From NCBI GenBank assembly GCA_008501765.1, contig QQUE01000007.1, forward strand, positions 794,186 through 858,185: 64,000 nt of DNA. Reading direction: 5' to 3'. Origin of the DNA: Calditrichota bacterium (GTDB taxonomy: Bacteria > Zhuqueibacterota > Zhuqueibacteria > Zhuqueibacterales > Geothermadaptataceae). The notes below the pieces were generated by a model that was not told the origin of the DNA, searched no databases, and was given only the letters and a program-made list of their open reading frames with translations. The position numbers and the translations under genes were made by a program. This document shows, in pieces, positions 1 through 64,000 of the stretch (position 1 is its first letter; each line of letters opens with the position of its first letter).

Positions 1-1596
1 TTTGCCCGGAACGACACCACCAACGATTTCATTGAGAAATTCGAAGCCATCCCCGCGTTTCATTGGTTCGAGGCGAAGATGAACATCTCCATATTGCCCG
101 CGGCCACCACTCTGTTTTTTGTATTTACTTTGGCCTTCAGCTTTCTTGCGGATCGTTTCCCGGTAAGGAATTTTGGGCTCGATGAGTTCAACTTCGACGT
201 GGTATTTTTCTGTAAGCTTGCGGATGATAACATCGAGATGCAATTCCCCTTGTCCCGATAAAATCGTTTGGTGAAGTTCGGGATCAACAGTCACAATAAA
301 AGTTGGGTCTTCTTCGTGCAATGTTGCCAAACCGGTCGCTATTTTATCTTCTTCCCCTTTTTTCTTCGGCTCGATTGCGGTTCTGATAACCGGTTGTGGA
401 AACTCGATTTCAGGCAGGAGAAGTTGTTTGGTTTTTAAGCATAGCGTATTCCCGGTGTGTGTATCTTTCAGTTTCACTGCTGCGCCAATATCCCCCGCTG
501 CAATAGCGGTAACGTCCGTACGTTTTTTACCGTTCATCACATATAACTGCCCGATTTTTTCTCCCTTGTTTCGGCTGGAATTATACACCTCGGAGCTTGC
601 CTGCATGCGGCCAGAATATACACGAAAATAGGTTAATTCACCAAGGTGTTGTTCTGAAATTGTTTTAAAAACTTGCACCGCGAGAGGGCTGTCGGAAGTG
701 GCCGGAAAATTTACCTCGCCTTCGCCGTTCGTCTCCGTTCCCTTCACCTCGGCATTTTTACCCGGTGATGGGCAATATGTGGCTATAAAATCTAATAACT
801 GTTCCGAGCCCATGGCCTGCGCCGCAGCTCCAGCCAAAATTGGAGAGATCGTGCCGCTGATAATTCCTTTTTGCAATCCACTGGTGATATCTTCGTCCGA
901 AAGTTCGCCTTCGTCAAAGAATTTTTCCAGCAAAGCATCGTCTGCCTCTGCAATGGCTTCAACAAGGGTTTCACGTGCTGCGTTAGCCTGATCTTTTAAA
1001 TTATCCGGTATTTCACCAATCGATGCTTTTCCATCGCTATCAAAAGTAATCAATTTCATCTGCAATAAATCAATTATTTTATTAAATACCTCGCCACAAT
1101 TTACCGCAATTTGTACAGGAATTGCTTTTGCGCCAAACGACTCCTGAATACTTGAGACAGCGTTTTCAAAACTGGAATGCTCTTTGTCACACAGATTTAC
1201 AAAAAACACACTGGATACATTTTTCTTGGTCACATATTTAAATGTTGTCTCGGTTCCAACTTCAACTCCAGCGACGGCATTTATGAGCACAACCGCGGTC
1301 TCAACCACCCCGAGTGCCCCAACCACTTCACCGATAAAATCCGAATATCCCGGTGTGTCGACTATATTAATTTTGCTATCGTTCCAAATGCAATGCAGCA
1401 AGGAAGTTGAGATTGAAAACTTGCGATTTATTTCGTCAACATGATAGTCAGAGACTGTGGATCCGTCATCAATTGTCCCCATACGGTTAATCGCTTTGGC
1501 CGAATAGAGCATAGCTTCAGCAAGCGATGATTTTCCAACAGTCGCATGTGAGATTAGAGCAACGTTCCTGATCTTTTCTGTTGAATACTCTTTCAA
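1..1596 (-). CDS. EF-G-like translational GTPase, C-terminus cut by window edge
   Basis: This is 532 codons of an EF-G-like GTPase whose C-terminal part lies beyond base 1. It begins at TTG (1596-1594) preceded by GGAGG at about 5 bases. The first residues read LKEYSTEKIRNVALISH. G1 is ATVGKSS, G3 is DTPGYSDF, and the translation continues through the elongation-factor domains to domain IV, where the window cuts it at an IVGG motif. G4 is NLCD where canonical EF-G has NKxD, and G1 lacks the usual GHxDAGKT. These features match the EF-G-like paralogue family (EF-G2 type) rather than the main fusA, which normally sits in the str operon. The role would be GTP-dependent action on the ribosome, but a specialised function is likely. 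It stands alone; the next gene leftward is not visible. Confidence 0.85.
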   Translation of the reverse strand, partial: MKEYSTEKIRNVALISHATVGKSSLAEAMLYSAKAINRMGTIDDGSTVSDYHVDEINRKFSISTSLLHCIWNDSKINIVDTPGYSDFIGEVVGALGVVETAVVLINAVAGVEVGTETTFKYVTKKNVSSVFFVNLCDKEHSSFENAVSSIQESFGAKAIPVQIAVNCGEVFNKIIDLLQMKLITFDSDGKASIGEIPDNLKDQANAARETLVEAIAEADDALLEKFFDEGELSDEDITSGLQKGIISGTISPILAGAAAQAMGSEQLLDFIATYCPSPGKNAEVKGTETNGEGEVNFPATSDSPLAVQVFKTISEQHLGELTYFRVYSGRMQASSEVYNSSRNKGEKIGQLYVMNGKKRTDVTAIAAGDIGAAVKLKDTHTGNTLCLKTKQLLLPEIEFPQPVIRTAIEPKKKGEEDKIATGLATLHEEDPTFIVTVDPELHQTILSGQGELHLDVIIRKLTEKYHVEVELIEPKIPYRETIRKKAEGQSKYKKQSGGRGQYGDVHLRLEPMKRGDGFEFLNEIVGGVVPGK

Positions 1597-1851
1597 AATT
1601 GCCTCCCCTGTTTTCACAGGCTTTAAAACTTCAGAAATTTAGTTATCTGTTTTTGGATACATTGCAATACTTTATCTTTTACCGTAAAATCTGTTCGAAT
1701 GGGGAAATTTGTTGCCGCTAAAGTTTGTACTTTCAAACGAACGACGATTAATAAAGCACTGCAATGCAGCCATACTATCTTGTAAACCTATATGAAAATG
1801 GATTCCAGACTGACGAAGAAATCCGAGGTTTCTAAATCATGAAAATATTGT

Positions 1852-3366
1852 TCACTTTTCTCGCAATGCCCTTTTTAAAATTTTGCCCGAACTGCTTCTT
1901 GGCAATTGATCGAGAAAATCAAATTTTTCGGGACATTTATAAGCAGCCATTTTATCTGTGCAATATTCTTTCAGTTCATCTGCGGTGGCTTTCTCACCTG
2001 GCTTCAAAACGAGAAACGCGGTAATGCATTCATGGGAATCGTTCTTAGCAATACCAACTACCGCAGATTGCTGCACTTTTGGGTGTGCATTCAATACTTT
2101 TTCGATTTCTTTTGGATAAACGTGAAAACCGCCCTTGAGTATTAAATCTTTTTTTCTATCAACGAGACAGAGGTAGCCATCAGCGTCAATTTTACCAACA
2201 TCCCCCGTATTAAGCCACCCATTGCTAAAAACGGCTTTGGTCGCCTCCGGGCGATTGAGATAATATTTCATCACCTGCTTGCTTCGAATCATGATTTCAC
2301 CAATATCACCCGGCGCAACCTGGTGCTGCTCGTCATCGACTATTTTCAAATCGATTTCCGGAAGCGGCCAGCCAACCGTGCCGTGTTTTTGCTCGCGATA
2401 GATTCGATTTGACGCCACCAATGGCGAACATTCCGAGAGACCGTAGCCCTCGATTATTGGCACTTTTAACTTTTTTTGGAATTGAGTGAATGTTCTTTCG
2501 GACAGCGGCGCACCACTGGATAAACAAAGCCGTAAATTATGCTCGATCGGCCCATCAGGCATTCCATCAAGGACGGTATCAAAAATAGATGGCACGCCCG
2601 GCAAAACAGTTATTTTTCCCTTTTCGATGGCTTCAATAACGCGGTCACTCTCAAATTTGGGGAGCAGAACAAAAGATCCTCCAACGGAGAGCGGCACATT
2701 CATGGCTAAAATCTGCCCAAATGAATTGAAAAGTGGAAGGGCTGCAAGCACATGGTCTGCGCTGTTAAAGAGGAATGTTTCGGCGATATTTTGAACGGTT
2801 TGTACCAAACTGATATTTGACAGGGCTGCCCCGCGTGCCTGGCTTCCAATACCTGCCGTATAAAACACCAGGGCAACGTCATCATCATTAACTTCAGCGC
2901 GTGCCGGCACCGGGCGTGTCTTTCGCCAAATTTCACCTAAATTTATACCACCTTGTGGTGTTGAATCGCCAATGTACAATTGATATTTACAATTATCGAG
3001 ATCCTCGACTGCAGGAATAATCACATTGGCAAATTTATCCCATGCGATGATTGCATGAGCTTCAGAATCACCGAGAATGTGATTTAATTCAGTACTTTTA
3101 AGAAGAATATTCAGGGGAATGATTTCAATACCCTGGCGCAGCAATGCGTAATAGAGGAAGGCATAGTCGGGAGTGTTGGGCAGCATAATCGCGGCTCGCA
3201 TGCCGCGTCGTAAGCCCAGTGCATCAATCCCGGCAGCGACCTCTTCGACATGCGTTATAAATTCATTAAAGGTGTAGGATTGATTCTGATATCTTAGGGC
3301 TGTATTATTTCCGTATGTCTTGGCATTTTCATACAGGAAATCGACAATTGAATTACCACTGGTCAT
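1852..3366 (-). CDS. AMP-forming acyl-CoA ligase / acyl-adenylate synthetase family protein
   Basis: This 504-residue ANL-superfamily enzyme would activate a fatty or other carboxylic acid as acyl-AMP and pass it to CoA. The YGLSE motif (A5), the NTGDVG motif (A7), the DRKKDLILKGG hinge and the C-terminal SSGKILKR with the catalytic Lys are all present. The ATP-binding P-loop is degenerate: TAGIGSQARG stands where TSGTTGxPKG is expected, so catalytic competence is uncertain. The ATG overlaps the stop of the upstream SpoIIE-type phosphatase gene by four bases (ATGA), which suggests translational coupling and places the enzyme under the same control. A 255-bp gap without a clear gene separates it from the EF-G-like gene. 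The family is certain; the substrate is not known. Confidence 0.88.
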   Translation of the reverse strand: MTSGNSIVDFLYENAKTYGNNTALRYQNQSYTFNEFITHVEEVAAGIDALGLRRGMRAAIMLPNTPDYAFLYYALLRQGIEIIPLNILLKSTELNHILGDSEAHAIIAWDKFANVIIPAVEDLDNCKYQLYIGDSTPQGGINLGEIWRKTRPVPARAEVNDDDVALVFYTAGIGSQARGAALSNISLVQTVQNIAETFLFNSADHVLAALPLFNSFGQILAMNVPLSVGGSFVLLPKFESDRVIEAIEKGKITVLPGVPSIFDTVLDGMPDGPIEHNLRLCLSSGAPLSERTFTQFQKKLKVPIIEGYGLSECSPLVASNRIYREQKHGTVGWPLPEIDLKIVDDEQHQVAPGDIGEIMIRSKQVMKYYLNRPEATKAVFSNGWLNTGDVGKIDADGYLCLVDRKKDLILKGGFHVYPKEIEKVLNAHPKVQQSAVVGIAKNDSHECITAFLVLKPGEKATADELKEYCTDKMAAYKCPEKFDFLDQLPRSSSGKILKRALREK

Positions 3367-5111
3367 TTTTTATACTTTGCAACTACGATTGTTATATCAT
3401 CCTGATGAACGGTTCGACCACTAAATAATTTTAACTCTTCAAGAATTTGGTTTTTAATTCCCGCAGGATTTTTAGTATTTGCATCCGCTATGACATCGAG
3501 TAATCGCTGCAAGCCAAACTGTTCATCCTTATCGTTTTCTGCCTCCGTAACACCATCAGAATATGCAACTAACACATCTCCTGGTTCAAACGCAAGAATT
3601 TTTTTAGAATATTTGGCATCTTTCATTAAACCAAGGACTATTCCAGTTGCATCGAGCAATTCGTGCGTCCCATTTGCATGAAAAACAATGGCCGGATTGT
3701 GTCCGGCGCTGCAATATTCGATCTTTCTTTCCACCGGCTGAATCACCGAATGAAAAAAGGTAGCAAAACGTCCAACCTCGATAGTCTCTGCAAATTGGCG
3801 ATTCACAAGTTCAAGAAGTTCGTTGACTTCCAGGCTTCGCCTGATTTCGGTTCGATAAATTGCCTGCAATGTGGCCATGAGAATTGCACCGGAAACCCCT
3901 TTTCCTGCAATATCTCCCACGGAAAGAATGATGTTCCCATTGTTAAGCTGAAGAACGTTGTAAAGATCCCCGCCGACTTGCTTGCTGGGTTTATTAAAAG
4001 CAGAAAACTGGATCCATTCAGAATTGGGCAAACGGCGCTGCAACAATGCTTTTTGAATTTTCTTGGCGACTTGTAAATCTTTGTCCAATTCACGTTTCTG
4101 CAGTGTTTGCCTATACAATCGCGCATTTTGTAAAGCGATGCTCGCCGAACTGGCAAAAGCTTCTAATAACTGCAATTGCTGCTGACTGAATGCCCGCAAA
4201 CGAATGCTGCTCAAAGTAAAAACGCCGATGGTTTTACTACCGATTTTAATCGGCACAGAAACTTCACTTTTAACCAGCTTGTCGGCAACCACATAGCGTT
4301 TTTCCTTTGTCACATCCGGGATAATCATCGCTTTGCCGGTTTGTGCAACCCAACCGGTAATGCCCTGATTTAATTTCAAATGCAACCGATCACGTGCATC
4401 ATCAGCAAAACCATGCGCGATTTCATATTCAAACTTACCCGTCTCCTGATTGATCAAAAAGATGACCGCCATATTGTATTGAACAACTTCTCGCAATGCG
4501 ACAACCATCTGCTGCAGAATATGTTCGACTTTTAAGGAAGAGCTTAGCTTTTGTGCTATTTTTAATAATGTATCGCGTTCTGCGACATCGAGCTCCGTGC
4601 GATCCTTCTGTTCTTCATCCGTTAATAATTTAAGCGCTGTGCCGGATAATTCTGGCCAAATTTTAGCGAGTTGAGGAGTTAGCAGATTTATTTTCTTTTT
4701 AAAGATGAGCAGATAAAAACCTGCCAGTTTCGGGCCATTATTGAGGCAGAGAATCAGAAAATACGATTCACCATGTTTTGACCGGGTGCCGAATACAGAT
4801 AATGGCGAAGCCGGAAGCCTGTTCTTTGGGAGTAATTTAAACTGAGATTGTTCGATGAATTTGAACACTTTTGATGTCGCCTTAAAAGAGAATGGCTGGT
4901 CATCCTCTTCGGATGGGAAAAATGGAAATTGCTCAAACTGAGATTCAGATAATTTTGACTTTTTGTATAAAAAAAAGAGAGCTGAATCAGCTCTCAAAGA
5001 AATTTGCAAATCATAGCCGAACGATTGGAATAGAATTTCATTTCGACTCAGTAAAGAGTATTTTTTTTCGATATCAGCGAGGTGCTGCACCTGATTATTA
5101 ATAATGTCCAA
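3363..5111 (-). CDS. GAF-domain SpoIIE/PP2C-type serine phosphatase (RsbU-like)
   Basis: This 582-residue protein has an N-terminal region of about 180 residues without a recognised fold, a GAF domain at about 185-335 and a C-terminal PP2C-type SpoIIE phosphatase domain at about 365-580. The metal-binding phosphatase motifs are visible: GGDLYNV, VGDIAGKGVSGA, AYSDGVTEA and the final DDITIVV. In known systems such enzymes dephosphorylate a STAS anti-sigma antagonist, and a STAS gene lies 18-19 bases upstream. It starts at TTG (5111) with an AGGTGAG ribosome site; the first ATG would remove part of the N-terminus. It has no HATPase kinase partner nearby, so the anti-sigma kinase must be elsewhere. 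The GAF domain suggests control by a small ligand. Confidence 0.92.
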   Translation of the reverse strand: MDIINNQVQHLADIEKKYSLLSRNEILFQSFGYDLQISLRADSALFFLYKKSKLSESQFEQFPFFPSEEDDQPFSFKATSKVFKFIEQSQFKLLPKNRLPASPLSVFGTRSKHGESYFLILCLNNGPKLAGFYLLIFKKKINLLTPQLAKIWPELSGTALKLLTDEEQKDRTELDVAERDTLLKIAQKLSSSLKVEHILQQMVVALREVVQYNMAVIFLINQETGKFEYEIAHGFADDARDRLHLKLNQGITGWVAQTGKAMIIPDVTKEKRYVVADKLVKSEVSVPIKIGSKTIGVFTLSSIRLRAFSQQQLQLLEAFASSASIALQNARLYRQTLQKRELDKDLQVAKKIQKALLQRRLPNSEWIQFSAFNKPSKQVGGDLYNVLQLNNGNIILSVGDIAGKGVSGAILMATLQAIYRTEIRRSLEVNELLELVNRQFAETIEVGRFATFFHSVIQPVERKIEYCSAGHNPAIVFHANGTHELLDATGIVLGLMKDAKYSKKILAFEPGDVLVAYSDGVTEAENDKDEQFGLQRLLDVIADANTKNPAGIKNQILEELKLFSGRTVHQDDITIVVAKYKK

Positions 5112-5129
5112 ATGAACTCACCTGTAAGG

Positions 5130-5468
5130 CTAAAAACTATGTGCCGCGTCTGCTGCCGTAGCTGCGATATCAAAAATCGTATTTAACTTCGTCATGACGA
5201 GGATGCCCTTCATATTTTCGTTTAAGGCAGCCAATTTCAATTCACCACCCTTGCCTTTTATGGATGATAAATTCGATATGAGAATCCCTAAACCTGAGCT
5301 GTTCATGCGCGTTACTTTTTCCATATCAAATACAATTTTTTTTGTATTTTGATTTAAAAGATTATAAACTTCATTTCTAATCGTATCTGATGCAGGGGGG
5401 CCGCCCATCAATTTGCCATCAAGTTTGACTACAGCAACGTCGCCAAGCATGTCAGTTTTAAGCTTCAT
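5130..5468 (-). CDS. STAS-domain anti-sigma factor antagonist
   Basis: This 112-residue single STAS domain protein is an anti-anti-sigma factor of the SpoIIAA/RsbV type. The MNSSGLGIL segment holds the serine that the partner kinase phosphorylates in this family, and the flanking VVKLDGKL and IVFDMEKVTR strands match the fold. I chose ATG at 5468 because GGAGG lies 5 bases before it; the frame can also open at GTG 5480, which is itself part of that ribosome site. It is the first gene of an operon with the SpoIIE phosphatase and the acyl-AMP ligase, so phosphatase and substrate are co-expressed. No anti-sigma kinase or sigma factor gene is in the window. Confidence 0.9.
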   Translation of the reverse strand: MKLKTDMLGDVAVVKLDGKLMGGPPASDTIRNEVYNLLNQNTKKIVFDMEKVTRMNSSGLGILISNLSSIKGKGGELKLAALNENMKGILVMTKLNTIFDIAATAADAAHSF

Positions 5469-5684
5469 CCATTCCTCCACAATATCTATAAATTATTTGC
5501 GTGCCTGATTGAACTCTATGTTTTAATTGACTTTCATTGTAGTACAAAAGCCATAAAAAGTCAAGAAAAATTATCAGTAGCCCTCAGCATATTGCATTAG
5601 ATTATCTATTTCATTTTTTAATTTCAATTAATCAGTGAGCATTCATTTTTTTGTCATTTTTTTGTTTTTATTTTAAATTAACTA

Positions 5685-5713
5685 TTGACATATTGATTCC
5701 GTTTATATATATT
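5685..5713 (+). promoter_or_regulatory. sigma70-type promoter for rpsT
   Basis: TTGACA (5685-5690) and TATATT (5708-5713) are separated by exactly 17 bases and lie 57 bases before the rpsT start. This is the clearest housekeeping promoter in the window. The region before it is very AT-rich, which may act as an UP element. Confidence 0.75.
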
Positions 5714-5769
5714 TAACACTGCAAATTTAAAAGAAATAAGAATACATATGAAACAAAACGAGAGAGTAC

Positions 5770-6024
5770 ATGGCTCACCATAAATCGGCAATTAAAAGAA
5801 TCCAGATTAGTGCCAAACAGCAAGCGAGCAATAAGCACTACAAGACTTTAATGAAAAATGCGACTAAAGACGTGTTAGCAGCATCGAATGGTGCTGAAGG
5901 GCAAGAAAAACTTATCAAAGCAATTAAAATTCTGGACAAGAACGCTGGCCGAAAAATAATTCACAAGAATAAAGCCGCAAACCAGAAATCTCGACTGACA
6001 AAATTTGTTAATTCCTTAGCCTAA
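5770..6024 (+). CDS. rpsT: 30S ribosomal protein S20
   Basis: This 84-residue, lysine-rich, all-helical protein starts MAHHKSAIKRI and contains the family segment NKAANQKSRLTKF near the C-terminus. S20 binds 16S rRNA early in 30S assembly. The length is normal for the family. It is a single-gene unit with its own sigma70 promoter and a terminator-like structure downstream, and is the only plus-strand gene among minus-strand neighbours in the first 27 kb. Confidence 0.97.
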   Translation: MAHHKSAIKRIQISAKQQASNKHYKTLMKNATKDVLAASNGAEGQEKLIKAIKILDKNAGRKIIHKNKAANQKSRLTKFVNSLA

Positions 6025-6047
6025 GCGCTAAGTTTAAAAATATAAAA

Positions 6048-6119
6048 AGAGCCGGGTGCGATAGTCTCTGATGGTAACTCCCCCTAATTCCTGACGAGCC
6101 GCCCCGGTTCTTTTTTTTT
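6048..6119 (+). terminator. rpsT terminator with a long apical region
   Basis: AGAGCCGGG (6048-6056) pairs with CCCGGTTCT (6103-6111), one G-T wobble, and nine T follow at 6111-6119. The U-tract fits a Rho-independent terminator, but the loop of 46 bases is far longer than usual and may hold its own structure. The rest of 6025-6332 shows no gene that I can support. Confidence 0.65.
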
Positions 6120-6332
6120 GCCTAAATCTGCAAAAGCCAATCCCGATTTTCCGCAAGTAAGTGCAACTCTCCCCCGCTTTCAATCGAATTCTGACAAAAA
6201 AATCCCCGAAAAAAAATATTCAAATCAGCATGCTCGTGTAGTAAATTACATTTGCGATGAGATCGGAAATTATTTTCCAGGGATCATTTCACGCGTCGAA
6301 ATCTGTTGACGACATTTACTTCTTAAATCATA

Positions 6333-7811
6333 TTAACTCGTGCTCACGCGATAGTTGGGAGCTTCCTGTGCAATCATGATATCGTGTGGGTGGCTTTCAC
6401 GCAATCCGGCTGCTGTCATGCGCAGAAACCTGGATTTTATTTGCATTTCTTCGATGGTTGCCGCTCCGCAATAACCCATCGAGGCACGCAACCCGCCGAT
6501 CATTTGATACACGACATCGCCGAGTTTGCCGCGATACGGAACACGTCCCTCGACACCTTCAGGGACCAATTTTTTTAGATTCGATTCTCCCTCCTGAAAA
6601 TAGCGATCTTTACTACCCTCTTTCATGGCTGCCAGCGACCCCATCGCCCGGTAGACTTTGTAAGCACGCCCTTCCATGTAGCTCAATTCGCCCGGGCTTT
6701 CTTCGGTTCCGGCAAGCAAATTTCCCAACATCACAGAATCGGCTCCTGCGGCAATCGCTTTGGCGATATCTCCAGTTTGTTTAATGCCGCCGTCCGCGAT
6801 GAGCGGAATGCCGTATTTTTTGCAAACTGAAGCGCAATCAAAAATTGCTGTGACCTGTGGCACCCCAACCCCTGCGATGATGCGGGTAGTACAAATTGAA
6901 CCGGGTCCAATGCCAACTTTCACAGCATCAACACCAGCATCAACTAATGCCTGAGCAGCGTCCGTAGTTGCAATATTTCCCGCAATAATTTGCACGCGAT
7001 CACCATATTTTGCTTTTAATTTCTCCACAGTTTTCAGCACACCAACTGAATGCCCGTGCGCTGTATCCACTACCAGAACGTCAACCAATGAATCGACCAA
7101 AGCATCTGCACGTTCAAAAACATCCTGAGAAACGCCAATGGCTGCGCCAACAATCAGCCGGCCGTGCGCATCTTTTGCTGCGGCCGGATGTTCCTTCTTT
7201 TTCTGAATATCTTTGACCGTGATCAATCCCTTTAAAACACCTTTGCTGTCCACAACCAATAATTTTTCAATGCGATGTTTTTGCAGAATTTTTTCCGCTT
7301 CGTCAAGTGTGGTGCCTTCAGTGGTCGTAACAAGATTGGTTTTCGTCATAACCTCTTTGATAGCACGGGTGGCCTTCACCTCAAAGCGCAAATCCCGATT
7401 GGTTAAAATTCCGACCAGTTTACCATCATCGACTACAGGGATACCGGATATGCTGTATTTTTCCATGAGTTCCTGTGCGTCAAAGATTTTTTTGTTGGAA
7501 TGCAGCGTAATCGGATTATAAATCATGCCGCTTTCCGATCGTTTCACCCTGTCCACTTCACCCGCCTGATCTTTGATCGAAAAGTTTTTGTGGATAATTC
7601 CAATGCCACCATCTCTGGCCAAAGCGATTGCTTGCCTCGATTCAGTCACCGAATCCATTGCAGCACTAACCAGGGGAATATTCAAATTGATTTTTTTGGT
7701 GAGACGGGTTTGAACATTAACATCCCGTGGTAGCACTTCCGATCGTTGTGGAACCAACAAAATGTCATCAAATGTTAATCCTTCGCCAAGAATTTTATTT
7801 TCCATGCTCAT
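6333..7811 (-). CDS. guaB: inosine-5'-monophosphate dehydrogenase
   Basis: IMPDH oxidises IMP to XMP with NAD, the committed step of GMP synthesis. The catalytic loop [10 protein letters not shown] with the nucleophilic Cys, the ADGGI phosphate-binding segment and the mobile flap with YRGKLGDV are all present. Two CBS domains (about residues 95-210 of the chosen protein) sit in the usual place between the first strands of the TIM barrel. I start at ATG 7811 ([11 protein letters not shown]..., 492 residues) because this is the normal family length; the frame is open upstream to 7931, but those 40 residues do not look like IMPDH. ATG at 7805 and 7817 are also possible. No purine riboswitch was recognised upstream. 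Confidence 0.96.
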
Positions 7812-8120
7812 AATCATCTTTCTCAATTTTGCATGATAAGGGTTTGGTGGTAACTGAAATAAAAATTTTCCACGAGCGGCTGAATTAAATCTTTCAATAT
7901 CACGCCGTGAGGATTCTGAAATACCGGTCACTAAATACAGGAATGTGGCAACACCACAGGCGGAAAAAATAATTGCTGATAGTAAGCATATTTTGTAAGA
8001 TTGTCAACCCATTTAGGTAAGGAATTTTAAGTCAGAGCTACTTAATTTTCAAATAAAACCAAGTAAAACCAACTTACTTCTCAGGTTGGAAATGGAGGAA
8101 ATGAGTGTTTAAATTCTAAA
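7812..8120. other. gap between guaB and the signalling block
   Basis: About 309 bp without a supported gene. It should carry the guaB promoter and the end of the minus-strand signalling block. AAGTAA (8061-8066) and TTACTT (8074-8079) form a short hairpin which, read on the minus strand, is followed by a T-rich stretch; it is only a weak terminator candidate. Confidence 0.4.
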
Positions 8121-9311
8121 TCAATACATTCCGAAAAGCTTACGGAGCTTTGCGACAAAAGGCGTTTTTATGAGGTGGATTTCTTCAACTTCATCATCGA
8201 TATCGTTTATATCTTGCAGATTAATCTCATCGAAAGGCGAGCGACGTTCATTGGCAAATACTTTTGTATTAAATTCGGACCGGAGAGAAGTGAGTTTTGT
8301 TAGCGGCAACTCGTGATTATTTACGAACTCCCGCAATAGAAGATTACACTCTTGCAGAACATCAATTGCCTCAGCCGCATGATCACTGCGGAGTTTTTCG
8401 TTGGCAATGCGTTCCATCGGATAGATGATCTCGGCTATTGGCTGCATGGCCTCAGCTTCGGATATCTGGCGTAAATCCGTGCAGGATTCTTTTATTTCCT
8501 GAATAGCGATGGTCGAATTGTCTCCATCCTCTTTTATTTTGCAGATGGCGCTATCGATTTGGTCAAGGTCGGCAACTACTTTTTGCATTGTAATATCATC
8601 GAGTGTGCTTTCGATAATTGTTACGCCACCCTCTTCAAAAGCCTGCATGTAATCTGGAAGATGGTCCTGGTCATCAATTTCGTCGATCTCTTCAAATTCT
8701 TCGGCTATCTCCTCCTCATCAAGCGGCAAATTCTGTTGATGGGATTGATCTTCGGCTGTTTTTTTAACTTTCGGAACAGCCGTAAATTCCTTAATTTCAA
8801 ATTGATTTAATGTTGCATCAGATTGCAGGCTGCTGCGGTTTCTAATTGGAACCGCATACTCATCACTTTCATCATCATTTTCTTCCAAAGAAGCAAAGTC
8901 ATCGATTTGGAAATCCATTTTTGTATTTGTCTCATCGATAAAAGCTTTTGCCGAACTCCCTTCCGAGAGCTCAACCACCTGCCGCAAAGTTTGCATGACA
9001 TTATCGAGCCGTTTGCGCGTTTTTTCCAGAGAATCAGCCCCATTTATCGAACAAGAACGGGCTGCAGTGAACATACGCTCCGCGATCGCCTCCACGCCAT
9101 CGTAGCCATGAATCATACCCAAATCCATTATTCGTGTGCACCCATTAATAATCAGCTGCAATTGGCTTTGAAAATGTCCATTGGTGTCAATTTTTTGCAA
9201 AGCAATTTCAATTTGATCAATATTTTTTGTGACTTCTTCGCGATAGAATATTTCTATCGGATTTTCCTTAGCGCTCATCACCATATTCTCGGTTTTTTTT
9301 ATGCCAAACAT
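8121..9311 (-). CDS. protein with two degenerate HPt (CheA-P1-like) modules
   Basis: I do not know a named family for this 396-residue acidic protein. Residues about 20-115 are helical and align by pattern with the CheA P1/HPt fold: the segment IHGYDGVEAIAERM corresponds to the lGFdxiaeLahxlE helix pair, but no histidine stands at the phosphorylation position. Residues about 240-335 form a second similar unit (IKESCTDLRQ...MQPIAEIIYPMERI), also without it. An acidic linker (about 135-235) lies between them. The C-terminus ends in a short basic segment (KLRKLFGMY). It is the last gene of the pseudo-HPt / FtsZ / pseudo-HPt set. The ATG at 9311 follows immediately after a stop codon in the shifted ftsZ frame. 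No ribosome site of its own is evident, consistent with coupled translation. The HPt reading is inference from residue pattern. Confidence 0.75.
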   Translation of the reverse strand: MFGIKKTENMVMSAKENPIEIFYREEVTKNIDQIEIALQKIDTNGHFQSQLQLIINGCTRIMDLGMIHGYDGVEAIAERMFTAARSCSINGADSLEKTRKRLDNVMQTLRQVVELSEGSSAKAFIDETNTKMDFQIDDFASLEENDDESDEYAVPIRNRSSLQSDATLNQFEIKEFTAVPKVKKTAEDQSHQQNLPLDEEEIAEEFEEIDEIDDQDHLPDYMQAFEEGGVTIIESTLDDITMQKVVADLDQIDSAICKIKEDGDNSTIAIQEIKESCTDLRQISEAEAMQPIAEIIYPMERIANEKLRSDHAAEAIDVLQECNLLLREFVNNHELPLTKLTSLRSEFNTKVFANERRSPFDEINLQDINDIDDEVEEIHLIKTPFVAKLRKLFGMY

Positions 9312-9437
9312 TTATTTTTCATTGCGGAGCATCTCTTCATTACCAAGCAGATGCCGGACGTAATTTACCATATCGCCGACTTTGCCTTTTTTCGCTCCTT
9401 TTTGCACAATCACACTCAGATTTTTATTTTTTTTTTT
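9312..9437 (-). other. A11 slippage site and open extension of the ftsZ frame
   Basis: The ftsZ reading frame meets eleven consecutive A on the minus strand (plus-strand T at 9427-9437) and stops a few codons later at 9418-9416. If one A is added, or one base is re-read, the frame stays open for about 38 residues including SVIVQKGAKKGKVGDMVNYV and ends at TAA 9314-9312, directly before the next ATG at 9311. The extension looks protein-coding and would fill a gap that is otherwise unexplained. It is either a homopolymer-length error in the assembly or real slippage. Confidence 0.7.
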
Positions 9438-11230
9438 GAGTCATCGCCAGATTCTTCGTCCGTGTCAACCGATGCATCGGTCGCATCGCTCCCAGAATTG
9501 CCTGAGGCAGACTCAATTTTTTCTGAAATCTGTTCGATTACATGAAACGAGTCATTGACTGCTTCTTGCTCATTATAAATCATTCCACGCGTAATAGCAA
9601 CAGCATCCTGAAAAAGCGTGATGACCTGCTCGTCCAAAGTCAGTTTTCCTGCCTCCAGATTGAGAGTGAGTCCCTCAATCGATTCCGCGAATGAAGCAAT
9701 GTGATTAAACGCAAACAATTGTGCTGAATTCGCCAGCGACGAGGCGGCATTTCTGATCTCACTTTGAGCGGTCGCCCGCTCTTCACCTTTTTCCAGTTTC
9801 ATAACTGCATTTTCAAAAATGGTTAAATCGGCTTCAGTCTCTTCCTCAAAAATCCGGTTAAAAACAGATTTTTCGTTGATTTCCGCAACAAAGTTCTCAC
9901 CCAAATCTTCGTCTAATTCTGTTCCCGGCAACTCGACGCCAAACTCGTCATCCAGATCTTCGTCCAGGGCTTCCCCAAGTTTTGTATTCACATTTTTTTC
10001 CAGATTCACTTGTTTTTTCAAAACCACACCTGTATCCAGGGTGTCGCCCGGGATAAGATCAAAATTTTCAAGCGGATCCATATTTTTTTCTTCGGAAGAA
10101 TCAAGCGCTTCGTTGTTCGATTTTGGTTGAACTTCGGGCGTGATAACCGGTTTGACCGACGAGTCCTTTTTAACACTTGCCACATATGTTCTTTTGCCAG
10201 ACTGGTTGCTTTTCAAGCCGGTTACGATCAGCATAACACGCAAAGTATTTTCCAGATCGGGGTCCATCCGTGCACCCCAAATGACCCGTGCAGCCGGATC
10301 GAGACGCTCAGCCACGGCTTGCATAATTTGGCGTGCATCTTTTAAGCTCATATCATTGCCGCCGGTAATATTGATCAGTGCCGACTTTGCGCCAACAATT
10401 TCAACATCCAGCAATGGATTTTGAACAGCCATTTCCACCGCTTCCAGAGCTTTTTCGTCGCCATTGCTCTCGCCGAGACCAATCATTGCCGTACCACCAT
10501 CCCGCATCACCGCGCGAATATCAGCGAAATCCAAGTTCACTAAGCCTTTTTCCGTGACAAGCTCGGTAATTCCTTTCACCGCATTGACGAGTATTTCATC
10601 GGAAACTTTAAATGCCTGATTTAACGGCATATCAGGTACGATTTCGATGAGTTTATCATTTTGAACAACAATCACTGTGTCAGAATTTTTTTCCAGTTTT
10701 TCCAACCCTTGCATCGCGTTCTCATATCGCATAATACCCTCATCGGTAAACGGCACCGTGACCACGGAGATTGTTAACGCACCAAGATTGCGGGCGATTT
10801 CTGCCACAATTGGCGCACTGCCTGTCCCAGTTCCACCGCCGAGTCCGCAGGTGACAAAAACCAGATCTGTATTTTCTAACAACGCCGTTATTTCGGCTTC
10901 GGTTTCACGCGCAGAGCGCTCACCGATCTCTGGATCTGAACCCGCACCAAGTCCGTTTGTAATCTCCTTACCGATTAATATTTTTTCATCTGCATCAGCA
11001 TACAGCAAATCCTGAGCATCGGTATTAATCGTAATCGATTGCACGCCGGGGACGCCGATTTCAACCATGCGGGTGATCGTGTTATTGCCAGCGCCACCAC
11101 AGCCTACAACTTTAATTCTTGTTTTATGCGAGCTTAATAAAGACTGAATTTCTTTGTTTTTTTCAGTGTCTTTAATTTTTTTCGTTCGTTCGCCCTTTTC
11201 TTTCAACGATTCCTTGATGATTTTCTCCAT
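9416..11230 (-). CDS. ftsZ: FtsZ-family GTPase, archaeal-like core, with C-terminal pseudo-HPt domain
   Basis: This is a 604-residue tubulin/FtsZ-family protein. Residues 38-340 hold the GTPase core: GCGGAGNN, the tubulin signature GGGTGTG (131-137) and the T7 loop NLDFADI (232-238) with its catalytic Asp. The wording of the core (AFKVSDEIL, VKGITELV, AMIGLGES, ARVIWGA) resembles archaeal FtsZ more than ordinary bacterial FtsZ. An acidic linker (about 345-465) leads to residues 466-575, which follow the CheA P1 helical pattern; at the phospho-histidine position there is Ser (AASSLANSAQLFAF). No C-terminal FtsA/ZipA-binding peptide is seen. A basic stretch precedes the core. AGGAG precedes the ATG by 4 bases. 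The gene is not in a dcw cluster; its neighbours are pseudo-HPt proteins, ParA and receivers. It is therefore probably a second FtsZ with a regulatory or scaffolding task. Confidence 0.9.
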   Translation of the reverse strand: MEKIIKESLKEKGERTKKIKDTEKNKEIQSLLSSHKTRIKVVGCGGAGNNTITRMVEIGVPGVQSITINTDAQDLLYADADEKILIGKEITNGLGAGSDPEIGERSARETEAEITALLENTDLVFVTCGLGGGTGTGSAPIVAEIARNLGALTISVVTVPFTDEGIMRYENAMQGLEKLEKNSDTVIVVQNDKLIEIVPDMPLNQAFKVSDEILVNAVKGITELVTEKGLVNLDFADIRAVMRDGGTAMIGLGESNGDEKALEAVEMAVQNPLLDVEIVGAKSALINITGGNDMSLKDARQIMQAVAERLDPAARVIWGARMDPDLENTLRVMLIVTGLKSNQSGKRTYVASVKKDSSVKPVITPEVQPKSNNEALDSSEEKNMDPLENFDLIPGDTLDTGVVLKKQVNLEKNVNTKLGEALDEDLDDEFGVELPGTELDEDLGENFVAEINEKSVFNRIFEEETEADLTIFENAVMKLEKGEERATAQSEIRNAASSLANSAQLFAFNHIASFAESIEGLTLNLEAGKLTLDEQVITLFQDAVAITRGMIYNEQEAVNDSFHVIEQISEKIESASGNSGSDATDASVDTDEESGDDSKKKIKI

Positions 11231-11280
11231 TGCTGCTCCTGCTCATAAAAGGGGTCAATTCCATTCCATTTGACAAAAAT

Positions 11281-13503
11281 TCAATTCGATTGAGGTGCCG
11301 TAAAATCCTCAAGCGATTGAATTATGCGTATTATTTCTCGTTGTATTTTTTTAAAATCCGCCGTTTCCAAATCTTTTCCAGATGCCGCTTTTTTATATAA
11401 CTCAAATCCCTTTTTAATGATGGCTAACGGTTTGTCGGCGCAAGGTAAATGCAGCAGCAAAACTTTAGAAATTATTTCTTCGACCAATTCGGGAAAGGCA
11501 GAAAAACTATCCATGCTCATCTTATTTGCCAGGCCTTTCAGGGAATACCCGGACAACTCCAGATTTTCCAAAGCAAGACGGTCGGTTGGCGACTTCGATA
11601 ACGTATTAATAGCTTCAAAAGCGACCCGGTAATAAAGTTCCGCTTCCGAATGAAAACCAATCAATTCAGCGTCTGCTTTCAAGGCAGCTGAATTTAAATA
11701 ATCGTCTCGAATTGTGAGTTGTTCGCTACCGCTCCCATTCGTAGAAGGCGGCTGCCCGGAATTTTTTCCATCTGTACTTTTACTGTTTTCCGTGTGATCT
11801 GAAATTTCTTTTATCAGTTTGTACAACTCTTCGTCATTTTCTCCCGGTAGCTTAATCATCTGATCTGAGTTATCTGATGCTTCCGGGACAAATTCGATTG
11901 AGGATTTTTCATCATCGTCAAATTGTGATGATATTTTGGATTTATTATCAGGACTAACCGATTCGGTCACCTGTTGTTGCGTCGCGTGCTCCAGCACTGC
12001 TTCGATCCGTCCAGTTTTCGCGGAAGGATTTAATTCGAAACTGGAATTTGCAGTTTCAATTGCTCCCAACTCCACTTCGTTGTCAAACCGGTCAAAATCG
12101 GCCATTTTTTCAATAATGTGCCCGATCCGACTCCGCTGTTCGTCATTCAGTTTTTCTTCCAAACTATAATGCAAACAATCGGTAATTTCGCTAATGAAAG
12201 AAATGTTCCCGTTTGTTAAATGCCGGTATGGCATTTTTAATCGCGCCATCAATTTCTGTGATTTTTGTGCAATTGCTTCCGCATCATCAAACCCATGTAT
12301 CATTGCCGATTCCTGCAAATCCAAAAACGCGAGTTGTAATTTTTTCAACAGGTGTTGCATATTTTTATCAGGCTGAAGCCCGGAAACCAGCTCTTTTATT
12401 TTCGCGATCGATCCGTGAGCTTCGCTGATAAATCCGTTTTTCAACACGACCGGTTCTCGCGGCAGTGAATCAATAAATTTGAGATCACCAAGCTTGTGTA
12501 TCGCTGGTTTGTGTGTTTGTTCAATTGCAGAAGCCTCGAACACAGAATCAATTTCCAGCGATTCGATCTCTTCGATCACGTTGGAATTTAACAAGCTTTC
12601 TTCATTTGCATCATCGAAAGATGTAGCAGCATCTTCCTCAGTTACAAGCTCCGACTTGTCGGTCTCGGCAGGGACTAAATTGTCCGAGCTGCTATTCTCA
12701 TATTCGATGACGCTGTCGCTAAAAGTTGCTGGATTGACCGCAAACAGATCGTCTGAAAACTCGCTGTTCTCCGCAGGTTCTTTGACCGGTTCCGTGTCCT
12801 CCGTTGAATCTGCAAATTTGGAATCAAACTGGGTGAGATCAAAACTATCTGTTTTTGTGAAAACATCGTCTTCCTCTTCGAGAGACTCCATTTCATCAAA
12901 CTTGATATCATCGAGAAGCATTTCTTTTTCTTTGATAAATAATTCCGCCACTTCAGAATCTGACTCAGCAGAAAAATTGTCTTCTGTTTGGGGAATGGAA
13001 GATTCTTCCTTTGCCCCGGTGTTTTCTTCAAGCGGCACACTTTCTTCCAAGGCATGAATGTCTGATTCAAATGCTATTTCCGATTTGAATTCTCCAGTGA
13101 TAATCTCGAGCATTTGTTTTTTCGTCGACATATCATGAATAACATCGATGAGCGAATCGACTAAATCAACCGCGAGCAGATTTATTGCCTCTTTCATCCC
13201 TGGTGTTCGAATTTCAGGTTGCCGCAACTTGTGCAGCGTCTCATCGAGGGAAAGTTCAAAATCGTGGATACGTTCAATATCCCCCATGCGCTTGATATCA
13301 TTTTGGGGATTTTCAGAATTTTTTAAAAATTCAAGTACCTGGGCAATTAAAAAATAATCATCTTCTTCAATATTTTTAGCTAAAGTAGACAGGTTTTTCA
13401 ATTGCTGGCTGAAGCAGGTAAAAAAGTAGCTGTGGGTGGTAAAAAAACGCCGTATCAACTCTTCACGGAATTCTTCAAAGTCGTACGTTTGCGCGTTTAA
13501 CAT
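11281..13503 (-). CDS. large acidic protein with multiple degenerate HPt modules
   Basis: This 740-residue protein belongs to no family that I can name. The first 150 residues are helical. Residues about 150-350 are a very acidic, Ser/Glu/Asp-rich, probably disordered linker. One helical unit at about 360-430 holds IHGFDDAEAIAQKS, nearly the same as IHGYDGVEAIAERM in the protein two genes on. A C-terminal pair follows another linker: LNSAALKADAELIGF (about 603-617), where Ala replaces the HPt histidine, and SGYSLKGLANKMSM (about 651-664), where Tyr stands before an intact SLKG. None has the His of a phosphotransfer domain. I start at ATG 13503 with AAGAGG 7 bases upstream; an upstream TTG (13527) is less likely. 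It is the first gene of the set with ftsZ (50-bp gap) and has a sigma28-like promoter upstream. Confidence 0.78.
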   Translation of the reverse strand: MLNAQTYDFEEFREELIRRFFTTHSYFFTCFSQQLKNLSTLAKNIEEDDYFLIAQVLEFLKNSENPQNDIKRMGDIERIHDFELSLDETLHKLRQPEIRTPGMKEAINLLAVDLVDSLIDVIHDMSTKKQMLEIITGEFKSEIAFESDIHALEESVPLEENTGAKEESSIPQTEDNFSAESDSEVAELFIKEKEMLLDDIKFDEMESLEEEDDVFTKTDSFDLTQFDSKFADSTEDTEPVKEPAENSEFSDDLFAVNPATFSDSVIEYENSSSDNLVPAETDKSELVTEEDAATSFDDANEESLLNSNVIEEIESLEIDSVFEASAIEQTHKPAIHKLGDLKFIDSLPREPVVLKNGFISEAHGSIAKIKELVSGLQPDKNMQHLLKKLQLAFLDLQESAMIHGFDDAEAIAQKSQKLMARLKMPYRHLTNGNISFISEITDCLHYSLEEKLNDEQRSRIGHIIEKMADFDRFDNEVELGAIETANSSFELNPSAKTGRIEAVLEHATQQQVTESVSPDNKSKISSQFDDDEKSSIEFVPEASDNSDQMIKLPGENDEELYKLIKEISDHTENSKSTDGKNSGQPPSTNGSGSEQLTIRDDYLNSAALKADAELIGFHSEAELYYRVAFEAINTLSKSPTDRLALENLELSGYSLKGLANKMSMDSFSAFPELVEEIISKVLLLHLPCADKPLAIIKKGFELYKKAASGKDLETADFKKIQREIIRIIQSLEDFTAPQSN

Positions 13504-13644
13504 AAATAGACCTCTTGATGTTTGCAACCGAACGTGATTATCAATAAGAGTTCAATTAGTTGTGAGCAGCGAAGAAAGAGCAACTTTTCTTCTGAAAGGA
13601 TTTAAAATTTACTTGATAATTAAATTACCTAAAATGTTGAATAA

Positions 13645-13672
13645 TTATCGGCCAATTATGCTTAAAGTTTTA
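13645..13672 (-). promoter_or_regulatory. sigma28 (FliA)-like promoter upstream of the pseudo-HPt/ftsZ genes
   Basis: Read on the minus strand, TAAA (13672-13669) is followed after 16 bases by GCCGATAA (13652-13645), which is the exact enterobacterial FliA -10 box; the usual spacing is 15. It lies about 140 bases before the ATG at 13503. Three related GTCGAT boxes lie upstream of other transcription units in this block. Confidence 0.55.
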
Positions 13673-13761
13673 AATTATTAGAAAATTATCATGCAAATCA
13701 TATTGATTTAATTAAAGTAAGAAAATTAACGGGGTTGTGACGATTCAGAGAAATTGTCTGA

Positions 13762-14154
13762 TCATAAAACCTGGGTGAGATCTTCAGCCTTTTGCAAATC
13801 CATTTTTACTCCATCCAATTCATCGAACAGGAGATCGAGGCTGAGTGGTTTTGCAAAAACTTTGCGGATACCGATATTTTTGGCTTTGCTAATTATATTG
13901 CTGCTGCTATAAGCTGTGAACATCATGACTTCGAGTTCGGGTTGTGCCAAAAGTAATTCACTACATATTTGCAATCCATTGCTATCCGGCAAACGATAGT
14001 CACATAAGACTATATCAAAGGTGTTGTTCTTAAAAACTGTCATCGCTTTTTTTCCACTACCCGCGCCATTTACAAGAAAACCTTCATGCATTAGCAAATC
14101 CTGCAGGCCTTGCAATGTGTTTTCATCATCTTCGATAATTAGGACTCGCAACAC
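13762..14154 (-). CDS. single-domain response regulator (REC)
   Basis: This 130-residue protein consists of one receiver domain. The acidic pocket is EDD near the N-terminus, the phospho-acceptor Asp is in LCDYRLPD, the conserved Thr is in MFTAYSS and the Lys is in VFAKPLS. It has no output domain, so it would work by protein contact or as a phosphate sink. The start is GTG (14154) with GGAG 8 bases upstream. It is the last gene of the REC-PATAN / ParA / REC unit, 20 bases after parA. Confidence 0.93.
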   Translation of the reverse strand: MLRVLIIEDDENTLQGLQDLLMHEGFLVNGAGSGKKAMTVFKNNTFDIVLCDYRLPDSNGLQICSELLLAQPELEVMMFTAYSSSNIISKAKNIGIRKVFAKPLSLDLLFDELDGVKMDLQKAEDLTQVL

Positions 14155-14174
14155 TGGACATCTCCGTTTCCAAC

Positions 14175-14984
14175 TTATGCTGCAATTACGGCAGCATCAT
14201 CGCTTTTTTCTTCAGTTTTTTTTACTTTTTGTGCTACAACTTCTTTCGCCAGATTCAAATAGCTCTGTGCTCCTTTACTTGTACGATCGATCAAGTAAGC
14301 TGGTTTCCCATAAAATGGCACTTCCGCCAAACGGATGTTGCGTGGAATCATCGTTTCAAAAACTAGCCCCTGCAAAGTATAGCGAACTTTATTGATGACT
14401 CTTTTGGAGAGGTTGTTCCGTTTATCGACCATCGTTAGAAGAAAACCACGGTATTGCAACTCCGGATTGTGCTCAATTTTGAGATTACGGGTCATCTTTA
14501 AAAACCGTCCCAATGCCTTAAGAGCATAATATTCGCATTGAATCGGAACGATCATCGAATGCGCAGCGATCAATGCATTGTAGGTAAGATTTCCTAACGA
14601 GGGGGGACAATCGATTATTATGTAGTCATAAAGATCGCTTATTTCGTTCAATGAATTTCGTAGAATGGAATTATTCGTGGCGCCGATCAGGCTTTTGCGA
14701 TCCACCTCGTCCGACCAAACATTGGAAGGCACGAAATGAAAAAGCTCCATTTCAGTGGGATGGATGCATTCTTTTATCGGTATATTTTTGGTAAAGACTT
14801 CCAAAATGCCCGCTCGAATATCGTAGCGGCCATAGCCAAAACTTGTTGCAATACTTCCCTGTGGGTCCATATCAACGAGCAAAGTTTTATAGCCCAGTTG
14901 AGCTAAACTTGCTCCAAAATTAACAGCTGTAGTCGTTTTTCCAACGCCGCCCTTTTGGCTGGCAATGGCAATAATTTCTCCCAT
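14175..14984 (-). CDS. parA: ParA/MinD-family partitioning ATPase, without ParB
   Basis: This 269-residue P-loop ATPase starts with the deviant Walker A motif KGGVGKTT, whose first Lys is the signature of the ParA/MinD group. Walker B-like DYIIIDCPPS and the VDMDPQG switch follow. ParA proteins dimerise with ATP, bind DNA or membrane non-specifically and position cargo by gradients. No N-terminal HTH is present, so it is of the small chromosomal (Soj) type. There is no ParB gene beside it, unlike parAB loci; the neighbours are receivers and, past a promoter, the FtsZ/pseudo-HPt genes. This suggests positioning of a protein complex rather than chromosome segregation, as known for chemoreceptor-associated ParA homologues. 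It has a GGAGAG ribosome site. Confidence 0.93.
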   Translation of the reverse strand: MGEIIAIASQKGGVGKTTTAVNFGASLAQLGYKTLLVDMDPQGSIATSFGYGRYDIRAGILEVFTKNIPIKECIHPTEMELFHFVPSNVWSDEVDRKSLIGATNNSILRNSLNEISDLYDYIIIDCPPSLGNLTYNALIAAHSMIVPIQCEYYALKALGRFLKMTRNLKIEHNPELQYRGFLLTMVDKRNNLSKRVINKVRYTLQGLVFETMIPRNIRLAEVPFYGKPAYLIDRTSKGAQSYLNLAKEVVAQKVKKTEEKSDDAAVIAA

Positions 14985-15005
14985 ATCGCTCTCCGCTCAG
15001 GTTGT

Positions 15006-15677
15006 TTAGTCGATCATGTTGGAATTGAGCAAGGATTTCCAATCGCGAGTTATCGTTTTCTTTTCACAAGTAAAATGTGGCGTGGTGTGATAGTCAACCT
15101 GATCCCAATCAAGTATACTCTGCAGTGCATTTTCTCCTTCGAGATCACCACATTCGGCATGAACTATCTGCCCTTTTTGAACATAAATTCTTCCATTATT
15201 CAAACCATTTTCAATCAACATCATCGTCGTTTTATGCGAAAGACAATTTGTTTCAACCATTTCCTTGATTCGCGTCTGTGCATAAGCCGCCTGCAAATCA
15301 ACTTCGGTTGGCAGAACCAGATCAATGATATATCGTCTTAAAGTTTGAAGTTCGAAGGGTTTTTCAATAAATAAAAAATTTTCCACATCATTTGTTTCTT
15401 CTTCAAGGATGTCGGCACCATAAGCTGTCATAATAATCGAATGGATACCCGGCCATTTTTTCCGAACATTCTTTAAAAGTTCGAATCCTGACATTCTCGG
15501 CATTCGAACATCGGAGATGACGAGACTGACCTCATTTTCCAACAGAAAAGCATTCGCGGCCTCGGGTGAATTAAACGTAGTTACATCGAGACACGTTTCA
15601 TTCCTGCTTAAATAACGCGACATACTCCATGTCAAATCTTCTTCGTCATCAACAATTACAATTTTCTTTTTTTCCAT
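15006..15677 (-). CDS. response regulator with C-terminal PATAN (DUF4388-like) domain
   Basis: This 223-residue protein has a REC domain at about 1-125 (DDEED pocket, acceptor Asp in VISDVRMP, Lys in FIEKPFE). The C-terminal part (about 150-215) contains GRIYVQKGQIVHAECGD and ALQSILDWDQ, the pattern of the PATAN/DUF4388 domain, which occurs in bacterial signalling and motility proteins and takes part in protein contacts. I start at ATG 15677, where GGAG lies about 9 bases before; the frame is open to 15734. It leads the unit with ParA (21-bp gap) and the single REC. A GTCGATAT box lies about 220 bases upstream. Confidence 0.88.
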   Translation of the reverse strand: MEKKKIVIVDDEEDLTWSMSRYLSRNETCLDVTTFNSPEAANAFLLENEVSLVISDVRMPRMSGFELLKNVRKKWPGIHSIIMTAYGADILEEETNDVENFLFIEKPFELQTLRRYIIDLVLPTEVDLQAAYAQTRIKEMVETNCLSHKTTMMLIENGLNNGRIYVQKGQIVHAECGDLEGENALQSILDWDQVDYHTTPHFTCEKKTITRDWKSLLNSNMID

Positions 15678-15898
15678 AGCCTGAATCTCCATCAACGCAA
15701 TAATAATTCGCTTCTTTTGCAAAGGATATGCCACAGCTATATATAGCGATGAAAAAGAGCATTCTATGAATTATTTACAAAATTCTAATGATTAATGGCA
15801 AGAATTGGAGGACTTTTGTGAGGATAAATGAAAATTGTGTAAAATGCGTTTTAAAAATATCACAAAGGTAGCGTAAATTTATTTGGTAAGCTGGCTGA

Positions 15899-15906
15899 AT
15901 ATCGAC
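15899..15906 (-). promoter_or_regulatory. GTCGATAT box upstream of the REC-PATAN/parA unit
   Basis: On the minus strand this reads GTCGATAT. Its flanks, CGTAC and TTTTAT before and TTC then GCCA after, also occur around the box at 22183-22190. It may be a -10-like promoter element or a binding site for a regulator. No convincing -35 was found. Confidence 0.35.
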
Positions 15907-15952
15907 CATTAATAAAATGTACGCTATCTAAATCGATCAATTTGGCTGCAAT

Positions 15953-17335
15953 CTAACCCGGGATATCATATAATTTCATTTTTTCCCGTAATGTTGATCT
16001 GGAAATTCCAAGTTCACGCGCTGTTTTCGATTTATTGCCGCTGCATTGCTCCAGCATATATTCGATGTGCATTTTTTCGATATCTGCCAAGGAGCCAAAG
16101 TGGCCGTTACCCAATGGATTCGCGCCGTTTAAACTTTTGATTACGCCGTTAGTCAAATCATCATTCAATTCAGCAGGTAAATGTTCAGCCTGAATTAACG
16201 GTTTATCACAAAGAATAACTGCCCGTTCCATCACATTTTTCAGTTCACGAACATTGCCGGGCCATTGATAGTGTAAAAGCAAATCTTTGGTTTCGCTCGT
16301 CAGGCCCTGAATTGATTTGTTAAATTCCCGGTTATTCGCTTCAATAAAAATATTTGCAAGAAAAATGATATCATCAGCCCGGTCGCGCAATGGCGGCAAT
16401 GTGATAACGATCACTTTCAACCTGTATAACAAGTCATCCCGGAATTCACCGTTATTAACCATTTCCTGCAAATCGCGATTTGACGCGGCGACGATGCGCA
16501 CGTCCAGCTTAATATCGGCGACACCGCCAATGCGTCGAAAACTCTGCGTTTCAAGAACGCGCAATATTTTTGGTTGCAGAGACTGTTGCATACTGGAAAT
16601 TTCGTCGAGAAAAATTGTCCCGTTATTTGCCATTTCAAACAGGCCTTTTTTCATGGTATCCGCTCCGGTGAAAGCCCCTTTTTCATGGCCAAACAACTCG
16701 GACTCCAATAAATTTTCCGGTATGGCAGCACAATTAACTTTAATAAATGGCTGGGAAGCACGGGCACTCCATTCATGCAACGCGTCGGCGACGAGCTCTT
16801 TGCCAGTCCCACTTTCCCCTTCGATAAGAAGTGAAGTTCGCGGCGTTTCGGCCACGATTTTTATCATGCGTTTCACTTCTTCCATCTTTTTGTTTACGCT
16901 GAACATATCCGTTTTGGGAAACATGGTTTCATTCTGCCGTTTCAGCCGCGCCACCTCCCGCTTCAGAGTTTGCGTTTCAACGGCTTTCTGCACAACCAAC
17001 TTCACTTCATCCAATTCGAATGGTTTCATGATATAATCGTAAGCACCTGATTTCATCGCCTCAACAGCAGGCTCCACATGCGTATTGGCCGTAATCATAA
17101 TTACCAGAATATCCGGGTCGACATCCTTGACAACATCCAGAACTTTTAAGCCACTTCCATCAGGTAATTTTAAATCAAGGATTACCAGGTCAATTAAATC
17201 CCGACGAAGAATTTGCTCGGCGTCCGCTGTTCGGAAAGCTGTTTGTACATTAAAATCATTCTTGCGAAATACATCAGCCAGGGTTATGCACAAATCTTCA
17301 TTGTCTTCAACAATTAATAAATTACACTTAAACAT
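15953..17335 (-). CDS. NtrC-type sigma54-dependent response regulator
   Basis: This 460-residue protein has REC (about 5-118; acceptor Asp in LVILDLKLPDG), a sigma54-interacting AAA+ domain (about 145-380; Walker A GESGTGKE, the sigma54 contact loop GAFTGA, Walker B FLDEISS, arginine finger region) and a Fis-type helix-turn-helix at the end (KTARELGISRSTLREK). When phosphorylated it would form a hexamer and open promoters bound by sigma54 RNA polymerase. Its ATG shares one base with the stop of the upstream hybrid kinase (TAATG), so the two are almost surely a cognate pair. The targets are not evident in the window; no clear -24/-12 site was found by eye. Confidence 0.95.
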   Translation of the reverse strand: MFKCNLLIVEDNEDLCITLADVFRKNDFNVQTAFRTADAEQILRRDLIDLVILDLKLPDGSGLKVLDVVKDVDPDILVIMITANTHVEPAVEAMKSGAYDYIMKPFELDEVKLVVQKAVETQTLKREVARLKRQNETMFPKTDMFSVNKKMEEVKRMIKIVAETPRTSLLIEGESGTGKELVADALHEWSARASQPFIKVNCAAIPENLLESELFGHEKGAFTGADTMKKGLFEMANNGTIFLDEISSMQQSLQPKILRVLETQSFRRIGGVADIKLDVRIVAASNRDLQEMVNNGEFRDDLLYRLKVIVITLPPLRDRADDIIFLANIFIEANNREFNKSIQGLTSETKDLLLHYQWPGNVRELKNVMERAVILCDKPLIQAEHLPAELNDDLTNGVIKSLNGANPLGNGHFGSLADIEKMHIEYMLEQCSGNKSKTARELGISRSTLREKMKLYDIPG

Positions 17336-19314
17336 TAGCCTTCCTCTGTTGCTAATAGCAGGGTAAAAACCGTTCCTTTTTCTGCATCACTTTGCACTGA
17401 AATATCCCCTTTATGCTCTTCAATTATTCGATAAACGATAGATAAACCAAGCCCGGAACCATTTGGTTTTGTAGTAAAAAATGGATTGAAAATTTTGTTA
17501 AGATTCGGGCCCTTAATTCCTTCACCCGTATCTGAAATGGTAATTTTAACGAAGAGCCTTTGCTTTTCAGGCACATGAAACCGTTGCCCGCGGCGGTCTG
17601 TCCTTTTGATGGATGAAAACATCGGTTCAGCTTGAATTGCAAGCTCCCCACCATTCGGCATGGCATCAATTGCGTTCAAAAACAAATTCAACAGCACTTG
17701 ATGAATCTGCCCAAAATCGACAAAAATTAACGGCAAATCTGGTGCATAGGATTGCAGCAATTCAATTTTATTGCTATTCAATTTCTGATCAATTAACGGG
17801 GTTACTTCATTGACAATTTCCTGCAATTTTGAAAGTTTTCGAACCGGTTGCCGTGGACGTGCATAAGTGAAAAACGCACGTAAAAGATCATCCATCCGAT
17901 TGACCTGGCGAATAATTCTGGCGAGGTATTCCTGCTTCGAATCATCCGGATCAATTTCTTCTTCCAGGGTTTGCGCAACAGTTTTAATTCCGGCGAGTGG
18001 ATTGCGAATTTCGTGGGCGATCCCCGAAGCCAACACACCAAGAGAGGCCAAACGGTCCATCCTGGCGACTTCCGATTGCATTTGTTTGATGAGTGAAATA
18101 TCGCGAAATGAAATGATGGTGCCGACCCGTTGATTGCGATTATCCAGCCGCGGTGTGATAGAAAAACCGATGTGTAATGACTCTTCGCTGCGGTTGTTTA
18201 ATTGCAGTTCCTGGTGCAGTGAATTGGTTTCATTTATCGTATCATCCGGCAACAAGCGCTCGACATCGTCCTTTGCGAGAATTTCCTCAATATGGTTTCC
18301 TATGACCTGGTCAGATTTGTAACCCAGGATTTCTTCAGCACTTATATTGAAAGAAGTAATCTTATTATCCAAATCGATTGTAATCAGCCCGGCACCCATA
18401 CTCTGGATTATACTCTCGTTAAAATTTTTCAGATCGACTATTTGTTGTTCGAGTTTTTTCTGCTGACTAACATCGCGGGAGATGCCGACGGCTCCAGTTA
18501 CGCGGCCTTTATCAAAAATGGGATTTAAATTTGTCGAAAGATATTTCAGCTCATTATTGCTATTTAACACCCGAAATTCAAATATCCGGGGATTGCCTTT
18601 GATGACTCTTTGAAAACTTTCCCAGACTGTCTGCTGGTCCTCCGGAATAATCAATTCACGCAAGTCATGCGCTAAAATTTGTGTTTTGCGGAACCCGGTA
18701 AGCGCAAGCAATCTTCGATTGATGAAAACGAATTTGCCTTCTTTATTAATGGTGAAAATCAGGTCGCTTGCATTTTCAATCAAATCCTGATATTTATATT
18801 CAGATTGTTTTAGTTTGCGCTCGAGTTCTTTGTTTTTCTTTTTCAGATCATCGAGAATAAATACATTGTCAATTACATTTATCAGTTCGCGATGCCCAAA
18901 CGGTTTAACCAGAAACGCGCTCAATCCTAACTCGAAAAGTTCCTTCCGGTCAACCTGGTATTCAGTTTTGGCTGTTAACATTATAACCGGCGTATCAGCG
19001 ACAGGGCGAAAAGTGCTGCTTTTGACTATTTCATTCAAGACATCATGCCCGCTTTTGCCACCGGGCAACATCCAGTCGAGAAGAATCAAGTCTGGCCGTT
19101 TCTGCAACAGGAGCTTCAATCCTTTTTCCCCATCATATGCCGAGATAAACTGGTAGCCTGCACGGGTGACAACTTTCTTGACAATTTCCACCATATCCGG
19201 CTCATCATCGATCATGAGAACGCATTTTTCCTTACGTTCCTGTTCGATTCTTTTTAAATCACCGTGCATATTTTCCAGTTCATTTAGTGCTTGTGAATAG
19301 GTTTTTGCTTGCAC
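17335..19314 (-). CDS. sensor histidine kinase with N-terminal receiver and two PAS domains
   Basis: This 659-residue cytosolic kinase has REC (about 28-150; acceptor Asp in LILLDWMLPGG), two PAS domains (about 170-290 and 295-410), HisKA with the phospho-histidine in GIAHEIRNPLAG and a HATPase domain with NAIDAMPNGG and GSGLGLS. There is no membrane segment, so the signal is internal or is passed through the REC. It starts at GTG with AGGA at 8 bases. The partner is the NtrC-type activator, which overlaps it by one base. The leader before the GTG resembles that of the REC-GGDEF gene at 22056. A GTCGATAA box lies about 165 bases upstream. Confidence 0.94.
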   Translation of the reverse strand: MQAKTYSQALNELENMHGDLKRIEQERKEKCVLMIDDEPDMVEIVKKVVTRAGYQFISAYDGEKGLKLLLQKRPDLILLDWMLPGGKSGHDVLNEIVKSSTFRPVADTPVIMLTAKTEYQVDRKELFELGLSAFLVKPFGHRELINVIDNVFILDDLKKKNKELERKLKQSEYKYQDLIENASDLIFTINKEGKFVFINRRLLALTGFRKTQILAHDLRELIIPEDQQTVWESFQRVIKGNPRIFEFRVLNSNNELKYLSTNLNPIFDKGRVTGAVGISRDVSQQKKLEQQIVDLKNFNESIIQSMGAGLITIDLDNKITSFNISAEEILGYKSDQVIGNHIEEILAKDDVERLLPDDTINETNSLHQELQLNNRSEESLHIGFSITPRLDNRNQRVGTIISFRDISLIKQMQSEVARMDRLASLGVLASGIAHEIRNPLAGIKTVAQTLEEEIDPDDSKQEYLARIIRQVNRMDDLLRAFFTYARPRQPVRKLSKLQEIVNEVTPLIDQKLNSNKIELLQSYAPDLPLIFVDFGQIHQVLLNLFLNAIDAMPNGGELAIQAEPMFSSIKRTDRRGQRFHVPEKQRLFVKITISDTGEGIKGPNLNKIFNPFFTTKPNGSGLGLSIVYRIIEEHKGDISVQSDAEKGTVFTLLLATEEG

Positions 19315-19477
19315 TTAAAAGTCCTATACAAATTTGAGATTGAGATTGTAAACAGCTGCCTGGTAAGATGACCTTCCTGATCAATCTGTTCCGATGTTTA
19401 GCAAGATGATGAATATGTTCGAATATTCGAGCAAGGCTGCAGATTGGAGAGATTATTTAATAAAACAAGGAACTCAA

Positions 19478-19485
19478 TTATCGAC
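19478..19485 (-). promoter_or_regulatory. GTCGATAA box upstream of the REC-PAS kinase/NtrC pair
   Basis: GTCGATAA on the minus strand differs by one base from the FliA -10 box and lies 164 bases before the GTG at 19314, near the stop of the preceding kinase gene. The -35 region is weak (TAAC about 17 bases upstream). Confidence 0.35.
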
Positions 19486-19506
19486 TATCCCGGTGAACCA
19501 ATGTTA

Positions 19507-21018
19507 TTAATTTTCCTGTGCTAACATACTAATTTCTATCGAGGCATTTCGCCCGTTTTCAACCCCTGTTTCAAACTTGGGTAATGTGAACGCAAATGTA
19601 GATCCTTTGTTTAGTTTACTTTTTACAGCAACACGTCCACCATGGATTTCGACAATTTCCTTTACAAGCGGGAGTCCGAGGCCTGTCCCACTCTCGTTGC
19701 GCACAGCATCATTCTCAGCTGCGCGATAAAATTTATCGAAAACACGCGGTAATGATTCTTCCGAAATTCCGTAACCCGTATCCTGAACTTCGACGACAAT
19801 TTCTGACTTCATTTCCCGAATTCGAACTTCGATAGTGGAGTTGGCCGGGCTATATTTAATGGCATTGCTGAATAAATTCAACATTACCTGCTCGATCATT
19901 CCCCGGTCAGCAACTACATTCTGCATATTCGGGGATGCTTTGAGTGATATCGCGATATTTTTCTTTTCTGCCTGATGCAAGTTTACATCGAGTACTTTAT
20001 CGACTATTTCACGCAGTTGAAATTTGACACGATTAACCTGTGACTTGCCTGCTTCAATTTTTGAGATATCCAAAAATTTATTTATCAACTCACTCAACCG
20101 GTTCGACTCTTTTAAAATTATTTCAGCATATTCTTCCGATTGCTCGCGATTAACCGAGGGATCCATCAGCAATTCACTAAAGCCGGAAATTGAGGTGAGT
20201 GGTGAACGCAGTTCGTGAGCAACCATGGAGACAAGTTCGGTTTTCATGCGATCGATTTCTTTTTCACGCGTGACATCACGGAGAATCGTGACCACACCGA
20301 TAACGGCATCATTTTCACCGATAACGCGGGCAGCACGCGCTTGAATTGAAACATCGCGCCACGTTTCCGGGTTTTTTAATTTCAGGTCAAAAGTTGGGTT
20401 GTCGTCCTGCTTGTCACTGATATTTTTTATAAAAGTTAAAAGCTGCTGATTGTGGATGACGCTCGAAATATGGGCGCCATTTGCCGAAGCTTCAGTAATG
20501 CCAAATAACTTTTCCGCCACTTCATTGAGGACCAAAATGTTAAAATGTGTATCAGTAACGATGACGCCATCAACGATATTTCGCACGACCGCCTTGGTCT
20601 TGTTTTTCTCATTGATTATTTTATTCAGATTCATTTTATCCAAACGGCTGAGCTCAAGAGTCATATAATTAAATATTTTGGCCAGCTTCCCAAGCTCGTC
20701 GTCAGATTTCACTTCAATTTTTTGATCGAAATTACCCCGTGCAATCTCGGTCGCTGATTTAATAAAAGTGTAAATCGAGCGGCTGATCTTTTTGGAGACG
20801 TAGTATGAGCCAAATCCGGCCAACAAAAAGACCGATGACAAGATTACATAAAATACGCCTAAGGAGAATGGTGTCGTGTTCTCGTTGCCAAACAGGGAAT
20901 ATTCCCTGTAAAAAAAATAAAACCAACTCACAGCCAGGGGCAGGACTGCTACGAGAAATGTTATAAAAAACAGACGGCGGAAAACTGTCCGTCTCTTAAA
21001 AAACAAAAAATCAATCAT
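19507..21018 (-). CDS. membrane sensor histidine kinase (HAMP-PAS-HisKA-HATPase)
   Basis: This 503-residue protein has two membrane segments near the N-terminus (about 13-32 and 49-68) with only a short segment outside, a HAMP domain (about 70-125), PAS (about 140-250), HisKA with the phospho-histidine in VAHELRSPLTS and HATPase with NAIKYSP, DTGYGIS and GTGLGLP. The tiny external part suggests that the signal is sensed in the membrane or by the PAS domain. The ribosome site AAAGGAT is good. It follows the REC-GGDEF gene by 72 bp and may share its transcript; no cognate regulator is adjacent downstream except the receivers of the block. Confidence 0.94.
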   Translation of the reverse strand: MIDFLFFKRRTVFRRLFFITFLVAVLPLAVSWFYFFYREYSLFGNENTTPFSLGVFYVILSSVFLLAGFGSYYVSKKISRSIYTFIKSATEIARGNFDQKIEVKSDDELGKLAKIFNYMTLELSRLDKMNLNKIINEKNKTKAVVRNIVDGVIVTDTHFNILVLNEVAEKLFGITEASANGAHISSVIHNQQLLTFIKNISDKQDDNPTFDLKLKNPETWRDVSIQARAARVIGENDAVIGVVTILRDVTREKEIDRMKTELVSMVAHELRSPLTSISGFSELLMDPSVNREQSEEYAEIILKESNRLSELINKFLDISKIEAGKSQVNRVKFQLREIVDKVLDVNLHQAEKKNIAISLKASPNMQNVVADRGMIEQVMLNLFSNAIKYSPANSTIEVRIREMKSEIVVEVQDTGYGISEESLPRVFDKFYRAAENDAVRNESGTGLGLPLVKEIVEIHGGRVAVKSKLNKGSTFAFTLPKFETGVENGRNASIEISMLAQEN

Positions 21019-21090
21019 TTATTTATCCTTTTTGATGAAAGGATAATACATATTTTTATCTGCCAAACAAACATTAATTTATTTCACTTT

Positions 21091-22056
21091 TTACCCGACT
21101 TGCTCAGGTTCAATATCAAAAACAGCCACTTGGTTGCGACCGTTGTCCTTAGCCATATAAAGGCGACGATCCGCAACGCCGACGAGCCCGTCAAAATCGA
21201 TTGCATCTTCCGGAAATGTTGCCACCCCCATACTTATGGTGATTTTTCCATCTGGCTGCGTCTCTTCATTTTCGAACGGATGGTCTTCGACAATTGCCCT
21301 GATTTTGTTGGCAGCAATTGTCGCTGCTTCTTTATCTGTTTCGATTAAAACCAGGACAAATTCCTCACCTCCGTAACGAGCAGCAAGGTCTATTTTGCGT
21401 ATATTGTTGGAATAGAGGCAGGCAATTTGTTGCAAAAGCACATCACCTGCCTGATGGCCGTGGGTGTCGTTGTAGCATTTGAAATGATCGATATCGATCA
21501 TCACAACAGAAATATTTTGATTATGACGTTTTGCCCGGTCGAGCTCGAGCATCAAAACTTCTTTAAAATGACGGTGATTGTACAATCGAGTCAAACCGTC
21601 CGTAATTGCAAGTTGGCGTAATCTTTCTTTTGCCAGCGCCAGCTCGGCAATTTTTTCACTCAACTGATCGTGCAGCAATTTAATTCTTAAGAGCGAACGT
21701 ACCCGGATGAGCAATTCCATTTTATTAAAAGGCTTGCTGATAAAATCATCTGCACCGGCTTCTTCACCCCGGATTTTATGTTCAATATCGTTGAGAGCGG
21801 TTACCATAATAACCGGAATATATTCCGTCGCACTGTTTGCTTTAATGCGCTCACAGACTTCAAATCCATTCAGCTTTGGCATCATGACATCGAGCAGAAT
21901 AAGGTCGGGTTTGGATTCCTGAACCAACAACAGGGCTTCTTCGCCATCCCGCGCCGGAATAACTTCATATCCGGCAGCTTTCAGATGAGTTGTCAGAAGT
22001 TGAATATTTACAGGTACATCATCGACTACAAGCACGCGTCCAAGTTTTGTGTTCAC
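21091..22056 (-). CDS. response regulator diguanylate cyclase (REC-GGDEF)
   Basis: This 321-residue protein joins REC (about 5-125; acceptor Asp in LILLDVMMP) through a short coiled-coil to a GGDEF domain (about 150-315). The active-site motif is GGEEF, and an inhibitory I-site RKID lies five residues before it, so product feedback is expected. It would make cyclic di-GMP when phosphorylated. It is like PleD but with one receiver. The start is GTG with AGGA upstream. A PilZ-domain protein, a possible c-di-GMP receptor, is encoded at 35.9 kb. Confidence 0.95.
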   Translation of the reverse strand: MNTKLGRVLVVDDVPVNIQLLTTHLKAAGYEVIPARDGEEALLLVQESKPDLILLDVMMPKLNGFEVCERIKANSATEYIPVIMVTALNDIEHKIRGEEAGADDFISKPFNKMELLIRVRSLLRIKLLHDQLSEKIAELALAKERLRQLAITDGLTRLYNHRHFKEVLMLELDRAKRHNQNISVVMIDIDHFKCYNDTHGHQAGDVLLQQIACLYSNNIRKIDLAARYGGEEFVLVLIETDKEAATIAANKIRAIVEDHPFENEETQPDGKITISMGVATFPEDAIDFDGLVGVADRRLYMAKDNGRNQVAVFDIEPEQVG

Positions 22057-22182
22057 TTAAAATCCTATTCACAAATGGTAGTATTGGGCAAATTATTGTC
22101 TCGGAATCAAAGTGAATCTGCTTGATGATCCAAGGGGGTAAAGATACAACGTAAGGAAACTAAACAAGCAGGATGTGGCCGA

Positions 22183-22190
22183 AAATCGAC
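22183..22190 (-). promoter_or_regulatory. GTCGATTT box upstream of the REC-GGDEF gene
   Basis: The box lies 127 bases before the GTG at 22056 and shares its flanks (CGTAC, TTTTAT, then TTC and GCCA) with the box at 15899-15906. It is the main recognisable signal in the 309-bp gap 22057-22365, which is otherwise without a gene. Confidence 0.35.
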
Positions 22191-22365
22191 CATAAAAGTA
22201 CGATGAATTCTATTGCAAGTCAAGGAGTTTTCATTTTCCCTGAATTTATTCAGTGATTTCAAAATCACCCAATTGTACCAATACACAGATTATTTATGAT
22301 TCATTGTAGAAAATAGAGCCTAAACTCAACAGGTGCAGATAATTCATACCCCACTTTTTTAAAAA

Positions 22366-23253
22366 TCAACCGAAGCCATTTATATGCGCCAAACAGGTAG
22401 CTGTGTGGATATCTACTGTATCTTGTGTATCAATGGCGTAGCCCCCCCCAAGGGTAGTGACAATCGGTATATTTATTACTTTCGCCCTGTCTATAACAAA
22501 TTCATCCCGGAGTTGCAGGCCATGTTTTGTCAATGCGAGATTCCCCAATTGATCCTCGTAATAAGGATCAGCACCAGCCTGATATAAAATTATGTTTGGA
22601 GTGAATCGTTGCAAAATGGTATGAAAGGCACTCTCAAGCTTTTGCAGATACAAATCATCCGCTGTTCCCGCATGCAACGGGATATCGAGGTCACTTTTTT
22701 CTTTTACAGGATAAATTCCTTCTTCATGCATTGAGAAAGTAAAGATGTTAGCATCAGCCTGGCATATATTAGCGGTTCCATTTCCCTGATGTAAATCCAG
22801 GTCGACAATTAATACACGTTTCTTCGGGTAGGTCTTCACATAAAATCGTGCTGCTATGGCCAAATCATTAATATAACAAAATCCCTCCGCCTTTGCTGCT
22901 GAAGCATGATGAAAACCACCGCCGATATGTACGCACCATCTATTTTTAACAGCTTTTTGAACGGCTTTTATCGTTCCGCCAGCCGCAAGATAAAATAAAT
23001 TGATAACTTCGGCTGTCAAAGGGAGTTCGGAAAACATCGTGCGCTGGGTCCAACGCCGGTTTTTAAGATCATCGAGATAGGCTGCGGTATGAACGAGTTT
23101 TAGTTGCTTCTCAGTTGCTTCAACCGGCTCAAAGAACTGATTTTCGGAGACCGATTTTGTTATGAGGCTTTTTTTTATTAAGCCATATTTTTCAACCGGA
23201 AAAATATGTTCGCCAAATTCTTTTAAATATCGATCTGAATAAATAAATGGCAT
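22366..23253 (-). CDS. histone deacetylase superfamily protein
   Basis: This 295-residue zinc hydrolase belongs to the arginase/deacetylase fold. The zinc ligands are Asp153 and His155 in DLDLHQGNG and Asp229 in AGADPY, and the paired histidines HH115-116 in GGGFHHA serve catalysis. Bacterial members remove acetyl groups from acetyl-CoA synthetase, polyamines or other small amides; the sequence does not decide which. It is a stand-alone minus-strand gene between the signalling block and a single receiver. No ribosome site is obvious at the ATG. Confidence 0.92.
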   Translation of the reverse strand: MPFIYSDRYLKEFGEHIFPVEKYGLIKKSLITKSVSENQFFEPVEATEKQLKLVHTAAYLDDLKNRRWTQRTMFSELPLTAEVINLFYLAAGGTIKAVQKAVKNRWCVHIGGGFHHASAAKAEGFCYINDLAIAARFYVKTYPKKRVLIVDLDLHQGNGTANICQADANIFTFSMHEEGIYPVKEKSDLDIPLHAGTADDLYLQKLESAFHTILQRFTPNIILYQAGADPYYEDQLGNLALTKHGLQLRDEFVIDRAKVINIPIVTTLGGGYAIDTQDTVDIHTATCLAHINGFG

Positions 23254-23458
23254 AGTGAACTGCAGTTCTACCGTTTAATTTCAACTGGATATCTCTGTCC
23301 CTTTGCCGGGATAGTTATAAAAATGAATAAAAAATAATATAACTATCAGATAGTCAATTGCAATTAAAAATAGCCGGGGATGCAATTCAATACAATTCAT
23401 TAATGAGGAAAACCAGGGCGTTGAACAATCCGTTTATTAATGTGCTGAAACCGACAAA

Positions 23459-23896
23459 TTAAACCAATACTTTTTCTCGCGTATCTCGCAAAACAGTGGT
23501 GGAGAAACAGAAATGGGATATCACTTGCACCATTTCTTTAAGCGAAAATGTTTTGGGGAGAAAAAGGGAAATACCAGCCGAATACAGATTTGTCAACATT
23601 TGACTTGGCAGGTCAATCGCTGAAACGGCCACAACATTGCAAAGCTTATTGCGTTCATAACGTGGTTCATTTTTGAGAATCTCTACAATTTCCAGCCCGG
23701 AGAAATCAGGCAACATGTAGTCCAAAAGGATACAATCAAATGTGTGCTCGTGGAGATATTCTAATGCTTCTGTTCCATTTTTGGCTGCAAGGGTCTTCAA
23801 CTTGGCCTGACGGGAATAAAAGCAGTATAAATCACGAAAATCAGGATTGTCCTCGACTAATAAAACACGATATCCATGATTAGAAAACTGCCTCAT
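23459..23896 (-). CDS. single-domain response regulator (REC)
   Basis: This 145-residue protein is one receiver domain with a short C-terminal tail. The pocket is VEDN, the acceptor Asp lies in ILLDYMLPD and the Lys in LPKTFSL. GGAGGAG precedes the ATG. It has no output domain and is not in an obvious operon; it may connect to one of the kinases in the adjoining block. Confidence 0.93.
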   Translation of the reverse strand: MRQFSNHGYRVLLVEDNPDFRDLYCFYSRQAKLKTLAAKNGTEALEYLHEHTFDCILLDYMLPDFSGLEIVEILKNEPRYERNKLCNVVAVSAIDLPSQMLTNLYSAGISLFLPKTFSLKEMVQVISHFCFSTTVLRDTREKVLV

Positions 23897-24099
23897 CTGT
23901 ACTCCTCCAATTGATAATGAGTTTACATTTTCAAAGATGTAAAAACTTGGGATGAAATCATGTAACTTTTCAAGGCGTGCGCAGCGTAATTGCGTGAGGA
24001 AGGATAAACGGGAATCGGCAACATAAGCGATAAATAAAAAGGATGCAAATTAATTTGCAAAATTTACAAAAACTTCGCAGAGCATCGAAAAATTATTCA

Positions 24100-24762
24100 T
24101 CAAACTCCTTTCTGCTGCGGATCCCAAATATACTTATGAAGCTGTAATTGTATTCTCGCCTGAATGCCGTCTTTTAAAAGCCAATTGACAACTTTTTTAT
24201 ATTCAATACCCCCAAAAACAGGCGATAAAAGGACTGTTGTTCTGCTTTCCAATTTATACTTTTTGATGATTTTTGCAGCGTAATCATAATCGTCACGATC
24301 CTGAATTACGAATTTCACCTCATCATCGGGTAATATATTTTCCAAATTCGAAAAACACATTTTTTCCGACTCACCACTCCCGGGGCATTTTACATCAACA
24401 ATTATTTTAACACGCTCGTCGATGGACGACAAATCCAGATGCCCTCCCGTTTCGATCATAACCTGGTAATTTTCCGCGAACAAAGCTGAGATGAGATCCG
24501 GTAAATATTTTTGCAGAACCGGCTCACCGCCCGTCAATTCCACAAGTTTACACGGCCATTGGCGAATTTCAGCCATGATTAATTCGACAGTCATTTTTGT
24601 TCCACCGGAAAAAGCGTAAGCCGTATCACACCAACGGCAGCGCAAATCGCATCCTGTTGTGCGGATGAAAATACACGGCAATCCCGCCCGCGTCGATTCC
24701 CCCTGAATTGAAAAGAAAATTTCAGTTATGCGCAGCGTTTTTTTATCGTTTAATTTTTCCAT
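24100..24762 (-). CDS. queE: 7-carboxy-7-deazaguanine synthase
   Basis: QueE is a radical SAM enzyme that converts 6-carboxytetrahydropterin to 7-carboxy-7-deazaguanine in queuosine/7-deazaguanine synthesis. The protein has 220 residues. The cluster motif CDLRCRWC supplies Cys38, Cys42 and Cys45; FFSIQGES at the N-terminus and ELTGGEP after the cluster are typical of the family. The ATG follows the aminotransferase stop by one base, with AGGAT as ribosome site inside the previous gene, so the two are coupled. Other que genes are not in the window. Confidence 0.95.
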   Translation of the reverse strand: MEKLNDKKTLRITEIFFSIQGESTRAGLPCIFIRTTGCDLRCRWCDTAYAFSGGTKMTVELIMAEIRQWPCKLVELTGGEPVLQKYLPDLISALFAENYQVMIETGGHLDLSSIDERVKIIVDVKCPGSGESEKMCFSNLENILPDDEVKFVIQDRDDYDYAAKIIKKYKLESRTTVLLSPVFGGIEYKKVVNWLLKDGIQARIQLQLHKYIWDPQQKGV

Positions 24763-24763
24763 T

Positions 24764-25966
24764 CTAATCCTGCAAGTCGTTTAGAATTCGCCGCATTTTT
24801 TCAAATGCAAGTTTGAGCTCATCATCGCTTAAAATGAGAGGTGGCGCCAGGCGTATAATATTGGGGTGAAAAAGAGTCCAGCCGACAATTATTTTCGCAT
24901 CCATACATTTCCGGGCAAATTCCTGTGTTTTTTCAGCATTTTTAAAAACTATTCCGATCAGACAACCCAAACCCCGCACTTCGATTAAATTTTTATTTTC
25001 AGACACCAATTCATGCAGATTTGAAAGAAAATAATCTCCAATTGTCTTTGCCCGTTCAGACAATTTTTCATTTAACAGAATTTCAAGCCCGGCCAGTCCG
25101 GCCGCGCAGCAAACCGGATGGCCGCCAAAGGTGGTGACATGCGCCAGCGGCGGGTTTTCTGACAAAGTATTTAATATTTTTTGCGGTCCGGCAAATGCTC
25201 CCAAGGGCATACCGCCACCAAGCGCTTTGGCCAGCGCAATTAAGTCAGGCTCAACATCAAAATGCTGCACCGCAAAAAGTGCCCCTGTGCGCCCAAATCC
25301 GGTCATCACCTCGTCGGCAATGAGCAACGCACCGGTTTCCGTACAGCGGCGACGCAAGGCGTGCATAAATTCCCGTGAGGGCACACGAACTCCGCCTTCT
25401 GCCTGAATTGGTTCTAAAATTACAGCTGCCGTATTTTCAGAAATTTGATCGAGGCATGCGATGTCATTCCACGGGAGTGATGCAACTTGCGGCACGGTAG
25501 GTTCAAAAGCCTGTCGATATCGCGGATTATCCTGCAAAGACAGCGCGCCGAAAGTATCTCCATGGTAGGCGCCGGAAAAACTGAAAATTTCCTGCCTGCC
25601 TGTGAATTTCCGTGCCGTTTTAAGCGTTCCTTCGATTGCTTCAGCACCGCTATTCGTGAAGAAAATATTGTCAATTTTCCCCGGCAGAACTTCGGCCAAT
25701 TTTCGTGCATACAAAACTTGTTGTTCTTGCACGACCTCGCCATAAACCATCGGATGCAAATAGGCTGCAGCCTGTTTTTGTATCGCCTGAATTATTTCAT
25801 TGCGGCCATGACCAATATTCGCCACACCAATGCCGGCAAGGAGGTCAAGATATTTTTCACCAGATTTTGTAAATAGATAGGGTCCCTCTGCCCTCTCTAT
25901 TTCGAGTCCCATCGGTTCGGCTGATGTCTGGCAGATATATTTTTTAAAGTCGTTTTTCAAATTCAT
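24764..25966 (-). CDS. class III PLP-dependent aminotransferase (acetylornithine type)
   Basis: This 400-residue fold-type I enzyme has the phosphate-binding TNSGAEAIEG, the Asp of IADEVMTGFGR that binds the pyridine nitrogen, and the PLP lysine in ALAKALGGGMPLGA. It is close to acetylornithine/succinylornithine and related omega-aminotransferases, but no arginine-biosynthesis genes are near, so I give no symbol. It lies between luxC-like and queE, 26 bp after the former and overlapping neither; transcription as luxC-aminotransferase-queE is likely. Confidence 0.9.
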   Translation of the reverse strand: MNLKNDFKKYICQTSAEPMGLEIERAEGPYLFTKSGEKYLDLLAGIGVANIGHGRNEIIQAIQKQAAAYLHPMVYGEVVQEQQVLYARKLAEVLPGKIDNIFFTNSGAEAIEGTLKTARKFTGRQEIFSFSGAYHGDTFGALSLQDNPRYRQAFEPTVPQVASLPWNDIACLDQISENTAAVILEPIQAEGGVRVPSREFMHALRRRCTETGALLIADEVMTGFGRTGALFAVQHFDVEPDLIALAKALGGGMPLGAFAGPQKILNTLSENPPLAHVTTFGGHPVCCAAGLAGLEILLNEKLSERAKTIGDYFLSNLHELVSENKNLIEVRGLGCLIGIVFKNAEKTQEFARKCMDAKIIVGWTLFHPNIIRLAPPLILSDDELKLAFEKMRRILNDLQD

Positions 25967-25992
25967 TTTTATTTTTACGTTAATTCTGCGGA

Positions 25993-27165
25993 TTAATCCT
26001 GCTGCACTACCCGCTTCACCAGATCAAAGCCACCGTTTTTCCACAGTAAATCAGGCCCCTGCATTTGACCGGGCTTGGCAAAATATGTACAACCTGCCTG
26101 TCGTAATATTTCGTAATACTCAGGCAGTTTGGATGGCGGACAGAACAAGCTACTCCCCTGCAGCCAGGGTTTTATTTTTTTCAATTCGTTTTGCAGATCA
26201 AGTTCCGTTTTAAATTGCACAATTTGAATCACATGTGGCCCGATTATTCTATCAATTTTCAGGCAATCACTGGTTGTTACAATGCATGATTTTGATCGAT
26301 CTGAAAAATATATTTCTCCGGCCAAATCTAACTCATCGAGCAGCGCGTGGCGCCGAAATGCCAATTGTGAATCAATTGTCGGTGCGCCTAATTTGCTGAT
26401 CATTTCCGTTAAATTCTGATAAAAGGCAGCAGCAAAATTTTGTATTTCGCTCATTGTTCCACAAACAAAATACAATTGCGGCGACAAACAACCCGCCTGT
26501 TCAAATAGCACGACATCTTTGGCCGATTGCGCAAGAACTGCATGGTTTATTTCAGGTGAATCATACAATCCAATGCTGATTTTATGGCCAAACCCGACAA
26601 CTTTTCTCCCAAAACCATGCTTAAGTGAGCGGATGGTTTCATCGCTACCGAAGGCAATTATTTTTTCTGCCTGCACCATCAATTCTTTAAATTCACTGCT
26701 ATCCGATGGCCAGTAGTCACAGGAAATTCCGGCAGGGCCAAAATTTTGTTCATAATTTTCCAGCAGCCAGGGCAGCAAAATCTGCTCGGCGCCTGCCATT
26801 TTCACAATCACCGGACATCCAACTGCGGCTAATTGCACAGCCGGCGCCACGGCCACACCCGGTATATTTCCCGAAGCTACGATTGCAATTTTTAATGGAT
26901 CAGGCATAATTTCAGCGGCAAGACCGGATAACTTTGTCCGGGAAAAACCTGAGAAAATTGTATGCAGTCCAGAGTGTAAATTGGCTTTGGAAAAAGAAAG
27001 TGTCGCTGATAGCTGGTTGATTAAATGATGGCTCAGCAACTTTCGGTCTTTAGCCAAGCGAGAGAAAAGAGTACGCCAGTTTTGCAGGTAAATTTCAGGC
27101 GAATATCCCGCATTCGCTCTTGATTCTTGATTTATTTGAAATTGTGTAATAAAATCATGCGACAT
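25993..27165 (-). CDS. luxC: LuxC-family acyl-CoA reductase
   Basis: This 390-residue protein belongs to the LuxC family, NADPH-dependent reductases that turn an enzyme-bound acyl group into a fatty aldehyde. The catalytic-type Cys lies in FEQAGCLSPQ; the Rossmann part has IVASGNIPG and IIAFGSDETI; the C-terminal NGGFDLV is typical. In luminous bacteria it works with LuxE; a LuxE-like gene is encoded 2.5 kb away on the other strand. There is no luciferase (luxAB) or LuxD here, so the use is not light emission. Confidence 0.9.
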   Translation of the reverse strand: MSHDFITQFQINQESRANAGYSPEIYLQNWRTLFSRLAKDRKLLSHHLINQLSATLSFSKANLHSGLHTIFSGFSRTKLSGLAAEIMPDPLKIAIVASGNIPGVAVAPAVQLAAVGCPVIVKMAGAEQILLPWLLENYEQNFGPAGISCDYWPSDSSEFKELMVQAEKIIAFGSDETIRSLKHGFGRKVVGFGHKISIGLYDSPEINHAVLAQSAKDVVLFEQAGCLSPQLYFVCGTMSEIQNFAAAFYQNLTEMISKLGAPTIDSQLAFRRHALLDELDLAGEIYFSDRSKSCIVTTSDCLKIDRIIGPHVIQIVQFKTELDLQNELKKIKPWLQGSSLFCPPSKLPEYYEILRQAGCTYFAKPGQMQGPDLLWKNGGFDLVKRVVQQD

Positions 27166-27358
27166 GATTTTGAGATTTCCGGATCAGATTTCAATTGCTG
27201 AATAAAAACGGCAATTCATGCTTCAAGTGCAAGAATTAAATTAAATGTATAATTCCATGAATGCTCATATTGGGCATAAGAGAATCTTGCATTTAAAAGA
27301 GAAAAGCCTTATTTTCGTCACTCATTTTACCATCAAAAACAGGAATAGACAAAATATT

Positions 27359-29287
27359 ATGAAATATTGTGAAAGCATTTATACATACAAACGACGCCCG
27401 ACCCATGAGGTGATGGTCGGCGATATTGGCATCGGCGCGAACAACCCGATCCGAACGCAATCGATGACCACCTCCGACACGATGGACACGGACGCGACCG
27501 TTGCCGAAGTAATTCAACTTGCTGAGGCCGGTTGCGAAATCGTACGCATAACAGCGCCCTCTGTGAAAGATGCCAAAAATTTGTATGCAATCAAAAAGAT
27601 GGTGCGGGCAAAAGGCCATAAAGTGCCGTTGGTCGCCGACATACATTTCACTCCGAATGCGGCGCTGGTTGCCGCCGAAATTGTCGAAAAAGTGCGCATT
27701 AATCCCGGAAATTATGCTGACAAAAAGAGATTTGAAGTGCGTGACTACACGGACAATGAATATGAGTCCGAATTGGTGCGCATTGCCGAGCGCTTCGCGC
27801 CATTGGTTTCGATCTGCAAAACAAATGGTGTTGCCATGCGAATCGGTGTGAATCACGGTTCTCTTTCTGACCGGGTGATGAACCGTTTCGGCGATACACC
27901 CGAAGGCATGGTGGAGTCAGCCCTGGAATTCGTGCGCATCTGCGAAGAGCTTTCTTACCGGGACATCATCATTTCCATGAAGTCATCAAATCCGCAAGTT
28001 ATGATCGAAGCCTACCGGCTGCTGGCGCAAAAAATGTATTCGCTCGGTATGACTTACCCCTATCACCTTGGCGTCACCGAGGCCGGGGACGGCGAAGATG
28101 GCCGCATTAAATCCGCGGTGGGCATCGGCACGCTGCTCGAAGACGGCATCGGCGATACAATCCGGGTTTCGCTCACCGAGGATGCGATTTACGAAGTTCC
28201 GGTGGCGGATGCTCTGGTTAAAAAATACAACGAGCAGGTATTCACTGCCTCAGTACTTCCAAAATTAAAGGAAGCCGATTATTTACATCACTTCCGACCT
28301 GAAAATCCGATTCGCGTGCAAGCGAACGAGGTTACAACATCAGCACACACCATTGGCGGCAAAAATCCGGTGCAGGTATTTATGGCAGACAAAGGATTAT
28401 CGCCAGAATACCTTGCTTCACTTTTGCAAAATGATGCCAAACCGGAATGGGTTGTTGCAATTGAAAATTCAGAACTTTCTTCGTCAAATTTAGAGCTGAC
28501 GTTTGTTGGCAAAAATCAGCCGCTATCATTCACGCCTGTAAATTTTTCAAATGGCGAAGTCAAAAATCAGCTCATTGAATCTGTTTCAGCAGTTACGAAT
28601 CTTGCTTTTTATTATTGCTCCGGATTTGAGCCACAAGTATTCAACATCGAAATGGCAGAAGAAATCATCGAAGTTTTGAGCCAAAAAGAAGGTATTCTGG
28701 CGATTGAATGCCCGGCCGAACAATTGGGCGCACTGACGGCGATCCGACAGTTTCTCGCACTTTTACAAAAACACAATATTCAAATGCCAATCGTTCTCGC
28801 CTATAAAGTACAGGATGCCGCATCGGATTGGCAACTGGATGCAGCCAGCGTTTTAGGCTCTTTGCTCACTTCAGGAATTGGCAGCGGCGTGTATATTCAC
28901 GGTGACGTGAACGCCGAAGACGCCACGCGATTTAGTTATAATCTGCTGCAAGCAACGCGGTTACGCATCACAAAAACCGAGTATATTTCCTGCCCCTCGT
29001 GTGGCCGCACCTTATTCGATTTGCAGTCGACCACCGAAAAGATCAAAGACAAAACATCCCATCTCAAAGGAGTAAAAATCGCCATTATGGGCTGCATCGT
29101 CAACGGGCCCGGGGAAATGGCAGATGCAGATTTTGGTTACGTCGGCTCCGGGCACGGAAAGATCAATTTATTTGTCGGTAAAATCTGTGTTCAACAAAAC
29201 ATCCCGCAGGCTGAAGCCGGTGAAAGATTGATCCAACTGATAAAAGAGCATGGAATGTGGGTTGATGCGCCTGTTGAAATTGTTTGA
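27359..29287 (+). CDS. ispG: (E)-4-hydroxy-3-methylbut-2-enyl-diphosphate synthase, long form
   Basis: IspG reduces methylerythritol cyclodiphosphate to HMBPP in the MEP isoprenoid pathway, using a [4Fe-4S] cluster. The 642-residue chain is the long, three-domain form found in Bacteroidota, Chlamydiae and plants: a TIM-barrel half (about 1-290), an inserted domain (about 290-520) and the cluster domain with CPSCGRT and GCIVNGPGE. I start at ATG 27359 (MKYCESIYTYKRR), which matches the family; the frame is open back to 27245 but that part has no family likeness. It diverges from luxC across a 193-bp gap that must hold both promoters, and is followed by the SUI1 gene. Confidence 0.96.
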   Translation: MKYCESIYTYKRRPTHEVMVGDIGIGANNPIRTQSMTTSDTMDTDATVAEVIQLAEAGCEIVRITAPSVKDAKNLYAIKKMVRAKGHKVPLVADIHFTPNAALVAAEIVEKVRINPGNYADKKRFEVRDYTDNEYESELVRIAERFAPLVSICKTNGVAMRIGVNHGSLSDRVMNRFGDTPEGMVESALEFVRICEELSYRDIIISMKSSNPQVMIEAYRLLAQKMYSLGMTYPYHLGVTEAGDGEDGRIKSAVGIGTLLEDGIGDTIRVSLTEDAIYEVPVADALVKKYNEQVFTASVLPKLKEADYLHHFRPENPIRVQANEVTTSAHTIGGKNPVQVFMADKGLSPEYLASLLQNDAKPEWVVAIENSELSSSNLELTFVGKNQPLSFTPVNFSNGEVKNQLIESVSAVTNLAFYYCSGFEPQVFNIEMAEEIIEVLSQKEGILAIECPAEQLGALTAIRQFLALLQKHNIQMPIVLAYKVQDAASDWQLDAASVLGSLLTSGIGSGVYIHGDVNAEDATRFSYNLLQATRLRITKTEYISCPSCGRTLFDLQSTTEKIKDKTSHLKGVKIAIMGCIVNGPGEMADADFGYVGSGHGKINLFVGKICVQQNIPQAEAGERLIQLIKEHGMWVDAPVEIV

Positions 29288-29332
29288 GTTATTCAATTAT
29301 TTCAAGCTGAAATTTAGTTAAGGATATGCCAT

Positions 29333-29674
29333 ATGAGCACAGTCTATTCCACAGAACACGGCCGCATGTGCCCCGATTGCGGCAAAGCCGAGGCAAAATG
29401 CCAATGCCAAAAAAGTAAAACGCCGCCGCGCGGTGATGGCATTGTGCGTATTGCCCGTTCAACAAAAGGCCGGAAAGGCAAAGGTGTGACGGTTATATCC
29501 GGGGTGCCGCTGCACAAAGATGGGTTGAAAGACCTCGCCAAAGAACTCAAACAAAAATGTGGCACCGGCGGCACCGTGAAAGATGGAGTCATCGAAATTC
29601 AGGGCGAACACCGCGATGTTCTCGTCGAAGAGCTCAAAAAACGGGGCTACACTGTAAAACGTTCGGGTGGTTAA
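29333..29674 (+). CDS. yciH: SUI1/YciH-family translation factor
   Basis: This 113-residue protein is the bacterial homologue of eIF1/SUI1. The SUI1 domain occupies about 40-113, with GRKGKGVTVISG and the CGTGGTVKDG turn. The N-terminus has CPDCG and CQCQ, a possible small metal site seen in some members. In bacteria YciH influences start-site choice in initiation. It lies 45 bp after ispG and 5 bp before the LuxE-like gene, so all three probably share a transcript. Confidence 0.93.
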   Translation: MSTVYSTEHGRMCPDCGKAEAKCQCQKSKTPPRGDGIVRIARSTKGRKGKGVTVISGVPLHKDGLKDLAKELKQKCGTGGTVKDGVIEIQGEHRDVLVEELKKRGYTVKRSGG

Positions 29675-29679
29675 AGATT

Positions 29680-30816
29680 TTGGAACATCTCTTCAAAAAC
29701 AAACTAGAAATCCGTAATTCACTCTCGCAGCGCATTTTGAATTTTATTGAGAATGTGCCCTTTTTCCCTCTCTCAACCGATCACGACCAAACTTTTAACA
29801 AACTTGCTCTCGAGGTATTTGAGTGGCAATTTTCATTCAATCATCCCTACCGCCGGCTCTGCGAACGCCGGGGAATCACACCCGGAAAAGTCAACTTTTG
29901 GACCGAAGTGCCGCCGGTGACAACCGCCAGTCTGAAAGCGATGCCCCTATTTTGTTTTGATCCGCAAGAAGCCTGCGCCATATTTCACACCAGCGGTACA
30001 ACGCTGAAAAATCCCGGCAAACATTATTTTTACAGCCTGGATATTTATAAAACAGCCGCAATGCGCTGGTTCAAAGAAGCCTGTATCCCGCAAAATGCAA
30101 ACTATCCATTTCTCGTTTTGGGACCGACGGCGCAGCATTTCCCCAACAGTTCGCTCGGCCAGATGTTTTCGTGGATTTTGGAAGAATTCCCTGAAAACAA
30201 CACCTGCACCGCATTCACAGCACAGGGTATCGATTTTAAGAACGCACAAAAATTTTTAATTGAAAATTTCAATTTATCGAAACCGGTTTTTATTCTTTCC
30301 ACCTCGCTGGCGTTACTCGAGTTTGTCGATTATTTAGCCAAGTTAGGTTCTGGAGCGAAGCTGATTGATGGCAGCATAGTTTTAGACACAGGCGGATACA
30401 AAGGTAGAAAAAAAAATATCGAGCGTGATGAATTCTTAAAGTACGTGGCAAAAAATCTTGATATCCCGAGGGAAATGATATTCAATGAGTATGGAATGAC
30501 CGAAATGAGTTCCCAGTTTTATGAGTCTAAATTTATCAGAAAAAAATACAACACTTACAAAAAATTAGCGCCGCCCTGGCTAAAATCTATTGCATGCGAT
30601 CCTCTGACATTGGATATTTTACCAGACGGAGAAAAGGGTCTTTTGCGTCATTTTGATTTAGCCAACCTCGATTCTGTTGCGATGGTGCAAACAGAAGATA
30701 TCGGAACTGCCGGCCCGGATGGGATTGAATTATTTGGCCGTCCGACCGATGCCCTTCCCCGCGGCTGTTCTCTCCTGGCCGAAGAAATAATTGCAGCCAC
30801 GAAGCAGGAAGATTAA
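29680..30816 (+). CDS. luxE: LuxE-family acyl-protein synthetase
   Basis: LuxE proteins activate fatty acids as acyl-AMP and transfer them to a cysteine on the way to LuxC. The adenylate-forming loop HTSGTTLKNPG and the NEYGMTEMSSQF segment are present. I start at TTG 29680 (LEHLFKNKLEIR), giving 378 residues, the family length; the frame is open further upstream but that part overlaps the SUI1 gene. LuxC lies on the opposite strand beyond ispG, so the fatty-acid reductase pair is split around a divergent promoter. Confidence 0.88.
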   Translation: MEHLFKNKLEIRNSLSQRILNFIENVPFFPLSTDHDQTFNKLALEVFEWQFSFNHPYRRLCERRGITPGKVNFWTEVPPVTTASLKAMPLFCFDPQEACAIFHTSGTTLKNPGKHYFYSLDIYKTAAMRWFKEACIPQNANYPFLVLGPTAQHFPNSSLGQMFSWILEEFPENNTCTAFTAQGIDFKNAQKFLIENFNLSKPVFILSTSLALLEFVDYLAKLGSGAKLIDGSIVLDTGGYKGRKKNIERDEFLKYVAKNLDIPREMIFNEYGMTEMSSQFYESKFIRKKYNTYKKLAPPWLKSIACDPLTLDILPDGEKGLLRHFDLANLDSVAMVQTEDIGTAGPDGIELFGRPTDALPRGCSLLAEEIIAATKQED

Positions 30817-31255
30817 ACTGGCCCCTTTGCTCATTTCATGTGAATTCAAATCTGAACACCCTACGAAAGTCTAAAATTTTACCGATTTTGCCAATTAACC
30901 AGTTAGCAGATGTTCGGTTCTCTGTTATTGCATCCTCGATGAACTGTGTCCCTCAGCGTTCACAATTCCTTACAAAATTTGTACTGGCAGGAACAGTCCT
31001 GAAATTCGAAGCCGTAATTAGCTGAATTTAATTAATGTAAAACTGAGAGCTTTTTCTTACGAAGATGCAGGATTCAAATAAATTACAAACTTTATAAAAA
31101 TAATAGTTTATTATAATTTTTATCACATATCAAGTGGACACAAATTGGAATAAAATGGGTACTTTTGGCGCCATCTCCAAAAGTGGTCTGGAATTTGAAT
31201 GAAACATAGGAAAACGACGAAAAATCGAATTTCAAAACTAACTTGAGGCCAAACT
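30817..31255. other. intergenic region with a hairpin before the lipoprotein gene
   Basis: This 439-bp stretch holds no gene that I can support. ACTTTTGG (31161-31168) and CCAAAAGT (31177-31184) form a perfect 8-bp inverted repeat with an 8-base loop, 72 bases before the lipoprotein ATG; it could be an operator or a leader hairpin. Confidence 0.45.
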
Positions 31256-31969
31256 ATGAAATCCAACTATCCATTCAAAATTTTGCAAATCAGTGCTGTC
31301 TTGCTTTTTTTTATAGCAATGAATGCCTGTAAAACGGAAAGCGCTGTTTCACCCGACGAAGCAGCCAACGAAAATTATGAATCGTCGCAATATGCGGTTT
31401 ATGAATTTGAAGATGAAACTGCCGCGATTAGCGACGCGACCCTCGAAAGCGATATGAGCCTGGCTCAAGATTCGCCCACCGATCATCATGCACTCAACGA
31501 AAATCGAGGCCGCTCGGATTTTATGCAGCGGCGCAGAGAGCAAGGCATGCATCTGAAATATTTACTGGTTGGTTTGCAGTTGAGTGACGAGCAGCGAACT
31601 CAGGTACAGGATTTTCTCGCACAATACCGTGAATGCATCGCTGTTCCGTTGCAGGAATTTCGAGATGAGGCAAGTCCGATTATTGAAGCTGCCCGTGCTC
31701 AGCGTCAGACATTGATCGATTCTGTCAACGCTGGAGCGTTAACACGCGAGGAAGCGCGGGATCAATTGCGAGCCTTGAATTTAGAAAAACGTGAAGAACT
31801 AAAAGCCCTGCAGGTCGAACTCGGCCTTTTAGAAGCGATGTGTGAATGCAAGCTATCTCTGTTTACCAATATATCCGGTCTGCTCAGTGAAGAACAAAAA
31901 GCCGTTTATGATGCGTGGTACACGAAACTCGAGGGTGTGTGTTTTAGTACTGAAGACAGTTCCAATTAA
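31256..31969 (+). CDS. Spy/CpxP-like periplasmic lipoprotein
   Basis: This 237-residue protein has a lipoprotein signal with lipobox AMNAC (Cys25). An acidic, low-complexity region (about 30-85) follows, then a helical domain (about 95-230) with LSDEQRTQVQDFLAQYR and LLSEEQKAVYDAW, the LTxxQ-type repeats of Spy/CpxP-like proteins. Such proteins sense or buffer envelope stress and bind unfolded proteins or metals. Three Cys in the helical domain (around the C-terminal hairpin) are unusual for the family. It is a single gene with a terminator after it. Confidence 0.75.
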   Translation: MKSNYPFKILQISAVLLFFIAMNACKTESAVSPDEAANENYESSQYAVYEFEDETAAISDATLESDMSLAQDSPTDHHALNENRGRSDFMQRRREQGMHLKYLLVGLQLSDEQRTQVQDFLAQYRECIAVPLQEFRDEASPIIEAARAQRQTLIDSVNAGALTREEARDQLRALNLEKREELKALQVELGLLEAMCECKLSLFTNISGLLSEEQKAVYDAWYTKLEGVCFSTEDSSN

Positions 31970-32000
31970 GCGTCACTCCATCCCAGCCCGATTAATAAAA

Positions 32001-32030
32001 AGCCCGGCAGAATGATGTGCCGGGTTTTTT
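32001..32030 (+). terminator. Rho-independent terminator of the lipoprotein gene
   Basis: AGCCCGGCA (32001-32009) pairs with TGCCGGGTT (32018-32026) around an 8-base loop, and a T-run follows. It lies about 30 bases after the lipoprotein stop. Confidence 0.85.
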
Positions 32031-32051
32031 ATCTTCATGACCAATAATTGG

Positions 32052-32212
32052 CGTGAGTTCGATATAAGAAGAAATGGGACAAAACGAATTAATTTTAGAA
32101 TATAATCCGAAGGCGTCCCGCCGAGGATAACGCACGAAACGCTCGGCGAGACGCCTTCGCTCTATTTTAGTTATGCTTGGGAAAGAATGTTACAGCTTAC
32201 ATCGAACTCACG
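32052..32212. mobile_element. 161-bp MITE-like element, copy 1
   Basis: The element has terminal inverted repeats: the left end reads CGTGAGTTCGATATAAG and the right end, reversed, CGTGAGTTCGATGTAAG. Inside, 32109-32158 is a 17-bp near-perfect hairpin with one G-T pair. No coding capacity is seen. It is in direct orientation with copy 2 and reversed to copies 3 and 4. No clear target duplication is visible here. Confidence 0.85.
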
Positions 32213-32225
32213 CTAATTAGTAAAT

Positions 32226-32311
32226 GTGCCGCGCACTTTAGTGCTTCTTGTCCGGAGCGAGATTTATATTTAGCTCCTCAATTTTCATCAAATCAACGAA
32301 GTGCGCGGCAC
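32226..32311. repeat. GTGCCG hairpin repeat, copy 1
   Basis: GTGCCGCGCACTT (32226-32238) and AAGTGCGCGGCAC (32299-32311) are a perfect 13-bp inverted repeat enclosing 60 bases, in which GGAGC and GCTCC make a smaller inner hairpin. It sits directly beside MITE copy 1. The second copy is at 32931-33016 and a diverged third copy is at 46702-46786. Confidence 0.85.
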
Positions 32312-32345
32312 CTCATGTGCTATATAACGCCGTTATACATTTTTG

Positions 32346-32675
32346 TTACCATTTTATTTCTTGCCCTGACTCTACAACCATACCTGAAGCTACAATATTG
32401 GTAATAACATGAACTTCATTGATCTCAACAATGAAGTGCTTCGAGAGCGCTTTGGCTAAACCAACCTGAATTGATGAAATATCAGAAGTCGACCACAAAG
32501 TCGGAAGCGCTAAGTTAGCCATTATTTTATATTTATTTCCTAATTGCTCATCGCTAGCAATTATATTAACGCTCATGTGCTCAGACGATACACCCGCTTC
32601 TTGAGCCCACAGCTCAATAAGATTACCTGAACGCTTCATACATCCTTTTATGATCACGCAATTAGCTATTGGCAT
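32346..32675 (-). CDS. tautomerase-superfamily protein
   Basis: This 109-residue protein starts MPIANCVIIKG, so that Pro becomes the N-terminal residue after Met removal, the catalytic base of 4-oxalocrotonate tautomerase/MIF-like enzymes. AAGGAG lies 7 bases before the ATG at 32675; a GTG opening of the frame at 32693 would hide the Pro and is rejected. The family match rests on this terminus and general pattern. The gene is bounded on both sides by the same about 285-bp double repeat (MITE plus hairpin repeat) in direct orientation, a cassette-like arrangement. Confidence 0.65.
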   Translation of the reverse strand: MPIANCVIIKGCMKRSGNLIELWAQEAGVSSEHMSVNIIASDEQLGNKYKIMANLALPTLWSTSDISSIQVGLAKALSKHFIVEINEVHVITNIVASGMVVESGQEIKW

Positions 32676-32756
32676 AAATAAACTCCTTGGCACAACCTTC
32701 TAACGTATAACACTTAGCTGTGGGGCAGCGTTTTGTACACAAATTTTGTTAAGACA

Positions 32757-32917
32757 CGTAAGTTCGATATAAGAAGAAATGGGACAAAACGAATTAATTT
32801 TAGAATTTAATCTGAAGGCGTCCCGCCGAGGATAACGCACGAAACGCTCGGCGAGACGCCTTCGCTCTATTTTAGTTATGCTTGGGAAAGAATGTTACAG
32901 CTTACATCGAACTCACG
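32757..32917. mobile_element. 161-bp MITE-like element, copy 2
   Basis: Nearly identical to copy 1 and in the same orientation. Homology with copy 1 begins exactly at the element's left end and continues past its right end through the hairpin repeat, so the pair was duplicated as one unit. Confidence 0.85.
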
Positions 32918-32930
32918 CTAATTAGTAAAT

Positions 32931-33016
32931 GTGCCGTGCACTTTAGTGCTTCTTGTCCGGAGAGAGATTTATATTTAGCTCCTCAATTTTTATAAAATCA
33001 ACTAAATGCACGGCAC
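32931..33016. repeat. GTGCCG hairpin repeat, copy 2
   Basis: GTGCCGTGCACTT (32931-32943) and AAATGCACGGCAC (33004-33016) form the arms. The C-to-T change in the left arm (against copy 1) is matched by G-to-A in the right arm, so pairing is kept at that position. Confidence 0.85.
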
Positions 33017-33037
33017 CTCATGTGCTTTATAACCCTA

Positions 33038-34411
33038 TTATTTTTGTGAATCCCCTTTATAGTTGACGACAAAAAAATCCCTGATAGTTTTCTCGGATCG
33101 CAATGATTGCCCCTTTTGTTTTGCTTCCGCCTGAGTAGCATATTTGCCGACATAAATTTTATACCATCCCCCCTTGCGACTGGGTTGAATCAAAAAAGCA
33201 TCAACTTTTTTTCTTTTTAATCGGTTCAGTTCATTCACAGCACCTGATCGTGTTTTAGATGCACTTACCTGCAAAGAAAACCGTGTGTTAACGGGTGTAA
33301 TCGATACGGGAGCTTTTTCAATTTCAGCAGGCCTGCTTTTGAATATTTCTGCGAACGGCACAAATATCAGGATCAGTAAAATGGCTGTCACGCTGCCCAA
33401 GCCGATTAGAACTCTCTGCTTTTCTCTTAAAATTTCACCCCAGAGCCAGATAAATTTCTGCTGAATATGATAATTGAGTCGGGATAATCGTGCCGAGAGT
33501 CGGTTGTGAGCGGCTATACTTTCCTGCAGATTCCAGTTTTCGATCTGCTCTTCCGGAATTAAGCCCACTGCTTTTGCCAATTTTTTGCTTAAATTATCTT
33601 CTCTTCCCGCGAGCTGACAGGAATTGTGTGCTTTGAAAAGAATGTGTCCAAATTTGTCCAACAACTCGGGATTATCAGCGATACTGTGCAGATAAACGTG
33701 GCAGGCAAAATCATCCTGCCGGCCGCTGTTTTTAACCGAAGGAAAGCAGAGTTTAACAATTTCTGGAGCAAACCGTCCACCTTGATCGAGCTCAGCACTA
33801 TAAAAATACTCCGCGCGAAAATGCTTTTGTTTATCAGCCAAATATTTTTCCACCATGAAACCGGCGACATTTTGATCGTGCGGTTTCATTTCCAACAAAG
33901 TCTCGGCTAGATCGACGAGCGGCATTGTTAAAACCGGCTTTTGCAAAAGATAGGTCTTCAAAGTATGGTACGCCTCTTCTCCGTGAATGCCCAGGCGCAG
34001 GCATTCAACCAGCCCGTTGCGAAAATTTTTATCGTCGACATTTTCCCGGTAATACTCAAAATAACGCCGGTAAAGCGATTCCCGTAATTTTTTGCTCACA
34101 GCCTGAGTTAATAAGCCGCCATTCAGCAGGCTATCGATTTGCAAAAAGACATCGTTTATCAAACGACCCTGGTTGGTTTTTAACGCACGCCACCCGGTTT
34201 CCAGCAAAAGTTGAAATCTTTTTTTGCCTATTGTGGTCAGGAAAATATGGGAGATTGCCAGAAGCAACACCCATAAAAAAATTACGATTGGCACATCCTG
34301 AAAATAGACGCCCTGCATGATAAAATTATGAATGATAAAAAGTGTGAAAACGGCTGCAAGCGGTAACATGATCAGGCTTATGAATATGCGCAAACTCAAC
34401 CAGCGTAACAT
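33038..34411 (-). CDS. membrane protein with C-terminal SPOR domain
   Basis: This 457-residue protein has two membrane segments at the N-terminus (about 5-30 and 38-60), a helical cytoplasmic-type region of about 270 residues, a further membrane segment at about 333-355 and a C-terminal SPOR domain (about 378-450: FSLQVSASKTRSGAVNELN). SPOR domains bind denuded peptidoglycan at division sites, so the C-terminus should be in the periplasm. The central region matches no family that I know. GGGAG precedes the ATG. It follows the TPR protein gene by 14 bp and forms an operon with it. Confidence 0.82.
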   Translation of the reverse strand: MLRWLSLRIFISLIMLPLAAVFTLFIIHNFIMQGVYFQDVPIVIFLWVLLLAISHIFLTTIGKKRFQLLLETGWRALKTNQGRLINDVFLQIDSLLNGGLLTQAVSKKLRESLYRRYFEYYRENVDDKNFRNGLVECLRLGIHGEEAYHTLKTYLLQKPVLTMPLVDLAETLLEMKPHDQNVAGFMVEKYLADKQKHFRAEYFYSAELDQGGRFAPEIVKLCFPSVKNSGRQDDFACHVYLHSIADNPELLDKFGHILFKAHNSCQLAGREDNLSKKLAKAVGLIPEEQIENWNLQESIAAHNRLSARLSRLNYHIQQKFIWLWGEILREKQRVLIGLGSVTAILLILIFVPFAEIFKSRPAEIEKAPVSITPVNTRFSLQVSASKTRSGAVNELNRLKRKKVDAFLIQPSRKGGWYKIYVGKYATQAEAKQKGQSLRSEKTIRDFFVVNYKGDSQK

Positions 34412-34425
34412 TTAGGCTCCCTGTT

Positions 34426-35733
34426 TTAATTTTCTGAGTTCGAGGCGTTTTCTTCTTGTGGCGCTAATTTTTTCTCGACTTTATCAATTTTTTTCTGCGC
34501 TTCCCGGGCTTTTTTATGATCGGGATACTTTTCAATAACTTGCTGGTAATATTCAAGAGCCTGCTTGTAGTCGTTCAATCGGCGGTCCAAAATTTCACCA
34601 GCGGCAATCCAATAATCCGGGGCATTTTCATCCTTCGGAAATCTTTCGGCTGCATAGGCAAAATGGGTAGCCGCAGCATTATAATCTTTTAATCGTTTCA
34701 AATACAGCTCAGCGCATTCCACCAAAAAACGTGGTGAGTTGACGTGTCCGGTATATTTCTCCTGGATTTCGTGATAAGTTTTAATTGCATCCGCATATGC
34801 CGAAAAACGCTTTTCCTGAATGTTCGCTACTTTTTCCAGTGCCAGAACAGCGATATCCCCTTCCTGAAAATCTGTGGCCACTTTCCGGTATGCCGCAACA
34901 GCGGTCGCATAATCCTTGAGTTTTTCCTCATAAACCCGTCCCGTGGCAAACTGCGCTTTGCTGCCAAATTTTGTCCCCTTGTGTTCCGTTGCCACAATCT
35001 GAAAAATATCAATAGCCGTCTGGGGCTGCTTCAATTCTTCAAAAAAAATCAGTCCCCGTTGGTATCGCGCATAAGGTAAAAATCGGCTCGTTTTAAATAA
35101 AAATTCAAACTTCAAATATTCGCTGGCTGCTTCGCGATCTTTGCCGTAGAGCCGGTAAATATCAGCGACCCAGATAGAAAGTGAATCCCGCCGTGCATCA
35201 TCAGGAAACCGGGTGTGAAAGTAGTATGCCTGTGTCACAATGGGCGCCAGCATTTTTTTCATATTACTGCCGGCGATTACTGACATGGTTTCAAGGTAAT
35301 TAAAATACCGTTCGGCATTTTCCACTGCTGTCGGCTGTGTTGCTGAAAGCTCGACAATTTTCTCCTTCTGTTTTGCGAAGGTCCGCTTTGAATCAACAAA
35401 CTTCTTAATTCGGGTAACAATGTCATTTTGAGCAGCAAATTCCGGATAAATAAATTTTAATTTTAACAAGGAAGCCAGCGCCTCATGATCCGCACCGGTT
35501 TTCATTTGCTCATTGCCTAACAGCAACAGCACATCCGGGGCTTTTTCTGAGAACGGGTACGCTTTCAAATAGTGTTCACATTCGGCGATGAAATATGCCG
35601 AGAGTTTTTTATCACCCTTTTGCTGCAAATCAGTCAAGAAATCAAACTCTTTTTGCGAATACTCCTGTGCATTCGCCGATGGTGCACTATTAATTAAAAA
35701 TAAAGCCATGAGCAGAAAAATATAAATTTTCAT
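34426..35733 (-). CDS. secreted TPR-repeat protein
   Basis: This 435-residue protein has a cleavable signal peptide (MKIYIFLLMALFLINSA...ANA) and then TPR/tetratricopeptide-like helical repeats to the end (e.g. NYAAATHFAYAAERFPKD-type and YKQALEYYQQVIEKYPDH). Repeats of this kind (outer-membrane assembly lipoprotein or YbgF-like) bind proteins in the periplasm; no lipobox is present. I start at ATG 35733, with GGTGGA close upstream, rather than TTG 35745. The linked SPOR gene suggests a role in envelope or cell-division assembly. Confidence 0.8.
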   Translation of the reverse strand: MKIYIFLLMALFLINSAPSANAQEYSQKEFDFLTDLQQKGDKKLSAYFIAECEHYLKAYPFSEKAPDVLLLLGNEQMKTGADHEALASLLKLKFIYPEFAAQNDIVTRIKKFVDSKRTFAKQKEKIVELSATQPTAVENAERYFNYLETMSVIAGSNMKKMLAPIVTQAYYFHTRFPDDARRDSLSIWVADIYRLYGKDREAASEYLKFEFLFKTSRFLPYARYQRGLIFFEELKQPQTAIDIFQIVATEHKGTKFGSKAQFATGRVYEEKLKDYATAVAAYRKVATDFQEGDIAVLALEKVANIQEKRFSAYADAIKTYHEIQEKYTGHVNSPRFLVECAELYLKRLKDYNAAATHFAYAAERFPKDENAPDYWIAAGEILDRRLNDYKQALEYYQQVIEKYPDHKKAREAQKKIDKVEKKLAPQEENASNSEN

Positions 35734-35927
35734 TGGTTCCACCAATCTGTTGCATTAAACCTGTTTTCATCTGGATTCAGCAAATCACATAACCGGGATG
35801 CGATAATGAATTCAGGATTTCGTTTATCAAAGAAAAAATTGTAAAGGACGTTAAGTAATAAACCTGGCGTAGCGAAAATTTGTTCAAGAAAATTTTCCAT
35901 TTATATCTCTTCCCGGAGCCTTAATAA

Positions 35928-36281
35928 ATGACAGCGCTATCCAATAATAAAAAATACATCAGCGAGCGTCGCCGCTCTGAGCGATTTACAACATGGATGA
36001 ACACATCATTCCAAGACACTGACGGGCATTGGGAAATTGGCTTCGTTCGTGATATCAGTTCTACCGGAATTCATATCGTGACGCTGGAACCGCTGCATCC
36101 GGGCATTCGCACAGCCCTCATTTTGGAAAACGTAACAGATCAGGAAAATGTGCTCATTTCCGGGACTGTTATCTGGAAAATTCAGGAAGTCCCACAGAAA
36201 AACCGTACCTGGCCGGCAACATCTATGGGCATCCAATTCGGAAAATTCTTACCCGTGCCAATTTCCTGTTTCATTCAATAA
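35928..36281 (+). CDS. PilZ-domain protein
   Basis: This 117-residue protein has the PilZ signature: RRRSER near the N-terminus and, about 30 residues on, VRDISSTGIHI (the RxxxR and D/NxSxxG motifs that bind cyclic di-GMP). It is a single-domain receptor, alone on the plus strand. The REC-GGDEF protein of the signalling block could supply its ligand, but this link is inference. Confidence 0.85.
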   Translation: MTALSNNKKYISERRRSERFTTWMNTSFQDTDGHWEIGFVRDISSTGIHIVTLEPLHPGIRTALILENVTDQENVLISGTVIWKIQEVPQKNRTWPATSMGIQFGKFLPVPISCFIQ

Positions 36282-36314
36282 ATTTAGGTTTAAAATTTAT
36301 GCGATGATCCGGTT

Positions 36315-37004
36315 TTATCTAAAAATCAGCGCTGAAACACTGAGAAAAACCGGGGCGAAAATTATTTCAATCAGCCGCCAGGCGGCAACGATTCCCAGCA
36401 GGGCAAATGCCTGGTTATTGCATAAATCAGCAAATTTTACAGCGAGATGCTCCGGGAGAAAAAGGCCAATCACAGTACTGCCATCCAGCGGTGGCACCGG
36501 GATTAGATTAAATACACCAAGGAGCAAATTCAGCGAAAAAGTTATGCTGAGAAAAATAGCAAAAGTAGAGGAGCCACCCGCCGAGGCTCCTTGCACAATT
36601 TCCGTAAATTGAAAATAATCCGGCTGCACAAAAGCGCCGGAGGCCAGGCCAACCCGCATTATTATAATCGTGATAATTACCAGTGAAAAATTCGCCAACG
36701 GGCCGGCGAGCGCCATCACAGCGGCTCTTTTGGGGTAGCGTCGTTGCCACGCAGGATCGTAGGGTGCATTCGCCCAACCGAGCATCCAGCCGCTGATAAA
36801 AAGCATGACAATTGGCACGACAACGGTGCCAAAAGGCGCCCGGCGAATGTGAGGAATTGGATTCAGTGAAACTTGCCCGCCTTCGTAGGCTGTTGGATCC
36901 CCGCCCAACTTGGCAACAAGCGCGTGCGCAGCTTCGTGGCAGGTGAGGGCAAAAATAAAACAAACATACCAGATTGGACCCAATGTTAGAATATCAGGAT
37001 TCAT
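36315..37004 (-). CDS. site-2 protease family zinc metallopeptidase (M50)
   Basis: This 229-residue integral membrane protease has the zinc motif HEAAH in its first membrane helix and NLIPVPPLDGS in the last core helices, which supplies the third ligand Asp. It has no PDZ or CBS domain, as in the short YwhC-like group. About five membrane segments are visible. The substrate is unknown. The gene converges with the PilZ gene. Confidence 0.92.
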   Translation of the reverse strand: MNPDILTLGPIWYVCFIFALTCHEAAHALVAKLGGDPTAYEGGQVSLNPIPHIRRAPFGTVVVPIVMLFISGWMLGWANAPYDPAWQRRYPKRAAVMALAGPLANFSLVIITIIIMRVGLASGAFVQPDYFQFTEIVQGASAGGSSTFAIFLSITFSLNLLLGVFNLIPVPPLDGSTVIGLFLPEHLAVKFADLCNNQAFALLGIVAAWRLIEIIFAPVFLSVSALIFR

Positions 37005-37687
37005 ATTTTCTCGCCTAAGTTTAACAGGTTGCAGGCAGATATTATCGGATTTTAACTATGATTAATAGATAATTGTCCGCTAAATACACAAATTTCACGA
37101 ATAAAAATTATTGGAAAATCAAGCTCGTTTACTCAAAAATAATATTCGTGCAAATTCGCGTGATTCGTAGTTTGGCTTTATAAAATTATAGTTATCCTTG
37201 CGGAGTTATCTGAATAGCCAGTTTCTTGGGTATTTAAATTATCAATTTCAAAGTAGTTATCAAGCAGATTTTTCGGATTCCTAAAAGGGTAACACCAATA
37301 AAAATGAGAATTGAAATCGCAGAGTTAGAGTTCCCCATTCGTATTTTCATAGCAGATTTTGCAGACAATTCTCCACCAACACTCAACTGGAGCTTCAAGC
37401 TTAATTTTGTGAGTTGCTCAGTTTTGCTCTGAAAACACACATTTGCAGAAAGAGCAAGCTCTGAACGACGAGCTCATGCTTTAACCTGCTTTATTCACAA
37501 ATATTTTTTATAATATTCTTAACCTGTTGATAATTAGATATTTGAGATAAGACGAGAAGAAAAACTAAATTATCTATTAAAATTAGCTCTCACAAAGCCA
37601 CTGGGTACATAAAGTTATGTTTTATAAGTATTTAAATATTTTTTGTGGACTTAGTGCCCTTGTGTGCGAATTATTCAGGCTAAATAA
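37005..37687. other. long intergenic stretch without a supported gene
   Basis: The stretch up to the MITE copy 3 is AT-rich. A short minus-strand frame (37234-37440) with one hydrophobic segment can be read, but it has no good ribosome site and no known likeness. I see no other feature. Confidence 0.5.
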
Positions 37688-37848
37688 TGTGAAATCTATG
37701 TAAGCTGTACCATTCTTTACCAGGCATAATTAAAATAGAGCGAAGGCGTCTCGCCGAGCGTTTCGTGGGTTATCCTCGGCGGGATGCCTTCGGACTAAAT
37801 CCTATAATTAATTCGTTTTATCCCAATTCTTCTTATATCGAACTCACG
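37688..37848. mobile_element. 161-bp MITE-like element, copy 3 (reverse orientation)
   Basis: Same length and inner hairpin as copies 1, 2 and 4, in reverse orientation to copies 1 and 2. The left terminus is decayed (TGTGAAATC). The flanks CTAAATAAT and TTAAATATT agree at 7 of 9 positions, a possible worn target duplication. Confidence 0.8.
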
Positions 37849-37895
37849 TTAAATATTAAAAATGATTCATCCACATTTTTAACCTTGCAAGACAC

Positions 37896-38183
37896 CTACT
37901 TCATAATTTCATAAATCTGTGTGCTCAGAACGATCGGACATTCTTTGGCAATTTTCTCAGCTTCATCGAGGTTTTCTGCTTTGATCACAGTGTATCCGGT
38001 GATGGAATCTTTGCCAAATGGCAGGTCTTTTGTCCCAGCGCGGGAAATTTCGCGACCGCCGGCATGAAATCCTCCGCGATCGATCTGCTTTTCTGCAACG
38101 GCCTCAAACCACTTGTTCCAGGCGCCCATTTCCTCGGCTGTGGGTTTTACAAATCCGATATGCATGATGAGAAAGTTTTTCAC
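37896..38183 (-). CDS. YCII-related (DGPF-type) small protein
   Basis: This 95-residue protein resembles the YCII-related family: FLIMHIGFVKPT, then GGFHAGGREISR, DSITGYTVIKAENLDEA and the final IYEIM. I start at GTG 38183, since AAGGAG lies 6 bases before it. Family members are often found near ECF sigma factors; none is here. The function is unknown. Confidence 0.75.
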   Translation of the reverse strand: MKNFLIMHIGFVKPTAEEMGAWNKWFEAVAEKQIDRGGFHAGGREISRAGTKDLPFGKDSITGYTVIKAENLDEAEKIAKECPIVLSTQIYEIMK

Positions 38184-38843
38184 AGTATCTCCTTTTTTCA
38201 TTGTTTTTTATCCACTTGTGCTCGCTAAAAATTTAGAACACATTCCAAGTTCTTCAACTTTGACTCTAGCGAAACTCGAACTGCCACAACAATTCTCTCG
38301 AACAATAAATTCCACAGATCAGCGAAACCTTTAGATTGCCAGGATCCACCCCGATAAAATACATCCAGCTTTTCAAGGACATCATTGCTTGGAAAGTGAG
38401 ATTGATATAAGTTTTTTCATGTAAAGCCTTGGCCATCAATTTATGAAAAATTTAACGTGCTATATCAAAAAACGGGAGCATTGAAAAACTTTTAACTGCG
38501 TTTTTTATCTATAATCACAATTGTATGCCACAACCTGATTATTCTTGCATTTTATATTCAGATTTTAGGCTGGGGAAAATATTTTTGCGCGGTATGAAGA
38601 AAGGTGGGAAATAACGCCTTTGGTCTGCTGAGAGCGGGTTTTCACCACGTAACTAACAGAGATCACATAACTTTGCACTGCCACGATATTTGGAAAATGG
38701 CAGGAGCATCGCGAGTCAGACAGCACCAAAATGTTATGATAAATTATTTAATTTTATTTGATGAATTCTTCTCGATTGCTACTCAAGGGAAGATTAATGT
38801 TGCGATTCATGCTTTTTTTATGTGCATTATTATATTTTCTGGA
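38184..38843. other. intergenic stretch without a supported gene
   Basis: About 660 bp. One plus-strand frame (38604-38855) is open but overlaps the end of the following gene and has no recognisable content. Base composition falls towards the AT-rich gene that follows. Confidence 0.5.
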
Positions 38844-39869
38844 TTAGTATTTTAAAATGTAACTCATTGAGTTTTTAATGTTTTTATTATCTAATTTTGT
38901 GTATAAATAGAACAAATTACCGTTTCTATCAGCGATTATTTTTTTTCCTGGGGGGATTACATCCCTATAATCATCAGTTGGCATATTCTCTATTTTTCCC
39001 AAGATTTCGCCGCTTCTTGACACTGCAAACAGTACGCGTTTCAAGTCTTTCTGTTTTCTTATCTTTGGCCTTCTTGCCTTGTATCTCGAATTTTCTGATG
39101 CAAATGCATCAATGAATATTCTATTCCCATTGCTCGTACTATAAATGTTTCTAATTGATAGATTATCTAAGTTTGTTTTTTTGTCACTTATGGCTTTTAA
39201 TAGTTTTGTTCTGGAAATATTTATAGTATTTTTATTTATAATTTCAATCGTATCCCTATTATTAGTTTCTTTCAATAAAGTCTTTTCTCCTCCGAATGAT
39301 TGTGGGAAAAAATTTACATAGTTTTCAGTATCAAATTCTATATATTTTACTGGGAAATATTTCCCGAGCTTTTCTCTTACAATGTTTTTAGTAATATCGT
39401 AAAATCTATTTATTGTTGTACCAATATAAATAATTTCGTTAAAATCAGCGTAGATTCTGTTAAATCCTATATTGTTCTTAACATAATAACATTGAATAAT
39501 ATTATCACTTCTTATATCATCCTTATATTTTGAAATTTCAAAAATACTTCTTGTTGTTTTTAACACCAATAATCTATCACTCCCCAGTAAACAAATATCA
39601 ATAATTTCATAGCTTGCGACTTTAGATAAATCTATATTTTTAAGTAATTCACCCCTTTTATTATAAACTAATATTCTGTTTCTGCATCCAACATAAAAAT
39701 CACCATTATTATCAATATCTAATGATATTGGTTGTAAAAATCCCGATTGTTTTCCAGCGAGTCTATAATCAATTTCTACTAGAACCGTGGGGGATAATTC
39801 TTTTGATTCGAGTATAGTTTTTGTACTAATAAAAAACAAAGCACATGCAAAAAAAATTACTGCTTGCAT
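38844..39869 (-). CDS. secreted beta-propeller-like protein, AT-rich
   Basis: This 341-residue protein has an N-terminal hydrophobic export signal and then repeats of the type NGDFYVGCRNRILVYNKRGELL, which suggest a 6-bladed (NHL-like) beta-propeller. Its codons are much richer in A and T, with many Ile, Asn and Lys, than the neighbours, a sign of transfer. No function can be given. The ribosome site is weak (AGAGA). Confidence 0.6.
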   Translation of the reverse strand: MQAVIFFACALFFISTKTILESKELSPTVLVEIDYRLAGKQSGFLQPISLDIDNNGDFYVGCRNRILVYNKRGELLKNIDLSKVASYEIIDICLLGSDRLLVLKTTRSIFEISKYKDDIRSDNIIQCYYVKNNIGFNRIYADFNEIIYIGTTINRFYDITKNIVREKLGKYFPVKYIEFDTENYVNFFPQSFGGEKTLLKETNNRDTIEIINKNTINISRTKLLKAISDKKTNLDNLSIRNIYSTSNGNRIFIDAFASENSRYKARRPKIRKQKDLKRVLFAVSRSGEILGKIENMPTDDYRDVIPPGKKIIADRNGNLFYLYTKLDNKNIKNSMSYILKY

Positions 39870-40154
39870 AGAAATCTCTAATTCTAATATGATAAAAACA
39901 CTATACTATTAATGCAAAGGGATGAAAAAACAACTTGTTGATGAACAGCACTTTCAGTTGCTAATGAAAACATAGAAAGCAAAACCATGTCGTAGAGTTA
40001 GATTCTATTTATTCAAGTTTATTATTGCAAAAATAATAGTTTAAATCAAGATAATTATGGCTGGTCTGCAGTTGATAACCGGGTTGTCTATCAAACGCAC
40101 CGTATGTGTGTTATCCACGCATACCGCTATTTAAATAACTTGCAGTCAGGTCGT

Positions 40155-40340
40155 CTACTCTTTCTCAATGCGTATCTCAGCAATTATATTCTTTTCCAAA
40201 AACACCTCTTCCAGTTGCTTTACGATGGCTTCTTCCACTTTTCTTTCCACATCCACCACCAAAGGCGCCACTTTCGAAACCAGCCAACTTTTTTCCTGTT
40301 GCACAATTTCATCGATATTTTGAATCTTGATCTTTATCAT
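40155..40340 (-). CDS. small hypothetical protein, helical
   Basis: This 61-residue protein starts at ATG 40340 with AAAGGAAA 4 bases upstream. It is charged and predicted to be mostly amphipathic helix (VVDVERKVEEAIVKQLEEVF) between two short strands (MIKIKIQNI and IIAEIRIEKE). I do not recognise it. It lies downstream of the 50-bp tandem repeat and is read in the same direction as the GMC gene. Confidence 0.55.
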   Translation of the reverse strand: MIKIKIQNIDEIVQQEKSWLVSKVAPLVVDVERKVEEAIVKQLEEVFLEKNIIAEIRIEKE

Positions 40341-40385
40341 AGATTTCCTTTAATCCGGTTCACTAAAGTAATTAAGTTCGTGCGC

Positions 40386-40635
40386 CCCACGAGGGGGCGG
40401 ACTACGGGAAAATGCTAAATTAAATTAGCACAAGACCCGCAAGGGGACGGACTACGGGAAAATGCTAAAATAAATTAGAACAAGACCCGCAAGGGGGCGG
40501 ATTACGGGAAAATGCTAAATTAAATTAGAACAAGACCCGCAAGGGGGCGGACTACGGGAAAATGCTAAAATAAATTAGAACAAGACCCACAAGGGGGCGG
40601 GCTACGGAAAAATGCTAAATATATTAGAACAAGTC
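40386..40635. repeat. 50-bp tandem repeat, five units
   Basis: Five successive 50-base units share ACCCGCAAGGGGGCGG, CTACGGGAAAATGCTAAA and an AT-rich end (TAAATTAG). Units differ at few positions; the first and last are the most worn. There are no variable spacers. The array fills the gap between the small gene and the GMC gene's stop. Confidence 0.92.
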
Positions 40636-40639
40636 CGGC

Positions 40640-42241
40640 TTAGTTGGTCATTGCAGGTTTGAGCTTTCCATTTTTCTCCGGTATTTTACTCATGGCTCTT
40701 TCCGATAATGCAAGAATCGTCAATGATGGATTGACGCCGGGATTTGCCGATAATGTCGATCCGTCACAGATGAACATGTTTTCATAACCAAACACGCGAT
40801 TGTTTTTGTCGATCACCCCTTCGGACTCATCCTTTCCCATGGTTGCGCCACCCAATATATGAGCCGTTGTTGGAATGCCAAGCAAGGTTTCGGTAATCAA
40901 TGCCGTAGCTTTGCCATTGACAATCTTCGCATATTTATTGGCTAAAATCTTTGCTTCCGGGATAAAACTTGTCGGCCGTTCGCCTTTGGTAATCGAAGTT
41001 TTCATCCCAAATAATCCTTTTGAAAATCGCAGCGTGCTGTTGATCGTTTGCATAAACATCAAAATCTGCGTTTTTTTTGCCCAGTCAGATACAAAATAGG
41101 CTCTCAAATTATCAACGGGATGCCGCAGATAATCTGCAATGACTTTAAGAATTCGGATGAATGCGTTTTGCCCGTGAACGAGGGGCGACATTAACGGCCG
41201 CCAAAATCCGGAGCCCGCCGGATAGCGAACCGGTTCCAAATGACTGTCGTTTCCAGTGTGGACAATCGAACCGATGGCCACCCCTTCAGAAAAGACGGTA
41301 TCTTTATCAAAAGTTGTTATGCCAATCAGGCTCTCCGAATTCGTGCGAATCCCCATGCCAATTCTGTCGGAAATATGGGGCAATGACTTTTTCTTCAGCT
41401 TCAATAGTAATTTTATTGTACCCAAAGCGCCGCCAGCAAATATGATATTCTGCGCCGCCAGCTCCCCCTTTTTCTTCACAATTTTCATCGAAGAGCGCCA
41501 CTTGACCCGATATCCTGCTTTGCCATTTTCACCGTTTATTGGCAAGACGTCATAAACTTCGGTTTCTGCTTTAATTGTGGCACCCTGTTTTTGCGCGAGA
41601 TAAAGGTAATTTTTATCGAGGGAATTCTTTGCGTTAAATCGGCAGCCGACCATGCATCCGGCGCAAAAAGTACAGCCTGTCCGGTCCGGCCCCTCGCCCC
41701 CGTGATAGGGATCCGCAACCGTTACATCCGGCTCACCAAAGTAGACGGCTACGTCTGTGGGTTCATATTGATCAGCCTGGCCAATCTCCTCTGCCAATTG
41801 TTTTAAAGCCAAATCTCCTGTTTTTAAAACCGGATTTCGTTGCGTGCCCATCATTTTTAAGGCGGTTTGATAAAATGACGACAGCTCCTTTTCCCAGTCT
41901 GCGAGATGCGCCCACGTCTCACTTTCAAAAAATGTTTTTTTCGGGATGGGCAAAGTATTGGCATAAACCAGAGAACCGCCGCCGACACCGACACCGGAAA
42001 GTGTCGTTACATGCCGAAATAACGTCACCTTAAAAAAACCATGGAATTTCATCAGCGGCGCCCACAACCATCTGCGTAAATTCCAGTTTGATTTTGGAAA
42101 ATCTTCTGCGTTGAACCACTTTCCCTTTTCGATCACCAGAACTTTGTACCCTTTTTGCGCCAGACGCAAGGCGGAAACGGAGCCACCAAATCCGGAACCA
42201 ATGATTATGAAATCATAATCATAATTTTGTACACCACCCAT
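40640..42241 (-). CDS. GMC-family FAD oxidoreductase with a Cys-rich segment
   Basis: This 533-residue flavoenzyme starts with the FAD-binding GSGFGGS and resembles the cholesterol-oxidase branch of the GMC family. The second half has the conserved ending HILGGATMG, DGSTLSANPGVNP and LTILALSERA. The segment CTFCAGCMVGC (about residues 188-198) may bind an iron-sulfur cluster, as in related bacterial members. It would oxidise an alcohol or sterol-like substrate. GGAGGG precedes the ATG. The gene ends five bases before the 50-bp tandem repeat. Confidence 0.88.
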   Translation of the reverse strand: MGGVQNYDYDFIIIGSGFGGSVSALRLAQKGYKVLVIEKGKWFNAEDFPKSNWNLRRWLWAPLMKFHGFFKVTLFRHVTTLSGVGVGGGSLVYANTLPIPKKTFFESETWAHLADWEKELSSFYQTALKMMGTQRNPVLKTGDLALKQLAEEIGQADQYEPTDVAVYFGEPDVTVADPYHGGEGPDRTGCTFCAGCMVGCRFNAKNSLDKNYLYLAQKQGATIKAETEVYDVLPINGENGKAGYRVKWRSSMKIVKKKGELAAQNIIFAGGALGTIKLLLKLKKKSLPHISDRIGMGIRTNSESLIGITTFDKDTVFSEGVAIGSIVHTGNDSHLEPVRYPAGSGFWRPLMSPLVHGQNAFIRILKVIADYLRHPVDNLRAYFVSDWAKKTQILMFMQTINSTLRFSKGLFGMKTSITKGERPTSFIPEAKILANKYAKIVNGKATALITETLLGIPTTAHILGGATMGKDESEGVIDKNNRVFGYENMFICDGSTLSANPGVNPSLTILALSERAMSKIPEKNGKLKPAMTN

Positions 42242-42750
42242 TTTATACCCTCCTCTTTAATTGGAGAACAGGAACGCTTGATCATTTTTACACTGTAACC
42301 GCGACAATGCAATCTGTTCTGTTTTTTTAAAATTAAGAGTTCCCGTGCTGGAAAACAATAAAATTGCGACGGGGCCTGTTTTTTTCTATGCAAAAAACAG
42401 ATGAGAAAGATTGTTCAGCTTTTTTAATGCAAAATTTGGGGCTGGTGCAATGCCGCTTAATATTCTGAAATCAACAAATTCCCACCGAAAGTTCATCGCC
42501 GGAGACGGGATCATTTGAAGAGAAAATCAAAACCGTTATGCTCCCCATCGATAATTGTCAGCCCGTTGAAATTCTCACAATTTTCGACCAGGATTTACCG
42601 GCTTTTAAGCGTGGACGCGTGGCGAGTAAAAAACGTGGGAAATTCATTCTAATTTACCTCCACAAATACTATTTTGATTTAGCGAAAATATTATTTTGTT
42701 AGACTGTACAATTTTATCAAATAATTTGACCAACGGGTTTCTTAATAAAA
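42242..42750. other. intergenic region before the MITE copy 4
   Basis: No gene is supported in these bases. The final nine bases (TTAATAAAA, 42742-42750) are the left member of a 9-bp target duplication; the right one is at 42912-42920. The region must carry the GMC promoter on the minus strand. Confidence 0.5.
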
Positions 42751-42911
42751 CGTGAGTTCTATGTAAGCAGTAACGTTCTTTACCAAGCATAATTAAAATA
42801 GAGCGAAGGCGTCTCGCCGAGCGTTTCGTGTGTTATCCTCGGCGGGACGCCTTCGGACTATATCCTATAATTAATTCGTTTTGTCCCAATTCTTCTTATA
42901 TCGATTTCACG
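42751..42911. mobile_element. 161-bp MITE-like element, copy 4, with perfect 9-bp target duplication
   Basis: Same family and length as copies 1-3, oriented as copy 3. It is flanked by TTAATAAAA on both sides (42742-42750 and 42912-42920), which is direct evidence of transposition. It ends 68 bases before the M61 peptidase start, so it lies in that gene's promoter or leader. Confidence 0.92.
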
Positions 42912-42979
42912 TTAATAAAATATGCAGGAATCCTTTAATAATTTCCCCAATGAAAGTGTACCATCAAAAAGGGATATCA

Positions 42980-44788
42980 ATGAAAACTATTCAATTTTTA
43001 CTGTTGATTTTGGCTGTTTTCCTTTGTGCAAATCAAGCTGGTGCTGGCGAAAAAATCCATTATCGTATCGTGCCCGGACAGCCAAATGCGCATGTGCTGC
43101 ATATCGAGATGAAGGCGCCGGTCTCCCAACAAGACTTTACAGATTTCCGCATGCCGGCGTGGCGGCCCGGACGGTACGTGACACAAAATTTTGCCCGCAA
43201 TGTTTTAAAGTTCCATGCCCACGACGAAAATAATCTGCCACTGGATTTTAAGAAAATTGACAAAGATACATGGCGTGTACAATCCGGCTCCAGCAAATTT
43301 GTCACCGCAAAATACGAATATTACGCCAACGAATTTGACGCTGGCAACACCTATTTCGATGACCGGGAAATTTACCTCAATCCCATCACCTGCCTGATGT
43401 ACATTCCCGGGCGTGAGTTGGAGCAGGTCGATTTATTCGTTGAAAACAAACAAGACTGGCCGGTGGCCTCCGCATTGAATTTCGAAGCGCAAACAGGCAT
43501 TTTTAGCGCGCCGATCTACCATGAATTGGCGGATAATCCTGTCGTTATCAGCGCACATTTATCGCGTATCAAATTTACAATTGACAACACTGCGCACGAA
43601 ATCATCATGCTCGGGGAATACTGGTACGATGAGAATAAAATAATCGCAGATTTTAAAAAGATGATCGAAAAGTCTGCTGAAATTTTTGGGGAAATTCCGG
43701 CCAAAAAATATGTGTTTTTTTTCCACCTGGTCGATTACCGCAGCAGCCACGGAGTCGAGCATAAAAATTCGACTTCCATCGTCACGGGACCGGCTAATTT
43801 TCACAGCTCCTCATACAATCGCCAATTTCTTGGCGTGACTACACACGAATATTTTCATCTCTGGAATGTAGAACGGATCCGGCCAGATGTTATTTTACAT
43901 CCGGATTATTCGACGGAAAAATACACCGAAACGATGTGGTTTTTTGAGGGCGGCACATCCTATTACACACCGCTCATTTTACGCCGGGCGGAGTTGATTA
44001 CCCCGGAAAAATTCATAAAAGAGTCAGCGTCTGCCATCAATGAATATAGAAAAAACTATGGCCGCAAAGTGACCAGCGCCGCCCACTCCAGCTTCGACAC
44101 GTGGACCCACTCCGTCGGGCGCACACCGCCAAATTCCCAACTCTCTTTTTATCTCAATGGCAAAATTATCTGCATGGCACTTGATCTGGAAATCCGGCAA
44201 CGCACAAAAAATGATAAATCGCTCGATGATGTACTCCGCGATTTGTGGCTTAATTACGGTAAAGATGGCATCGGTATGCCGGAAAATGGGATACAGAAAT
44301 CGGTTGAAAAAATTGCCGGCACTTCATTCAATGCATTTTTCAACGATTATGTTTACGACACAAAAACGGTGGATTTTGAGCGCTACCTCGGTTATGCGGG
44401 CTTTGAAGTAGTGCACGACCTGAAAAAGGACAGCTCGAAAACCTACACGGGATTGCAACTTTCAGGCGATAAAAAACAAACGATCATCAGCAATGTGACA
44501 CCCCACTCCCCTGCCTGGAAAGCCGGGATTGACATCCGCGACATTCTGATCGCAATTAACGGCAGGCGCATTCATCCTAAAAATTTCAAGGAATTTGTTG
44601 GAAATTTCACGGCGGGTGATTCACTTAAAATTTCAGTGCTGCGCAAAGAATATTTGCGTGAATTTACGCTGAAACTGGAATCTCCACCGGATGAGACACG
44701 TACGATTAAAATTATTCCTATGGACAAACCAAACAATTTGCAAGCCATTATTCAGAAAAGCTGGGCCGGGAAAATTAATGCAAATTAG
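42980..44788 (+). CDS. M61-family aminopeptidase with PDZ domain
   Basis: This 602-residue secreted peptidase has a signal peptide (MKTIQFLLLILAVFLCANQ), an N-terminal beta domain, a zinc site HEYFHLW with the downstream Glu in WFFEGG, and a C-terminal PDZ domain (about 500-580) of the M61 glycyl-aminopeptidase type. I chose ATG 42980 because a signal peptide and AAGGGA ribosome site support it; the frame reaches back into the MITE but that part is not real. It acts in the periplasm or outside. The substrate is unknown. Confidence 0.93.
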   Translation: MKTIQFLLLILAVFLCANQAGAGEKIHYRIVPGQPNAHVLHIEMKAPVSQQDFTDFRMPAWRPGRYVTQNFARNVLKFHAHDENNLPLDFKKIDKDTWRVQSGSSKFVTAKYEYYANEFDAGNTYFDDREIYLNPITCLMYIPGRELEQVDLFVENKQDWPVASALNFEAQTGIFSAPIYHELADNPVVISAHLSRIKFTIDNTAHEIIMLGEYWYDENKIIADFKKMIEKSAEIFGEIPAKKYVFFFHLVDYRSSHGVEHKNSTSIVTGPANFHSSSYNRQFLGVTTHEYFHLWNVERIRPDVILHPDYSTEKYTETMWFFEGGTSYYTPLILRRAELITPEKFIKESASAINEYRKNYGRKVTSAAHSSFDTWTHSVGRTPPNSQLSFYLNGKIICMALDLEIRQRTKNDKSLDDVLRDLWLNYGKDGIGMPENGIQKSVEKIAGTSFNAFFNDYVYDTKTVDFERYLGYAGFEVVHDLKKDSSKTYTGLQLSGDKKQTIISNVTPHSPAWKAGIDIRDILIAINGRRIHPKNFKEFVGNFTAGDSLKISVLRKEYLREFTLKLESPPDETRTIKIIPMDKPNNLQAIIQKSWAGKINAN

Positions 44789-44842
44789 AACACGAATATA
44801 ACAGGATTTGAATCGTTTCTACATCCGTTCGATGAGTTCCAT

Positions 44843-44874
44843 AAAAAAAGCAGCCGAACTCGCGTCCGGCTGCT
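44843..44874 (-). terminator. terminator of the DUF4097 lipoprotein gene
   Basis: AGCAGCCG (44849-44856) and CGGCTGCT (44867-44874) form the stem. On the minus strand it is followed by seven T. It lies 26 bases after the DUF4097 gene and may also serve the converging M61 gene. Confidence 0.85.
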
Positions 44875-44899
44875 TCGGGATGAGAAGCCGGGATGTGTA

Positions 44900-45766
44900 T
44901 CAATAACCAACGGCGAGAATGCCTCCGTTCGTCGTTTTAAGTTCTATTCTGCCCTCACCGTTGCCCAAGGTGCCGCGCATCGAGCGTGGTGAGGAAACCA
45001 AATCCTGCAAGGTCAGGCCGCGCAATGAAATTTCGCCATTTGCAACGCTGGCAGTAAAATCCGCTGAAGTCGTTTTGGGTATTTGCAGCTCAATTCCGCC
45101 GTTCACCGTGGCCAATTTGCAGCTGCGATCGATGGCAAATTCCATCTGCGTAAATATGATGCCGTTGGTCAATTCTACTTCGACATCGCCGTCAATGCCA
45201 CGCAAATCAGCGTTGCCGTTGGTCAAATCGACGTTCACAGTACCGATTACGTCCGTCAAATTTATATTGCCATTGGTTACATCGACATGTACATCGCCGA
45301 CGACCGAATCGATGGTCACGATTCCATTGGTTAGCTCAACTGTTACATCCCAGTCTGATGGAATACGAATTTCATATTTTACTTCGTATTCCCGGCCGTC
45401 GCTGCTGCTTGGCTGCTCTGTTTCGATGACAAAGGTCGATCCCATATCGCGCAGGTTCATCTGCAGACGCTCCAGTTGCTCATCCGCATCCCGTTGACTG
45501 GTGGAGCGCACAGTTCGCTCACCGGTGATCTCGATTTCATCGAGACCGCTGATCCCGTACACTTCCACAGGACCGTTGACATTATCAACTTCCAGACCAG
45601 TATGCCCAGCCACGGCCACACGTAAGTTTATGGGATCCGAAGCTGTAAATCGTTTGTTATCATCCGTCCCGATTGTATTATTTACATCACAAGCAGTTTG
45701 AAAAATGAGCATACTGAGCCCGGCCAGCGCCAGGGGAAGACGCTTCAAAATCATTGTAATTTTCAT
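44900..45766 (-). CDS. DUF4097-type beta-solenoid lipoprotein
   Basis: This 288-residue lipoprotein has lipobox FQTAC (Cys26). The mature part has the DUF4097 repeat pattern: short strands with repeats of TNGNINLTDV, TNGNADLRGI and TNGIIFTQM that make a beta-helix. AAAGGAAA precedes the ATG. Members are thought to be surface or adhesin-like, but the role is not proven. It is a single gene with a terminator. Confidence 0.88.
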   Translation of the reverse strand: MKITMILKRLPLALAGLSMLIFQTACDVNNTIGTDDNKRFTASDPINLRVAVAGHTGLEVDNVNGPVEVYGISGLDEIEITGERTVRSTSQRDADEQLERLQMNLRDMGSTFVIETEQPSSSDGREYEVKYEIRIPSDWDVTVELTNGIVTIDSVVGDVHVDVTNGNINLTDVIGTVNVDLTNGNADLRGIDGDVEVELTNGIIFTQMEFAIDRSCKLATVNGGIELQIPKTTSADFTASVANGEISLRGLTLQDLVSSPRSMRGTLGNGEGRIELKTTNGGILAVGY

Positions 45767-45940
45767 TGTGATTTCCTTTCGAAATTTGAAAATTTCACCT
45801 GAAAATTTTGTGGGCCCGACAAATTTTCGTGGTAATTCAGTTTTATTATTCAGTTATGATTATTTTGGTTCAATTGTAAATTGTGTATTCTGACTCAAAA
45901 AAAAGCTGAATCTAAACAGAGCGACAATCACTGCAAGTTA

Positions 45941-46657
45941 TTATCGTTTTAAACGCATTATGGCTTTTTCTGTTTTCTCGCGACGAAAAAGCGATTGTTC
46001 ATCGATACATTCGCTCGCAAAATTCATTTTGATGGAATTGGAATACGCCTCCAAAGCCTGGCCTTCGTTTTCCAACCTTTCAAAGGCTTGTCCAAGAAAA
46101 TAATATATTTCACCGCAATCTTTCACTTCAACATAAGTTTTCAAGGTTTTATGAAATTTCACGATGGCATTGGTGTAATATTTTTGCTCGAGCAAATCGA
46201 TGCCGCCATTGCGGTGCTGTTGCCATGCCTGCTCGAGAAGCGGATTCGTTACTTTTTCCACAACACTGTCTTTTTTTTCACCGTGCAAAACGTTGACATT
46301 GCTTATCCGCAACTGTCCTCCGGACTTGCGCTGGGGCAATTTTTCGATCTTTTCCGAGGTGATGAGAAGAAAAAGTTCCTTTCGCGAAATTCGGCGCAAG
46401 TCTGCGATATCGAGGATGGCATTGGCACCAAGAATAAAATTATTTGCTTCTGCCAGCGCCAATTTTACACGACTCTTCTCACCAGTTAAAATTGTATCAA
46501 TCGTTTCCAATACCATTCCTGTCCGGGCCAATTGCCAATGTTCGTCCAAACCGCGGCGAACTTTCACATCCCCGCTCAAGTCTGTAATTCGTACTGAGCT
46601 ACTGGCAAAAAGACAATGAGAAAAGAGCAGTGCAAGCAAAATTATTATTTTTTTCAT
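45941..46657 (-). CDS. exported FecR-like / TPR protein
   Basis: This 238-residue protein has a signal peptide (MKKIIILLALLFSHCLFA), a FecR-like domain (about 22-110: SVRITDLSGDVKVRRG, TGEKSRVKLAL) and C-terminal TPR-like helices (about 140-225). FecR-like domains often occur in envelope proteins outside iron signalling. I chose ATG 46657 since GGACGAT lies upstream; ATG 46669 is possible. No sigma factor gene is near. Confidence 0.75.
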   Translation of the reverse strand: MKKIIILLALLFSHCLFASSSVRITDLSGDVKVRRGLDEHWQLARTGMVLETIDTILTGEKSRVKLALAEANNFILGANAILDIADLRRISRKELFLLITSEKIEKLPQRKSGGQLRISNVNVLHGEKKDSVVEKVTNPLLEQAWQQHRNGGIDLLEQKYYTNAIVKFHKTLKTYVEVKDCGEIYYFLGQAFERLENEGQALEAYSNSIKMNFASECIDEQSLFRREKTEKAIMRLKR

Positions 46658-46701
46658 ATGATCGTCCATTTCTTAAGACTGGTTATTCCAATTGTGAAAA
46701 T

Positions 46702-46786
46702 GTGCCGCGCACTTCGTTGTTTTTTGTCAAAAATGAGTTTTATTTTAACCGTGCGGTTTTAACAATATCAGATAAGTGCACGGCAC
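46702..46786. repeat. GTGCCG hairpin repeat, copy 3 (diverged)
   Basis: GTGCCGCGCACTT (46702-46714) pairs with AAGTGCACGGCAC (46774-46786). The middle differs from copies 1 and 2, but its left arm extends as CGTTG, matching the copy 1 right arm. It stands alone, without a MITE beside it. Confidence 0.8.
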
Positions 46787-46891
46787 ATTACAGGCTATTT
46801 ATCCATAAATCAGGTTAAAAATGTGAGAAATCAACAAAGTATCTTAACTCAATTCTTAAACATTCAAACCTGCACACTTTCACGCAGTTAC

Positions 46892-48496
46892 TCAATGATG
46901 ATCGATAATCCGCACCCAACCATCAGCCAAACCGTTGCGCATTTTGCCATCCTGCAAATATGTCATTGCACCACTGCGCCAGGCATCTTCAAATCCCTGA
47001 TTGATGAGCGTCGCTTCCACCGGAATCCACACCGTACTACGCTCCCCCTCACGCAAGCGGATAACGTATCGCTTGTCGTTTGAGGAGACACGGAAACCAT
47101 CGGCAGGTGAAACGCCGGTATCGAACATTAAATAGACGTGCGCAATCGGTTTTTCGGGGTCATTAACTTCCACGAACGCTGTGCGGATACCCACACTTTC
47201 GAGCAGGGTTGCGTACAAAATCACCAAATCATCGCAATCGCCGCTGCCGCGTTCCAATGTTTCCTGTGCGTATTGTACGCGGTCGTCCATATAAAACGGG
47301 ATATTGGGATCGGGGTGGTAGCGCAAATTCTGTTGCACCAAATCTGAAAATATCGCTTTGGCCATTTTAAAATTATCCGGTTGCACAGTCGGTTCCTGAT
47401 CTGATTTTTGTGCAATACTGCGGGTATAATTTCGAATTTCCCTGTCTTCCGGCGTGAGGAACACACCGAGCTTGTCAATGGCGCCATCCCAGGCGTTGCG
47501 GCTGTGAACGGTCACCTGCGCACTGGCGGATTTTTTTACCTTATGCCCTGCTTTGCCCTCAACTTCGATATCGAGCACGACATCGCGGCGGTGGGAAACA
47601 TTGTGCAATTTTGCACCGAGCAGGGAATATACCGGGATATCGCGGGTGCGGTTTTTACGAATCTTAAAATAGCCGCTATTTTTCGGGCGCACAGAAAAAT
47701 CCTGTACCTTCGAACGCAAATTGACTTCGATATCGTAGCCCGCTGTATTTTTTATCGTTACAAGGGCAATTGGGTATGTATTGTAAAATTGATAATAAGC
47801 CGGATAAATATCCTGAGCAATCACCCGGACATTCTGAATTTGAAACATTTCTTTTTTAGCGCCCCACATGATAACAAAACCAAGGCTGGACTCAAGGCCG
47901 CTAAAATCATCTTCCATTTCATAGTTTATAAAATGGTGTTTGACATCAAAATTAAATGCGAACCAACTTGCCAATGTCAAATTAATGCCGCCGCCGGCAT
48001 ACCAACCAAGGCGCATTCCGGTTTCAACGAGGACTTCATTTTCGACTACATTTTGGGATTTACCCTGAATTTCAGTATTCCAATAGGGTCCACCACCAAT
48101 GGTCAAATACGGTTGAAATGAGGTCGGAAGTTTGCCCGGCAATAAATCCCAACGCAATCCGAAGAGCAAAGGAATGACCATGGAAACGCCGTCGTAATCA
48201 TCGGAATTATAACTCCAGGTTCCTGCGGCAAATGCACCCAAATGGGTTTCGAAAAAGATATTGCTCTGAAACCGCGAAACATAATAAATGTAGGAACCAA
48301 AACCGTTCATCGAAACCGTTGATGTGACCTCCTGCGAATTCGTCGTAAGCTTGAAGCGCGAAGTCTGGTTGGTGATATTCCAAAAAGCCACGCGAAAACC
48401 GAGACCGGATGACCGTGAAATGCCTTGTGCCATTGTGTTTGAAGTCATTACGAGCATCCAGCCTGCGAACAAGATAATAAGTCTAACGCTTCTCAA
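46892..48496 (-). CDS. outer-membrane beta-barrel fused to a transglutaminase-like domain
   Basis: This 534-residue protein has a signal peptide, an eight-strand-type barrel (about 28-213, ending at WG), an Ig-like beta linker (about 215-335) and a C-terminal transglutaminase-like domain (about 375-500). The catalytic triad pattern is visible: Cys421 in GSGDCDDLVILYATLLESVGI, His453 in IAHVYLMFD and Asp459. The enzyme part would be outside or under the outer membrane. The start is TTG (48496) with GGGAG upstream; the paralogue gene is 19 bases upstream. The barrel domain is similar to that paralogue, so one arose from the other by fusion. The substrate is unknown. Confidence 0.85.
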   Translation of the reverse strand: MRSVRLIILFAGWMLVMTSNTMAQGISRSSGLGFRVAFWNITNQTSRFKLTTNSQEVTSTVSMNGFGSYIYYVSRFQSNIFFETHLGAFAAGTWSYNSDDYDGVSMVIPLLFGLRWDLLPGKLPTSFQPYLTIGGGPYWNTEIQGKSQNVVENEVLVETGMRLGWYAGGGINLTLASWFAFNFDVKHHFINYEMEDDFSGLESSLGFVIMWGAKKEMFQIQNVRVIAQDIYPAYYQFYNTYPIALVTIKNTAGYDIEVNLRSKVQDFSVRPKNSGYFKIRKNRTRDIPVYSLLGAKLHNVSHRRDVVLDIEVEGKAGHKVKKSASAQVTVHSRNAWDGAIDKLGVFLTPEDREIRNYTRSIAQKSDQEPTVQPDNFKMAKAIFSDLVQQNLRYHPDPNIPFYMDDRVQYAQETLERGSGDCDDLVILYATLLESVGIRTAFVEVNDPEKPIAHVYLMFDTGVSPADGFRVSSNDKRYVIRLREGERSTVWIPVEATLINQGFEDAWRSGAMTYLQDGKMRNGLADGWVRIIDHH

Positions 48497-48515
48497 CCCT
48501 CACTCCCAACTATTT

Positions 48516-49172
48516 TTAATACCGTGTGCGATAGCGGCCCCACATAAAACTCACGCCCAAACCAAAATCGAAACCGCTGTAATCGTGTTTCACATTATAA
48601 TCAATAAAATGATATTTTGCATCTAAATTTAAGGCTAAATTGGGTGTTAAATGAAAATTAAATCCGCCGCCGGCATAACCGCCCGGTTCAAAATTTGTAT
48701 TGACGATCACTTCGTCCTGATCGTATCGGTACTCTTCAACATGCACATCGCTGATCCAGTAAGCCCCGACACCGAAAGTGAGAAATGGCCGCAGCGCACT
48801 GTAACTGCGCGGGTGCATTAAATCCTGGCGAAATCCCAATAAAAAGGGTGTGATTGCCGAGACATCAACATTTTCGGAATTATGATAATAACTGTCTGCT
48901 TCCACCTGGCCAATGCCACCAAGGTTGAATTCCACAAACCAGTAATCATCGACACGGGAGAAAAAATAGAGCCAGCCTCCTGCCCCGCCAACATGGACTT
49001 CGTCGCGATCGCTCGAAGTGGTAATTCGAATACCGGCATCGTTTTTATTCATATTCCAAAAACTGCCGCGAACGCCAAAGCCGGAATTTTTTGGTTTGTA
49101 CTGTGCCTGTAAAGCAGTTGCCAACAATAAACTCCCTGTGATTAATACTAAAAGTCCAATTTTTCGTTTCAT
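48516..49172 (-). CDS. outer-membrane beta-barrel protein
   Basis: This 218-residue exported barrel is a paralogue of the N-terminal domain of the next gene: GYAGGGFNFHLTPNLALNLD here against WYAGGGINLTLASWFAFNFD there, and SFMWG against VIMWG at the end. It is of the OmpA/OmpW-like eight-strand size. AGGAG precedes the ATG. It is the first gene of the pair and lacks any added domain. Confidence 0.88.
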   Translation of the reverse strand: MKRKIGLLVLITGSLLLATALQAQYKPKNSGFGVRGSFWNMNKNDAGIRITTSSDRDEVHVGGAGGWLYFFSRVDDYWFVEFNLGGIGQVEADSYYHNSENVDVSAITPFLLGFRQDLMHPRSYSALRPFLTFGVGAYWISDVHVEEYRYDQDEVIVNTNFEPGGYAGGGFNFHLTPNLALNLDAKYHFIDYNVKHDYSGFDFGLGVSFMWGRYRTRY

Positions 49173-49565
49173 ATTTTTGCTCCTGATATTTGATTTTGTG
49201 ACAAAAAGGATAATTGCTAAAAAATTTTCAGTGCAGTGCTTTTATCAACTTTTATTCAAACTCGATGCCAGAATTAATTAATCGATACAAAAACAATAAT
49301 ATCAAAAATTTGGAGCATGTTTACCGGGAGAACCAAATCTGCGGAATTTTTAGAACTGCGGAAATCCTCCGCGCAAAAGCAGGGATTTTATAGCATACTC
49401 CATCCTCGAATCCGGAAGTAAATTGGAATGATTCCAGAATTGCAATTGAGTCATTTATTGCTTGCATTTTTAAATTTAATATCCTTTATTAATTGCCAAA
49501 ATATAGTATTTTCATTTTTCGCAGAATTATGAATCAAACCAAATTCAAAAATTTCCAGGAAATTC
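49173..49565. other. gap holding two divergent promoters
   Basis: About 393 bp between the barrel gene on the minus strand and the oxidase genes on the plus strand. No gene is supported. The promoter of the cytochrome operon should lie here, but no box was clear enough to name. Confidence 0.4.
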
Positions 49566-50945
49566 ATGCAAACCAATATTATATATTCCAAACGTTGGCT
49601 CGCAGTAGCTATTGGTGCGTTGATGACGGGCGGATTGTTATCATTGATATTGGTCATAGGACGTGTCCCATTTATTAATACGTTAATTACCGATCCAAAT
49701 TTTGCCAAGAAGTGTCTCATCGTTCATGTAAATCTCTCTATTTTTGTCTGGTTTTCAGCCTACATTGCCGGTTTGTTCCAGCTTATTCCCGAGTCGAAAT
49801 TTCATATATTTTCCCGTTCATCTGTCCTTTGGGCTGCCATAATCGGGCTGGTTTTGTTGGTCATCACACTCGTCATTCCCGATGTTGAACCGATTTTATC
49901 AAATTACATTCCTGTGCTGAATCACCCGTTCTTTTTCGCCGGATTAGGGCTGTTCGCATTGAGTGTTTGCGTAGCATTTCTCGACGCCAGACTTTTCAGT
50001 TCCTTCACCTCAACATTAGAAAACGCGCACAATGCAATTCCCTCTGCAGCAGTCAACGGGATAAAAGCCGCCGTTGTGGCATTTTTACTGGCCGTGATCA
50101 CCTTCGGCATTTCCTGGTTTTTCATCGATAAATCTGTGGCGCCCGATTTATTTTTTGAATTGCTCTTCTGGGGTGGCGGCCATGTTTTGCAGTTTGCCAA
50201 TGTGCTTGCGATGTTGGTCGCCTGGATTTTTCTCGTTAAAAAATTGACTGGCAGTGAATTTATTTCAAAAAAAATAAGCACTGTTCTTTACATCGTTTTC
50301 GTATTGCCATTATTTATCGCGCCGTATTTCGCCAGCCAGATTCAATCCCCCGGAATATATCTGAGTAAATTTACAACCCTGATGCAACATGGTATTTTTC
50401 CGATTGTGTGTCTGTTTATTATTCTGGCGATCAAAAAAATCTTCGAATCAAAAGCTACCGGGAAAATGGACTCCGGGCAAATCCGTTCATCTGCGTTTAA
50501 CGGATTTGCCGCCAGCGTAATTTTAATATTAACCGGATTTATTTTTGGAGCGCTGATTCGAGGTTCCGACACCATGATTCCAGCACATTACCACGCGGCT
50601 ATCGGGGCTGTGACCGTGTCTTTTATGGCAATGACTTATGAACTTTTTCCGCGATTTTCTCTGGAAATTCCATCTGAAAAATTGCAGAAACTGGCTAATT
50701 GGCAACCGGCCATTTACGGCATTGGACAGTTTCTTTTTGCAGCCGGTCTGGCTTATGCACGCATGCTGCGCAAGGTTTATGGCGAGGAACAGATCGTCAA
50801 TTCTGTTTCACAAAAAGTGGGGCTGGGAATAATGGGATTTGGCGGATTGCTGGCAGTAACCGGTGGTGTTTTATTTATCTGGATTGCCCTGCGCACGTGG
50901 TGGAACCGTAGCCCACAGGCTAAGCTCGTAACTAACGAATTTTGA
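49566..50945 (+). CDS. divergent heme-copper oxidase subunit I-like protein
   Basis: This 459-residue protein of about 12 membrane helices resembles subunit I of heme-copper oxidases (cbb3/NorB-like). Candidate heme ligands are His54 (HVNLS) and His343 (HYHAA, with His341). CuB ligands are incomplete: His206 in the helix-VI position, with one His (275) instead of the pair in helix VII. It may be a catalytically inactive assembly or electron-transfer protein, or a distinct enzyme. It heads the operon with SCO and the caa3 genes. AGGAA lies before the ATG. Confidence 0.75.
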   Translation: MQTNIIYSKRWLAVAIGALMTGGLLSLILVIGRVPFINTLITDPNFAKKCLIVHVNLSIFVWFSAYIAGLFQLIPESKFHIFSRSSVLWAAIIGLVLLVITLVIPDVEPILSNYIPVLNHPFFFAGLGLFALSVCVAFLDARLFSSFTSTLENAHNAIPSAAVNGIKAAVVAFLLAVITFGISWFFIDKSVAPDLFFELLFWGGGHVLQFANVLAMLVAWIFLVKKLTGSEFISKKISTVLYIVFVLPLFIAPYFASQIQSPGIYLSKFTTLMQHGIFPIVCLFIILAIKKIFESKATGKMDSGQIRSSAFNGFAASVILILTGFIFGALIRGSDTMIPAHYHAAIGAVTVSFMAMTYELFPRFSLEIPSEKLQKLANWQPAIYGIGQFLFAAGLAYARMLRKVYGEEQIVNSVSQKVGLGIMGFGGLLAVTGGVLFIWIALRTWWNRSPQAKLVTNEF

Positions 50946-50983
50946 TAAAATAAAAATAGATATAAACTAAATTGGAGTAAAAG

Positions 50984-51802
50984 ATGAACATCTTTCATCT
51001 TCTAAATCGAACTAAAAAAGACATTCTCACCAATTTTATCATTTTGATTGGGATGTTATTTTTTCTGACGAATCAGAGCCTCGCTCAAATTCAGCCGGGC
51101 AATGAGATTGTCGGAATTGATGAAAAGCTGGGAGAAATGGCTGATCTCAATTTTACATTTGTCAACTCAAAAGGAGACAGCGTCAATATCGCCAAACTGG
51201 TTGACCGGCCGACAATTCTCAACTTTGTCTATTTTAATTGCCCCAGCATCTGCACCCCGATTTTAAACGGCTTGCAGCGGGCCCTCAACAACCTCGATCT
51301 CGAAGCCGGAAAAGACTACCGCGTTCTGACAATCAGTTTTAATAAAGACGAAGATTTCAAACTGGCAAATCAGAAAAAGCTCAACTATTTGAAAAAATTC
51401 TACACGCCATTTCCAGAATACGAATGGGTCTGGCTTACAGGCGACAGTACAAATATTGAAGGAATCACCAGCACGGTTGGCTTCAACTTTAAACGCACAA
51501 AGGATGATTTTGCCCATTCAGCCGCACTCATCGTTTTATCCGGCGAAGGCAAAGTGACAAGGTATTTATACGGCACTTATTTCAATCAATTTGATCTTAA
51601 AATGGCCATAATTGAAGCGTCGGAAGGGCGCGTCGGACCATCCATCGCGAAAATGCTCAAGTTCTGTTTCAGCTACGATCCTGAAGGCCGTCGCTATGTT
51701 TTTAACTTTCTTAAAATTTCGGCCAGCTTCATAATCGGATTTGTTCTCATTTTCGTTTTTGCTGTGGGAGTTCGGTCGAAAAAAGGAAAACAGGAAAGTT
51801 GA
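50984..51802 (+). CDS. SCO1/SenC-family copper chaperone
   Basis: This 272-residue protein has an N-terminal membrane anchor/signal, a thioredoxin-like domain with CPSICTP (the copper-binding CxxxC) and His in FAHSAA, and a C-terminal membrane helix (about 242-262), which is less usual. It delivers copper to the CuA site of subunit II. GGAG precedes the ATG. It lies between the subunit-I-like gene and ctaD. Confidence 0.93.
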   Translation: MNIFHLLNRTKKDILTNFIILIGMLFFLTNQSLAQIQPGNEIVGIDEKLGEMADLNFTFVNSKGDSVNIAKLVDRPTILNFVYFNCPSICTPILNGLQRALNNLDLEAGKDYRVLTISFNKDEDFKLANQKKLNYLKKFYTPFPEYEWVWLTGDSTNIEGITSTVGFNFKRTKDDFAHSAALIVLSGEGKVTRYLYGTYFNQFDLKMAIIEASEGRVGPSIAKMLKFCFSYDPEGRRYVFNFLKISASFIIGFVLIFVFAVGVRSKKGKQES

Positions 51803-51885
51803 TCTTTGGCGGGTTGGGATTCTAAAGTAAATAAAAAAATACACTCTTTGCTGGGTGATAAAGTAATAATTATTTAGGAGGAAGT

Positions 51886-53517
51886 ATGCCGAGTCATACT
51901 TTGGACGATACAGTGCAAAACGGAGAGAGCTATCTCGATGTGAAAGGCCGATACACCGGCGTTTTCGGCTGGATTTTTTCCGTCGATCACAAGAGAATTG
52001 GCCTTCTTTATTTGGGCTCTGTATTTGTCTTTTTTACCGTGGGAATTCTGTTGGGACTTTTCATGCGCCTTGAGCAAATGACAATGGGCGAAACGCTGAT
52101 GACAGCCACAACTTACAATCGCTTGTTTACGTTGCATGGCGTCATTATGATATTTTTGTTTATAATTCCGGGAACCGCCGGCACGCTGGGCAATTTCTTT
52201 TTACCGATTCAAATTGGCGCCAAAGACGTCTTTTTCCCCCGGCTTAATTTACTTTCCTGGTGGCTCTACATTGCGGGTGCCGTGATGGCACTGCTGGCCA
52301 TTTTTACAGGGGATGGAATGGCCGATACAGGTTGGACATTTTATGTGCCATACAGCACGCAAACAGGTACCAATGTAACCCTGGCGTTAACAGCCGCATT
52401 CATATTAGGATTTTCCTCAATTCTAACCGGTCTGAACTTTGTCGCCACCATTCACCGGATGCGTGCTCCAGGCATGAATTTTCATCGCATGCCGCTTTTT
52501 GTCTGGAGTTTGTACGCCACCGCGTGGATTCAAGTCCTCGCCACTCCCGTGGTTGGCATCACGCTGGTTTTAGTAATTTTGGAACGCACATTGGGTATCG
52601 GAATTTTTAATCCAGCCATGGGCGGTGATCCGATTCTGTATCAGCACTTATTCTGGATTTATTCGCACCCGGCCGTGTATCTCATGGTTCTTCCTGGCAT
52701 GGGCGTTATCTCGGAAATCATTCCAACTTTTTGCCGCCGCACCATTTTTGGCTACAAAGCGATCGCATGGTCAAGTGTGGGAATCGCTGCTGTTGGTACA
52801 TTGGTTTGGGGACACCATATGTACGTCAGTGGGCAAAGCAGCACAGCAAGTATCGTTTTTTCTTTTCTGACGTTTTTTGTCGCTATTCCGACGGCTATTA
52901 AAGTATTTAACTGGGTCGCAACAATGTACAAAGCTTCAATTCGTGTCGAAGTCCCATTTTTATACGCTCTTGCATTCCTCTTCCACTTTCTTATTGGTGG
53001 ATTAACCGGCCTGATGATGGCAGCGATTTCAGTGGACGTGCACGTCCACGATACCTATTTTGTCGTTGGCCACTTTCATTATACCATGTTTGGCGGATCC
53101 GTTTTTGCACTTTTTGGCGCGCTCTATTATTGGGGTCCGAAAATGTGGGGCCGGATGTACCACAATAAAACCGCCATCGTTGCATTGGTGCTGCAATTAA
53201 TCGGTTTTAACACACTCTACATGACAATGATGTATCTGGGCTATCAGGGCATGCCGCGCCGCTATTTCGACCACTTGCCGCAGTTTCATGATGCCCATCT
53301 CGTAGCAACATTCGGCTCCTGGTTTCTTGTTTCCGGCCTTTTATTGATGATTGGCACCCTCCTGTACTCGGTTTTTCGAGGGGAAAAAGCTCCGGCTAAT
53401 CCCTGGGGAGGAACCACGCTTGAATGGCAAATTCCAACCCCGCCGCCATTGGAAAATTTTGATGAAATTCCAACGATAACCGACGAGCCGTACGCACACA
53501 AAGAGGAGGCCGTATAA
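51886..53517 (+). CDS. ctaD: cytochrome c oxidase subunit I (caa3, A2-type)
   Basis: This 543-residue catalytic subunit has 12 membrane helices. The helix II heme ligand is in TLHGVIM. The helix VI motif is YSHPAVY: the HPxxY with the cross-linked Tyr, and the YS of A2-type oxidases in place of the Glu. Helix VII has WGHHMY and helix X has [12 protein letters not shown]. It reduces oxygen to water with proton pumping. AGGAGG precedes the ATG, and the stop overlaps the ctaE ATG by one base. Confidence 0.97.
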
Positions 53518-54311
53518 TGAGTAATCATGCAGCAACAATGGTCGCCCACAAACACCCCAGTGATGTTGAAGGTGCAAAAATTGGAATGTGGTTATTTCTC
53601 TTCACTGAAGTATTACTCTTCGGCGGATTGTTTATCGCCTATGCTGTTTATCGATCGGTTTATCCCGAAGCGTTTCAAACAGCCGCAGCCAATCTGGATA
53701 CATTCATCGGCGCTGTAAACACGCTTTTTTTGCTCACGAGTAGCCTGACAGTCGTGATTGCGATCGTTGCGTTGCAAAAGGACAAGCAAAAAATGGCCGT
53801 GTGGATGATTTGGGCAACTGTCCTTTTTGCCCTCGGATTTATGGTCAACAAATATTTCGAATGGAGTGCAAAAATTCATCACGGGATTTATCCGGGCTCA
53901 CCCGAGCTTTTAGCCGATCACAGCAAAGGCGAAATCGTCTTTTATAATTTGTATTATACGATGACCGGCCTGCACGGATTGCACGTGATTATTGGTTTGA
54001 TCGTCTTCTTTTTTGTGCTCTATTTTATCAAGCGCCGACCAGTTGTAACCGAAGAAATGCCTTATGAAATTTTAAAGAATGTGCGTGGAACTTCCCGTCT
54101 TGCCGTGGTTTCAGAAAAAGGCGAAGAACTCGGGACAGTTGCCCAACTCGATGACAAGGTTGAGTTGGTCGATATCCGTCTGACTTATGAACCCGTCGCC
54201 GAAAAAAGGGATCCCCGCAATTTCGTAAAACTTGAAAATGCCGGACTCTATTGGCATCTGGTCGATGTTATCTGGATTTTCCTTTTTCCACTTTTCTACC
54301 TCATTACATAG
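53517..54311 (+). CDS. ctaE: cytochrome c oxidase subunit III, with loop insertion
   Basis: This 264-residue membrane protein has the COX3 features [24 protein letters not shown] and the last helix [12 protein letters not shown]. The usual bacterial form is near 200 residues; an extra soluble segment of about 65 residues (172-238) separates the last two helices. The ATG overlaps the ctaD stop (TAATG), so they are translationally coupled. Confidence 0.95.
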
Positions 54312-54327
54312 AAAGGAAATTAGACCT

Positions 54328-54609
54328 ATGCATGAAAATGAACATGAAATGAAATACAGTACCTATATTTATGTGTGGCTGGCATTGGTAGTTTTAACCT
54401 GGGTGACAGTCGCTGTGGCCAGTATTGATTTCGGCAACGCGGCCGTATTTGTAGCGCTTCTCATCGCTGCGTTTAAATCGTCGCTGGTTGTCGCCTGGTT
54501 TATGCACCTGAAAAATGAATCTGCTACCATAAAATGGATGGTAGCGACATTGTTCATCGTATTTGCCATTTTTATCGGTATCACCTTTACGGATTACCCG
54601 TTTAGATAA
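54328..54609 (+). CDS. ctaF: cytochrome c oxidase subunit IV (small subunit)
   Basis: This 93-residue protein has three membrane helices and the prokaryotic COX4 motif KSSLVVAWFMHLK. I start at ATG 54328 (MHENEHEMKYS), with AAAGGAAA 10 bases upstream; the frame is open earlier but overlaps ctaE. It stabilises the oxidase complex. Confidence 0.9.
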   Translation: MHENEHEMKYSTYIYVWLALVVLTWVTVAVASIDFGNAAVFVALLIAAFKSSLVVAWFMHLKNESATIKWMVATLFIVFAIFIGITFTDYPFR

Positions 54610-54624
54610 AAACAGGTGATAGGA

Positions 54625-54689
54625 GTTAGGTTTTAGGTGTTGACCTTTCATATTTGGACAGCACTAAAAACCAGCGCCTGAAATCTAAC
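54625..54689. repeat. short inverted repeat between ctaF and ctaC
   Basis: GTTAGGTTTTAGGTG (54625-54639) and, reversed, GTTAGATTTCAGGCG (54675-54689) match at 12 of 15 positions. It may be a hairpin in the mRNA that adjusts the ratio of the subunits, or a degenerate repeat of the genome. Confidence 0.4.
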
Positions 54690-54734
54690 AACTTAAAACT
54701 AAAAACTAACCTTTTTAAAAAATAAGGAGAAACT

Positions 54735-55658
54735 ATGCTCTCAGGTGCATCCAGTTTTGCATCACTTGTCGATGATGCATTTTTCTTCATCCTGATTATC
54801 TCGATCATCTTTTTTGTTGGCATCGTCGCAACCATGCTCTTTTTCGTCGTGCGGTATCACCATACACGAAATAAAAAAGTTGCAAATATCGAAGGCAATT
54901 TGACCCTGGAAATTGTCTGGACAGTGATTCCGACTCTATTGGTTATGGGTATGTTTTATTATGGATTTATCGGATACGACACCATGCGTAACGTGCCGGA
55001 TGACGCGATGGAAATTACCGTCACCGGCAGAAAATGGTCCTGGACATTTACCTATGAAAATGGATTTCAGGCAACAACTTTGACGGTTCCAAAAGGCAGA
55101 GCTGTCAAAGCGAATATCGAATCCGAAGATGTCATCCACAGTTTTTACATCCCGGCTTTTCGCGTCAAACAGGATGCCGTACCCGGCCGTGATACTTATT
55201 TGTGGTTTCGTGCGACGGAAACCGGCACTTTCGATATTCTCTGTACTGAATTTTGTGGCGACCGCCATGCCTATATGTTGTCAACTGTTGAAGTTATGTC
55301 GGAAAGTGATTACAATACCTGGTATGCCGGAACCAGTGGCGAGCAAATCACCGAAGGCGGCGATCTTAGCGCTGCCGGTGAAAAACTTGTTACCTTGAAG
55401 GGTTGTATCGCCTGCCACAGCATCGACGGCTCACCACGGATTTCGCCTTCATTTAAAGGGCTTTATGGCAAAATGGAGACTGTTTATACGGACGGCAAAG
55501 AACGGCAGGTTCTCATCGACGATGCCTATATTGCGAAATCAATCAAGGAACCTGCTGCTGATAAAGTAAAAGGATTCGAAAATATTCCAATGCCACCGCA
55601 GCCCCTTTCTGATGATGAAATTAAAGCCATTACTGAATATTTGAAATCGATTAAATAA
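54735..55658 (+). CDS. ctaC: cytochrome c oxidase subunit II fused to cytochrome c
   Basis: This 307-residue protein has two membrane helices, the CuA domain with CTEFCGDRHAYM, and a C-terminal class I cytochrome c domain with CIACH (heme c) and a Met ligand near MPPQPL. This fusion is the mark of caa3-type oxidases. No signal peptide of the classical kind is seen before the first helix. AAGGAG precedes the ATG. It comes after I, III and IV, an order that differs from the common II-I-III. Confidence 0.96.
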   Translation: MLSGASSFASLVDDAFFFILIISIIFFVGIVATMLFFVVRYHHTRNKKVANIEGNLTLEIVWTVIPTLLVMGMFYYGFIGYDTMRNVPDDAMEITVTGRKWSWTFTYENGFQATTLTVPKGRAVKANIESEDVIHSFYIPAFRVKQDAVPGRDTYLWFRATETGTFDILCTEFCGDRHAYMLSTVEVMSESDYNTWYAGTSGEQITEGGDLSAAGEKLVTLKGCIACHSIDGSPRISPSFKGLYGKMETVYTDGKERQVLIDDAYIAKSIKEPAADKVKGFENIPMPPQPLSDDEIKAITEYLKSIK

Positions 55659-55925
55659 ATCGCGATTCGAAGGGGGATTTTTTAATTCTCCCTTTGAAGG
55701 GAGACGATTTGTGCTCGTCAAGAGTACGGATTAGAGGGATGTTACTCCTCAATTTACGAGTTTTCCACATTTATAGCATCCTAACTTGACGCGAATGCGA
55801 CCGCTTTTATCGGGAATCCATTTGTTTTGAACTCGACTGGACTTGGATTCCGTCTAAAAGCATGACGGAATGACGAAATTTGAATACCTACTTTTATAAT
55901 AAGATGAAAAGGCGATCTGCCAACA
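55659..55925. repeat. hairpin-rich gap between ctaC and ctaB
   Basis: GGAATCCA (55813-55820) and TGGATTCC (55844-55851) form a hairpin followed by TGACGGAATGACG, the style of dispersed palindromic repeats in many genomes. An inverted stretch with CCCTTTGAAGGG lies near 55690. No gene is supported. Confidence 0.5.
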
Positions 55926-56792
55926 ATGAAAAACTGGACTAAAATCCTGCTCGAATTGAGCAAAATTCGTATCTCCACCCTGGTTGCCATGTCCACATTT
56001 GTGGGATATATTATGGCAACCGGCCGCTTCGATTTGGCAGGCATCGTCGCCGTTTTGGGCACATTCATTCTTTCGGCGGGGTCTGCCGGTTTGAATCAGG
56101 TGCAGGAATGGAAGCTCGACAAAAAAATGCATCGCACCTGTGATCGCCCAATTCCTGCAGGGCTCATTTCACCGCGGATGGGCCTGGTCATTTCAACGGT
56201 GCAGATGCTGCTAGGGTGTTTAATTCTCTGGATTGGCAATAATCCGGCAACCATGGCCCTGGGTTTGTTCAATATTTTCTGGTACAATGGCATTTACACG
56301 CCCTTGAAGCGGGTAACGGCCTACGCCGTTTTTCCCGGTGCACTCATCGGCGCCATTCCCCCGGCAATCGGCTGGGTTGCGGCGGGCCGAAGCTTATTTG
56401 AACCACAAATAATTATCGTTGCCTTCTTCTTTTTTATCTGGCAGATTCCCCACTTCTGGTTGCTGTTGCTCAACCTCGCCCGGGATTATGAGCGTGCAGG
56501 TTTCCCCACCCTTGCAAGTATATTCAGCGATAAACAATTGGCCCGGCTCACATACGTTTGGACTATCGCCACAGCGCTGATCAGTTTGATGCTGCCACTC
56601 TACGGCATCGGAAACTCGTTTTTTATTTACGCCTGCCTGACTTTTACCACATTCTGGCTCATTTGGGTCAGTCGTGGCTTGCTGCGATTTACAATTTCGG
56701 AAACCATTTTTAAAACAGCTTTTATGAATATTAATATCTATATGCTGCTGGTAATGACGAGTGTGTCGCTGCAGGTTTTGATCTGGGGATAA
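55926..56792 (+). CDS. ctaB: protoheme IX farnesyltransferase (heme O synthase)
   Basis: This 288-residue membrane prenyltransferase of about nine helices has the Asp-rich motif NQVQEWKLDKKMHRTCDRP, where farnesyl diphosphate binds. It makes heme O for the oxidase encoded just upstream. Heme A synthase (ctaA) is not in the window. No ribosome site is clear at the ATG. Confidence 0.95.
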   Translation: MKNWTKILLELSKIRISTLVAMSTFVGYIMATGRFDLAGIVAVLGTFILSAGSAGLNQVQEWKLDKKMHRTCDRPIPAGLISPRMGLVISTVQMLLGCLILWIGNNPATMALGLFNIFWYNGIYTPLKRVTAYAVFPGALIGAIPPAIGWVAAGRSLFEPQIIIVAFFFFIWQIPHFWLLLLNLARDYERAGFPTLASIFSDKQLARLTYVWTIATALISLMLPLYGIGNSFFIYACLTFTTFWLIWVSRGLLRFTISETIFKTAFMNINIYMLLVMTSVSLQVLIWG

Positions 56793-56839
56793 CCTTAAAA
56801 AGTTATATGATATCGCACTTCTACACGCTCAGTGTCAGC

Positions 56840-59338
56840 TCATACATCTCTTTTCTCCGCCAAATAATCCAGCACCGCATCCAGCGCGGGGTGAAATTTT
56901 TTCGGCAGGCCTTTGTATTGCGCGTGGCCGGGGTCTTTTTGCGTCGGATCGAGATTTGATAGATAAGATTCGAGTTTGTTTTGCACGCGCTGTATTATCT
57001 CCGTATCGTTGGTTCCTGCAAGTGCAGCAGCTGATTTGGCATAATCATTTTCATTTTCAACAAGAAATTGAAAACACAAGCCGCGGTAGTATTCGGTAAT
57101 AGTGCCGCGATCTTTATTGCCCAAAAAACGCGCTGTCTCGCTGATAGCGGAACGGGAAAATTCAAATTTTCGTAACGCGTGCAGCACTTGTTCTTCGAAT
57201 GGTTTGTAATCGACACCACTCCCCTTCTCCCCCCCGGAAGTCAGAATCTCCTCAGGCAAATGTTCCTGCTGAATGATGCTATTGTGTTCACTTTTCGCCA
57301 ACAAACCCATACGGCGGACGGTATTTTCCAGTTCCCGCACATTTCCCGGCCAGGCATAAAAACAGAGATTATCCAAGGCAGCTTTGGAGATTTTTAGCTC
57401 GCGATAATCGTGTTTATCGAGAAAGTGGCGCACCAACACAGGGATATCGACTTCCCGCTGCCGCAGCGGTGGGATGTCGATGGGAAAGCCATTGAGCCGG
57501 TAGTATAAATCAGCGCGAAATTTTCCTTCATCCACCTGTTTTTTGATATCCTGATTGCTGGCCGCGATGCAACGCACGTCGATTTTAATGCTGCGCTCCC
57601 CACCCAATCGTTCCAATGTTCCATCCTGCAAAACCCGCAGCAATCGCGCCTGAAAAGCAGGGCTGGTTTCCGTAATTTCATCGAGAAAAATGGTGCCGCC
57701 ATCGGCCAGTTCAAAGCGGCCACGCCTTAAATTTTGCGCCCCGGTAAAAGCCCCTTTTTCATGGCCAAATAGCTCGCTTTCCAACAACGATTCTGAGAGA
57801 GCGCCGCAATTCACGGCGATAAACGGTTTGTTTTTTCGCCGACTTTGCGCATGAATCGCCTGCGCTAAAACCTCTTTCCCGGTGCCGGTTTCGCCTTGAA
57901 TTAATACGGGAATATCATCATCACTGATTTTCTGCACCAAATTGACAACTTCAGCCATCGGGCTATCTGGTGCATAAATCAGATTAGCGATTTTAAATGA
58001 TGCTTTTTGTCCCGATTCCGGCTCATCAAAAGCTTGTAAATCGCGCAGTTGTTTTTCCAGCTCGATGACTTTTTTCTGTTTTTCGATGATGGCCAGCTCA
58101 TTTTCCTGCGAGGTCTCACTGTTCTTTTGCTGCTCTGCAAGGCGTTGTTTTTTAATTTCAAACATTTCAGTCTCCGCCGCAGCCACTCGTTGTTGTGCCT
58201 GATTTATCTCTTTTTTCAATAATTTGGTCCGGAGAGAAAGTGCTGATTTCACCTGGTTTTCTTTCTGTCGATACCCTGCAATAAAGAACAGCAAAAAGCC
58301 GGTAACCGGCCAGAAAACCGGGATAATTGTTAACTGGAAAACAAAGAAATAACAGGATAGCACAATATAGATCGACACAATAAATAATGGCCAAAAATAG
58401 GGCGGTTGCCTCTCATTTTTAGCCAGAATAAGCCATGCCAGAAGACAAAGCGAAATTATTATCAATGCCCGTAAAAACCACGGTAGCGATTGCAAGTAAT
58501 TTTGTTTTAATATATTCTCCGCTACATTGAGATGAATGAACGATGCTGGCACAGCGTCGGCAAATGGCGTCCGCCGCACAATCGGCAAACCGGGTGCAAC
58601 CGGTGCGATGAGTACGAGTTTGCCCTGCAGTTCCAGCTCAGCAGCATCCGTGCGCAGCGCATGTAAAAATGCGACAAAACTAATCCCGTGCACAGTTTTT
58701 GCAAATCCGGCAAAGTTGATTTGCATTGAGCTCGAAGGCGGCAGTAATTCGTTAAATTCTCTGGTTGAATCGACGCCCATTTCCTGTGCCAATACCAGTC
58801 CGAATGAATTGAATACAAGGCTATCTTGTTTAATCTGCACCGGGACGTTGCGGATTGTCGGCTCATCACCGAGATTGGCAAAACCGGTTGCTTTCGCAGC
58901 CTCATTCAGCCCGGGAAAAGGGGTAATTACTTCCATTTTCTCAATCTCATTTTTGCCAGGCAGGCTATTGATAACAAGCGGCAGTATAACGTTCGAGGAG
59001 GCCGCCGTAATTTCGACCAGCGACTTGTCATATTCTGCAAACAGTTCATTTTCAGTGGCAAAAAAAACATCGATGGCTACAGCGCGAGCCCCTGCTTTCG
59101 TTGCCTGATGAATAGCGTATCCCCAATAATCCCGGCTGAGTGGCCAGCCGCCGAGGGATGAAATATCTTCCTCATCGAGATAGACAAATAGCACATTCTC
59201 CGGCAATTCACGCTCACCCCGAATTACAAAATAGGAATCGAGTAGCAGATTATCCAGCGCTTGAAAAAATGACCATTGCGGGATTGCACCTAATGTCAAC
59301 AAAAATGCAATAATCGGTAGCATGTATTTTTTGAGCAT
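56840..59338 (-). CDS. membrane-bound CHASE2-sigma54 activator
   Basis: This 832-residue protein has a signal-anchor, a CHASE2 extracytoplasmic sensor domain (about 28-285), three membrane segments (about 288-306, 314-336, 340-355), a coiled coil (about 360-437) and a sigma54-interacting AAA+ domain (about 447-700; Walker A GETGTGKE at 482-489, GAFTGA at 529-534, FLDEI). The C-terminal part (705-832) has no standard Fis helix-turn-helix that I can see, only a weak HTH-like segment. A CHASE2 domain joined directly to an enhancer-type ATPase would be one-component sensing at the membrane. The gene converges with ctaB. Confidence 0.9.
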   Translation of the reverse strand: MLKKYMLPIIAFLLTLGAIPQWSFFQALDNLLLDSYFVIRGERELPENVLFVYLDEEDISSLGGWPLSRDYWGYAIHQATKAGARAVAIDVFFATENELFAEYDKSLVEITAASSNVILPLVINSLPGKNEIEKMEVITPFPGLNEAAKATGFANLGDEPTIRNVPVQIKQDSLVFNSFGLVLAQEMGVDSTREFNELLPPSSSMQINFAGFAKTVHGISFVAFLHALRTDAAELELQGKLVLIAPVAPGLPIVRRTPFADAVPASFIHLNVAENILKQNYLQSLPWFLRALIIISLCLLAWLILAKNERQPPYFWPLFIVSIYIVLSCYFFVFQLTIIPVFWPVTGFLLFFIAGYRQKENQVKSALSLRTKLLKKEINQAQQRVAAAETEMFEIKKQRLAEQQKNSETSQENELAIIEKQKKVIELEKQLRDLQAFDEPESGQKASFKIANLIYAPDSPMAEVVNLVQKISDDDIPVLIQGETGTGKEVLAQAIHAQSRRKNKPFIAVNCGALSESLLESELFGHEKGAFTGAQNLRRGRFELADGGTIFLDEITETSPAFQARLLRVLQDGTLERLGGERSIKIDVRCIAASNQDIKKQVDEGKFRADLYYRLNGFPIDIPPLRQREVDIPVLVRHFLDKHDYRELKISKAALDNLCFYAWPGNVRELENTVRRMGLLAKSEHNSIIQQEHLPEEILTSGGEKGSGVDYKPFEEQVLHALRKFEFSRSAISETARFLGNKDRGTITEYYRGLCFQFLVENENDYAKSAAALAGTNDTEIIQRVQNKLESYLSNLDPTQKDPGHAQYKGLPKKFHPALDAVLDYLAEKRDV

Positions 59339-59680
59339 CGTCCAGCCATTTTTGGTTAATTCCTGACCATGATTTTACGCACATCAACAAGGCAACGACA
59401 GCAAATAATGTATAAATATCTCTCCAGTTTTTTCCAAGACACTTGTGGCTGTGAGTCTGGCGGCGAGACTTGTAAAAGTAAGATTTTCAAATGTTTGAAT
59501 CAATGAAATTATTGCGGGAAGTTCGCCGGAAAAACCGCCTTAAGTTATTGCATCTTTTTTCTTTCATTCAACCGGATATTTTTCTATTTTATCAAGCCGA
59601 TTTTTACCTGAAAAAACGATATCCATTTTCAAAATTAAAGTAGTCCCCTGCGTTGCGACCGATCGAAAAAAAAAGAAAAA
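59339..59680. other. gap between divergent CHASE2-activator and porin genes
   Basis: About 342 bp without a supported gene. It should carry promoters for both directions. I found no convincing sigma54 -24/-12 pair by eye. Confidence 0.4.
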
Positions 59681-60871
59681 ATGCAACTTATAAATAATAC
59701 AAATTCGCACTGCTTTTTTCCAGGAAAGCTACCTATAAAAACAAGGTTGATTGTTTTGCTTTTTGTACTGTGTGTCCCCAGTCATGCACAAACCAGCTTC
59801 GATCAAATCAGGATTTTTGGCTACTTCCAAAATAGCTTTTCGCAGCAGGAGAACGAAAATCCGCAAAGCACGATAAACTCATTTAGCACCGACCAATTTA
59901 ATCTATTCTTCCAAACCCGGCTGTCGAATAACTGGACATCTTTGATAAACTTTGAAATGATAAACTCATTTTCCGGCTCAAATAATTGGGGCGCCTTCAA
60001 TTTGGAGGAAGCGTGGGTTCGCTACCGCAGGTCTGCAAAATTCAATTTAAAACTTGGTCTGCAAATCCCGATTTTTAATCACCTCAATGAAATTAAAAAC
60101 AAGACACCGCTACTGCCATATATAACCCGGCCCTTCGTCTATGATGCTTCGCTTAGCGAAATCATCGCAATTGATGATTTTGTACCACATCAAGCCTTTG
60201 CCCAGGCTTATGGATTTGTTCCGGTCGGCGAATTCAAGCTTGACTATGCTGTTCATGTTGGTAACAGTCCAAATATTAGCACAAATATTGAATTTTTGGC
60301 CACGGATGGATCGACATTAATTTTTGACAAGACAACGCATAAAAATCTGTCCGGGATCGATACAACTTCTACTTTGTCATACGGCGGACGGATTGGGTTG
60401 CGTATCGGTGAGCTTAAAACGGGCATCTCGACGACATACGACAGGACGAATAAGTATAAATATTATTTCAATATACCTGATAATGATTTCGGACTTTTGC
60501 CCCGCTACCGTGTCGGCGGTGATTTTTTATACGACTGGAAAAACTTCGAAGTACACTACGAATTCATCACTGTTTTGCTTGATGACGACAATGCACTTTT
60601 TGATTTCAACAAAAGGTTTTCGTACTTTACGGCGGGATACCATTGCACAGAAAAATTTTATTCCTACTTAAGCTACTGGGAAACAGAAGAAAATTTCAAG
60701 CCCGCCGGTGAAATCGAATACAATGCCCGGACGCTGGGGACTGCATATAATTATCGGGAACGCATCACTTTTAAAATGCAAGTCGCTCTGGTCAAATTTA
60801 AATCCGATGGCACTATTTTTCAATCACCCGATTTCCGGATAAGCAGCCTGGCGGCGTCTGTCCACTTCTAA
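59681..60871 (+). CDS. outer-membrane porin-like beta-barrel, first of a pair
   Basis: This 396-residue exported protein is a barrel with alternating strands (FGYFQNSF, NWTSLINFEMINSF, EEAWVRYRRSAKFNLKLG) ending in F (SSLAASVHF), the outer-membrane insertion signature. It is a close paralogue of the next gene; both share FNHLNEIKNKTPLL. It is probably a channel for small anions or other solutes, though nothing in it decides the substrate. Confidence 0.82.
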   Translation: MQLINNTNSHCFFPGKLPIKTRLIVLLFVLCVPSHAQTSFDQIRIFGYFQNSFSQQENENPQSTINSFSTDQFNLFFQTRLSNNWTSLINFEMINSFSGSNNWGAFNLEEAWVRYRRSAKFNLKLGLQIPIFNHLNEIKNKTPLLPYITRPFVYDASLSEIIAIDDFVPHQAFAQAYGFVPVGEFKLDYAVHVGNSPNISTNIEFLATDGSTLIFDKTTHKNLSGIDTTSTLSYGGRIGLRIGELKTGISTTYDRTNKYKYYFNIPDNDFGLLPRYRVGGDFLYDWKNFEVHYEFITVLLDDDNALFDFNKRFSYFTAGYHCTEKFYSYLSYWETEENFKPAGEIEYNARTLGTAYNYRERITFKMQVALVKFKSDGTIFQSPDFRISSLAASVHF

Positions 60872-60884
60872 AGGATTTGCAACG

Positions 60885-61988
60885 ATGTTAAAAAAAATAA
60901 TCCTGTTCACTTTTGTCGTTACTTTGCCACTCGCTGCGCAAAGTAGTGGCGAAAACGGTCTGAAAGTCTTCGGGTATTTCCAAAATATTTTCCAACAAGA
61001 GTCACTCAATCGATCAACCGGAGTAATCAACACTTTTGCCTTGCAACAACTCAATTTGTTCATGCAAAAAGACCTGGCAAAAAACTGGACAAGTTTGATC
61101 AATGTGGAAATTCTGAACAATTATTCTTCGTCGCGGCATTGGGGAGCCATCAATTTGCAGGAAGCGTGGATTCGCTACCGCCACAGCGCGGCATTCAGCA
61201 TAAAATTTGGCTTGCACACACCTGTTTTTAATCACCTCAACGAAATCAAAAACAAAACCCCACTCCTGTCGTACATCATCCGCCCATTGGCCTATGAAAC
61301 ATCGTTTAAAGAATTTATCACCGTTGACGAATTTGCGCCAGACCGGGCTTATCTGCAGGTTTCGGGCTATATTCCCTGGCGAACCGTCAAGCTGGATTAT
61401 GCCATATTTGGCGGCAATGGCCCCAACGTTAACAGCAATCCCGAAGTCGGCCAAACAGGTGTTGATACAACCGGCGCGATGATGATTGGCGGACGCTTTG
61501 GTGTTCGACACGCCGGGTTAAAAGCAGGTTTATCTTTTACGTGGGACCGGTACAGCCAATTAGCTTCGATTGACGATCTGGCCGTTCCCGCGGATAGAGA
61601 TTATGGTGAAATCCCCCGTATTCGCTTTGGTATCGATGCCCAATATCAATGGAACCAATTTGGAATTGAAAACGAATACATCCACGTTAATTATCATGAT
61701 GAAAATGATGAAATCAATTTTGATAGAGACTTTTTCTATTCGACAATCAATTATGAACACCGTGAATGGTTAAATAGTTACTTCAGTTTTTGGCTTATTC
61801 AACAGCACGCTTCGCCGGTGAAATCGGAGATGGGCGTGTTCTCCCTCGGCATTTCCTGCCCGATTGGGGATCGAATTACAATTAAGCTGCAAACTGGCAA
61901 AGTTAAAACGCAGGCATGGGTTGCAGACAAATTAACATTGGAAGCAAGAGGCAACTACTATGATGCCGCGATTTCCGTGTTTTTTTAA
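60885..61988 (+). CDS. outer-membrane porin-like beta-barrel, second of a pair
   Basis: This 367-residue barrel paralogue starts with a signal peptide (MLKKIILFTFVVTLPLAAQ) and ends in F (YDAAISVFF). It lies 13 bases after the first porin and has AAAGGA before the ATG. The tandem copies suggest recent duplication with divergence, perhaps for two related substrates. Confidence 0.82.
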   Translation: MLKKIILFTFVVTLPLAAQSSGENGLKVFGYFQNIFQQESLNRSTGVINTFALQQLNLFMQKDLAKNWTSLINVEILNNYSSSRHWGAINLQEAWIRYRHSAAFSIKFGLHTPVFNHLNEIKNKTPLLSYIIRPLAYETSFKEFITVDEFAPDRAYLQVSGYIPWRTVKLDYAIFGGNGPNVNSNPEVGQTGVDTTGAMMIGGRFGVRHAGLKAGLSFTWDRYSQLASIDDLAVPADRDYGEIPRIRFGIDAQYQWNQFGIENEYIHVNYHDENDEINFDRDFFYSTINYEHREWLNSYFSFWLIQQHASPVKSEMGVFSLGISCPIGDRITIKLQTGKVKTQAWVADKLTLEARGNYYDAAISVFF

Positions 61989-62019
61989 TGATGATTCTGA
62001 AAAAATATCCACATTTTCT

Positions 62020-62445
62020 ATGAAAAAAGTAATTTACGTATTTCTTTTCCTCGCATATTTCACACCGCCGCTTCTCTCGCAAGTGGCGGTGATCGCGCAC
62101 CGGGACGTTCCTGTGGATCAGATTAAAAAATCCGAACTGTTGGATTTTTTTATTGGTGATATTAAAAAATGGAAAGATGGCACAGCCGTCGTCATCTTTG
62201 ACATGAAGGAAAAAAAGGATGTTAAAATAACATTTTACAAATACCTGGGAAAAACGTCCTCGCGGATGAAATCCATTTGGATGAAGAATATGTTAGCAGG
62301 GGAGGGTGCGCCGCCCAAAGCTGTTAAAACTCCAAGGCAAATGCTGCTGGAAGTTGCATCAACCCCTGGTGCGATCGGCTTTATCGATGCAAAATATGTC
62401 GACAAATCAGTCAAAGTTCTCAAGACCATCCCTATAAAAAAATAA
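62020..62445 (+). CDS. small PstS-like periplasmic protein
   Basis: This 141-residue exported protein has a signal peptide (MKKVIYVFLFLAYFTPPLLS) and the pattern of phosphate-binding-protein fragments (VIAHRDVPVDQIKKSELLDFFIGDIKKWKDG, then TPGAIGFID). Such single-domain PBP-like proteins occur beside porins and sensor kinases. I start at ATG 62020. A link to phosphate or another oxyanion is inference. Confidence 0.72.
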   Translation: MKKVIYVFLFLAYFTPPLLSQVAVIAHRDVPVDQIKKSELLDFFIGDIKKWKDGTAVVIFDMKEKKDVKITFYKYLGKTSSRMKSIWMKNMLAGEGAPPKAVKTPRQMLLEVASTPGAIGFIDAKYVDKSVKVLKTIPIKK

Positions 62446-62480
62446 AGGCCAAATGCGAAGTAGTTTGGTATCCAATCTGT

Positions 62481-64000
62481 ATGAGCTATAAAAATTTAAA
62501 ATTAGGTACAAAACAAATTTTCGGTTTTGGTTTCATCCTTTTTATCATGGCAAGCCTGAACTTTTTTACCATCCATAAAATGCGGGAAATCAAGAATGAG
62601 ATTGATGAGGTAGCTTCAAACTGGCTCCCCCGGATTTCTGCAATTTCCGAGATCAATCTGCACACCTCCAATTTGCGCATTCATCAACTGCAGCATGCTA
62701 TCGCCACAGATGAATCGCGCAAGCAGGAACAGCAACGTCAGATGATTACACTCATCGATAAAATAAATGAAAATATAGACACTTACGAACATCTGAAAAC
62801 TGAATCGGAAGCCAGGCAGCTCTACTCGTCTCGTGAAAGACGGCTCTATAAACATTTTGATGAAAAATGGGAAGAATACCTCGATCTCTCTTTCAGTTTT
62901 ATGGCGCTATCTTCGGAACATAATTCAGATGAAGCCATCGATTTGCTGCACGGGAAAGCACAGGATACGTACAAATTATTGCGAAATGATCTGGAAGGCA
63001 TGGCCCATGTCAATTACGATGAATCCTCGAAAGCAGCGCAGCGGGCAGAATTTGCATTTTTATCCACCCGCAAAGTTATTACCTCACTTTTTATATTGAC
63101 GATCATCTTTTCAGCCGTTATTACAATAGTTTTCATTCGCTACATCACCATTCCGGTGAAAGAACTGGAAAAAGCCGCCCGTCAGGTGACAAAAGGTGAT
63201 CTCAAAGTACGCCTGGCCATCAACAGCAAAGACGAGATTGGCAATATGGCCACCTCGTTCAATTTGATGACAAAAGCGCTGAACGAAGCCCGGGACCAGA
63301 TGGAAGACCAGGCGGCACAGTTAAAAAAACAACAGCTTATTTTGCAAGCAACCAACGAAGAATTGGAAGCAAAATCCCATTTTCTCGAGGAGCAGAAAGA
63401 AGAAATACAAAATAAAAATACCCACTTGCAAAATACGCTCAACGAGCTTCACGAAACCCAGAAACAGCTCCTGATGAAGGAAAAAATGGCAGCTCTGGGT
63501 GATCTGGTCGCCGGCGTTGCTCACGAAATAAATAACCCACTCGGCGTTATTCGCAGCTCAGCCGATGTTTGCGAAAGATGCATCAATACGATTGAAAATA
63601 ACGGCAATGACCAAGGGACATCGCTAAAAACGGTCACAGAACTATTGAAAAAAAATATTGATGTTACTTTCACCGCCAGCGAAAGAATTGGTGTGATTGT
63701 CGATAGCTTGAAAAACTTCGCCCGCCTGGATGAGGCCAATTATCAAGTGGTCGATATTCACGAAGGAATCGATAGCGCTCTCACCCTTTTAACCCGGGAA
63801 ATGCAAGGCCGGGTCAAAGTCGAAAAAAAATATGGGAAAATTCCACCGGTCGCCTGTTACCCTGCTTCCTTAAATCAAGTATTTCTGGCTCTGTCGAAAA
63901 ATGCTATTCAGGCCATGAAGAGTGCAGGCCATTTAACGATTTCAACACGCCTGCAGGGTCAAAATATCAAAATATCGTTTAAAGATGATGGGGTTGGAAT
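62481..64000 (+). CDS. sensor histidine kinase with HAMP, cut by the right edge
   Basis: About 507 residues are visible. The protein has a membrane segment (about 12-34), a helical periplasmic domain of the four-helix-bundle type (about 35-196), a second membrane segment (about 197-219), a HAMP domain, a coiled coil and HisKA with the phospho-histidine in GVAHEINNPLGV; the HATPase domain has begun (NAIQAM) when the sequence ends. It follows the porins and PstS-like gene by 35 bp on the same strand, so it is likely the sensor for that transport set. Confidence 0.88.
   Translation, partial: MSYKNLKLGTKQIFGFGFILFIMASLNFFTIHKMREIKNEIDEVASNWLPRISAISEINLHTSNLRIHQLQHAIATDESRKQEQQRQMITLIDKINENIDTYEHLKTESEARQLYSSRERRLYKHFDEKWEEYLDLSFSFMALSSEHNSDEAIDLLHGKAQDTYKLLRNDLEGMAHVNYDESSKAAQRAEFAFLSTRKVITSLFILTIIFSAVITIVFIRYITIPVKELEKAARQVTKGDLKVRLAINSKDEIGNMATSFNLMTKALNEARDQMEDQAAQLKKQQLILQATNEELEAKSHFLEEQKEEIQNKNTHLQNTLNELHETQKQLLMKEKMAALGDLVAGVAHEINNPLGVIRSSADVCERCINTIENNGNDQGTSLKTVTELLKKNIDVTFTASERIGVIVDSLKNFARLDEANYQVVDIHEGIDSALTLLTREMQGRVKVEKKYGKIPPVACYPASLNQVFLALSKNAIQAMKSAGHLTISTRLQGQNIKISFKDDGVG

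Follow-up and report, generated by a model that had tools for sequence, protein, structure and literature searches.

An outer-membrane barrel that carries its own enzyme domain raises the questions which reaction this domain might catalyze, on which side of the membrane it works and what controls its synthesis. Such a protein is encoded by gene Q in the window analyzed here, which is the whole stretch of 64,000 nucleotides. To our knowledge, outer-membrane proteins with an enzyme domain of their own on the periplasmic side are uncommon.

Domain build and distribution of Q

The initial annotation described a barrel, a beta linker and a papain-like catalytic domain in one chain, a build that was unfamiliar to it. 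The analysis of the full-length protein arrived at the same arrangement, and a literature search turned up no description of this architecture. The gene is read from a TTG start codon (ORF reading) and is divided as follows:

46892..48496, minus strand: gene Q, 534 aa, with signal peptide, barrel, Ig-like linker and cysteine-enzyme domain (Pfam, alignment, AlphaFold, Foldseek)
Residues 1-25: signal peptide of Q, cleavage near AMA-QG
Residues 30-211: 8-stranded barrel of Q (AlphaFold model and Foldseek)
Residues 218-335: Ig-like linker of Q
Residues 340-532: transglutaminase/LapG-like cysteine-enzyme domain of Q with Cys421, His453 and Glu494

The Pfam scan of Q detected no barrel family. Here, the N-terminal part was recognized by structure prediction, as had been proposed: AlphaFold places an 8-stranded barrel at residues 30-211 of the full-length model (pLDDT 83.6), and Foldseek relates it to OmpA, NspA, OmpX and OmpW (probability 1.00, target TM about 0.6). 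The model therefore has the features of the OMP_b-brl/OmpA-like class, namely eight strands and N- and C-terminal barrel ends that lie together on one side. The enzyme part is identified by Transglut_core (PF01841) at residues 373-447 with 28.3 bits against a gathering cut-off of 23. Throughout, family names denote profile matches and not tested functions.

Most or much of Q was found in 30 of 82 genomes of the phylum, and two further genomes contain only its C-terminal fragment (G060) or its barrel part (G044), both apparently cut by contig ends. Full-length or nearly full-length orthologs with 42-77% identity are present in 26 genomes besides the source genome (G000), together with partial ones, and because of these orthologs Q is a real fusion of barrel, Ig-like linker and transglutaminase-fold domain and not a chance product. 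A search of contigs returned two loci only, both from the same genus; the nearest named records are MAGs, for example 'Calditrichaeota bacterium isolate CLD5', and a tblastn search of plasmids with Q gave no match. In one locus (L013, G056:C156), the ortholog is interrupted by a single in-frame TAG stop between the barrel and enzyme parts, which is either a pseudogene or an assembly error.

The catalytic domain and its relatives

In an alignment of 24 Q orthologs, Cys421, His453 and Glu494 as well as D404, D420, D422 and D423 are invariant. A wider set of 34 members was obtained by adding ten linker and enzyme domains from differently anchored proteins. Across its three barrel types Cys421, His453, Glu494, D396, D420 and D423 are conserved in 34/34 members, with an identity to Q of the window of only 22-79%, and position 422 is Asp or Glu, resulting in the motif GDC[D/E]D. 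PF01841 matches 33 of these members at E<=0.1. The linker and enzyme part was modeled with a pLDDT of 92 and a pTM of 0.85. In this model a helix begins at Cys421, a strand begins at His453 and Glu494 follows the next strand, which is how these elements should succeed one another in a transglutaminase fold. Cys421 occupies the nucleophile position of a papain-like site, as the initial annotation had assumed. Of its Cys-His-Asp triad, the first two residues stand, while the third has to be corrected to Glu, since Glu494 is invariant in both the 24- and the 34-sequence alignment.

Among solved structures, the family profile matched solely the LapG chains 4fgo and 4u65 in the PDB, weakly (E 0.014 and 0.025) and along the segment Y-DP-DD-E-GDC[D/E]D, and phmmer with the single Q sequence retrieved nothing from the PDB. 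Foldseek with the linker and enzyme part returned LapG with a probability of 1.00 and up to 21-23% identity, amid human transglutaminases 2 and 3 and PNGase. The NCBIfam LapG profile matches 4 of the 34 members. No member of the family alignment matches PF06035 (LapG/Peptidase_C93) at E<=0.1, and no PF06035 gene was found in G000. Due to the missing PF06035 match Q is not filed as LapG, and with Glu in place of Asp an assignment as canonical LapG was rejected.

For DvhG, a protease of the LapG family, D316 and E318 beside C317 have been shown to be essential for Ca2+-dependent cleavage (PMC13090378). In Q, D420 and D422 hold the equivalent places around the cysteine, so that acidic residues flank the nucleophile here as well. 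As judged from sequence, the enzyme core resembles calcium-dependent LapG, and the acidic residues 420, 422 and 423 probably bind Ca2+. Like the LapG/DvhG proteases of the BTLCP type (Peptidase_C93), which have their Ca2+ site at these flanks, Q would combine a transglutaminase fold, Cys and His, acidic flanks and a periplasmic location. Unlike them, it comes with an outer-membrane barrel of its own and an Ig-like linker, has Glu at the position of Asp and does not match PF06035.

The initial annotation left open whether the domain is a protease or a ligase. A protease is favored, as the profile search gives LapG proteases as the nearest relatives of solved structure. It is not very likely, yet worth keeping in mind, that the domain acts as a genuine transglutaminase, ligase or isopeptidase, cross-linking or trimming peptidoglycan or proteins of the envelope near the outer membrane. 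This would agree with the Pfam label Transglut_core and with the transglutaminases 2 and 3 and PNGase among the Foldseek matches, whereas the PDB profile search points to LapG proteases only and both the GDC[D/E]D motif and the acidic segment upstream of it are LapG-like.

The pair of linker and enzyme domain was also observed in other architectures. In a second family (L058-L066, e.g., L064:3462-6149), a PorV/UPF0164-like barrel is followed by the same Ig-like linker, the transglutaminase domain and C-terminal TPRs. Its neighbors are CHASE2-CHAT, CHASE2-sigma-54 or WD40-caspase proteins as well as propeller proteins whose ends are of the FlgD/T9SS type. A third form of 629 aa (L057:1350-3907) contains a barrel-like N-terminus, linker and enzyme, and its gene is followed by that of a 218 aa protein without Pfam match, which appears FecR-like by eye. 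Furthermore, the NCBIfam model NF058533 (anti-phage ProA, 1903 positions) matches the linker and enzyme part in 34/34 members (best E 1.3e-16; 46892-47854 in the window). This suggests that linker and enzyme occur together in a defence protein as well. Since Q of the window scores 38-40 bits against a cut-off of 1500, the match reflects the shared domain pair only, and Q was not assigned as an anti-phage ProA. A literature search for ProA as a defence protein found nothing.

The recurring association with CHASE2 speaks for a signaling role of the linker and enzyme module. One could go further and regard the catalytic site as degenerate and the domain as a binding or signaling module, for example a ligand receptor for a CHASE2 activator. 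The association of the same module with CHASE2 proteins in the second family would fit, as would the replacement of the canonical Asp by Glu in every member. But Cys and His are invariant in 34/34 members at 22-79% identity, which is not expected if catalysis had been lost, making this explanation quite unlikely.

Operon, promoter and CHASE2 activator

Gene Q is part of a conserved operon with a sigma-54 promoter, an activator site and a CHASE2-sigma-54 activator, which was missed by the initial annotation. The control region and the activator gene lie outside the segment that it covered. The following features were identified:

44900..45766, minus strand: LiaG-like protein of 288 aa with Toastrack (DUF4097) domain, possibly a lipoprotein (QTAC)
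45941..46669, minus strand: periplasmic protein of 242 aa with FecR/LapA-retention-module-like domain and TPR (profile matches)
48516..49172, minus strand: gene B, 218 aa, which heads the operon and encodes an OMP_b-brl barrel paralogous to that of Q but lacking the enzyme (Pfam, homology)
49255..49270, minus strand: site TGGCATCGAGTTTGAA, which resembles a sigma-54 -24/-12 promoter and precedes the start codon of B by 98 bp, conserved in orthologous loci
49340..49373, minus strand: activator-type site at a distance of 103 bp from the -24 element, made up of the dyad CGCGGAGGATTTCCGCA and a third half-site, TTCCGCA
56840..59338, minus strand: membrane-bound CHASE2/sigma-54 AAA+ activator, 832 aa

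Several neighboring ORFs derive from a simple longest-ORF caller, so that some of them are extended too far at the 5' end, while antisense ORFs mask a few genes. Gene B, the upstream gene, is a barrel of the same kind without the enzyme, just as first described: OMP_b-brl (PF13505) is matched with 35.4 bits against a cut-off of 28.7, and its barrel is homologous to that of Q, with about 35% identity. The order CHASE2 protein, B, Q, FecR-like TPR protein and DUF4097 protein is kept, with variations, across many families of the phylum. In this genus, a cytochrome oxidase-type cluster (49566-56792 of the window) splits B from the CHASE2 activator, and in other families the unit is contiguous. Directly beyond the operon, an M61 glycyl aminopeptidase with PDZ domain is encoded on the opposite strand (42881-44788 of the window); among the loci read, it occupies the same place only in L037 of the same genus.

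The FecR-like TPR gene lies directly 3' of Q in most orthologous loci. Its product matches the Retention_LapA profile in 14/21 orthologs, weakly (best E 1.4e-4). This match is suggestive, since LapG cleaves next to that module. The FecR profile (PF04773) was matched by 3/21 orthologs only, with a best E of 0.065, and a canonical FecR is thus unsupported. A PDB profile search gave nothing convincing for the FecR-like part and TPR proteins for the TPR part. In LapG systems the protease is accompanied by a LapD/c-di-GMP receptor and acts on a giant adhesin with a LapA retention module, which the neighbor of Q resembles. In contrast, no LapD/c-di-GMP receptor was seen in the Q operon, the neighbor is no giant adhesin, and it shows no conservation of [T/A/P]AAG, the motif of LapG-type cleavage, with one chance-like case in 21.

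Upstream of the sigma-54 site, the conserved dyad TGCGGAA-N3-TTCCGCA is followed by the third half-site, and the composite pattern has a single match in the 5.9 Mb genome G000, at the Q operon. Repeats and sigma-54 site occur together in 20/22 loci with 0 to 5 mismatches of 21, compared with 5 to 7 of 21 in single shuffled control sequences. The distances from repeat to promoter (102-103, 111-115 and 124-126 bp) are roughly one helical turn apart. A strict -24/-12 pattern precedes 15/19 barrel-only ORFs versus 5/205 other genes of the same loci. As rpoN is also present in G000, the -24/-12 promoter, upstream dyad, AAA+ activator and sigma factor of a sigma-54 regulon are all in place, with binding being a prediction.

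In many relatives the activator gene sits beside gene B; in G000, and likewise in several relatives, it is tied to the operon by co-occurrence and not by adjacency. For the search in 82 genomes its C-terminal part outside the common AAA+ domain was used, and one genome with weak matches to barrel and activator (G040) was counted as lacking both. The activator was found at strong E-values in 32/32 genomes with Q and in 1/50 others (G013). Fisher's test gives 6e-22, a value that is too small because the counts span related genomes of one phylum and are not independent events. From these patterns we infer that the CHASE2 activator binds the TGCGGAA-N3-TTCCGCA repeats.

Further copies of repeat and sigma-54 promoter were noticed in relatives (L103, L105-L109), where they head TonB-dependent receptors (with DUF4249), DUF4097 genes, barrel and GIN-domain genes as well as barrel-only genes. 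In G013, which lacks Q, they head a TonB-receptor-like fragment.

Orientation and putative function

In the 8-stranded model, the N- and C-terminal ends of the barrel lie on one side. The three turns on this side are constant in length across orthologs, while the four opposite loops vary by 5-10 residues, which is how periplasmic turns and extracellular loops usually behave. Because both barrel ends lie with the fixed-length turns, the enzyme domain should be periplasmic. The initial annotation had named surface and periplasm as alternatives; barrel geometry supports the latter, and a surface location was rejected on the same topology. An outward-facing enzyme acting at the cell surface in adhesin processing, as a protease or as a defence factor, for which the outer-membrane location and the TonB receptors and GIN-domain proteins in the regulon of relatives could be cited, is very unlikely with both barrel ends periplasmic and the variable loops opposite. 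Here, Q is similar to OmpA-type proteins, in which an 8-stranded barrel precedes a periplasmic domain; theirs binds peptidoglycan, whereas Q carries the cysteine-enzyme module instead.

Taking sequence and model evidence together, we consider it fairly probable that Q is an outer-membrane-anchored periplasmic cysteine protease, probably Ca2+-dependent, in an envelope-response operon controlled by the CHASE2-sigma-54 protein. The barrel would serve as anchor, as in OmpA, and the Ig-like linker would hold the LapG-like catalytic domain (Cys421-His453-Glu494) in the periplasm. Q would be made along with the second barrel B, the periplasmic FecR/LapA-retention-like TPR protein and the Toastrack protein, once the membrane-bound activator, acting from the repeats about 100 bp upstream of the -24/-12 promoter, switches on the operon. 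Most likely, the operon would sense and remodel the envelope by cleaving a partner that resides in the periplasm or is tethered to the outer membrane, and this partner might be the retention-like neighbor. Operon and circuit thereby look like a self-contained envelope-sensing and processing system, and this may suggest how LapG-type periplasmic proteolysis is wired in organisms without canonical LapG.

CHASE2 is a common sensor domain. With the putative barrel protease, the FecR/retention-like TPR protein and the Toastrack protein it gains concrete partners as well as a defined promoter, and due to this the CHASE2 signal becomes testable. A broader role as part of a new class of trans-envelope surveillance systems seems unlikely: here, the barrel-Ig-transglutaminase module would detect damage of or attack on the outer membrane and signal to CHASE2 proteins, with the sigma-54 activator as output in this family and, in the sister family, proteases of the CHAT or caspase-like kind, possibly including an anti-phage function.

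Two known systems share parts with the Q operon. The sigma-54-type control by PspF of E. coli is a parallel on the side of the Psp/Lia envelope stress systems, and no PspA or PspC was seen in the operon. Like these systems, the operon encodes a Toastrack (DUF4097) protein, and Toastrack proteins have been tied to membrane stress responses; those of Psp/Lia are described as intracellular (PMC11237479), whereas the DUF4097 protein found here starts with an export-signal-like segment. In BiofilmReg of Burkholderia (CHASE2 and FecR-LysM operons), the gene for a CHASE2 sensor likewise accompanies that for a periplasmic protein with a FecR domain. This CHASE2 protein is a histidine kinase paired with a response regulator (PMC5192318), whereas the one found here is itself the sigma-54 activator, and barrels and an enzyme are present in the Q operon.
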